Shown here: one piece after another, positions 1 to 34,186 of the stretch
Layout: each line of letters starts with the position of its first letter
Position numbering within the stretch: position 1 is the first letter of the stretch
Assembly: GCA_030430025.1 (NCBI GenBank)
Contig: JAUIGR010000025.1
Span: 1-34,186 of the forward strand
Source: Gammaproteobacteria bacterium
GTDB taxonomy: Bacteria; Pseudomonadota; Gammaproteobacteria; Xanthomonadales; Marinicellaceae
Direction of reading: 5' to 3'
DNA: 34,186 nt
Notes under the pieces: generated by a model
What the model saw: only the letters and a program-made list of their open reading frames with translations
The model's database searches: none
Told to the model about the DNA's origin: nothing
Made by a program: the position numbers and the translations under genes

Positions 1-5
1 TAAGG

Positions 6-89
6 TCAAAAAACATCAGCAAAATCACACTTTTGCGCTTAAGTGTTTTTTTGACCAATGCTGGAAAAGGCCAGGATGGACTTTTTCAG
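6..89 (-). repeat. Inverted copy of the IS110-associated repeat
   Basis: The reverse complement of this stretch matches 19328-19410 over about 83 bases, with one substitution and one single-base indel by eye. It contains the same internal hairpin (cactt...aagtg). The match ends close to the window edge, so the element may continue to the left. No transposase sits beside this copy: the dioxygenase gene follows directly. This suggests a short non-coding repeat rather than a full insertion sequence. Confidence 0.85.
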
Positions 90-151
90 GACTGACTAAT
101 TAACAATATCAAGATGTCTTGAAGTAAGGTTAAGCTATCGAGGTGCCTAGT

Positions 152-997
152 ATGTCAAAAGAAAATATCAGAAGTTTAGAAAAAGGTATTCAACTGGATG
201 TTCCAGAACGTGATAACTATGGTGGTTATTTGTGCCTGGATGTGCTGCTGTCAGCACAAAAACCACTCAGTGAACCACCCCATCATGATGAGATGTTGTT
301 CATTATTCAACATCAAACTTCAGAATTATGGCTCAAGTTGATTGTGCATGAATTACAAGCAGCTATTGAATGTGTTCAAACCAATCGATTAGGAAGGGCT
401 TCAAAGATACTGGCTCGTATTAAGCAAGTTCAAAGGCAATTATTTGCACAGTGGGCGGTGTTGGAAACATTAACTCCAAGTGAGTATATGGAGTTTCGCC
501 ATGTTTTTGGTAAAGCTTCTGGTTTTCAGTCAGTCCAATACAGACAAGTTGAGTTTCTTTTAGGAAACAAAAATAAAAAAATGGTGAAAGTTTTTCCAAA
601 AAAATCTGAATCAAGAATGATATTGGAAAATGTTTTAAATGCGCCAAGCATTTACGATGTTTTTATCGCTTATCTCGCTAAAGAGGGGTATGCAGTGCCT
701 AAAACATTGTTGGGACGTGATTTCAGCGAACCACATGTTTACAACGAACAGTTGATGGAGGTTTTAGTCAGTGTTTATCACCAACCTGAAACTCATTGGA
801 AGGTATATGCCCTATGTGAACAGTTAGTGGATGTCGAACAATCTTTTCAATTATGGAGATTCAGGCACATGAAAACAGTTGAGAGGATCATTGGTTTTAA
901 GACTGGTTCAGGCGGTTCTTCAGGAGTTGATTTTTTGAAAAAAGCTTTGGAATTAACATTCTTTCCTGAGTTATTGCGTTTGAGAACTGAGCTTTGA
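152..997 (+). CDS. kynA: Tryptophan 2,3-dioxygenase
   Basis: Heme enzyme that oxidises L-tryptophan to N-formylkynurenine, the first step of the kynurenine pathway; cytosolic and tetrameric in characterised members. The family blocks are present: [19 protein letters not shown] near the N terminus, [16 protein letters not shown] in the middle, and [20 protein letters not shown] near the C terminus, whose histidine is the heme ligand in known enzymes. The 281-residue length is normal. I chose ATG 152 because GAGGTG at 140-145 is correctly spaced for it; an in-frame GTG at 143 lies inside that site. The 3' end overlaps the convergent DUF6502 gene by 27 bases. No other kynurenine-pathway gene is nearby. 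A near-palindrome (tcaaga-tg-tcttga, 109-122) lies upstream and could be a regulatory site. Confidence 0.95.
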
Positions 998-1753
998 TGT
1001 TTGGCGTGAATCAAATTGAAATTGAGCAAAGCCAATATTAGCAAAGGTGCCAGTCTTGACATTGGTTTGATATGAAGTAATTAATTGTTGCATTTCTCGC
1101 TGAAAAGCGTGCATCTTATCAGCGATGATTTGGTTCAAGTCGTCGTGTTTGCTGTCAGGGATTTTGCTTGAATAGACGGAGGCCAAATTAAGGTTTTTGG
1201 CTTGATTTTGGCCATACATTTTTTTGTAAAATGTATCAAATAAGCGTTTTGTAGTGATATCTACTTCGTCGGCAAGTTCTTTTTGTTCAGAAAGATAATC
1301 ATGGAGTGCTTGATTAATCAGGTAATGTTTGCCTTTTTGTTTCAATACATCCTGAGATAGCAATTCTCGGATAATTGCTCTTGCTCTGATGTGACCGCCG
1401 TATATTTTGTCTATGACTTGATTGAGTTTAGATGCAGAAATAAGGTTGCTTCTAATGTTTTTTTGTCGCTGAATTTCATCGAGTAGTAAATCCATTTTGT
1501 TCAAAGATTTTTCTGTGGGTTTTATCTGTTTTCTGATTTCCGCAACAGCTCGACGATCGAGTCCTGTTTTGACAGCAATGGCTTGATTGGTGGGTGTGAT
1601 TCCAGTTTCATTCAGTAATTCTATGGCTGCTTGTACATAGGCTTTTTGTATGTTGTTTTTAAACTCATAGCAGTGTAATCCAAATTGAATAACCATTTTA
1701 CTTACTGGTACGAGTGCTTTTTGTAGCTGTATATTACTTGTGTCTTTGTTCAT
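971..1753 (-). CDS. DUF6502 family protein
   Basis: About 260 residues. The N-terminal part ([17 protein letters not shown], then a helical segment around [21 protein letters not shown]) matches my memory of the DUF6502 family, which looks like a helix-turn-helix protein of unknown function. The middle has a second winged-helix-like stretch ([17 protein letters not shown]). The frame is open 33 codons further upstream to 1852, but a good promoter (-35 TTGTAC, -10 TAATAT at 1779-1808) lies inside that extension, so ATG 1753 is the better start. No strong ribosome-binding site is visible. The gene converges on and overlaps the dioxygenase. DNA binding is inferred from the fold only; no target is known. 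Confidence 0.7.
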
Positions 1754-1778
1754 TTTTTTGCGCACATATTTGTACGCA

Positions 1779-1808
1779 ATATTATCATGGTAAAATGGTT
1801 GTGTACAA
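1779..1808 (-). promoter_or_regulatory. Sigma-70-like promoter of the DUF6502 gene
   Basis: Reading the minus strand, TTGTAC (1808-1803) and TAATAT (1784-1779) are 18 bases apart. Transcription would start about 20-25 bases before ATG 1753. It supports the shorter form of the protein. Confidence 0.55.
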
Positions 1809-1853
1809 TATGTCTTACTTGTTTGCAGTGCATTTTCTTTCTCATTTCGCATG

Positions 1854-2326
1854 CTGCAAAGAGGTGAGGTAGGGTTCTTTCTCCAAATAACTTAAATATG
1901 GACACATTTAACTACCTATCAATTAAAGTAAAGCAATGCAGAGTTTTCTGGGTTGACGTTTTTTCTCTGTATTGTTTTGCTTTTCTACCTAATGTTCAAA
2001 ATTAAAACGATGGAATTTTGGTCAATCTATTCCTAAAGAGGCCTTTGCATAAACGGTGACTCAAGATAAGGAGTCGACGACCTTAAATTTCTGCATCAGC
2101 AAACTTTGCAATAGCTCACGGCCTATACGATTTCTATTCTTTGGCTTCTTACCTGCAGCAAACCGCCAAAGAAACAAATTTGGCCTATTACATTCATATG
2201 CTTCCTTGAATTTTAAAGATTTTATCTCTTTTTCTCAATGATTCAGAATGATGCAATGTTCTCCTAAAGTGTTTTTAGAGAGAGGATGATGTAGAATTCG
2301 ATTTTTACTGTCGAGTTATATATGAA
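1854..2326. other. Gene-free stretch of about 470 bases
   Basis: I see no supportable gene here. A 61-codon open frame at 2056-2241 has no ribosome-binding site and resembles nothing I know. An imperfect inverted repeat (1931-1943 with 1965-1977, 11 of 13 paired) is followed by a T-rich run and could be a terminator, although no plus-strand gene ends just before it. The segment 2030-2240 has a different texture and may be a decayed mobile-element tail, which I cannot prove. Confidence 0.4.
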
Positions 2327-3067
2327 ATGACAGCTCTTAGTGTTAATTTGAACAAAATAGCCTTACTTCGTAATGCCCGTGGTCGGGATTGTCCTAATGT
2401 AGTGGACTATGCCCAAAAGTTAATAGATTTAGGTGTTCAGGGTATCACAGTTCATCCGCGGTCAGATGAGCGGCATATTAAAAGACAGGATGTTTATGAT
2501 TTGGCTGAATTGGTTTGTTTCATACCCAATGTTGAATTCAATGTTGAAGGTTATCCTTCTGATGAGTTTATGTGCTTAATTGAAGATGTGCGACCGAATC
2601 AATGTACATTAGTACCGGATGCTCCAGATCAGTTGACCTCCGATCACGGTTGGGATATGGAGAAAAATCAGATGCAAATCAACGAACTAGGAGTGCAATT
2701 GAATTCTTGGGATGTTAGGAGCTCTGTTTTTTTAGATCCTGTTCCAGAACAGGTGCAACTGGTTGCTGATACCTCAGTTGATCGTATTGAATTATATACT
2801 GAGCGTTTTGCTCAAGCACACGCCAAAGGTTGTTTTAAAGCTGTATGGCAGCAGTATGCTGATGCAGCGCAAGTGGCTCAGTCACTAGGTCTTGGGGTTA
2901 ATGCAGGACATGATTTAGATTTACTTAATTTGGCAGACTTTTTAACTATACCGGGTATATTGGAAGTGTCAATAGGACATGCATTGACTGTGGAGTCTTT
3001 AGAGCAAGGGAGAGCATCAGTGATCCAACAATACTTGGCAATTTGTCAAAAAGCTTCAAAAACTTGA
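2327..3067 (+). CDS. pdxJ: Pyridoxine 5'-phosphate synthase
   Basis: Condenses 1-deoxy-D-xylulose 5-phosphate with 3-amino-2-oxopropyl phosphate to make pyridoxine 5'-phosphate, the last ring-forming step of DXP-dependent vitamin B6 synthesis. Family blocks: LSVNLNKIALLRNARG, GITVHPRSDERHI, EFNVEGYPSDEF, LVPDAPDQLTSDHGWD, and GLGVNAGHDLDLLNL close to the C terminus. Length 246 is normal. The wording of these blocks (NLNKIALLRNARG, ERHIKRQDVYDL, HGWD) resembles the type I associate with Bacteroidetes more than the NIDHVATLRNARG type usual in Proteobacteria. It stands alone here, without the recO or acpS neighbours seen in Escherichia. A hairpin follows the stop codon directly. Confidence 0.93.
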   Translation: MTALSVNLNKIALLRNARGRDCPNVVDYAQKLIDLGVQGITVHPRSDERHIKRQDVYDLAELVCFIPNVEFNVEGYPSDEFMCLIEDVRPNQCTLVPDAPDQLTSDHGWDMEKNQMQINELGVQLNSWDVRSSVFLDPVPEQVQLVADTSVDRIELYTERFAQAHAKGCFKAVWQQYADAAQVAQSLGLGVNAGHDLDLLNLADFLTIPGILEVSIGHALTVESLEQGRASVIQQYLAICQKASKT

Positions 3068-3106
3068 TGCAGGTACAGAGAAAAGGATTGTTTTTTGTAC
3101 CTGCAT
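3067..3106 (+). terminator. Hairpin after pdxJ, overlapping the thrS promoter
   Basis: A perfect 10-base-pair inverted repeat (atgcaggtac / gtacctgcat) begins at the last base of the pdxJ stop codon, with a loop of 20 bases containing six Ts. It lacks a clean T-run after the stem, so termination is uncertain. Its right arm adjoins the -10 element of the next promoter. Confidence 0.5.
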
Positions 3107-3114
3107 GATATAAT
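3106..3114 (+). promoter_or_regulatory. Extended -10 promoter of thrS
   Basis: TGATATAAT fits the extended -10 pattern TGnTATAAT. A weak -35 (TTGTTT, 3088-3093) lies 15 bases upstream. The same 13-base block tgcatgatataat recurs before mdh at 12217-12229. Transcription would start about 35-40 bases before ATG 3159. Confidence 0.65.
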
Positions 3115-3158
3115 CCGTCACTTTTTATAAGCGTTATAGTACTGCTTTTCTAACAATA

Positions 3159-5066
3159 ATGATCACGTTAACTTTAACAGACGGAAGTCAGCGAACTTAC
3201 GAAAATAGTTTAAGTGTAGCAGAAGTGGCTAAGGACATTGGTGCTGGACTGGCTAGTGTTGCACTGGCAGCAAAGGTTGATGGTGAGTTGGTAGATTTAT
3301 CTTATATTTTAACTAAAGATGCTAATTTATCTGTCGTCACTCCAAAATCTGATGAAGCTTTGGAAGTCATTAGGCATTCAACGGCTCATTTGTTGGCTCA
3401 AGCTGTACAAAGATTATTTCCTGGTGTTCAAGTAACTATTGGCCCTGTGATTGACAATGGGTTTTATTATGATTTTTCAACACCGCATCCATTTCACGAA
3501 GAAGATTTGGAAAGGATAGAAGTTGAAATGAAAAAAATAGTTAAAGAAAAGTTGCCTGTTGAGCGCTTTCAATTGTCAAGGGATGAGGCAATCAGATTGT
3601 TTGAAAATATGGGGGAGTTTTATAAGGCTGAAATTATTAAAGACATCCCCCAAGGTGAGGTGCTTTCACTTTATCGTCAAGGAGAGTTTACTGACTTATG
3701 TCGTGGCCCCCATGTGCCTAATACCAGTAAATTAAAAGTCTTTAAGTTAATGAAAGTGGCCGGTGCATATTGGCGTGGAGACAGCAACAATGAAATGTTA
3801 CAGCGTATTTACGGTACAGCCTGGGTTGACAAGAAAGACTTAAAGGATTACTTGTATAAACTTGAAGAAGCAGAAAAAAGGGATCATCGTAAGTTAGGCA
3901 AGCGTATGGAACTATTTCATTTCCAAGATGAAGCGCCTGGAATGGTATTTTGGCATGAGCGTGGTTGGTCTATTTACCAATCCATTCAGCAGTACATGCG
4001 CAATAAGTTGAATGCAAGAAATTATCGTGAAATCAATACGCCCTCTGTTGTTGAGTATACTCTATGGGAAAAGTCAGGACATGCTGATAAGTTTGGAGAA
4101 GGTATGTTTTCTGTAGAGTCCGAACATAAGCAGTTCGCCGTTAAACCAATGAACTGTCCCTGTCATGTACAGGTATATAATCAAGGTTTGAAATCATATC
4201 GTGATTTACCAATTAGATTGGCGGAGTTCGGTTCATGTCACCGGAATGAACCTTCAGGTGCGTTGCATGGCTTAATGCGTGTTCGTGGTTTTGTTCAGGA
4301 TGATGCCCATATTTTCTGTCAGGAATCGCAAATTAGTGAAGAGGTTTCAGAATTCATTGATTTTTTGCATGAAGTTTACGCTGATTTTGGTTTCACAGAT
4401 ATTATTTATCGTATTTCAACGCGGCCCGAAAAAAGAGTGGGTAGCGATGAGGTTTGGGATAAATCAGAACAAGCGTTGGCAGAGGCATTGGATGCTAAAA
4501 ATATTGTTTGGGAAGAGTTACCCGGTGAAGGTGCTTTTTATGGACCCAAAATTGAATTTTCATTGAAAGATTGTTTGGATCGGATTTGGCAATGTGGCAC
4601 TATTCAAGTGGACTTTTCGATGCCTAATCGATTGGAAGCGAGTTATGTGGACGAGCAAGGAGAGCGTCAGGTACCTGTTATGCTTCATCGTGCTATCCTT
4701 GGGTCTTTTGAACGATTTATTGGAATTTTGTTGGAACATCACGCAGGTAATATGCCGTTATGGTTGTCACCAGTACAGGTTGCTGTGTTAAATATTACTG
4801 ATGCACATGCTCAATATGCTGAAAAAATTGGCCAAACATTGAAAAATAGAGGGTTTAGAGCGATTTTTGACTTGAGAAACGAAAAGATCGGCTATAAAAT
4901 TCGCCATCACACCTTAGCTAAGACCAAATACTTGGTTATCGTAGGTGACAATGAAGTGGAAACTAATACTTTGACTGTGCGTTCACATGATGGTCAGGAT
5001 TTAGGTTCCATGACTCTCGAAGCGTTAGAAACAATGATGGGTCAACAAGTAGAGAGTAAACAATAA
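3159..5066 (+). CDS. thrS: Threonyl-tRNA synthetase
   Basis: Charges tRNA-Thr with threonine. The 635 residues follow the usual order: N-terminal TGS domain ([20 protein letters not shown]), editing domain starting near [13 protein letters not shown], class II catalytic core, and C-terminal anticodon-binding domain ([14 protein letters not shown] onward). The catalytic zinc cysteine lies in MNCPCH (about residue 333); the motif 2 region reads [19 protein letters not shown]; motif 3 is around [14 protein letters not shown]. It opens the classic thrS-infC-rpmI-rplT order. The start has only a weak ribosome-binding site. In Escherichia coli thrS represses its own translation through a leader structure; no clear tRNA-like operator is visible to me here. 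Confidence 0.97.
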
Positions 5067-5075
5067 AAGAAAGTC

Positions 5076-5091
5076 GGAGGAATGACAGATC
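5076..5091 (+). promoter_or_regulatory. Strong ribosome-binding site and AUC start codon of infC
   Basis: GGAGGA (5076-5081) is seven bases before ATC 5089, and an in-frame TGA at 5083-5085 rules out any earlier start. An ATG at 5082 opens only a four-codon frame and lies too close to the site. The first ATG or GTG in the infC frame is GTG 5107, which has no ribosome-binding site and would remove the family-typical start. Confidence 0.8.
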
Positions 5092-5613
5092 GCTAAAGAT
5101 GACAAAGTGCGCAGGAACAATCAAATTAAGGTTCCTGAGGTAAGGTTGATTGATGAAAATGGTGAGCAAGTCGGTGTTATGAATACTCGAGAAGCACTAG
5201 ACAGAGCCGGCAGTGTAGGTTTAGACTTGGTGGAAATTTCTCCTAAGGCCAGTCCGCCTGTATGTAAAATCATGGATTTTGGTAAGTTCATGTTCGAACA
5301 GGCGAAGAAGCAGCAAGCAGCCAAAAAAAATCAAAAAAAGGTTCAGTTAAAAGAGGTTAAGTTTAGACCTAATACTGAAGAAGCAGATTTTCAAGTCAAG
5401 CTTCGGAATTTGCGAAAGTTTATTTCGCAAGGCAATAAGGTCAAAGTGACGATCCAGTTTCGAGGAAGAGAATTGGCGCACAGAGACATTGGCTCAGACA
5501 TGCTGGACCGATTAGAAAATGAATTGCAGGATGAAGTGATTGTCGAACAACGTCCTGAGAAAATGGAAGGTCGGTTTATGATCATGTTGCTGGCTCCTAA
5601 GTCAGGAAAGTAG
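5089..5613 (+). CDS. infC: Translation initiation factor IF-3
   Basis: Binds the 30S subunit, prevents premature 50S joining and proofreads the start codon and initiator tRNA. N-terminal domain: VRRNNQIKVPEVRLIDENG to about LVEISPKASPPVCKIMDFGKF; a lysine-rich linker (QAAKKNQKKVQ); C-terminal domain with VKFRPNTEEADFQVKLRNL and TIQFRGRELAH. With the ATC start the protein has 174 residues (AKDDKVRRNN after the initiator), close to the 180 of Escherichia coli. A non-AUG start is the known basis of infC autoregulation: IF3 discriminates against its own start codon. Escherichia uses AUU. The gene lies 22 bases after thrS. Confidence 0.93.
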   Translation: MAKDDKVRRNNQIKVPEVRLIDENGEQVGVMNTREALDRAGSVGLDLVEISPKASPPVCKIMDFGKFMFEQAKKQQAAKKNQKKVQLKEVKFRPNTEEADFQVKLRNLRKFISQGNKVKVTIQFRGRELAHRDIGSDMLDRLENELQDEVIVEQRPEKMEGRFMIMLLAPKSGK

Positions 5614-5770
5614 TCTGGTAAAAAGCAGATTTTGTTGCGCTTGACAGATGGTTTTAGTTGTTGAGTGCAGCGAAGTTGGTAAAAATCTCCTAAAGGGAGT
5701 TGCAGTGATGATGATTTTGGGTAAGTTTATTTCAAGATAGGTCGTTACGAAGAAACATAAAATTAGCACT

Positions 5771-5813
5771 TGTAAGTTAAGGTAAATACAAATGTCCATG
5801 CGGACTACTTACA
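5771..5813 (+). promoter_or_regulatory. Nested hairpin in the rpmI leader, possible L20 operator
   Basis: The infC-rpmI gap (5614-5844) is 231 bases, long for adjacent ribosomal genes. Near its end TGTAAGT (5771-5777) pairs with ACTTACA (5807-5813) around an inner stem GTCC-atgc-GGAC (5794-5805). It ends 20 bases before the rpmI ribosome-binding site. In Escherichia coli L20 represses rpmI-rplT through RNA structures in this same gap, so an equivalent role is likely but inferred. Another small stem (ctcc-taaa-gggag) lies near 5689-5701. Confidence 0.4.
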
Positions 5814-5844
5814 GGGGTATTAAAATAAAATATAGGAGGGCATC

Positions 5845-6039
5845 ATGCCTAAAATGAAAACAAAAAAGGCAGCGGCCAAGCGCTTTCAGAAAACCGCTGG
5901 TGGCTTTAAAAGAAAGCACGCTTTCAGAAGTCATATCTTGACCAAGATGAGTCAAAAACGTAAACGCAACTTGCGTGGCACAAGCCTTATTCATGAAGCC
6001 GATGAGGCTTCAGTGAAAAGATTGTTACCTTACGCTTAA
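5845..6039 (+). CDS. rpmI: 50S ribosomal protein L35
   Basis: Sixty-four residues, very basic, opening [20 protein letters not shown] and ending KRLLPYA as is typical for bacterial L35. The ribosome-binding site AGGAGG (5834-5839) is strong. It is followed after 18 bases by rplT and is almost certainly cotranscribed and translationally coupled with it. Confidence 0.97.
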
Positions 6040-6057
6040 TTCAAAGGAGTTTAAATC

Positions 6058-6414
6058 GTGGCAAGAGTGAAAAGAGGCGTTCAAGCGCGCAGAAGACATA
6101 AAAAAATATTGAAGTTAGCCAAAGGCTATTACAATGCGCGTCGTAAAATATATAGAGTAGCAAAACAAGCGGTTATCAAAGCAGGACAGTACGCTTATCG
6201 TGATCGTCGAGTCAGAAAGAGACAGTTTCGCCAGTTGTGGATTACCCGTATTAATGCCGGTGCCCGTAACAACGGAATGAGCTATTCTCGATTTATCAAC
6301 GGTTTGAAAAAAGCTGATATCTCTTTGGATCGCAAAGTATTGGCAGATATGGCCGTTAATGACAAAGCGGGTTTTGCTGCTGTGGTTGAACAGGCCAGAT
6401 CTGCATTGTCATAA
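6058..6414 (+). CDS. rplT: 50S ribosomal protein L20
   Basis: 118 residues, the family length. Early 50S assembly protein binding 23S rRNA; in Escherichia coli it also represses its own operon. Clear motifs: [51 protein letters not shown] and [10 protein letters not shown]. It starts at GTG 6058 behind AAAGGAG (6043-6049). A strong terminator follows the gene. Confidence 0.97.
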
Positions 6415-6451
6415 TATCCTTAAGTTATATTAAGGTAGTATTTGATCTGAA

Positions 6452-6490
6452 AGAGGAGTCAGCCTTTTGCTGATTCCTCTTTTTTATTTT
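6452..6490 (+). terminator. Rho-independent terminator after rplT
   Basis: The stem agaggagtcagc / gctgattcctct has 11 of 12 pairs, a short loop (cttt), and an immediate T-rich tail (6481-6490). It separates the ribosomal part from pheST. In Escherichia this gap holds the pheM attenuator. The only short frame here (6504-6545, 13 codons) has a single Phe codon and lies after the hairpin, so I see no phenylalanine attenuator. Confidence 0.85.
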
Positions 6491-6554
6491 TGAAGGCCAA
6501 AGAATGGCAAATATTTCAATTGTTGTGTCATTATTTGAAGTCTGATTCAGGATA

Positions 6555-7556
6555 ATGAAAGTGAATTTAAAACAGTTAGTTGCAAATGGGGTGGAACAAA
6601 TAGAAAAAGCGACGTCTACCCAAGTTTTGGATGAGGTGCGAGTCGCATTTTTAGGTAAAAAAGGTTCCGTGACCATTTTATTAAAATCGTTGGGTGACTT
6701 GCCGGCTGAAGAAAGAAAAGCAGCAGGGGCAGAAATTAATCGTGCCAAGCAACAATTATTTACAGCCATTCAGTCTCAAAAAGAGCATATCCAACAGCAG
6801 GAATTAAATGCTAAATTGATGAGGGAATCTGTTGATGTGAGCTTGCCAGGTAGACAGCGTATTAAAGGTGGTATTCATCCTGTCACCCGTACTATGCAAA
6901 GAATTATTGATTTATTTAGTCAAGTAGGCTTTGAGGTCTGTACTGGACCTGAAATAGAAGATGATTTCCACAACTTTGAGGCCTTGAATTTTCCGGCTCA
7001 TCATCCTGCTCGGGCAATGCACGATACGTTTTATTTTCCAGATGGTCATCTATTACGTACGCATACATCGCCAGTACAAATTCGAGCAATGAAAACAATG
7101 CATCCTCCAATCAAAATCATTGCTCCTGGCAAGGTATATCGTAGTGATTCTGACCAGACACATACCCCTATGTTTCACCAAGTTGAAGGGTTAGTGATTG
7201 GTGAAAATATTACATTTTCTTCACTGAAAGGCACGCTAAGTCAATTTGTTAATGCCTTTTTTGAAGATGATTTGCAGATTCGTATGAGACCATCATATTT
7301 TCCCTTCACAGAACCTTCTGCCGAGGTTGATGTAGAGTGGAAAAAGGCTGATGGTAACACTTCATGGTTAGAAGTTTTGGGTTGTGGTATGGTTCACCCA
7401 AATGTTCTGAAATCTGGTGGAATTGATCCAGAAAAGTACACCGGTTTCGCTTTTGGTTTAGGGGTTGAACGTTTTGCTATGTTACGTTACGGTGTGCAAG
7501 ATTTAAGAAACTTTTTTGAAAATGATATGGGCTTCTTGAGCCAGTTTCAGTCGTAA
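6555..7556 (+). CDS. pheS: Phenylalanyl-tRNA synthetase alpha subunit
   Basis: Catalytic subunit of the alpha2-beta2 enzyme that charges tRNA-Phe. 333 residues. An N-terminal coiled coil (residues about 1-90) is followed by the class II core: [20 protein letters not shown], the phenylalanine-site region [19 protein letters not shown], motif 2 with [25 protein letters not shown], and motif 3 [17 protein letters not shown]. pheT follows after 21 bases, so the two subunits are likely made together. Confidence 0.97.
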
Positions 7557-7577
7557 ATAGAACAGGGAGGTTGAGTT

Positions 7578-9944
7578 ATGAAAATCAGTAAACATTGGCT
7601 AAATGAGTGGTTGGGATATTCTTTGGACACCGATGTGGTAGCAGAACAAATGACTCAGTTAGGTCTGGAAGTGGATAATCTGACCCCCGCAGCACAAGCA
7701 TTCAGTGGTGTTGTGGTAGCTGAGATCCTTGCATGTGAGAACCATCCAGATGCCGATAAGCTGCAAGTTTGTCAGGTCAATAAGGGTGATGAGATCGTCC
7801 AAATAGTTTGTGGTGCGCCTAATGCTCGGGCTGGACTGAAGACGGCTTTATCTCAAATTGGTGCTGTTTTGCCAAACGACTTTAAAATCAAGAAGTCTAA
7901 GCTCAGAGGTGTTGACTCCTTTGGGATGCTTTGCTCTGAAGTGGAGCTAGGTATCAGTCAAGAGGGCAGTGGTATTATAGAGTTATCTAGTGATGCGCCA
8001 GTAGGTGTCGATTTGAGGGATTACTTAGGGTTAGATGATGACATCATCGAAATTGATTTGACCCCCAATCGAGCAGACTGTTTTTCGATGCGAGGTGTAG
8101 CCAGAGATCTGGCGGTACTCAATAAAACTGAATTGAAAGAACCTGAAATAAATGTTGTACCAGTGCAAACCAATGGAGAAGTTCCAATACAAATACAAGC
8201 GCCTGAAGGCTGTGCTAGGTATATTAGTCGCGTCATTAAGGGTGTAGATGCTAAGGTTGAAACACCAGTTTGGATAAAAGAGCGGCTGCGAAGAAGCGGT
8301 GTAAAAAGTATTAATCCGGTTGTTGATGTTACCAATTATGTAATGATCGAGCTGGGTCAACCAATGCATGCTTTTGATTTAAGTCATATAGAAGGTGATA
8401 TTGTTGTCAGAATGGCTAAGGAGGGTGAAAAATTAATTTTATTGGATGGTTCAGAAGCCATATTGGACCCTGGGTTTTTAGTGATTGCCGATCAAAAACA
8501 GTTGCTTGCTGTTGCTGGTGTTATGGGCGGGCTACTTTCAGGTGTTCAGAAAACCACTAGTGATATTATGTTGGAATCAGCATATTTTGATCCTGCCACT
8601 ATTATAGGTAAATCGAGAAAATTGGGGGTACATTCAGATTCTGCTATGCGTTTTGAGCGTGGCGTTGATATCGCTATACAAGCCCAAGCCATGGAACGTG
8701 CGACTCAGTTAATTATTGAGATTTGTGGTGGACAGGTTGCTCCTTCGGTGGTTGTTGATGAGGTTTCAGCCTTGTCAGTGCGTAAAGAAGTGGTGTTGAG
8801 CGTTGATAAATTAAAACGTGTTTTGGGTTTTGATTTGCCTGAATCGCAAGTCACTGCTATATTTGAAGGTCTTGGCTTTCAACCACAATTCGTCGATCAG
8901 CAGTGGTTTGTCAGGGCTCCTTCTTGGCGATTTGATATTGAAATAGCAGAGGATTTAGTTGAAGAGGTTGTGCGTGTAATTGGCTATGATTCAATACCGG
9001 CGACACGCTTGTTGGCTGATGATACCATTTATCCCATTACAGAAACCTTGCGGACTCAGCAAAGTATCAAAATACAATTAGCCGATCTGGGTTACCAAGA
9101 AGTCATCAATTATGCTTTTGTGCCAGAAAAACAACTACAGCAATTGGGGGCAGATCATTCAGTTTTTGCATTGGCTAATCCATTGACCCAAGACATGGCG
9201 ATGATGAGGACCCAGTTATTAGGTGGAGTGCTGGAAAACATAAAGGCTAATTTGGCCCGGCAACACAATGATTTGGCTTTTTTTGAAATAGGTAAAGTGT
9301 TTGCTAAAACAGAAGAGATAGTACAGCATGACAGTTTGATTATGGCGCGGTGTGGTCAAGCAGCGCCAGAGCAATGGGCTGTCAGTAGTCGCAATGTGGA
9401 TTTTTATGACATCAAAGGAGATGTATGCCAATTAATCGGTCATCATTTACAGTTTTCTTCGAGTCAGTTAAAGCATTATCATCCTGGTAGACAGGCGGCT
9501 ATTTTATCTGATGAAAGAGTCATCGGTCATTTAGGCCAAATTCATCCCAGTATTTGTAAGAAACTAAAAATCAAGCAGGATGTTTATGTAGCTGAGTTTG
9601 ATATGTCTGATATTCAAGAAACGCTGTTGCCACAGTGGTATTCGACTTCTAAATATCCGGCAGTGCGGCGTGATTTGTCACTTTTAGTACCAGAAAATAT
9701 TACATGGAATGACATCAATTTTGCGATTAAAGAATCGTTGTCTGAACAGATTAATTTATTAAAATCTGTCCATTTATTTGATGTTTACCAGGGATCACAT
9801 TTGAAAACAGGATTCAAAAGTATGGCCATGGCACTGATTTTCCAAGAAAAAAATCGAACTTTAGAAGATAAAGAAGTAGACAATCTGGTGTTAAAAGCGG
9901 TATCCTACTTAAATCAACAGTTGAACGCGGAACTCCGAGCATGA
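7578..9944 (+). CDS. pheT: Phenylalanyl-tRNA synthetase beta subunit
   Basis: 788 residues, normal for bacterial PheT. Order of domains: N-terminal region and EMAP-like tRNA-binding fold ([24 protein letters not shown] near residue 45), B3/B4 editing domain, B5 domain, catalytic-like domain ([21 protein letters not shown]), and the C-terminal ferredoxin-fold anticodon-binding domain ([21 protein letters not shown] onward). GGGAGG (7565-7570) precedes the ATG. The last four bases overlap the ihfA start (ATGA), a sign of translational coupling. Confidence 0.97.
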
Positions 9945-10246
9945 GCGAAACAATTACTAAAACTGATCTGGCAGAAGTTTTGTATATGGAAGTTGGTTTG
10001 AATAAAAGAGAGGCAAACGAGTTTGTGACAGCTTTTTTTGACACCATTAAAGAACAGTTGATTGCTGGGCACGGAGTGAAACTATCTGGATTTGGCAACT
10101 TTGAGCTGAGAGATAAAAAATCTAGGCCGGGGAGGAATCCAAAAACACTGGAAGAGATTCCTATTACAGCGAGAAGAGTGGTAGCATTTAAACCAGGTCA
10201 AAAATTAAGAAACACAATAGAGACTTATGCTGGATCAAGGCCATAA
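9941..10246 (+). CDS. ihfA: Integration host factor alpha subunit
   Basis: 101-residue HU/IHF-fold protein that pairs with IHF-beta to bend DNA in recombination, replication and transcription. Features: [20 protein letters not shown] at the N terminus, [14 protein letters not shown], and the DNA-clasp arm [21 protein letters not shown], whose Arg-Asn-Pro tip is where the minor-groove proline sits. The position right after pheT is the conserved gammaproteobacterial arrangement. It overlaps pheT by four bases and the next gene by 20. Confidence 0.96.
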
Positions 10247-10580
10247 TAAATCCTTACCCCCTATCCCTGCAAAACGTTACTTCACCATAGGTGAGGTCAG
10301 TGTTTTGTGTGATGTTAAGCAGCATGTGCTGAGGTACTGGGAAAATGAATTTGATAATCTCAATCCGGTTAAAAGACGAGGTAATCGAAGATATTATCAA
10401 AGAAATGATGTAATGATGATCAGGCAAATACGCAGTTTGTTATATGATCATGGCTACACTATAAATGGCGCCAAACAAAAACTTTCTGGTGATGTACCAC
10501 AAAAAGAAGCCAGTAAATCATATCAAGTAATCCAGCAAACTCGTGCTGAGTTGGAAGAGATTTTAGAGTTATTAAAATAA
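10227..10580 (+). CDS. MerR family transcriptional regulator (ihfA-linked type)
   Basis: 117 residues. The N-terminal MerR helix-turn-helix is clear: [45 protein letters not shown] (positions about 18-62), followed by [21 protein letters not shown] and a helical C-terminal tail (ELEEILELL). There are no cysteines typical of metal sensors in the tail, so the signal is unknown. This gene commonly sits between ihfA and tRNA-Pro in gammaproteobacteria. It overlaps ihfA by 20 bases and is followed by a terminator. Confidence 0.88.
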
Positions 10581-10616
10581 TTGATAGGTGACTCGCTCTT
10601 TGATGTTAGAATATCC

Positions 10617-10652
10617 GGCCCGATTAGGGTTAACCTATTCGGGTCTTTTTTT
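10617..10652 (+). terminator. Terminator of the pheST-ihfA-merR transcript
   Basis: The hairpin ggcccgattagg / cctattcgggtc has one internal T-T mismatch and loop gttaa, and is followed by seven Ts (10646-10652). It ends two bases before the tRNA begins, so the tRNA needs its own promoter or read-through. Confidence 0.85.
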
Positions 10653-10654
10653 GC

Positions 10655-10731
10655 CGGAGCGTAGCGCAGCCTGGTAGCGCACCACAATGGGGTTGTGGGG
10701 GTCGGAAGTTCGAATCTTCTCGCTCCGACCA
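10655..10731 (+). tRNA. tRNA-Pro (anticodon GGG)
   Basis: 77 bases including an encoded CCA. The acceptor stem CGGAGCG / CGCTCCG pairs perfectly. The anticodon arm CCACA-atGGGgt-TGTGG (10682-10698) places GGG at 10689-10691. The T-arm contains GTTCGAATC. A dead integrase gene points at its 3' end, the usual arrangement of an element that integrated into this tRNA. Confidence 0.97.
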
Positions 10732-10829
10732 TTTTTTTACTTTAAAATCAATGGTTTATTTTTTTTGACTTGACAATAAACCACCCTAAAACACCTAAAA
10801 ATTCCATCAATCTGCCAACATTTCTGCCA

Positions 10830-10862
10830 ATTTTTTACTCATTTTTTGCTCATTTTTTACTC
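10830..10862. repeat. Three tandem 11-base repeats
   Basis: attttttactc, attttttgctc and attttttactc follow each other without a gap. The integrase remnant ends inside them. They may be leftover arm-type sites of the former element or simple slippage. Confidence 0.7.
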
Positions 10863-11327
10863 CAAAAAATATCTATTGCTTTATCGCCTGCATCAGGATT
10901 TGTTGATGGTATCCAATTGGCGTAAATATCACCCGGCAATAGCCATTTAGCATGGTCCATTTGATTGGCTACCCACATAAGAGGCTCACCCGCAGAGAGC
11001 ATCATTGATGCGTATGTTTTCCGTGTCTGATATATGCGCCTGTGGTTAATGTCATTATCAGCCAGTTTCTTTGTCCATATCTAGAACCTTCCGCGATTCC
11101 ACTGCTCACCCGTTCTGGGGTTTACAAAGACCAATCTTCTGTTCATATACGTGTATTGCATCTGGTGTTTTAACGCCTCGTAAACTGGTTGCAGCATTTT
11201 AATGTCTCGTATAGATGAAGGTGTTTTTGGCACCTCAGGCTCTTTTGCGCTGTCTGTTTGTGACTTATTGATACGGATTGTCATGTCAATATCCTGCCAG
11301 GTTAGCCTGAGAGCCGTATGGAAGCGG
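10850..11327 (-). pseudogene. Tyrosine recombinase (integrase) remnant
   Basis: Only the C-terminal half of a phage-type integrase remains. Reading the minus strand: RLTWQDIDMTIRINKSQ, then VPKTPSSIRDIKMLQPVYEA, then YMNRRLVFVNPRTGEQW, an in-frame TAG at 11081-11083, and in the same frame YQTRKTYASMMLSAGEPLMWVANQMDH and LLPGDIYANWIP, ending at TGA 10850-10852. The arginine of the box II region, the later histidine and the tyrosine before the end are still recognisable. The usual histidine after that arginine is lysine, and the consensus LGH is MDH. No N-terminal half is visible upstream, where a short dispersed repeat begins. It lies about 120 bases from tRNA-Pro. Confidence 0.85.
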
Positions 11328-11328
11328 C

Positions 11329-11433
11329 GAGTAAAAAAGCATTGAAATACTTGTTTTCTGGTCGAAAAAATATGGAGATTGTAATAAATTCATCTTATCC
11401 AACAATAACTTATGCATTTTTCAGGTTCGACTA
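11329..11433 (+). repeat. Dispersed short repeat, copy 1
   Basis: About 105 bases related to 19459-19568. Shared blocks are tgttttctggtcgaaaaaat near the start and tatgcatttttcaggttcga at the end, with divergent middles. The second copy has inverted ends (gtcaagtctgaaaaatg...catttttcaggttcgac), the layout of a MITE-like element; here the left end is degraded (gagtaaaaaagcat). It begins where the integrase remnant ends. Confidence 0.65.
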
Positions 11434-11436
11434 TTT

Positions 11437-11469
11437 AACAATAAGTTATGCAATTTTCAGGTTAGACTA
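11437..11469 (+). repeat. Extra copy of the repeat's right end
   Basis: The last third of the preceding repeat is present a second time directly after it (aacaataagttatgca, then attttcaggttagacta). It is a tandem partial duplication or the end of another copy. Confidence 0.65.
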
Positions 11470-11670
11470 ATTAGGCATTTTGAGGCATCAGAACCTGATT
11501 GGTTAGTCAGTTCGAGTTATACACCTTTATTTTGGTCAATAATGACCTTTTCGGATGTATTCGTCAAATCCGGGTAAAACCTCATGGTTATAGGATTAGG
11601 TTCGAATAGCTATTTAAATATTGATAAATGAAATTATTCTAAAAAAGTTTCAGTTAGTAGCACAAATAGT
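11470..11670. other. Gene-free stretch between the integrase scar and the cspA-like promoter
   Basis: With the repeats, the leader and the dead integrase this forms a long stretch (10732-11914) without an intact gene. I see only a small stem (ggtca-ataa-tgacc, 11534-11547) followed by Ts, and no coding signal. No copy of the tRNA-Pro 3' end (a second attachment site) is visible here or elsewhere in the window. Confidence 0.4.
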
Positions 11671-11914
11671 TATAATGCACACCGTCTTTTTGTGAACTGA
11701 ACTATTTAAACGTCTTTGTAAGAGGTTTAAATCAGTTACAGGTGAGAGGCCTAAGCCTTCTACCTTTCCATCTTGAAGTTTAAATTTGGATGGCAGTATA
11801 AAAGATAAGTAAGAAGAATTCCCTTTGTTTGACTGTTTTGGCTGAATTAAGGTGTTTTTCAGCTATGCTCACATCAACATGTGGGGAATTTTAATTTGAT
11901 TATTGAGAGTAATT
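11671..11914 (+). promoter_or_regulatory. Putative promoter and long structured leader of the cold-shock gene
   Basis: TATAAT lies at 11671-11676, with only a weak -35 (TTTCAG, 11648-11653). Transcription from there would give a 5' leader of about 230 bases. It holds consecutive hairpins: TTTAAACgTCTT-tgt-AAGAgGTTTAAA (11705-11731), a 10-base stem with one mismatch at 11741-11764, and ccatc/gatgg (11768-11793). Long leaders that refold with temperature are known for cspA-type genes. The role here is inferred from that precedent. Confidence 0.5.
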
Positions 11915-12130
11915 ATGTCAGATAGAGTAACAGGAACCGTAAAATGGTTCGATGAGGCCAAAGGTTTTGGTTTTTTAGAGCAACCCAGTGGTAAAGATGT
12001 TTTCGCACATTTTTCTGCCATTTCAACGGAAGGCAGTGGTTTCAGAACGTTAGCAGAAGGTCAACAAGTTGAGTTTTCTGTTGTGGATGGTCCTAAAGGA
12101 CCTCAAGCTGCTGAGATCAAAGTTCTTTGA
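11915..12130 (+). CDS. CspA-family cold-shock protein
   Basis: 71-residue single-strand nucleic-acid-binding protein, acting as an RNA chaperone or antiterminator in known members. The beta-barrel motifs are clear: [18 protein letters not shown] (RNP1, KGFGFL) and DVFAHFSAI (RNP2), ending [13 protein letters not shown] 11915 gives the family-typical [12 protein letters not shown] start; the frame is open four codons earlier to a TTG. GAGAG lies just before the start. A strong terminator follows, so it is monocistronic. Which csp paralogue it is cannot be told from one window. Confidence 0.95.
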
Positions 12131-12148
12131 TCAATTTGTAGACTTGCT

Positions 12149-12180
12149 AAAGGCCGATGCAGTTGCATTGGCCTTTTTTT
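12149..12180 (+). terminator. Terminator after the cold-shock gene
   Basis: The stem aaggccgatgc / gcattggcctt is fully paired with one G-T wobble, loop agtt, and is followed by a T-run to 12180. Confidence 0.9.
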
Positions 12181-12220
12181 ATGCCCACAAAAAACAGTAA
12201 GTGGTATATATAGGTATGCA

Positions 12221-12229
12221 TGATATAAT
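12221..12229 (+). promoter_or_regulatory. Extended -10 promoter of mdh
   Basis: TGATATAAT, 34 bases before ATG 12264, with no good -35. The 13 bases tgcatgatataat (12217-12229) are identical to the thrS promoter region at 3102-3114. Confidence 0.65.
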
Positions 12230-12263
12230 TCGCGCCGTTTAATTTTAACAATTGGAGAATGTG

Positions 12264-13238
12264 ATGAAAGCACCTGTTAGGGTTGTTGTTACTGGGGCCG
12301 CTGGCCAAATTGGTTACCAATTGCTTTTCAGAATTGCTGCAGGTAATATGCTGGGTTCAGATCAGCCGGTTATCTTACATTTGCTTGAAATTCCACCAGC
12401 TATACAGGCCGTTCAGGGTGTGGTGATGGAATTAGAAGATTGTGCATTCCCATTGCTTCACGGCGTATTAGCGACTGATGATGCCAATGTGGCTTTTAAA
12501 GAGGCAGATTTTGCGTTGTTAGTTGGCGCCATGCCACGTGGACCAGGTATGGAACGGAGTGATTTATTGGCAGCGAATGCCAAGATCTTTTCAATACAAG
12601 GAAAGGCTATAAACGATTATGCTTCAAAAGAAATTAAAGTATTAGTGGTCGGCAACCCAGCAAATACCAATGCCTTGATCACACAGCAAAATGCACCGCG
12701 GATCGACCCTATGAATTTCACGGCGATGACTCGTTTGGATCATAATCGTGCATTAGCACAAATGGCTAAAAAATGGGATGTGAAAACGACTGATATTAAA
12801 AAGATGACTATCTGGGGTAACCATTCATCAACTCAATATCCTGATATCTCTCAGGTAATCATGAATGGTGCAAAACTGACTGATGTTGATCAGGATTGGT
12901 ATGTCAATGATTTTATCCCAACAGTTCAACAACGAGGTGCTGCAATTATTAAAGCGCGAGGTGCTTCTTCAGCCGCATCAGCTGCTTCAGCTGCCATTGA
13001 TCACATGAATAACTGGGTGCTAGGTACTGCTGATGGTGACTGGGTTTCTATGGCTGTTCCGAGTGATGGTTCATATGGTGTTGATCCAGGTGTGATCTTT
13101 TCCTATCCGGTAACTTGCCAGAATGGTCAATATCATATTGTTCAGAATTTGTCTGTCAGTGATTTTTCACAGCAAAGAATCGACATGACAGAAGCAGAGT
13201 TACGAGAAGAACGTGCTGCTGTTGAACACTTGTTTTAG
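12264..13238 (+). CDS. mdh: Malate dehydrogenase (NAD)
   Basis: Interconverts malate and oxaloacetate in the TCA cycle. About 324 residues. The N terminus [23 protein letters not shown] is the Rossmann nucleotide-binding loop; [13 protein letters not shown] carries substrate-binding arginines; [18 protein letters not shown] with the Asp/Arg pair; and [12 protein letters not shown] with the catalytic histidine. These mark the cytosolic-type bacterial enzyme (as in Burkholderia or Xanthomonas relatives) rather than the Escherichia type. ATG 12264 follows GGAGA; the frame is open four codons further upstream to a TTG. It is alone between two terminator-like hairpins. Confidence 0.95.
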
Positions 13239-13274
13239 TTTTGTAACATATATATCATCAACATACTGTCAGCA

Positions 13275-13319
13275 TCCTTTCGCAGGCAGTGCCCAGAAAA
13301 CTGAGAGCCTGCGAAAGGA
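13275..13319. repeat. Perfect 13-base inverted repeat after mdh
   Basis: tcctttcgcaggc and gcctgcgaaagga are separated by 19 bases. There is no T-run on either side, so it is not a typical terminator. It could stabilise the mdh mRNA end or act as a bidirectional stop between mdh and the minus-strand gene that ends at 13383. Confidence 0.7.
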
Positions 13320-13382
13320 AAACTAACAATTACAATTGGTCAAGCATTGGTCTTTATAGTGACCGTTGTCTTTGGTGGGTTG

Positions 13383-13652
13383 TTAATGTGCATTATATTC
13401 ATCAAAGCCCAGATCATAATAAGGGCCATATAGATTTTCTATTTCAACCCAGTCCCATCCTCTGATATCACCATCTACATCTAGCTCTATTAAAAGGAGA
13501 TCTGACTTAGAAAAACAAAAATAAATGGCAGGAGATGTGGCTTTGAGGTAGTAATTCCCTGATGCTGGATCGATAAACTGTGGGTTACCAATTTCGTTAA
13601 ACCATTTTCCAATACTGTCAAGTTGATCTGTGTAACGGATGCCTGATCCCAT
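13383..13652 (-). pseudogene. Fragment of a choice-of-anchor Q / beta-helix protein
   Basis: 89 codons whose sequence matches only the C-terminal part of the two large beta-helix proteins nearby: GNPQFIDPASGNYYLKATSP aligns with their DPLFIDPLNHDYHISPSSP, and DVDGDIRGWDWVEIENLYGP with DSDGETRGWDDPEQDNYIGS. It has no signal peptide and no beta-helix body, and it lacks the IFEDGFE-type tail, ending at DLGFDEYNAH. It lies just downstream of, and in the same direction as, the 13739-15544 gene. It is best read as a decayed remnant; a small secretion-free protein is less likely. Confidence 0.6.
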
Positions 13653-13682
13653 TATATTATCTCTTAAAATTAAAAGGGTGGG

Positions 13683-13714
13683 GAGTTTCAGATTGCTGAA
13701 ACAACCTGAAACTC
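13683..13714 (-). terminator. Hairpin after the first beta-helix gene
   Basis: gagtttcag and ctgaaactc form a 9-base-pair perfect stem with a 14-base loop, 25 bases past the stop codon of the minus-strand gene. No T-run follows at once, so the terminator role is tentative. Confidence 0.4.
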
Positions 13715-13738
13715 ATCAAACTTAAACTAAATGTTGGT

Positions 13739-15544
13739 TTATTGTCCTGTTTCTAAACCATCTTCGAAAATAATATCACTCAGGTAAGTTTCATCAGCGC
13801 CGATGTCATAAGATCCTATGTAATTATCTTGTTCGGGGTCGTCCCAACCTCGTGTTTCACCATCACTATCAAGCCATTCGGTTTGTATAAATTGATCACT
13901 ACAAAAATCGTTGGCTGGTGATTGTGGCAGAATGTGATAATCGTCCATTTCACTGTTGACAAACAAAGGATCATCAACTTCAAGTATGGCGATACCTTGA
14001 TCGATAGGCTCACTGCCGTTATGAATCATCAGACAATTTGTGTTAGTGACGGTATTGAGTCCTGCTAGAAAGATAATCTGTGGCGGTATTCCGTATTCTA
14101 AGGAATTGAAAATGATAGAAGAGTATATTTCGGCCTTGCCAGGGCTAATAATAGTAATGATTTTGCTATTTCCGTCATCTTTGATGTAGTTATTAACTAT
14201 GGTGTTATAGTACATCTTAAGCAGTGGATAATCCTCTTCATTTATCACTCCGACGGGGCCTTGTTGGTGGAATAGACTATAGTCAATGTCTCTGCCATTT
14301 TTATAAATGTAGTTGCTTTCAAAATGGGTTACGGCATTTGGGCCATAGGAAAAAAGCAATACACCTTCTGCAGAACCTTCTGATTCCACGGTATTTTCTT
14401 TAATGGTTGTATGTTTGATTGAGGCCTGTCCACCTTCACTTATGGCCAATAAGATACCTCCAAGATCTGAAGTATTGTTGCTTATCACATTACAGTTTTC
14501 AATTTTTTTGCAAAAGCTGATGTCTGATGATGAAACATCAAGCTTAGCATCGCTGCTAATATGAAAGACAGCGCCTGCCTGCCTGCTGAAGTTTCCTGTT
14601 GCTAGAAAGTCTTGTATCTTGACTGATGTGCCGTTTCCGGTTGCATAAATGGCGCCACCTTGACCACTGTATTCAGCATTGCCAGAAGCTGAGTTGTGAG
14701 ATAGTGAAGTGATTTTATGATTGTCTCCAGTAATAACTACTTCTGAACCTCCAGCAGCATAAATGGCACCACCATGTCCTCTCTCAGGTATATTATCTGC
14801 ATTTGATGCTGAATTAAATGAGATACCTCCGTTGGATTGATCTTCAATGTAAAGACGACTCTTCAGTCGACAGCTGAATAAGAACATACCCCCACCGTTA
14901 CCATTTGTTGACTGATTGTTTCTTATCCCTTGATACAGGGTATCATCGGTAGTATTTAAATGAATGCTTGAACTATTATTTTCAGAGTAACAATAGATTC
15001 CGCCTCCATCAACTGCTGCTATGTTATTATTTATCCATGTGTCGTTGGCGTTTATATTAACTGTACCGCTGAGAATAAGTATGCCCCCACCATAGGCTCC
15101 TTGATTGTTTCGTATCCACACGTCTTTCAACTCTAGATTGACATTTGCAAATAGGATCGTCAGACCGCCACCTAGATCATCATTTTTACCGTTGGTGATT
15201 TCTATCCGTTCCAGTGTGATTGTGTTCACAATGGGGTTGTTGCTTTCTGTTATGGTAATAACGCTACCTAAAAGACCAGCATCTATGGCTGCTCTTCCTG
15301 TGCTTTGATTATTGGCTTCAGCATCTTGGCAATTAGCATAACCGCCTTTGATTGTTATATTTTGATCTTGTAGCTGCAATGTTTCCTGATATACACCATT
15401 GACGATGAGGATTTCATCGGGATTGTTAGCCAGCGCTCCGTTGATTGTCGTGTAATCACAGCCATTGGGTCCGACAGTATATGTCAGCCCATACGCACTT
15501 GATGACAGCAGAGTCATCATGACAACAAAAATATTAATATTCAT
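13739..15544 (-). CDS. Secreted right-handed parallel beta-helix protein (choice-of-anchor Q)
   Basis: About 601 residues. It begins with a signal peptide (MNINIFVVMMTLLSSSAYG, cut probably after AYG). The sequence TYTVGPNGCDYTTINGALAN and an ITIKGGYANC element lead into many short Gly-Gly-Gly/Asn-rich turns (DLGGGLTIL, GAYGGGILIL, VDGGGIYC, GNGGGMFLF, GHGGAIYA, GQGGAIYA) typical of right-handed beta-helices. The C terminus has the choice-of-anchor Q pattern (DDPLFVNSEMDDYHILPQSP, then SDGETRGWDD and YDIGADE), followed by SDIIFEDGLETGQ. ATG 15544 lies behind AGAGGTG; the frame also has a GTG just before. Function unknown; a surface or polysaccharide-related role is only a family-level guess. 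It is a paralogue of the gene at 19976-21757. Confidence 0.85.
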   Translation of the reverse strand: MNINIFVVMMTLLSSSAYGLTYTVGPNGCDYTTINGALANNPDEILIVNGVYQETLQLQDQNITIKGGYANCQDAEANNQSTGRAAIDAGLLGSVITITESNNPIVNTITLERIEITNGKNDDLGGGLTILFANVNLELKDVWIRNNQGAYGGGILILSGTVNINANDTWINNNIAAVDGGGIYCYSENNSSSIHLNTTDDTLYQGIRNNQSTNGNGGGMFLFSCRLKSRLYIEDQSNGGISFNSASNADNIPERGHGGAIYAAGGSEVVITGDNHKITSLSHNSASGNAEYSGQGGAIYATGNGTSVKIQDFLATGNFSRQAGAVFHISSDAKLDVSSSDISFCKKIENCNVISNNTSDLGGILLAISEGGQASIKHTTIKENTVESEGSAEGVLLFSYGPNAVTHFESNYIYKNGRDIDYSLFHQQGPVGVINEEDYPLLKMYYNTIVNNYIKDDGNSKIITIISPGKAEIYSSIIFNSLEYGIPPQIIFLAGLNTVTNTNCLMIHNGSEPIDQGIAILEVDDPLFVNSEMDDYHILPQSPANDFCSDQFIQTEWLDSDGETRGWDDPEQDNYIGSYDIGADETYLSDIIFEDGLETGQ

Positions 15545-15806
15545 CACACACCTCTTATAAAATTAAAAATGTAATGATGTGTTTTCAACTGATCTAATGA
15601 TTAATTTTTATGCTCAACATTTGAGTTAATTGAGAATTTTTCACACACCATCAGCTATACCATCGTAAAAAAAGAGAGAAAAAGTCCACAAAGAACGATT
15701 TTTTTTGTAAAGGCTAACAAATCGTGTTATTTATTGGTGTTAATGATTTAATTTTTTGTCAGTCATAGAATAAACTAAACCTTATTTTGATTAGTAAAGA
15801 ACAGTT

Positions 15807-17567
15807 TTGATACTCACACAAGTTTTATCATATGGTCGTGGTTATAAGGTACAAGCACTTTGGGCTAGTTTCTGTTCCATAATTAATAAATTATTCGATA
15901 TTGCTCCTGAAATTTTAATAGGGGTTGCTATTGATGTAGTGATCAGCCAAGAAGATTCATTTGTTGCTTCTTTAGGTATTTCAGATCCTAAACATCAATT
16001 GTTCTTTTTAGGCTTTTTGACATTTTTTATCTGGGTTGGTGAGTCTTTATTTCAATATTTATACTTAAGAAATTGGCGAGAGCTGGCACAGAAAATTCAA
16101 CATCGTTTTAGAGTCGATTGTTATGGTCATATTCAAAAGATGGACATGCGATTTTTTGAAAATCAATCGAGTGGTCGTTTGACTTCTATTTTAAATGATG
16201 ATGTGAACCAGTTAGAACGATTTTTGGATGTAGGTGCCAATGACATCCTTCAAGTAGCCACTTCTGTGGTGGCTGTCAGTGTTGTCTTTTTCCTTATTTC
16301 TGTGAAACTGGCTTTATTATCTTTTGCTCCCATACCGGTGATTATTTATGGCGCTTTTTATTTCAAAAAAAAAGCGGAGCCTCGTTATGCGGAAGTCCGA
16401 GAAAAAGCAGGCAATATTGCATCAGCGATCAATACCAATATTGCTGGTGTGGCTACCATTAAAAGTTTTACACAAGAAGAGCTAGAGCAACAGCGTATTG
16501 CCCATATCAGTCGTCAGTATCTGGATGCTAATGCAGCTGCTATTAAAGTCAGTGCGGCATTCACACCAGTGATCAGAATGGCCATCCTGACAGGTTTTCT
16601 TGCTACTTTTATTATTGGTGGTTTGGATGTGTTAAATGGTGATTTGGCTGTTGGCGCTTATGGCATATTGGTGTTTTTAACACAGCGTTTGTTATGGCCA
16701 TTTCGTGATTTGGCCAATACTATGGATATGTATGAGCGTGGTATGGCATCGGCTCGCAGGATATTGAGACTGTTGTCAGAACCAATGACTACCAGAGACC
16801 GTGATGATGCAGAAAATGTTGAGCTAAGCGGTCGTCTTCAGTTCAAAGATGTCGATTTTTCATATAATCCGAGTGAATTGCCTTTTTTATGTGGCATTAA
16901 CTTTGAGGTCAAAGCAGGGCAAACGGTTGCTTTCGTTGGACAAACAGGTTCCGGTAAGAGCACTTTGATCAAATTGTTGATGCGTTATTATCACGGTCAA
17001 AGAGGTCATATTTTGTTGGATGACATGGATATTGAAAACATACGGCTACAATCATTGCGCCAACAAATTGGTTTGGTGTCACAGGCGACATTTTTATTCA
17101 GTGACACGATTGCAGCCAATATCAGGTATGGTGATAATGAAGCCAGTCATGAAGCAATAGAAGCAGCGGCTCGTGCAGCAGAAGCACATGATTTCATCAT
17201 GCAGATGCCTGCTGGATATGACAGTTTTGTAGGTGAAGGTGGTGTTAAGTTGTCTGGGGGACAAATCCAACGTATCGCACTGGCCCGTGCATTGTTGAAA
17301 GACCCTCCGTTATTGGTATTAGATGAGGCGACATCAGCTGTAGATAATGAAACTGAGGCTGCTATCCAGAAATCTTTAGCGACTATCAGTCAAGGAAGAA
17401 CAGTCATTATGATTGCCCATCGTTTGTCCACGGTGGTGAAAGCTGATTGTATTTATGTGCTAGAGAATGGAAAAATTAAAGAATCAGGAACACACCAGCA
17501 GCTCGTTAGCAAAAATGGTCGTTACCGTCAACTTTGGGACATACAAACAGGTTCATTATTTGAGTAA
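15807..17567 (+). CDS. ABC exporter, ATPase and permease fused (MsbA-like)
   Basis: 586 residues: six-helix transmembrane domain (about 15-310) followed by an ATPase domain. Walker A GQTGSGKST begins near residue 378, signature LSGGQ near 482, Walker B LLVLDEATSAVD near 500-511, and switch histidine in IAHRLST. A half-transporter that should work as a homodimer; the subgroup opening (NKLFDIAPEILIGVAIDVV) is common but its substrate is unknown, possibly lipid or drug. It starts at TTG 15807; no ATG in frame precedes the first transmembrane helix and the ribosome-binding site is poor. It is divergent from the beta-helix gene across a 262-base AT-rich gap and convergent with the VOC gene. Confidence 0.9.
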   Translation: MILTQVLSYGRGYKVQALWASFCSIINKLFDIAPEILIGVAIDVVISQEDSFVASLGISDPKHQLFFLGFLTFFIWVGESLFQYLYLRNWRELAQKIQHRFRVDCYGHIQKMDMRFFENQSSGRLTSILNDDVNQLERFLDVGANDILQVATSVVAVSVVFFLISVKLALLSFAPIPVIIYGAFYFKKKAEPRYAEVREKAGNIASAINTNIAGVATIKSFTQEELEQQRIAHISRQYLDANAAAIKVSAAFTPVIRMAILTGFLATFIIGGLDVLNGDLAVGAYGILVFLTQRLLWPFRDLANTMDMYERGMASARRILRLLSEPMTTRDRDDAENVELSGRLQFKDVDFSYNPSELPFLCGINFEVKAGQTVAFVGQTGSGKSTLIKLLMRYYHGQRGHILLDDMDIENIRLQSLRQQIGLVSQATFLFSDTIAANIRYGDNEASHEAIEAAARAAEAHDFIMQMPAGYDSFVGEGGVKLSGGQIQRIALARALLKDPPLLVLDEATSAVDNETEAAIQKSLATISQGRTVIMIAHRLSTVVKADCIYVLENGKIKESGTHQQLVSKNGRYRQLWDIQTGSLFE

Positions 17568-17610
17568 TGAATGATTTTGTTCTATAGTGCTTTTATTTAT
17601 GATTTGGCTT

Positions 17611-18060
17611 TCAATTGTTGTCTTTATGGTCTTGCGGAATTTCGTAATTAACCATCCAGTTGATGCCAAACTGATCAGTTAACATGCCAAAATAGGAACC
17701 CCAAAAAGATTTTTCTAGTGGCATACAAACTTGACCGTTAACTGATAGAGCTTCAAAAACTCGTTTTGCTTCCTCGAAATCACTAGGGTTGACAGATACA
17801 GCGAAATTATTGCCTTCTTTCATTATATCAGCGGCCTGACCAACCGCATCGCACCCCATCAGAATAAAATGGTCGTTTAATGGTAATGATATGTGCATGA
17901 TTTTATTTTTATCTGCATCAGTCACTTGACAGTTTTCATTTTCGGGCATTTCTTTGAAGTAAGACTTCATACTGATAGCTGTTTGAAAAACTTGCTCATA
18001 AAAGGCGAATGCCTGTTCACAGCTTCCTGGAAAATGCAGATAAATATTAATGTTGTTCAT
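17611..18060 (-). CDS. VOC-family (PhnB-like) protein
   Basis: 149 residues with the glyoxalase/bleomycin-resistance fold in the PhnB or 3-demethylubiquinone-methyltransferase-like style: MNNINIYLHFPGSCEQAFAFYEQVFQ, then MHISLPLNDHFILMGCDA, and C-terminal FWGSYFGMLTDQFGINWMVNYE. These proteins bind metal or small molecules, but the substrate is unknown. ATG 18060 gives the family-typical start; the frame runs further upstream into the IS-associated hairpin, which is not part of the protein. The hairpin starts only 22 bases before the start codon, so the promoter was probably changed by the repeat. Confidence 0.88.
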   Translation of the reverse strand: MNNINIYLHFPGSCEQAFAFYEQVFQTAISMKSYFKEMPENENCQVTDADKNKIMHISLPLNDHFILMGCDAVGQAADIMKEGNNFAVSVNPSDFEEAKRVFEALSVNGQVCMPLEKSFWGSYFGMLTDQFGINWMVNYEIPQDHKDNN

Positions 18061-18081
18061 GGTGATCTTGAGCCAAAAGTC

Positions 18082-18136
18082 TAATGAGTCAACCCTGAAA
18101 AAGTCCATCCTAGCTTTTTTCAGGGTTGACTCATTA
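18082..18136. repeat. Perfect 21-base-pair hairpin at the left edge of the IS110 relic
   Basis: Two arms of 21 bases (18082-18102 and 18116-18136) are exact reverse complements around a 13-base loop. Its core (gtcaaccctgaaaaagtcc) recurs with few changes at 19321-19339 in direct orientation, and at 79-98 in inverse orientation. It may be the left end or the target of the element. Confidence 0.9.
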
Positions 18137-18152
18137 TAGGGCACTTCTATTA

Positions 18153-19206
18153 ATGAGGCAATTTTTCTGGCTAAGAACCGCAGGGCAAGGGATCATTTGC
18201 TTTGTTGGACTTTTTGTCAAGGCAATGAGCATTCACTGCAAAGTGCGCCTTGCATATGACGCCTTGTCAACTTGCAGAAGAAATAACTCACCGAAACTGT
18301 CATTAATGCACAACCAGAAACCATCTTCATGGAGTCCTGTTATTCAGCCAACGCATGGGGCAGACAGTTCCAATCGATGGGCTTTGAAGTCAAACTGATT
18401 CCAGCACAACACGTCAAACCCTTCGTTAAGGGCAACAAAAACGATCACCACGATGCGGTGGCCATCTGTGAAGCCAGTATGCGACCTGGTATTCACTTTG
18501 TACCCGTAAAAACCCTTGAGCAACAGGACCTACAAAGCATGCATCGGATCAGGCAAAGACTGATCCGTGAGAGAACATCACTAGTTAATCAAATTCGAGG
18601 GCTACTTTCAGAGTACGGCATCGTCATAACCCGCAGCTACCGTTCCATGAAAGTACAGCTACCATTAATCATCGAGGATATTGAAAACCAGCTGACTTTC
18701 TTAATGCGAGATATGCTCAATGACTTGTTGGAGGAACTACACACCAGTAACCAACGGGTCAAAACCATAGAACAAAAAATAGAAACCACTGCTGCCACTC
18801 ACACTGAATACAAGCGAATGATGGACATCCCAGGTGTTGGTCTCATAACAGCATCAGCACTGATTGCTCAAGTTGGCGATGCCAAACACTTTAAAAGTGC
18901 ACGTGGATTTGCAGCATGGCTCGGACTGACTCCTAAGCACCAAGCCAGCGGGAATAAAATCGTCAACCAAGGCATGTCAAAATGGGGTAACAAATACTTA
19001 AGGACAATGCTTATTCATGGGGGACGCATTGTGCTAACCCACTGCAAACAGGAAAGCACACTGCAAAGATTTGCCAAACAAGTTGAACAGCGGAGGAAGA
19101 CACAAAGCCGCAGTCGCCACCGCCCACAAAATGGCCAGAATCATCTGGGCAGTCATGACAAGCAAGCAACCCTACAATCCTGAACACATACTCACCATGA
19201 AATAAA
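18153..19206 (+). pseudogene. IS110-family transposase, frameshifted
   Basis: Fragments of one protein are spread over frames. An N-terminal piece (FLAKN, then QGNEHSLQ) is followed by a shift near 18240 to HMTPCQLAEEIT and another near 18288. A long intact centre then runs LTETVINAQPETIFMESCYS, HVKPFVKGNKNDHHDAVAIC and MMDIPGVGLITASALIAQVG to SKWGNKYLRTMLIHGGRIVL. A shift near 19095 leads to the true end AAVATAHKMARIIWAVMTSK, finishing at TAA 19204-19206. The aspartates of NDHHDA (RuvC-like part) and the serine of KHQASGNK (position of the catalytic serine in the family) remain. The damaged N-terminal region removes the first catalytic aspartate, so it should be inactive. Confidence 0.9.
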
Positions 19207-19320
19207 CACAGAATAAACAAGCCAAAACAAGTCAGACAGCATGATGATAAAAAGGTAACCCGACCTGACTCAAAACTGAACTTAGGGTAAGGCTTAATAA
19301 GGCCATTGAGGTGATTAATA

Positions 19321-19410
19321 GTCAACACTGAAAAAGTCCCTCCTGGCCTTTTCCAGCATTGGTCAAAAAACACTTAAGCGCAAAAGTGTGATTTTGCTGA
19401 TGTTTTTTGA
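19321..19410 (+). repeat. IS110-associated repeat, copy near the relic
   Basis: Positions 19328-19410 match the inverted copy at 6-89. Its first 45 bases also resemble the hairpin at 18082-18136 (gtcaacactgaaaaagtccctcc against gtcaaccctgaaaaagtccatcc). It contains a smaller hairpin cactt...aagtg (19370-19388). Confidence 0.85.
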
Positions 19411-19423
19411 GCTCACTTGATCC

Positions 19424-19462
19424 TGACGGCTCAAGGTGGCACTTCCCTGTGCCACACCGTCA
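19424..19462 (+). repeat. Two-step GC-rich hairpin
   Basis: GTGGCAC (19436-19442) pairs with GTGCCAC (19449-19455) around a six-base loop, and outside it TGACGG (19424-19429) pairs with CCGTCA (19457-19462). It lies right after the IS110-associated repeat, so it could belong to a bridge-RNA-like structure or be an independent element. Confidence 0.6.
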
Positions 19463-19568
19463 AGTCTGAAAAATGTATCAAGGCACCTGTTTTCTGGTCG
19501 AAAAAATGTGCAAGATTGAAGTCGATCTTTATATTTGACAATAAGTTATGCATTTTTCAGGTTCGACT
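19459..19568 (+). repeat. Dispersed short repeat, copy 2 (MITE-like)
   Basis: About 110 bases with inverted ends (gtcaagtctgaaaaatg at the left, catttttcaggttcgac at the right), related to 11329-11433. No open frame of its own. The end motif (c)ctgaaaaa preceded by gtc resembles the ends of the IS110-associated hairpins, so both may belong to one family mobilised by the same enzyme. Confidence 0.65.
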
Positions 19569-19975
19569 AAGTAAGTCAAGTTCGGATCTCATCAAGGCTA
19601 AGAGGCAACGAAGCACTCACAAAAAGGCCGGATATATGTCTGAAACCAATTTAGCCATCAGCTAAAAAACTTGTTATGGGGCTCCGCCCTATACCCCGCT
19701 CATCACATGAGGGGTGTGAAAGGAGTTAAAGGCAATGATTTAACAATTAATCCTGAAATAACACTGGAATTATCAGAGGCGTTCATATATGCCCTATAGA
19801 CCTTTCTTTAGGTGTTCTTTTGGGTTTTTTTAATGAAATTTCTTTTAGAGTGACCTTTTATTGGGTCAGATTACGATGGTTGCAATGTGTGAGTGATTTG
19901 GAATGAATATCGATGAGTGAGTTTTTATTATATACAGCAACATAGATGCTGTTAATCAAAAAAAGAGGTAGCTTT
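19569..19975. other. Gene-free stretch before the second beta-helix gene
   Basis: About 400 bases without a supportable gene. The part 19569-19740 (with ggggctccgccctataccccgc) looks like the tail of a decayed mobile element, which I could not identify. The part 19790-19960 is AT-rich and probably contains the promoter of the next gene; I cannot pick a clear -35/-10 pair. Confidence 0.35.
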
Positions 19976-21757
19976 GTGAATCAATTTAAATATTTAGGTT
20001 TTGTGTGTATTTTTCAGTCGTGTATCGCTATGGGTGGATCACCTAAGTTAGACCTGAGTGACTTTGTACAGATGAAATTACAGTATGGAAATAAAGGAGG
20101 GGGGGTGGTTGTAACTGTTGGCACCATTGGGTCATGTGATTATGCATCAATCAGTGAAGCGATCAATTCTGGTGCTGATGAAGTTCGGGTGTCATATCAG
20201 GAAGGAGGTTATGTAGAAAATCTACTTGTGGACAGTGTTGATTTAGTGATTAAGGGTGGTTATGCAGATTGTACGGACGCACAAAATGATGTTTTTAATG
20301 GATCACTGACGACAATTGATGGAGGAGGTGTTAATTCTGTTATTCGGGTAACTACTCAAGATGATACGGAAAGGGTAGTTATACTTGAAAATTTACTGTT
20401 GACTAATGGTTCTGGTATAGATGCAAATTATCCTGGGGGTGGTTTGTCTGTCTATGATGCCGCTTTGGACATGACCATAAGAAATGTCGAGATCACTGGT
20501 AATACTGGCATATCTGGTGGCGGTTTGGCTTTAGTCGAGGGCGGTAGTGTTGATATGTTGATTGAGCAATCGAAGATTCATGCCAATGAAGCTGACATAG
20601 GTGGTGGTTTATATTGTCATTCTGGTATGCGAGTGGTTTTTGATCAAAGTGCAGGTATATATGGAAATCAAGCTTCTGATACAGATGGTGGCGGTATTTA
20701 TGGAGAGGGTGGTTGCCGAATTTATAGTTATGGTGGTGATGATAATGCTTTGAGTGGTAATAGTGCGAGTAGACATGGCGGAGGAGCCTACATTACTGAT
20801 TCGGCACATTTATATCTGCTTGGTTTTCAATATTGTGTAGAGGATGTTTGTTTTGGTGATGAGAGCAGTTTGGTGTCAGTGATTGGCAATAAAGCACAAG
20901 CAGGAGGTGGTATTGATCCTGGTGATGGGGGTGCTATTTTTGCCTCTGGGATAGGTACATTAGTTAATGTTTTTAATGCCGATGTCAGTGAAAATAGTGC
21001 TCGTTGGGGTGGTGCATTCTCAGTGACTAATGAGGCAAAGCTCAATATTGAAAGATCCAGTAGTGTAAACTGCGACCAGTGTAGTCGTCTTATTGCTAAT
21101 GATGCGGATGTTGGTGGTGTGTTATTTATGGACTCTTCTGCTGAGGCGACAATCAAAAGTAGTTATGTACAGAATAATCGGGCAGATGTAGTTACATTTG
21201 CTTCACTTTCTGGTGCTTCTGTGTTGACGATCGCAGGTACGGTTATAACTAACAATGGAGATAATGGGGTTGGATTTGATGATCATTGGTTAATGACTAG
21301 TACTGACTCAGAACTCATAGTCAATTATACTACAATAGCTGATAATCATACCGATTTCATATCTTTGATAGCGTTAACTGGTGGTTCTCTGAGTATTAAT
21401 TCTTCAATTGTCTATGAATCTGTACCTATTGATATTTTAAGTACTGATGGAGAGGTTGATACCAGTTTCGACTGTTTGATAACACATGAGAATGTATCAA
21501 TAAACGGAGCCACACGTTCCACTGTTGATGATCCGTTGTTTATAGATCCATTGAATCATGACTATCATATTTCACCGAGCTCACCAGCTGTTGACTATTG
21601 TGATGAATCGGTGGTTGCCGCGGTTGGAGGAGATATGGATAGTGAGCAATGGGGTTGGGATGACCCCAATAAGGACAATACATATGGTGTATTTGATATT
21701 GGTGCTGATGAAACCTATGCCACTGATGTGATTTTTGAGGATGATTTTGAAGGTTAA
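19976..21757 (+). CDS. Secreted right-handed parallel beta-helix protein (choice-of-anchor Q), second paralogue
   Basis: About 593 residues. The start is GTG 19976, placed correctly behind AGAGGT (19964-19969), with a signal peptide (NQFKYLGFVCIFQSCIAMG); the frame is open ten codons earlier to an ATG. It shares the plan of the 13739-15544 protein: GSCDYASISEAINSGADEV, VDLVIKGGYADC, many Gly-rich turns (YPGGGLSV, DIGGGLYC, TDGGGIYG, RHGGGAYI, DGGAIFA), a conserved Cys pattern, and the C-terminal block DDPLFIDPLNHDYHISPSSP, QWGWDDPNKD, FDIGADETY, ending TDVIFEDDFEG. Function unknown. The two paralogues lie in opposite orientation around the exporter and the IS110 relic. Confidence 0.85.
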   Translation: MNQFKYLGFVCIFQSCIAMGGSPKLDLSDFVQMKLQYGNKGGGVVVTVGTIGSCDYASISEAINSGADEVRVSYQEGGYVENLLVDSVDLVIKGGYADCTDAQNDVFNGSLTTIDGGGVNSVIRVTTQDDTERVVILENLLLTNGSGIDANYPGGGLSVYDAALDMTIRNVEITGNTGISGGGLALVEGGSVDMLIEQSKIHANEADIGGGLYCHSGMRVVFDQSAGIYGNQASDTDGGGIYGEGGCRIYSYGGDDNALSGNSASRHGGGAYITDSAHLYLLGFQYCVEDVCFGDESSLVSVIGNKAQAGGGIDPGDGGAIFASGIGTLVNVFNADVSENSARWGGAFSVTNEAKLNIERSSSVNCDQCSRLIANDADVGGVLFMDSSAEATIKSSYVQNNRADVVTFASLSGASVLTIAGTVITNNGDNGVGFDDHWLMTSTDSELIVNYTTIADNHTDFISLIALTGGSLSINSSIVYESVPIDILSTDGEVDTSFDCLITHENVSINGATRSTVDDPLFIDPLNHDYHISPSSPAVDYCDESVVAAVGGDMDSEQWGWDDPNKDNTYGVFDIGADETYATDVIFEDDFEG

Positions 21758-21787
21758 TTGCTGATAGGATAGACAAAGTTCGGATGT

Positions 21788-21884
21788 GAATCGGTCTAAG
21801 TTACTCATAATATGGCATATTTTAAAGTTGGTGACTTATAAATGGACAGCTTTGTTGTTGTGAGTAACTTAGATTCTTCGATTC
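21788..21884. repeat. Long inverted repeat between convergent genes
   Basis: tctaagttactca (21795-21807) is the exact reverse complement of tgagtaacttaga (21861-21873), and gaatcg (21788-21793) pairs with cgattc (21879-21884) after a short bulge. The enclosed loop is 53 bases. It could be a bidirectional terminator or a small palindromic element. Confidence 0.75.
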
Positions 21885-21919
21885 ATGTCAATATGTATAA
21901 AAGTTATTGAAAGAACTGG

Positions 21920-22813
21920 CTAATGGTGGTGGTTGCTCATGAAAAGTACACACATGACACCAATTGAACTGATCAGTGCGCCGATGATTTTACGCTGTGT
22001 TACTTTTTCTTTAAGGACAAGCCAGCCAAGTAAAAGAATAAATAAGGAAGCTGATTCATTGAGAATAGAGGCAACAGATGCTGAAGTGAATTTATAGCCA
22101 GCAACCCATACCATGGTTGATAAATATTGGCCTAAAAACGCACCCAGAAAAAGCCAGTATCGGCCACGACTTTGAAAGACTTTAATGATGTTCAGCGATT
22201 TACCCATCAGCAGATTAAATAAAACCATGGTTACCAATCCTCCTAAAGAGCGGATGGTGATGATCCAGAAAAAAGGGATGTCATTACTGATGGGCTTGAT
22301 AATGACAATGCCCAGAGCCGTAAAAAAAACGCCTAAGGCAGCAAATAAAAACCCCAGGGGGTGAGGATGTTCAATTGCCAATGATTTGCGTCGATAAGAA
22401 ATCACAAGAACGCCTACCATGACTAAAGCCATGCCTATCATTTGCCAATTGTTTAAACGTTCACCAAGGTAAAAAAACGATAATAGTACGACAAAAGGAC
22501 TGTATAGACTTCCGGTCAGTCCTGTCAAACTGGCACCTATCAATTGTAGTGCACGTAGATAGAATAAGTCAGCAAGCATGATACCAACAAAGCCGCTGAA
22601 CAATAGTAGCAACCATTGTTGCCAGGTAAGATCAGGCGGTATGACACCCTCAGTTATTGCTATCGTGGGAACCATCAAAACCATAGTCAAAGAGATTTTG
22701 AAAAGGTTCATGGTTGATGCGGCCATGTGATTTCCCGCTTGACGATAGCAAATCACTGCAAAAGCCCAAAGTAGTGCACATAACAAAGATAAAAATTCAC
22801 CCAGACCAATCAT
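21920..22813 (-). CDS. EamA/DMT-superfamily transporter
   Basis: 297 residues and about ten hydrophobic segments, in two EamA halves: LCALLWAFAVICYRQAGNHM to LVMVGVLVISYRR, and LGFLFAALGVFFTALGIVII to IIGALISSIGVMCVLF. A histidine-rich end (MSNHHH) follows. Members move metabolites or export amino acids and drugs across the inner membrane; the substrate here is unknown. ATG 22813 gives MIGLGEFLSLLCALLWA; the frame is open five codons earlier to a TTG. It converges on the beta-helix gene. Confidence 0.9.
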   Translation of the reverse strand: MIGLGEFLSLLCALLWAFAVICYRQAGNHMAASTMNLFKISLTMVLMVPTIAITEGVIPPDLTWQQWLLLLFSGFVGIMLADLFYLRALQLIGASLTGLTGSLYSPFVVLLSFFYLGERLNNWQMIGMALVMVGVLVISYRRKSLAIEHPHPLGFLFAALGVFFTALGIVIIKPISNDIPFFWIITIRSLGGLVTMVLFNLLMGKSLNIIKVFQSRGRYWLFLGAFLGQYLSTMVWVAGYKFTSASVASILNESASLFILLLGWLVLKEKVTQRKIIGALISSIGVMCVLFMSNHHH

Positions 22814-22969
22814 CAAGCATTTACGCAAATGAAAGTCCAGATTTTAAGCGATTTAGGTGATTTATAGATTGTGTTTATTGAATTTGAGGAAATATGATGG
22901 TGTTTTGAAAGCAGGTTGATCATTGAGCTTAGGTAACTTATAAAGTCCATAAGCGAAAGATTATCAGTT

Positions 22970-23845
22970 CTAGAAATTTTGCATGATTGATAGAGCTTGA
23001 GAGCTTGCAGCAGTACGGTTGTTGACATTCAGTTTACGATAAATTTGTTGTAAATGTTTGTTAACAGTACGGTCTGATATGCTTAAAATTTTAGAAATTT
23101 CCCAATCTGTTTTACCTTGAGCGACCCAATACAAGACATCCGCTTCTCTACGAGTTATTTTTAATTTATTTTTAAGTGTTTGCTTTTGGGTTTTTAAGTT
23201 TTTAGTTGTGATTTTGATTAAATTTTGATTATTGATTTGGCGTTCAATGAGAGTCAGGTGAAATAAAGACTCATCATGTTGAATCGCTATGCTATGGTCT
23301 GTTTCTTTATCAGATAACCAGATTGTGATTAGCTGACGCTCTTTTGTGGTCAATGAGGTAAATAGTTTTTTAGCGTAAGTGGTTTGCCAGATAATATGTC
23401 CGTTATTATCTAGAGCCATTAAATACTGTCCAGTTTGGTCTAGAGCCGCTTTGGTTTTTTTTGTGATTTGAGCATTACTTAGATGTACTTTGATACGGGC
23501 CAATAATTCTTGATGGTTGATGGGTTTGACTAAATAATCAACACCTCCAGCGTCAAAACCAGCCACTATGTGTTCTGTTTCACTTAAACCTGTCATGAAA
23601 ATAACAGGTAAATCAGGTTGAATTTGTTTAACTGCTTTACAAGTTTCAAAACCGCTGAAATCTGGCATGATGGCATCTAATAGCATCAAATCTGGTGTGA
23701 TTTGATTGATGATGTGAATGGCTTGTTTTCCCTGGTTCGCTATCAGTATTTTGAAACCATGGCCAGCGAGTGTTTGATTGAGAATGTTTAAGTTTTCTGG
23801 ATCATCATCAACCAGTAACAAGATAGGTTCATTGATGACTGACAT
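22970..23845 (-). CDS. Response regulator with LuxR-type output domain
   Basis: 291 residues. N-terminal receiver domain (about 8-120): LLLVDDDPENLN, phospho-acceptor Asp57 in LMLLDAIMPDFSG, and the conserved FMTGL and KPINHQEL sites. The middle (about 135-215) looks like a small PAS-type domain (YLMALDNNGHIIWQTTYAKK). The C-terminal LuxR/NarL helix-turn-helix (about 228-285) reads ITRREADVLYWVAQGKTDWEISKILSISDRTVNKHLQQIYRKLNV. It starts inside the end of the kinase gene (17-base overlap), so the two are coupled and almost certainly partners. No target promoter can be named. Confidence 0.92.
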   Translation of the reverse strand: MSVINEPILLLVDDDPENLNILNQTLAGHGFKILIANQGKQAIHIINQITPDLMLLDAIMPDFSGFETCKAVKQIQPDLPVIFMTGLSETEHIVAGFDAGGVDYLVKPINHQELLARIKVHLSNAQITKKTKAALDQTGQYLMALDNNGHIIWQTTYAKKLFTSLTTKERQLITIWLSDKETDHSIAIQHDESLFHLTLIERQINNQNLIKITTKNLKTQKQTLKNKLKITRREADVLYWVAQGKTDWEISKILSISDRTVNKHLQQIYRKLNVNNRTAASSQALSIMQNF

Positions 23846-25277
23846 GGTTAAGTAAATCTTTTATATACTGGAGTTGATGATTGTTGGTGGCTTGTATCAA
23901 AGTATCATGACTTTTTTGATTGATCTGCTTTCCATCGTACCATTCTTTTAATTTGTTTTGTATGCCATTGATGTGGCCAATTTCAACTAAACGATGGATT
24001 GTGTTTTTTTGACTATCAGTGAGCGTGATGTGTTGTTTGTTTTTATCAACATTTAGCTGTGCTAAACAGTGCTTTAACTCATTAATTAGAACCGGTTTGT
24101 TTAAATAAGCCTGATGGCAGTTGTGGTTACTTTTATTGTGATCACGAGCATCTCCAGATAACATGATGATAGGCGTTTTGTGGTCTTTTTTACGTATTAG
24201 GTTTGCTAATTGCCAACCGTCAACTTTTGGCATGTTAATATCCAATATGCATACGTCTATGTCATGTGATTCTAACCAGGTTAGGGCATCATCAGCATTG
24301 GATAGGTATTTGGGTTTATGATTTAATTCCATCAGCAGGGCTTCCATTAAGGCACCTTGTTCCATTATGTCATCAACTATCAATACCTTTAAGGCATAGT
24401 TAGTACTTGTATTATGAGTCTTTTGAATGGTTGGTTCCTGTTGTTCTGTAAGCATCAATTTTAATGTGAATTGACTGCCATTTTGCCATTCACTTTGGAC
24501 TGTTAGCTCTCCACCTATTAGGGTGGCTAATGATTTTGCAATAGGTAGACCGAGACCAGAGCCTATGGTTTCTTGCTCATTATATGACAGTCTTTCAAAA
24601 GGTTCGAATACCAAGTGTAAGTCGTCAGTTTTGATTCCTTTTCCTGTATCTGTAATAGAAAATGTAACCACTTGTGAGCGATAACTGACAGATAGATTAA
24701 TGGAGCCGCGTTCAGTAAATTTGATGGCATTGGATAGTAAGTTGATCAGAATTTGTTTGAGTTTTTGTTGATCGCTTTTAACCCATATTGGTGTGTTTTT
24801 ACTCAATTGATAATCGAGACTCAAATTTTTGTTACGAGCAGTCTGTTCAAACATATTAATGAGTTGTTTAAGTAATTCATGTAAGTTAAAGGTGTTTTGG
24901 TGAATTTTTAATTTACCTGCTTCCATTGCTGAATATTCTAGTAGGCCTTCTATCAAATGATTGATATGCTCACAGTTTTGTCTCATTAATGAGAGTTTAT
25001 GATTACAGTGGGTAGTTTCTTGTTTTTCTAGTAGTTGTGTGTAGCCCATGATGATGTTCAATGGCGTTCGTAATTCATGAGACAGTCTAGATAGATAGCG
25101 TGATTTCGCATTACTCAGTGACTCAACTTGCTTTTTCTCAATTTGCAGGGTTTGCTCTTTTTTACGGGAACGTGTTTTTAGCCGGGCGAGCATTTTTTTC
25201 AATTTACGCTGTTTATTCCAAAGAGCAATACAGACTGTTAGCGTCAACGATAATGAAAAAATAAGAAAGTTATCCAT
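23829..25277 (-). CDS. Hybrid sensor histidine kinase
   Basis: 482 residues. One N-terminal membrane helix (4-20), a basic coiled coil (22-60), then the phospho-accepting histidine His67 in SHELRTPLN, N box with Asn183 (INLLSNAIKFT), G1 box (DTGKGI, 210-215), G2 box (GSGLGLPIAK), a receiver domain (about 297-415) with acceptor Asp346 (DVCILDINMPKVDG), and a helical tail (about 420-482). There is no periplasmic or PAS input domain, so sensing must come from the membrane helix or a partner. With the overlapping regulator gene it makes a phosphorelay that contains two receiver domains. I see no separate Hpt motif. Confidence 0.93.
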   Translation of the reverse strand: MDNFLIFSLSLTLTVCIALWNKQRKLKKMLARLKTRSRKKEQTLQIEKKQVESLSNAKSRYLSRLSHELRTPLNIIMGYTQLLEKQETTHCNHKLSLMRQNCEHINHLIEGLLEYSAMEAGKLKIHQNTFNLHELLKQLINMFEQTARNKNLSLDYQLSKNTPIWVKSDQQKLKQILINLLSNAIKFTERGSINLSVSYRSQVVTFSITDTGKGIKTDDLHLVFEPFERLSYNEQETIGSGLGLPIAKSLATLIGGELTVQSEWQNGSQFTLKLMLTEQQEPTIQKTHNTSTNYALKVLIVDDIMEQGALMEALLMELNHKPKYLSNADDALTWLESHDIDVCILDINMPKVDGWQLANLIRKKDHKTPIIMLSGDARDHNKSNHNCHQAYLNKPVLINELKHCLAQLNVDKNKQHITLTDSQKNTIHRLVEIGHINGIQNKLKEWYDGKQINQKSHDTLIQATNNHQLQYIKDLLNHVSHQ

Positions 25278-25414
25278 GCCATCATTTTACCTGAACTGGC
25301 TATCCTTGATGGTCAGATTAATGTTGATTGTTAATGGCACCTCTGTTATGAGTTATTTCTTCTGCAAGGTGACAAACCGTCATATGCAGGGCGCACTTAA
25401 GTCAAAATAAATTG

Positions 25415-26125
25415 TTAATCAGTTTGAAGTGATATGACCAATACCGTAATGTTGTCAGAGCCACCATTTTCTAATGCTTTGATTAATAATTGGTCTGCTA
25501 TTTCTTTGGGGTGATTGTCTTGTTTTAAAATTTCACAGATGAGTCTGTCATTGACTTCTTCAGTGAGACCATCACTGCATAAAAGAAATTTATCTCCAAC
25601 CTTATATTTTCCAGTACGATGTGAAATATTAATTTCACTATTGTCAGTGACCCCCAAAGCTTGAGTAACAACATTTCTATGTGGGTGATTGCGAGCTTGT
25701 TCTGTGGTTATCAGTTTTTGGTCAACTAATTCCTGTACGTAAGAATGATCTGAACTGATAGGTGTGAGCGTGTCTTCACTGAGAAGGTAGACTCGGGAGT
25801 CACCCACCCATGCGCATTGGTATTGATTGTTACTTAAGCTCAACATGGCTATAGTCGTGCCCATTGGTAAATCACTCGGTTTTTCTAAAGACGCATTGAT
25901 GATTTCCCTGTTAGCCTCGATAATCGCTTGTTCTAGATCGGCTCCTTTTGCTATCTGATTGAGGATGTTGTCTCTAGCTAAGGCGCTGGCAATTTCACCA
26001 TGATCGTGTCCCCCCATACCATCAGCGACCAGGTAGATATGATTGTTATTGTCTATGCCATAGGTATCTTCATTATGATCCCTTTTGATACCTGGGTGTG
26101 TGGTGTGACCAAGAATAGCTTTCAT
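25415..26125 (-). CDS. PP2C-type serine/threonine phosphatase
   Basis: 236 residues, the catalytic domain only, like bacterial Stp1/PrpC. Metal-binding motifs: RDHNEDTYGI near residue 15, VADGMGGHDHGEIAS near 33, MGTTIAML, WVGDSRVYLL, LLCSDGLTEEV, and C-terminal GGSDNITVLVI. It should reverse protein phosphorylation on Ser or Thr. No Hanks-type kinase is in the window, so its partner is elsewhere. It lies between the kinase/regulator pair and mltF on the same strand, but with gaps of 137 and 149 bases it may have its own promoter. Confidence 0.94.
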   Translation of the reverse strand: MKAILGHTTHPGIKRDHNEDTYGIDNNNHIYLVADGMGGHDHGEIASALARDNILNQIAKGADLEQAIIEANREIINASLEKPSDLPMGTTIAMLSLSNNQYQCAWVGDSRVYLLSEDTLTPISSDHSYVQELVDQKLITTEQARNHPHRNVVTQALGVTDNSEINISHRTGKYKVGDKFLLCSDGLTEEVNDRLICEILKQDNHPKEIADQLLIKALENGGSDNITVLVISLQTD

Positions 26126-26215
26126 TAATACTTTTTACCAAAGTTTCCTCGGGTGATTATATAGCATGTGGTGATGACATTGCATCATTTGGGTAGGCGA
26201 GTTAAGTATGATCCC

Positions 26216-26236
26216 TAATTTCATGTAATGAAATTA
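26216..26236. promoter_or_regulatory. Perfect 9-base palindrome upstream of the PP2C gene
   Basis: taatttcat-gta-atgaaatta, nested in a weaker outer pairing (ccctaatt / aattaaggg). It lies about 90-110 bases before the phosphatase start and about 40-60 bases after the mltF stop. It could be an operator for the phosphatase or the end of the mltF transcript. Confidence 0.35.
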
Positions 26237-26274
26237 AAATTAAGGGCACCTCATTAATACAGGTAGCCTTAAGA

Positions 26275-27666
26275 TTACCAGCCCCCTTTTTGTGATTTCC
26301 ATTTCAGTAATTGATGATAGGTCATGATATTGTTGACATAAGTAATTGCGGTTTTCCCGTCAGTTGGGCCATGTTTCAGGTTTTTAGCTATGGCATGAGA
26401 GTTCATCTGAGGTAAAAATGTAGCTACATCATTCCAAGAATCAGGATTCTTACCGTTTTTTTGTGTCAAAATTCTGGCATCTTCTAGATGACCATATCCT
26501 ATATTGTAAGCTGCTAATGCGAAGTGTGTACGGTCAGGTTCTTGAATGCGGCTAGGAATTTTTCTGTACATTTTTTTATAATAAACAGCCCCACCTCTTA
26601 AACTTTGTTCTGGATCAGTTCGATTGGTAATACCGACTTCATTGGCTGTATGTTGAGTTAGCATCATTAAACCTTTGACGCCAGTTGGCGATACGGCATC
26701 TGGATTCCAATGCGACTCCTGATAACTGATTGCACCGAGTAATAAATAATCCATGTTGGTCTCTTTGGCTACTTTTTGCACCAGGTTGACAATTTTTGGC
26801 CATCTTTTGTATAAAAAATCAAGGAATGTAACTGTGTTGCTGGTATCTATTTTAGGTAATAGTGCGATCACTTCTTGTTGTGCTTTTTTTACTAATTGCT
26901 CTCGAAGAGGTTGTTTCAAAAAAGAGTCAAGATGAGTTTTGAGTGTGGTACTTTCGGTATGTAACATGAATGCAATGTCTTTAGCATCTGTCAGATTTAA
27001 TGGTTGGTATATACCAGGAAGAAAATGTTTATATATCTCGACGAGGTTTGAGTCAGCTAAAGTATAATCAATTTCTTGTAAGCTAATCATTTTGATTAGG
27101 TCGAATAGAGATAAGTCACCTGAAAACGAAAGGTTGTCTAATTGCCACTGTTTTTGAGATTTGATGAATTCTTCGTTACTGCTTGGATAGGTGATGATAC
27201 CCATGGCTTGTTGTAATTCATTCATGTCTTGAATGTTTCGCAAGTTAAAATGAGTAATTAATTGAATTTCCGATTGCATAAAAGGTATGGTGAATAAGTG
27301 ATTTTTTTTACGGGATGTAGTAATACTTAAATGACCACCTGCAATGTCAATGTTTTGGTTCATTAAAGCACTGAATAAATCACTGTTGTTATCGAATGTA
27401 ACGACATTCAGATCAATATTTTGTGATTGGCAAAAAGCCGCTAATAAGTGATATTCAACGCCTAGTGGTTTTCCATCATTTATGTAATATGATAATAGTG
27501 ATGTACGTGTCCCATAGGTTAGCACACCAGTTTCTTTGATTTTTTGCCAAGGTATGGGGTTCGTCGTTAAACGTGACTGCAAAAAAAGTACTGTGATAAA
27601 AACTAAAACGATCAGTACTGCAGTCATTAACCAAGAGGTGGATCTTTTTTTGCGCTGGTAATTCAA
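26275..27666 (-). CDS. mltF: Membrane-bound lytic murein transglycosylase F-like
   Basis: 463 residues. An N-terminal membrane anchor (about 12-31) is followed by a solute-binding-protein-like domain (about 40-270: ETGVLTYGTRTS, LGVEYHLLAAFCQSQNIDLNV, DIAGGHLSITTSRK) and a lysozyme-like SLT domain (from about 290). The catalytic Glu is in AISYQESHWNPDAVSPTGVK, followed by LMMLTQHTANEVG and the FALAAYNIGYGHLEDAR motif. It cleaves peptidoglycan with 1,6-anhydro ends in the periplasm. The start appears to be TTG 27666 behind AGGA; the next ATG would remove the basic residues before the anchor. Confidence 0.9.
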   Translation of the reverse strand: MNYQRKKRSTSWLMTAVLIVLVFITVLFLQSRLTTNPIPWQKIKETGVLTYGTRTSLLSYYINDGKPLGVEYHLLAAFCQSQNIDLNVVTFDNNSDLFSALMNQNIDIAGGHLSITTSRKKNHLFTIPFMQSEIQLITHFNLRNIQDMNELQQAMGIITYPSSNEEFIKSQKQWQLDNLSFSGDLSLFDLIKMISLQEIDYTLADSNLVEIYKHFLPGIYQPLNLTDAKDIAFMLHTESTTLKTHLDSFLKQPLREQLVKKAQQEVIALLPKIDTSNTVTFLDFLYKRWPKIVNLVQKVAKETNMDYLLLGAISYQESHWNPDAVSPTGVKGLMMLTQHTANEVGITNRTDPEQSLRGGAVYYKKMYRKIPSRIQEPDRTHFALAAYNIGYGHLEDARILTQKNGKNPDSWNDVATFLPQMNSHAIAKNLKHGPTDGKTAITYVNNIMTYHQLLKWKSQKGGW

Positions 27667-27675
27667 TGAGTCCTA

Positions 27676-27704
27676 CTTACAAATTCACACACATTGATTA
27701 TAAT
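27676..27704 (+). promoter_or_regulatory. Promoter of the DUF6524-DUF6165 pair
   Basis: TATAAT (27699-27704) with CTTACA (27676-27681) 17 bases upstream, in the 71-base gap between divergent genes. Transcription would begin about 27 bases before ATG 27738. Confidence 0.55.
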
Positions 27705-27737
27705 CTGACAATGGAACAATTGGAATTGGTGTTATAA

Positions 27738-28142
27738 ATGAGATTATCTGGTTTTGCGTTGCGATGGGCGGGTGCATTGTTATTAGTATTTATCACATTC
27801 AATCCCAGTGGGTTTTCATACGGTCACTGGATTTGGCCTTTATCAAGTGAGCAAATCCCTTTAAAAATTTTGACCGGATTAGGCTTGTTAGGATGTTATG
27901 TGGTATATGTAACCGCGACTTTCCGTTCATTAGGTGCAGTCGGTGTGTTATTGGTATTTGCTTTTTGTGCTACTTTGGTTTGGCTATTTGTCGATCAAGG
28001 TTGGCTTGATTGGCGTAATGCTGGTGTAATGTCTTGGGTAACAATAATGGTTATTGGTTTTGTTATGGGGTTAGGTATTTCTTGGTCTCATTTTAAAAAA
28101 CGATTAACTGGACAATTCGATACTGACGATGTTGGAGAATGA
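27738..28142 (+). CDS. DUF6524 family membrane protein
   Basis: 134 residues with four hydrophobic helices (about 5-22, 42-60, 65-84 and 95-115). The opening MRLSGFALRWAGALLLVFIT, the segment NPSGFSYGHWIW and the later VTATFRSLGAVGVLLV match my memory of DUF6524. Function unknown. Its last four bases overlap the next coding frame, so the two are probably cotranscribed. A charged C-terminal tail (SHFKKRLTGQFDTDDVGE) likely faces the cytoplasm. Confidence 0.75.
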   Translation: MRLSGFALRWAGALLLVFITFNPSGFSYGHWIWPLSSEQIPLKILTGLGLLGCYVVYVTATFRSLGAVGVLLVFAFCATLVWLFVDQGWLDWRNAGVMSWVTIMVIGFVMGLGISWSHFKKRLTGQFDTDDVGE

Positions 28143-28144
28143 AT

Positions 28145-28537
28145 ATGAGTTTAGTGAATACGCCCATTTCTGTTGGTGAGTTATTGGATAAAATCACCAT
28201 TCTGGAAATAAAATCAGAAAAAATAAAAAATCCGGAAAAACTCAAGAACATTAATCATGAATTGAAATTGCTGAGTGAGTTATGGTTTCAGCTTGGCTTC
28301 AATGATGAGTCTATGGTTTCACTTAGAGCCGAACTCAAAACGGTTAATGTGTCACTTTGGCACATTGAAGATGACATTCGGGTTAAAGAAAAAAACAAAG
28401 AGTTTGATGAAGTGTTCATAACTTTGGCGCGAAGTGTATATTGTGAGAATGATAAAAGGGCTCAGCTCAAAAAAGATATTAATTTGCATACAGGATCTGA
28501 GTTAATCGAAGAAAAGTCTTATGAAGATTATAAATAA
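28145..28537 (+). CDS. DUF6165 family protein
   Basis: 130 residues, soluble and helical. TPISVGELLDKITILEIKSEKI and the later LWHIEDDIRVKEKNKEFDEVF are the parts I recognise from DUF6165, of unknown function. An ATG at 28139 overlaps the previous stop, but GGAG at 28134-28137 is too close for it; the second ATG (28145) has a seven-base gap and is the better start. Nothing in the protein suggests catalysis. Confidence 0.75.
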   Translation: MSLVNTPISVGELLDKITILEIKSEKIKNPEKLKNINHELKLLSELWFQLGFNDESMVSLRAELKTVNVSLWHIEDDIRVKEKNKEFDEVFITLARSVYCENDKRAQLKKDINLHTGSELIEEKSYEDYK

Positions 28538-28570
28538 TAATTTGCATCACATTGAGAAAGTGTCTATAGA

Positions 28571-28599
28571 TTGACCCTGAAATCAACTTTCAAGGTCAA
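28571..28599. terminator. Hairpin between convergent genes
   Basis: ttgaccctgaaa and tttcaaggtcaa form a stem with one mismatch and loop tcaac, between the DUF6165 gene and the minus-strand nidogen-like gene. T-runs on either side are weak. Its gaccctgaaa arm echoes the ends of the IS110-associated repeats, possibly by chance. Confidence 0.5.
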
Positions 28600-28637
28600 T
28601 CGTTTATCCACTTTAAACATGCTTCACACTAAGTAAA

Positions 28638-29945
28638 TCACAAATCAAACCCATCCTCAAAGATCAAATCATCATAAGGAACATAGCGATACCCTATATT
28701 TGGCACAGTATCGTTATCGTTATTATAGTTAGGTCCCGGTTCAGCAATACATCCACAAGGATGTTCCAGGCCGATGGTGGCATTTGTTTCGCCATCATCT
28801 GTTGAACTGGAAGCATAGTGCAGTTCGATAACATCACTGCCTTCATACAATTTGGCTTGAGCCCAGATATTATCATCATCACTACCGAGTATTCTGACTG
28901 ACTGGTAGTCAACAATCAGCACTCGGTTAGGCTCTTGACCTTGAACAACATATGAAATCTGATCAGTGAAGCCATCATTTTGAGCAACTATTAAATCATC
29001 CCAAAAGACTGCAATAATGCCATCAGGACTTCCTACTGGATCTGGCAAAGTATCATTGGCAAGGAGATCTCCAGGCTCACCCTCAGGAAAGACCAAATAA
29101 CCATTGGAACTAACTCTTAGGCTGTTATACTCTTCTCCGTAAAACTCAAACGGAAAGGGTAACAGTATTTCGGTTTCCTGATCATCATAGGAATCAACCA
29201 ATCCATCAAAAAGCATTTCCCTGTCAGGTAAGCCTTGCATGTTTTGATAAGCTTGATTCACTTCACTGCGTGTGTAATATTTAGCTACTGGTGTATAGCG
29301 ATACGCCTCATCTGGCACAACATCATTATCTTTACGGTAGTTAGGACCCCTAACAGCCAAACAGCCACAAGGATGCTCTAAACCGATAGTCGCTGTAACA
29401 CCTGCTCCTGTTTCGGCAGCTCCATAGTGAAGTTCTATCACCCCAGTCCCTTCATACAATTTCGCCTGAGCCCATAGATAACCAGAATCAACCTCCCAAA
29501 ATGACACCGAAGTGTAATCAACAATCAACACCCGATTGGGAGCCTCTCCCTGAACAACATATGAAATCTGGTCCGGGCTTCCTTGCTCTGGAGTCACCAG
29601 CAAATCATCCCAAAAAACAGCAATGATACCATTTGGCCCCCCAGAATCGGGCAAAGGGTCATTGAAAACACTGACTCCTGACTCACCCTCAGGAAAAACC
29701 AAATAACCATTGGTACTGACCCTTAGGCTATTGTACTCTTTTCCGTAAAATGGAAATAAAAATGGCAAAGGTATTTCAGCATCTTCATCATCATAGAAAC
29801 CTTCATCCCCATCAAAGAGTAACACCCTGTCAGGCAAACCAAAAATTTCTTGATAATTCATAGCAATCGGCTCAAATTCATAATCTACTTGCGCCCAACA
29901 AAAACCAAGATATAAAAATGAAACCAAACAAAGTATTTTTTTCAT
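28638..29945 (-). CDS. Secreted two-repeat nidogen-like protein
   Basis: 435 residues. A signal peptide (MKKILCLVSFLYLGFCWAQ) precedes two copies of one domain of about 190 residues (roughly 26-215 and 230-425). Each copy has GLPDR..LFDG, an FPFYG or FEFYG followed by EYNSLRVS(T/S)NGYLVFPEGE, GIIAVFWDDL, DQISYVVQG..PNRVLIVDY, WAQAKLYEG..VIELHYG or HYA, and IGLEHPCGC. This NGYL..FWDD pattern resembles nidogen-like extracellular domains. The strong similarity of the copies points to recent duplication. The C terminus YVPYDDLIFEDGFDL carries the IFEDGF tail shared with the beta-helix proteins. A very strong ribosome-binding site precedes it. Function unknown, presumably surface-located or exported. 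Confidence 0.8.
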   Translation of the reverse strand: MKKILCLVSFLYLGFCWAQVDYEFEPIAMNYQEIFGLPDRVLLFDGDEGFYDDEDAEIPLPFLFPFYGKEYNSLRVSTNGYLVFPEGESGVSVFNDPLPDSGGPNGIIAVFWDDLLVTPEQGSPDQISYVVQGEAPNRVLIVDYTSVSFWEVDSGYLWAQAKLYEGTGVIELHYGAAETGAGVTATIGLEHPCGCLAVRGPNYRKDNDVVPDEAYRYTPVAKYYTRSEVNQAYQNMQGLPDREMLFDGLVDSYDDQETEILLPFPFEFYGEEYNSLRVSSNGYLVFPEGEPGDLLANDTLPDPVGSPDGIIAVFWDDLIVAQNDGFTDQISYVVQGQEPNRVLIVDYQSVRILGSDDDNIWAQAKLYEGSDVIELHYASSSTDDGETNATIGLEHPCGCIAEPGPNYNNDNDTVPNIGYRYVPYDDLIFEDGFDL

Positions 29946-29948
29946 GCC

Positions 29949-29959
29949 ATCACCTCCTT
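29949..29959 (-). promoter_or_regulatory. Full-length Shine-Dalgarno sequence of the nidogen-like gene
   Basis: On the minus strand AAGGAGGTGAT is complementary to the usual bacterial 16S 3' end over all 11 bases and lies three bases before the ATG (the GGAGG core is seven bases away). It is the longest match in the window and predicts heavy translation. Confidence 0.75.
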
Positions 29960-30281
29960 AACATGTTAACTAATCATTCATACCATCGATAATTAACAAT
30001 AAAGAAGGTCATTTTCTTGATGTTTTTTAATTTTAAGAGGCATGTGTATAACCAGTATTGTTTGTCGAGATGTTTTAAGATCTTGCTATGAACAGACTAA
30101 ATCATTGACTCAAAAAAATATTTTAACCACAAAAGGTTTCAATCATGAGAAGTTATATAGTCTTGATACCACAGGAGAACTACTTGAGAAAAATCAAAAT
30201 ATACTAATTGGATTAAGGTTCAACAGCAGAAATTTGTTATACTAATACGAGTAATTGGTGGTGGGGTTCATTGGAGGTCAA
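29960..30281. other. Gene-free stretch between divergent genes
   Basis: About 320 bases, AT-rich. A 67-codon frame (30042-30245) is open, but its composition and lack of relatives known to me give no support. TATACT at 30238-30243 may be the -10 element of the GGDEF gene, without a clear -35. Confidence 0.35.
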
Positions 30282-31244
30282 TTGATACATACTAAAAGAA
30301 GCGCCAAAGAAAAACTTGTTATTGCCATTTCTGTTTCTTACGGTTTGTGTGTTGGTATATTCGCTATTATGCGATTTATCAATCGAGATTGGTTGATTGG
30401 TCTTGTTGATAGTATAGCTGTAATATTTGCGTTGTATGTTGGATATTATGTTTATAAAACTCGACAAACACGTTTTGCTAGTTATGCTATGGCAACAGTT
30501 ACTCTATTGGGGACGGTTGTTTCAATAGGTATTAAAGGCAGTACTCAGGTTTTTTGGGTTTATCCTTCGGTAATTTTGATTTATTATCTGATTCCACCTA
30601 AGTCTGCTGTTGCTTTTTCGGCTTCTTTTTTCTTGGCTTTTACTTTTTTCTTCAGTGATTTGCCTGCGCTCACTTACTTCACTACTTTGATGACATTCTT
30701 AGTTACCGTGTATTTTTCGTACCTTTTTTCAGTACAGTGGGCTGAAATCAATGAAAAATTGCGTTCTATGGCAACAGAAGATATGTTAACAGGAGTCGGT
30801 AATCGACGTGCTTTACATGAGACAGTTGATATGATCAAGTCAGATCATTTATCTGCATCAGCTGTTATGATTGATGTTGATAATTTTAAAAAAGTGAATG
30901 ACTTACTGGGTTATCAGAAAGGCGATAAAATTCTAAATGATACGGTAGAGATTATCGACAACCAAGTGGCGGACGATGATCTATTATTTCGTTTAGGTGG
31001 AGCCAAATTTGTTTTAATTTGCTTGCATCAAGATTTTGATCATGCTTACCAAACTGCTGTGCGAATTAGGGCTGCGTTCAATCAATCGTATTTATATATA
31101 GAAAACGGAGTTTCTCTCTCTATGGGTGTAGCTAAGAAAGATGCAGAAGAATCTGCAGATGGATGGCTTGATCAACTCAATTCTGCAGTTTTTAAAGCCA
31201 AAAGAACGGGAAAAGATCGTATTATTAAAGCCATAAATTATTAG
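30282..31244 (+). CDS. Membrane protein with degenerate GGDEF domain
   Basis: 320 residues with about six membrane helices in the N-terminal half (about 12-150), then a GGDEF domain (about 160-320). The domain start EDMLTGVGNRRALHE, the metal-site region MIDVDNFKKVND and the following GYQKGDKIL are well kept, but the signature is RLGGAKFVLI (30996-31010) instead of GGDEF or GGEEF. Losing both acidic residues should abolish cyclic di-GMP synthesis. It may instead bind GTP or a partner, as known degenerate GGDEF proteins do. I chose TTG 30282 behind GGAGGT (30273-30278); TTG 30255 and GTG codons upstream are possible, but a likely -10 element sits just before them. Confidence 0.85.
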   Translation: MIHTKRSAKEKLVIAISVSYGLCVGIFAIMRFINRDWLIGLVDSIAVIFALYVGYYVYKTRQTRFASYAMATVTLLGTVVSIGIKGSTQVFWVYPSVILIYYLIPPKSAVAFSASFFLAFTFFFSDLPALTYFTTLMTFLVTVYFSYLFSVQWAEINEKLRSMATEDMLTGVGNRRALHETVDMIKSDHLSASAVMIDVDNFKKVNDLLGYQKGDKILNDTVEIIDNQVADDDLLFRLGGAKFVLICLHQDFDHAYQTAVRIRAAFNQSYLYIENGVSLSMGVAKKDAEESADGWLDQLNSAVFKAKRTGKDRIIKAINY

Positions 31245-31310
31245 TTTATCTTTGTTTTTCTATTTTATATGGCATCATAGTATCACTTTGAATTGAATTC
31301 ACAGGTTAGG

Positions 31311-33944
31311 ATGCCAGACATCAAATTGTATTTCAGTCATTCGGTTGAGCATTTAGCGACGCAATTGCATCGTCACCTGAAGTCAGAAAGAACTGACTTT
31401 TCTTCGTTATTAAAGTCGCAGGAAGTTATTGTACCTAATGGAAATATGCAGCAATATTTGCAAACGAGTTTTGCTCGTAAAGACGGTATTTGTGCCAACA
31501 TTGAATTCCCATTTCTAGAAACAGGTTTGTTTCAGTTACTGAGTAGTTGTTATCAGAGTGAACAGCAAATAACCCAATTAAATCAGACTGATTTGGCTTT
31601 GAGGATATGGCAAAGGTTATATGATATCGATTTGTTGGATGATGAATTATATTGTCATATAAAACGCTATTTATCAGTTGACGATACTGCTGCATTACTG
31701 AGCAAGAAGCGATGGCAATTAAGTCAACGATTGGCTTTGCTTTTATTGGATTATGAGCTGAAACGACCTGAAATGATACTCGCTTGGCTTAAAGACAAAC
31801 GGGTGTTTAAGTACAGTCGGGATACGCGTTTGATTACGCTTGAGAATATGCAGGCCGACTTGTATATGTGGTTGTGTCAAAACTGTGGGCAGCAAAAAAC
31901 GCTTTTTCAGCTGTGGAATGGGTGGCAAGCGTCTTCTTCACAACAGACTGCCAGCGTACATTTATTTACACCGAATCGACTGTCTCAACTTCATCGTCAA
32001 GTGTTGTTGGATTTGTCAAAAATATATCAAATCCATATATATAGTTTGAATGTTTGTGCTGAGTACTGGCAGGATGTCAGTACGTTGGGTGAAGATATTT
32101 GGCGTAAACGTCTTACCAATCAGCAACTAAAAGTCACTGATATGGATGGCCAAGCTATCGCGGCTGATGATATGCAGTCCGAGGTTTTTCTTGAAATGGA
32201 TGATGAATTGGTTGAAAACCCTTTGCTGAAATCTTGGGGTAAGCCGGGTCGAGAAGTTTTAAAGTTGTACAGTGATTTAGAAGATGATGCCATTCATTTT
32301 GATGTTGCTTTTTCTGATGAGTGGTTGGATTCTGAACAAGAGAGATCTGACCATATGTTGCATTTGATCCAGGATGCTATTTTATTCCGAGCATCAGGTG
32401 ATCAAGAAATCACCGAACAACAACAACTTGATAGTTTACAAGTGATTAAGGCGCCATCTATAGAACGAGAGGTGGAAGCAGTTTACCATGACATTTTATT
32501 TCAGCTTGGACAGAATGCCAAATGGCAACCGGCTGATATCGCTGTCTTAGTCACCGATATAACACGATACCGTTTTGTTATAGAACAAGTGTTTTCAGAA
32601 TTGAACCGACAAACTGGTGCTGACCTGCCATTTACTCTTATAGATGTTTCAGTGAACACGGAAAGTCATTACAGCCGAGCAGTTATTGGTTTGATGGCGC
32701 TAATAACAGGTGGATTTAAACGCGGTGAGTTTTTTGAATGGTTACGTAATCCTTGTGTTATGTTTGGTTTAGGAATCAGTGAACTTGAATGGGATCAGTG
32801 GTTACAAGCTGTTGATCAATTAGGCATCTTTGCAGGTTTCGACCAGTTATATGAAGGACAAACTTGGGGACATTTGTTTACTTGGAAACAAGGTTTACAA
32901 AGATTACACCGTTTTTTAGCTAATGATGAAGAAGATCACAGTGGTTTAGATGCTGAGTCTATAGGTAAGCTCAGCGTATTGCTGAATTATCTGCATCAAC
33001 AACAGTTGCAATGGCAACACAATCAATCAGTTATTGATTGGGTGATGATGTTGTCATCGGTTTTTGAGCATCTGTTATCAGTACCAGATGACTTACCCAA
33101 TGAGTTGCATGTCCAAATGTCGCTGATGCAATCGTTACAGAGATTAACACAACAGGTATCTGGTTTGCGTTTAAGTTTCGATGACATGTATCAGTTCATC
33201 GAAGCAGAACTCCAGGGGTTGTCAGCGAGTGGGGGGTACTATGCAACTGCTGGTGTTGTTTGTGCAGCATTACAGTCTATGCGCCCCATCCCTTTCAAGG
33301 CGACTTATGTTTTAGGATTGGATGGCCATACATTTCCTGGCCAATTGCGTCATGAAACCCTTGACTTAACGGCTCGATCCAGACGAATAGGGGATATTAA
33401 TGGTATTGAGAACAAACAATACTTGTTTTTAGAAACTTTGATGTGTAGTCGTGATAAGTTATGGTTGTCTTATGTGGGTGAAGACTTGAAGAAAAATGAA
33501 ACGGTTGAACCTTCTTCTGTGATTGTTGAATTATTGTCCTTTTGCGATACTTTCCTGGATCATCAGTCTTTAGAAATAACCTCTTTCCCAGTCTTTGAAA
33601 TTCCTCTTGATATGTCTACTTGTTTCACAGAAGCAAAAGGTGTTTTGCCTGACAATCTACTGGTCAATCATAATCCTTGGGATGAACTGCGGATATTGGC
33701 TAAATATGGAGAGACTGAAGCGATGGCATCAGCATTGGCTTATCAGGATCATTCAATGCAAGCATTCAGGCAGGCAGCTGACTGGTATTTGTCATCATCT
33801 GAATCAGAGTCTTCAGATGATACCGAATTAAAAGATATCATCGATATAGATATCAAAGAATTAGCGAGTTTCTTGGAATGGAAGATACCATTCTTTATTC
33901 ATCTTGCTTTGATGCAAACGGTGGATTATTTGAAACCATACTAA
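31311..33944 (+). CDS. recC: RecC (exonuclease V gamma subunit), truncated at a junction
   Basis: RecC is the Chi-recognising subunit of the RecBCD helicase-nuclease used in break repair. Matching parts: [59 protein letters not shown] near the N terminus; [15 protein letters not shown], the residues [20 protein letters not shown], and [29 protein letters not shown] further on. The recC signal runs to about KELASFL (33855-33872). After that the reading frame gives 23 residues unrelated to RecC and stops at 33944, while another frame carries kbl. The C-terminal part, about 250 residues in typical RecC of roughly 1100, is therefore missing. ATG 31311 is preferred over TTG 31293. As it stands it is probably not functional. 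Confidence 0.85.
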
Positions 33945-34186
33945 CTGATGAAGATGCGATTATTTCTGATTCGCTTAATCACGCTTCAATTATCGATGGT
34001 GTCAGATTATCAAAAGCAAAGCGTTTCCGTTACGCAAATAACGATATGGCAGATCTTGAAGCGCAATTAATCGCTGCTAATGAAGCTAATGCAAGATATA
34101 AACTAATCGCGACCGATGGTGTTTTCTCCATGGATGGTTATTTAGCCAATTTGTCAGCAATTTGCGATCTTGCCGATAAATATGAT
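33851..34186 (+). pseudogene. kbl: Internal piece of kbl (2-amino-3-ketobutyrate CoA ligase), both ends missing
   Basis: In the frame that reads gag at 33866, the sequence gives [80 protein letters not shown] and [20 protein letters not shown], then CDLADKYD at the window edge. This is the centre of glycine C-acetyltransferase, a pyridoxal-phosphate enzyme that splits 2-amino-3-ketobutyrate from threonine breakdown. The family N terminus (about 100 residues) is absent; in its place lies recC. The frame stays open to the last base, so the 3' part may continue outside. tdh, its usual neighbour, is not seen. Confidence 0.9.

What the first reader, a model, noticed from the sequence alone, without database searches (positions are those of the whole stretch)
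33840..34186. recC breaks off and continues as the middle of kbl
Within about 30 bases the coding signal changes from RecC to the central part of 2-amino-3-ketobutyrate CoA ligase in a different frame, with neither gene's natural end or start. The two readings overlap at aaagaattagcgagtttctt, where both give a plausible family sequence (KELASFL and QRISEFL), so microhomology may have guided the joint. Either this is a true rearrangement that destroyed recC and kbl, or it is an assembly chimera near a contig end.
Basis: partly seen in the sequence, partly recalled or inferred. Interest (0 to 1): 0.75.

Follow-up and report, generated by a model that had tools for sequence, protein, structure and literature searches.

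The report
Assembly chimera at a contig end
The sudden switch from a DNA-repair gene to the middle of a metabolic gene is almost certainly an artefact: about 310 bases of another bacterium's DNA were stuck onto the end of this contig, while the rest of the repair gene and this bacterium's own copy of the metabolic gene sit on other contigs.

Summary
The recC frame fits its family to about 33878 and, in another frame, the middle of kbl runs from about 33855 to the contig's last base. The window is the whole of contig C101 of a 114-contig draft, so the joint lies about 310 bases from a contig end.

The missing 3' part of recC opens another contig, C2, two codons downstream of where C101 leaves recC. 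recB, recD, a VOC-like gene and proC follow, nearly the order of relative G013, which has one extra gene. The genome has its own complete tdh-kbl pair on contig C95; that kbl is only 65% identical in protein to the tail. The tail groups with kbl of the Aliikangiella clade (up to 94.5% protein identity), apart from the genus's own kbl. No other piece of this foreign kbl was found in the assembly.

So there is no sign that recC or kbl was destroyed. The tail is foreign DNA wrongly joined to C101 inside a stretch of up to 24 bases that fits both genes. A merge of two genomes at a shared k-mer is the likeliest route; reads would be needed to prove it. Ordinary artefact.

The parts
31293..33878 (+). 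5' part of recC (exodeoxyribonuclease V gamma subunit) up to the joint; its 3' part is bases 2-1015 of contig G000:C2 (L120)
   Evidence: TIGR01450 E 1.4e-91; alignment with 17 same-genus RecC; continuation on C2
33855..33878 (+). Joint zone of up to 24 bases in which both the recC reading (KELASFLE) and the kbl reading (RISEFLG, from 33857) fit their families
   Evidence: RecC alignment; kbl DNA comparison 14-18 of 24 bases in 11 of 12 rows, 9 in the other
33879..34186 (+). Foreign tail: middle of a kbl gene of the Aliikangiella clade, running to the contig's last base
   Evidence: NF005394; 77% DNA identity to Aliikangiella marina L034; best 79% DNA in 40 genomes of that family; tree
30255..31244 (+). 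GGDEF-like gene upstream of recC; a similar gene stands upstream of recC in relatives G013 and G006
   Evidence: ORF lists; the name and the likeness are by eye from the protein sequences

Best explanation
An artefactual chimera at a contig end. In the real chromosome contig C101 is most likely followed, some 5 to 29 bases after the joint, by contig C2, with one recC across them and then recB and recD. Instead, the end of C101 carries about 310 bases of a kbl gene from another bacterium (of the Aliikangiella clade) whose DNA was in the same sample or read set. The probable step is a wrong turn at a short stretch (about 20-24 bases) common to this recC and that foreign kbl: a de Bruijn assembler sees one node with two ways in and two ways out and pairs them wrongly. 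Shown: the abutting recC parts, the conserved gene order, the separate own kbl, the foreign affinity of the tail. Inferred: that the assembler and not a chimeric library molecule made the joint, and that the sample was mixed. The confidence given is for an artefact of either origin; the library variant is listed among the rivals as a share of it.
For: The missing RecC C-terminus gives one match in the genome at E <= 10, C2:8-1012 (E 6.2e-74), in a frame open from the contig's first bases, 40% identical to G013 RecC residues 926-1264. In the alignment with 17 relatives two codons separate C101 'LASFLE' and C2 'SVEYL', and none of the 17 has a gap there. C2 then has recB, recD, a VOC-like gene and proC, as in G013 apart from one extra gene there. 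17 of 17 same-genus genomes have a RecC match, 42-60% identical, 16 of 17 in an open frame of at least 1192 aa, the 17th (G009) 925 aa. Own kbl and tdh on C95 are complete and above curated cut-offs; that kbl is 72% (DNA over 179 bases) and 65% (protein) identical to the tail. 15 of 17 same-genus genomes have one kbl match each at E <= 1e-30, 64-70% identical to the tail; G008 and G010 have none at that cut-off. The tail falls in a clade of 9 rows (support 100/94): the tail, Aliikangiella marina (L034), 6 further rows from its family, and one MAG row labelled Acidimicrobiaceae (L096); the own kbl groups with its genus (100/93). The joint is about 310 bases from a contig end.
Against: No reads are available, so coverage across the joint cannot be examined. 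C101 and C2 share no 10-mer around the break on the same strand, whereas plain de Bruijn contigs often overlap by about k bases (recalled); trimming or another assembler must be assumed. The donor species is not among the genomes searched: best DNA identity 79%. The exact length of identity between the true recC and the donor kbl is unknown, because neither source is held across the zone. The tree has 110 columns, an unsettled bootstrap and many open forks; 3 family rows (L154, L157, L163) and L049 fall in another clade, and one family row (L162, 92%) was dropped as too short. That the sample was mixed is inferred.
Confidence: 0.96

Rival explanations
1. Variant of the best explanation: a chimeric molecule made in the library (whole-genome amplification, PCR template switching or ligation) rather than by the assembler. 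A real read carries the joint, but the genome does not.
For: Gives the same picture: foreign tail, short shared stretch, recC continuation and own kbl elsewhere.
Against: A rare chimeric molecule would have to win over the normal reads that C2's start implies; nothing here separates it from the assembler error.
Confidence: 0.2
2. True insertion or horizontal transfer: a piece of Aliikangiella-type DNA lies inside recC in this genome or in a part of the population, and both contigs break at its edges.
For: The tail is foreign in affinity and C2 begins almost exactly at the break.
Against: No other part of that kbl was found in the genome by its family profile (a very short piece could be missed); C2 starts with recC and not with insert sequence; no repeat of recC bases on the two sides (no shared 10-mer); the tail starts in mid-gene and kbl is not a mobile element; the insert would have to end exactly where C2 starts.
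Confidence: 0.03
3. True rearrangement between this genome's own recC and kbl.
For: Two genes meet at a short stretch that fits both.
Against: The own kbl is complete and only 65% identical in protein to the tail; the rest of recC is on C2 with recB and recD.
Confidence: 0.005

Closest known systems
Interspecies chimeric contigs of de Bruijn metagenome assembly ('chimeric nodes' of MetaVelvet; PMC8171044, 12 passages seen by term search)
   Same: A stretch common to two species becomes a node with two ways in and two ways out; wrong handling gives a contig whose parts match different species.
   Different: That paper speaks of stretches common to evolutionarily similar species; here the shared stretch is at most 24 bases between two unrelated genes, and the foreign part is a short contig-end tail.
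recC-recB-recD gene cluster (exodeoxyribonuclease V)
   Same: C101 and C2 together carry recC, recB, recD in the order of relative G013.
   Different: recC is split over two contigs, and about 5-29 bases of it lie in neither.
tdh-kbl threonine catabolic pair
   Same: Complete on contig C95.
   Different: The kbl piece at the window's end is not this copy (65% protein identity).

Membership tests
Interspecies assembly chimera at a contig end | The two parts of the contig have different taxonomic affinity | tested here: met
   recC: best matches among 60 relatives are the 17 of the same genus, 42-60%; tail: Aliikangiella clade, own kbl elsewhere in the tree
Interspecies assembly chimera at a contig end | The true continuation exists elsewhere in the assembly | tested here: met
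   C2 starts with the rest of recC, two codons on, followed by recB, recD
Interspecies assembly chimera at a contig end | The joint lies near a contig end | tested here: met
   C101 is 34186 bases long; the joint is at 33855-33878
Interspecies assembly chimera at a contig end | A short stretch shared by both sources at the joint | tested here: inconclusive
   Up to 24 bases fit both families, but neither source is held across the zone
Interspecies assembly chimera at a contig end | Contig overlap of about k bases at the graph node (usual in plain de Bruijn output, not defining if ends are trimmed; recalled) | tested here: not met
   No shared 10-mer between the first 400 bases of C2 and window 33001-34186, same strand
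Interspecies assembly chimera at a contig end | No or few reads across the joint, or a change of coverage there | not testable with these tools
   No reads available
Real gene-destroying rearrangement of recC and kbl | No complete kbl and no recC continuation remain | tested here: not met
   Complete kbl on C95; recC continues on C2
Real gene-destroying rearrangement of recC and kbl | The kbl piece is this genome's own | tested here: not met
   65% protein identity to the own kbl, up to 94.5% to a genome of the Aliikangiella family

The most novel reading that the evidence does not exclude
A part of the population of this bacterium carries a fragment of Aliikangiella-type kbl DNA inside recC, a recent illegitimate transfer guided by a 20-24 base shared stretch, and both contigs happen to break at its edges.
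Probability: 0.03. Interest if true: 0.3.

Novelty: not a real feature. Interest (0 to 1): 0.04.

Why it matters
It matters only as a warning. Taken at face value, the contig would suggest loss of recC and of kbl; the rest of recC with recB and recD, and a complete tdh-kbl pair, are on other contigs. A short foreign tail at a contig end can pass standard contamination checks (0.28% contamination is given for this genome) and feed false gene fusions or transfer events into databases. The last 310 bases of C101 should be flagged as not belonging to it.

Tried and rejected
Rearrangement of own genes: rejected, because the own kbl is complete and divergent from the tail and recC continues on C2. 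A second native kbl typical of the genus: not supported, because 15 of 17 same-genus genomes show one kbl match each at E <= 1e-30, none above 70% identity, and 2 of 17 (G008, G010) show none at that cut-off. Another recC in the genome: the recC profile gives, besides C101, only a weak match on C53 (23.2 bits, E 1.2e-5, profile 512-683, in a 732-aa frame), which I did not follow; the window's RecC protein matches C101 alone. The profile itself does not find the C2 part, which shows only with a relative's RecC. Finding the donor: in 40 genomes of the family of G061, 36 with a match, the best DNA identity over most of the tail is 79% (one short piece of 203 bases, G067:C11, reaches 80%). Direct overlap of C101 and C2: no shared 10-mer on the same strand between the first 400 bases of C2 and window 33001-34186 (about 0.5 would be expected by chance), so the adjacency rests on protein alignment and gene order. 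Chance sharing of k-mers: under independent bases at 39% GC, a 3.08 Mb genome and 1e9 other bases would share about 3800 21-mers and 68 24-mers, and with a single 5 Mb genome about 19 and 0.34; the amount of other DNA is my assumption. In the same call the counts between 91 kb of own sequence and 794 kb of the 80 fetched kbl loci exceed the uniform expectation 1.25-fold at k=10, 6.5-fold at k=16 and more above. I did not separate the causes; kbl homology in the chosen loci must inflate the long ones, so they are no control for chance. A tree row was lost to a length filter (L162). First literature search, five terms, all required: no paper; the second listed 10 of 145 papers, of which one was looked into by passages.

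Full report
What is there. The window is one complete contig, C101 (34186 bases), of a draft genome of 3082451 bases in 114 contigs, given as 97.47% complete and 0.28% contaminated. A recC reading frame starts at 31293 and is open to 33944. It matches TIGR01450 recC over profile positions 2-740 of 1063. Near its end a second frame, open to the last base of the contig, matches glycine C-acetyltransferase (kbl), profile positions 94-204 of 397.

Where the joint lies. In an alignment with 17 same-genus RecC proteins the window fits up to '[12 protein letters not shown]', whose last base is 33878, and then departs. DNA matching to Aliikangiella kbl starts at 33855 and to the own kbl at 33854. In 33855-33878 the window agrees with 11 of 12 compared kbl rows at 14-18 of 24 bases (the 12th, L158, gives 9, apparently through a shift in register; L153 and L034 are the same gene, and L006 is the own kbl), against 5-8 of 18 in the bases just upstream in all 12 rows.

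What became of recC. A search of the same genome with the C-terminal part of a relative's RecC gives one match at E <= 10, C2:8-1012 (E 6.2e-74), in a frame open from the very start of contig C2. C2 opens with 'SVEYLTRQGMMIKP...', and this part is 40% identical to G013 RecC residues 926-1264. The NCBIfam profiles do not recognise it by themselves (0 families at E 0.001), so its identification rests on the relatives. In the alignment two codons separate the last fitting residue of C101 from the first of C2, and none of the 17 relatives has a gap there. About 5 bases are thus missing between the parts if the joint is at the right edge of the zone, about 29 if at the left. C2 goes on with recB (TIGR00609, E 8.7e-145, 484.5 bits, below its cut-off of 696.05), recD (TIGR01447, 383 bits, above its cut-off), a VOC-like gene and proC. 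G013 has a GGDEF-like gene, recC, recB, recD, one further gene on this strand, the VOC-like gene and proC in this order. G006 has two small genes like those at window 27738 and 28139, then the GGDEF-like gene, recC and recB up to its contig end; the window has an additional gene at 28638-29945 on the other strand. The names GGDEF-like and VOC-like, and the names of the genes around recC in G013 and G006, are mine by eye from the protein sequences. recC thus appears split by the assembly, not by nature. The first 400 bases of C2 share no 10-mer with window 33001-34186 on the same strand.

Whose kbl is the tail. The genome has one complete kbl, C95:20602-21750, with 644.7 bits against a cut-off of 493, next to a complete tdh (both confirmed). 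It is 72% identical to the tail in DNA over 179 bases and 65% in protein. The other matches to the kbl profile at E <= 0.001 are the tail itself, a family relative on C9 (264.3 bits, below cut-off) and a distant one on C62 (25.9 bits), so no further piece of the tail's gene was found. In the search of 61 genomes (own plus 60 relatives) 54 have a kbl match at E <= 1e-30; of the 17 same-genus genomes 15 have one each, 64-70% identical to the tail, and G008 and G010 have none at that cut-off. In 40 genomes of that organism's family 36 have a match and the best DNA identity over most of the tail is 79% (one piece of 203 bases reaches 80%), with up to 94.5% protein identity among the 10 loci compared. 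In a tree of 120 rows the tail lies in a 9-row clade with support 100/94, with Aliikangiella marina, 6 further rows of that family and one long-branched MAG row labelled Acidimicrobiaceae (L096); three other rows of the family (L154, L157, L163) fall with L049 in a separate clade, and L162 (92% identity) was too short for the filter. The own kbl groups with its genus with 100/93. The alignment has 110 columns, the bootstrap had not settled and many forks are open. The tail is foreign to this genome; its exact species is not held.

Mechanism. A foreign mid-gene fragment at a contig end, an abutting true continuation on another contig, and a short stretch fitting both sources are what a wrong turn at a shared k-mer would produce. 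The MetaVelvet-DL paper describes such nodes with two ways in and two ways out and reports chimeric contig length ratios from 0.194 (the lowest) to 0.516 on a CAMI low-complexity data set (PMC8171044, passages seen by term search). Under independent bases at 39% GC, chance sharing of 21-mers between a 3.08 Mb genome and 1e9 bases of other DNA would be about 3800, of 24-mers about 68 (the amount of other DNA is assumed, and the 24-base identity itself is not proven). A chimeric library molecule would look the same. A weak point is the absence of a k-sized overlap between C101 and C2, which calls for trimming or another assembler type.

Verdict. The tail should be flagged and not annotated as a gene fusion or a gene loss.

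Noticed in passing
window 1-103, 11298-11473, 18079-18290, 19315-19573, also 2038-2263 and 25349-25398; L120 and L118 (C2, C95): Short dispersed repeats (about 40-260 bases, mostly 80-98% alike; the two copies folded form hairpins, without a shuffle control) occur many times on C101, C2 and C95 of this genome and gave no match in the stretches of three same-genus relatives (L114-L116, about 30 kb together) at E 1e-6. They may be more than one family. The window's 5' end breaks inside one copy. The Rfam scan of the window gave one tRNA only.
   Followed up: partly
window 18126-19183: An apparently disrupted IS110-like transposase (two overlapping frames, 18126-18398 and 18329-19183) lies among copies of the dispersed repeats; the family name is by eye, not from a call.
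   Followed up: no
window 13739-15547 (-), 19946-21757 (+), 28638-29945 (-); L120 9180-10769: Four large proteins that look secreted by eye end in a similar short tail (IFEDGLE, IFEDDFE, IFEDGFD, IFADDFE), perhaps a shared C-terminal sorting or processing signal of this lineage.
   Followed up: no
window 28683-29856: The gene at 28638-29945 holds two tandem halves about 70% identical in DNA.
   Followed up: no
G000:C53:37840-38361 (L005): A weak recC-profile match (23.2 bits, profile 512-683) in a 732-aa frame, perhaps another helicase.
   Followed up: no
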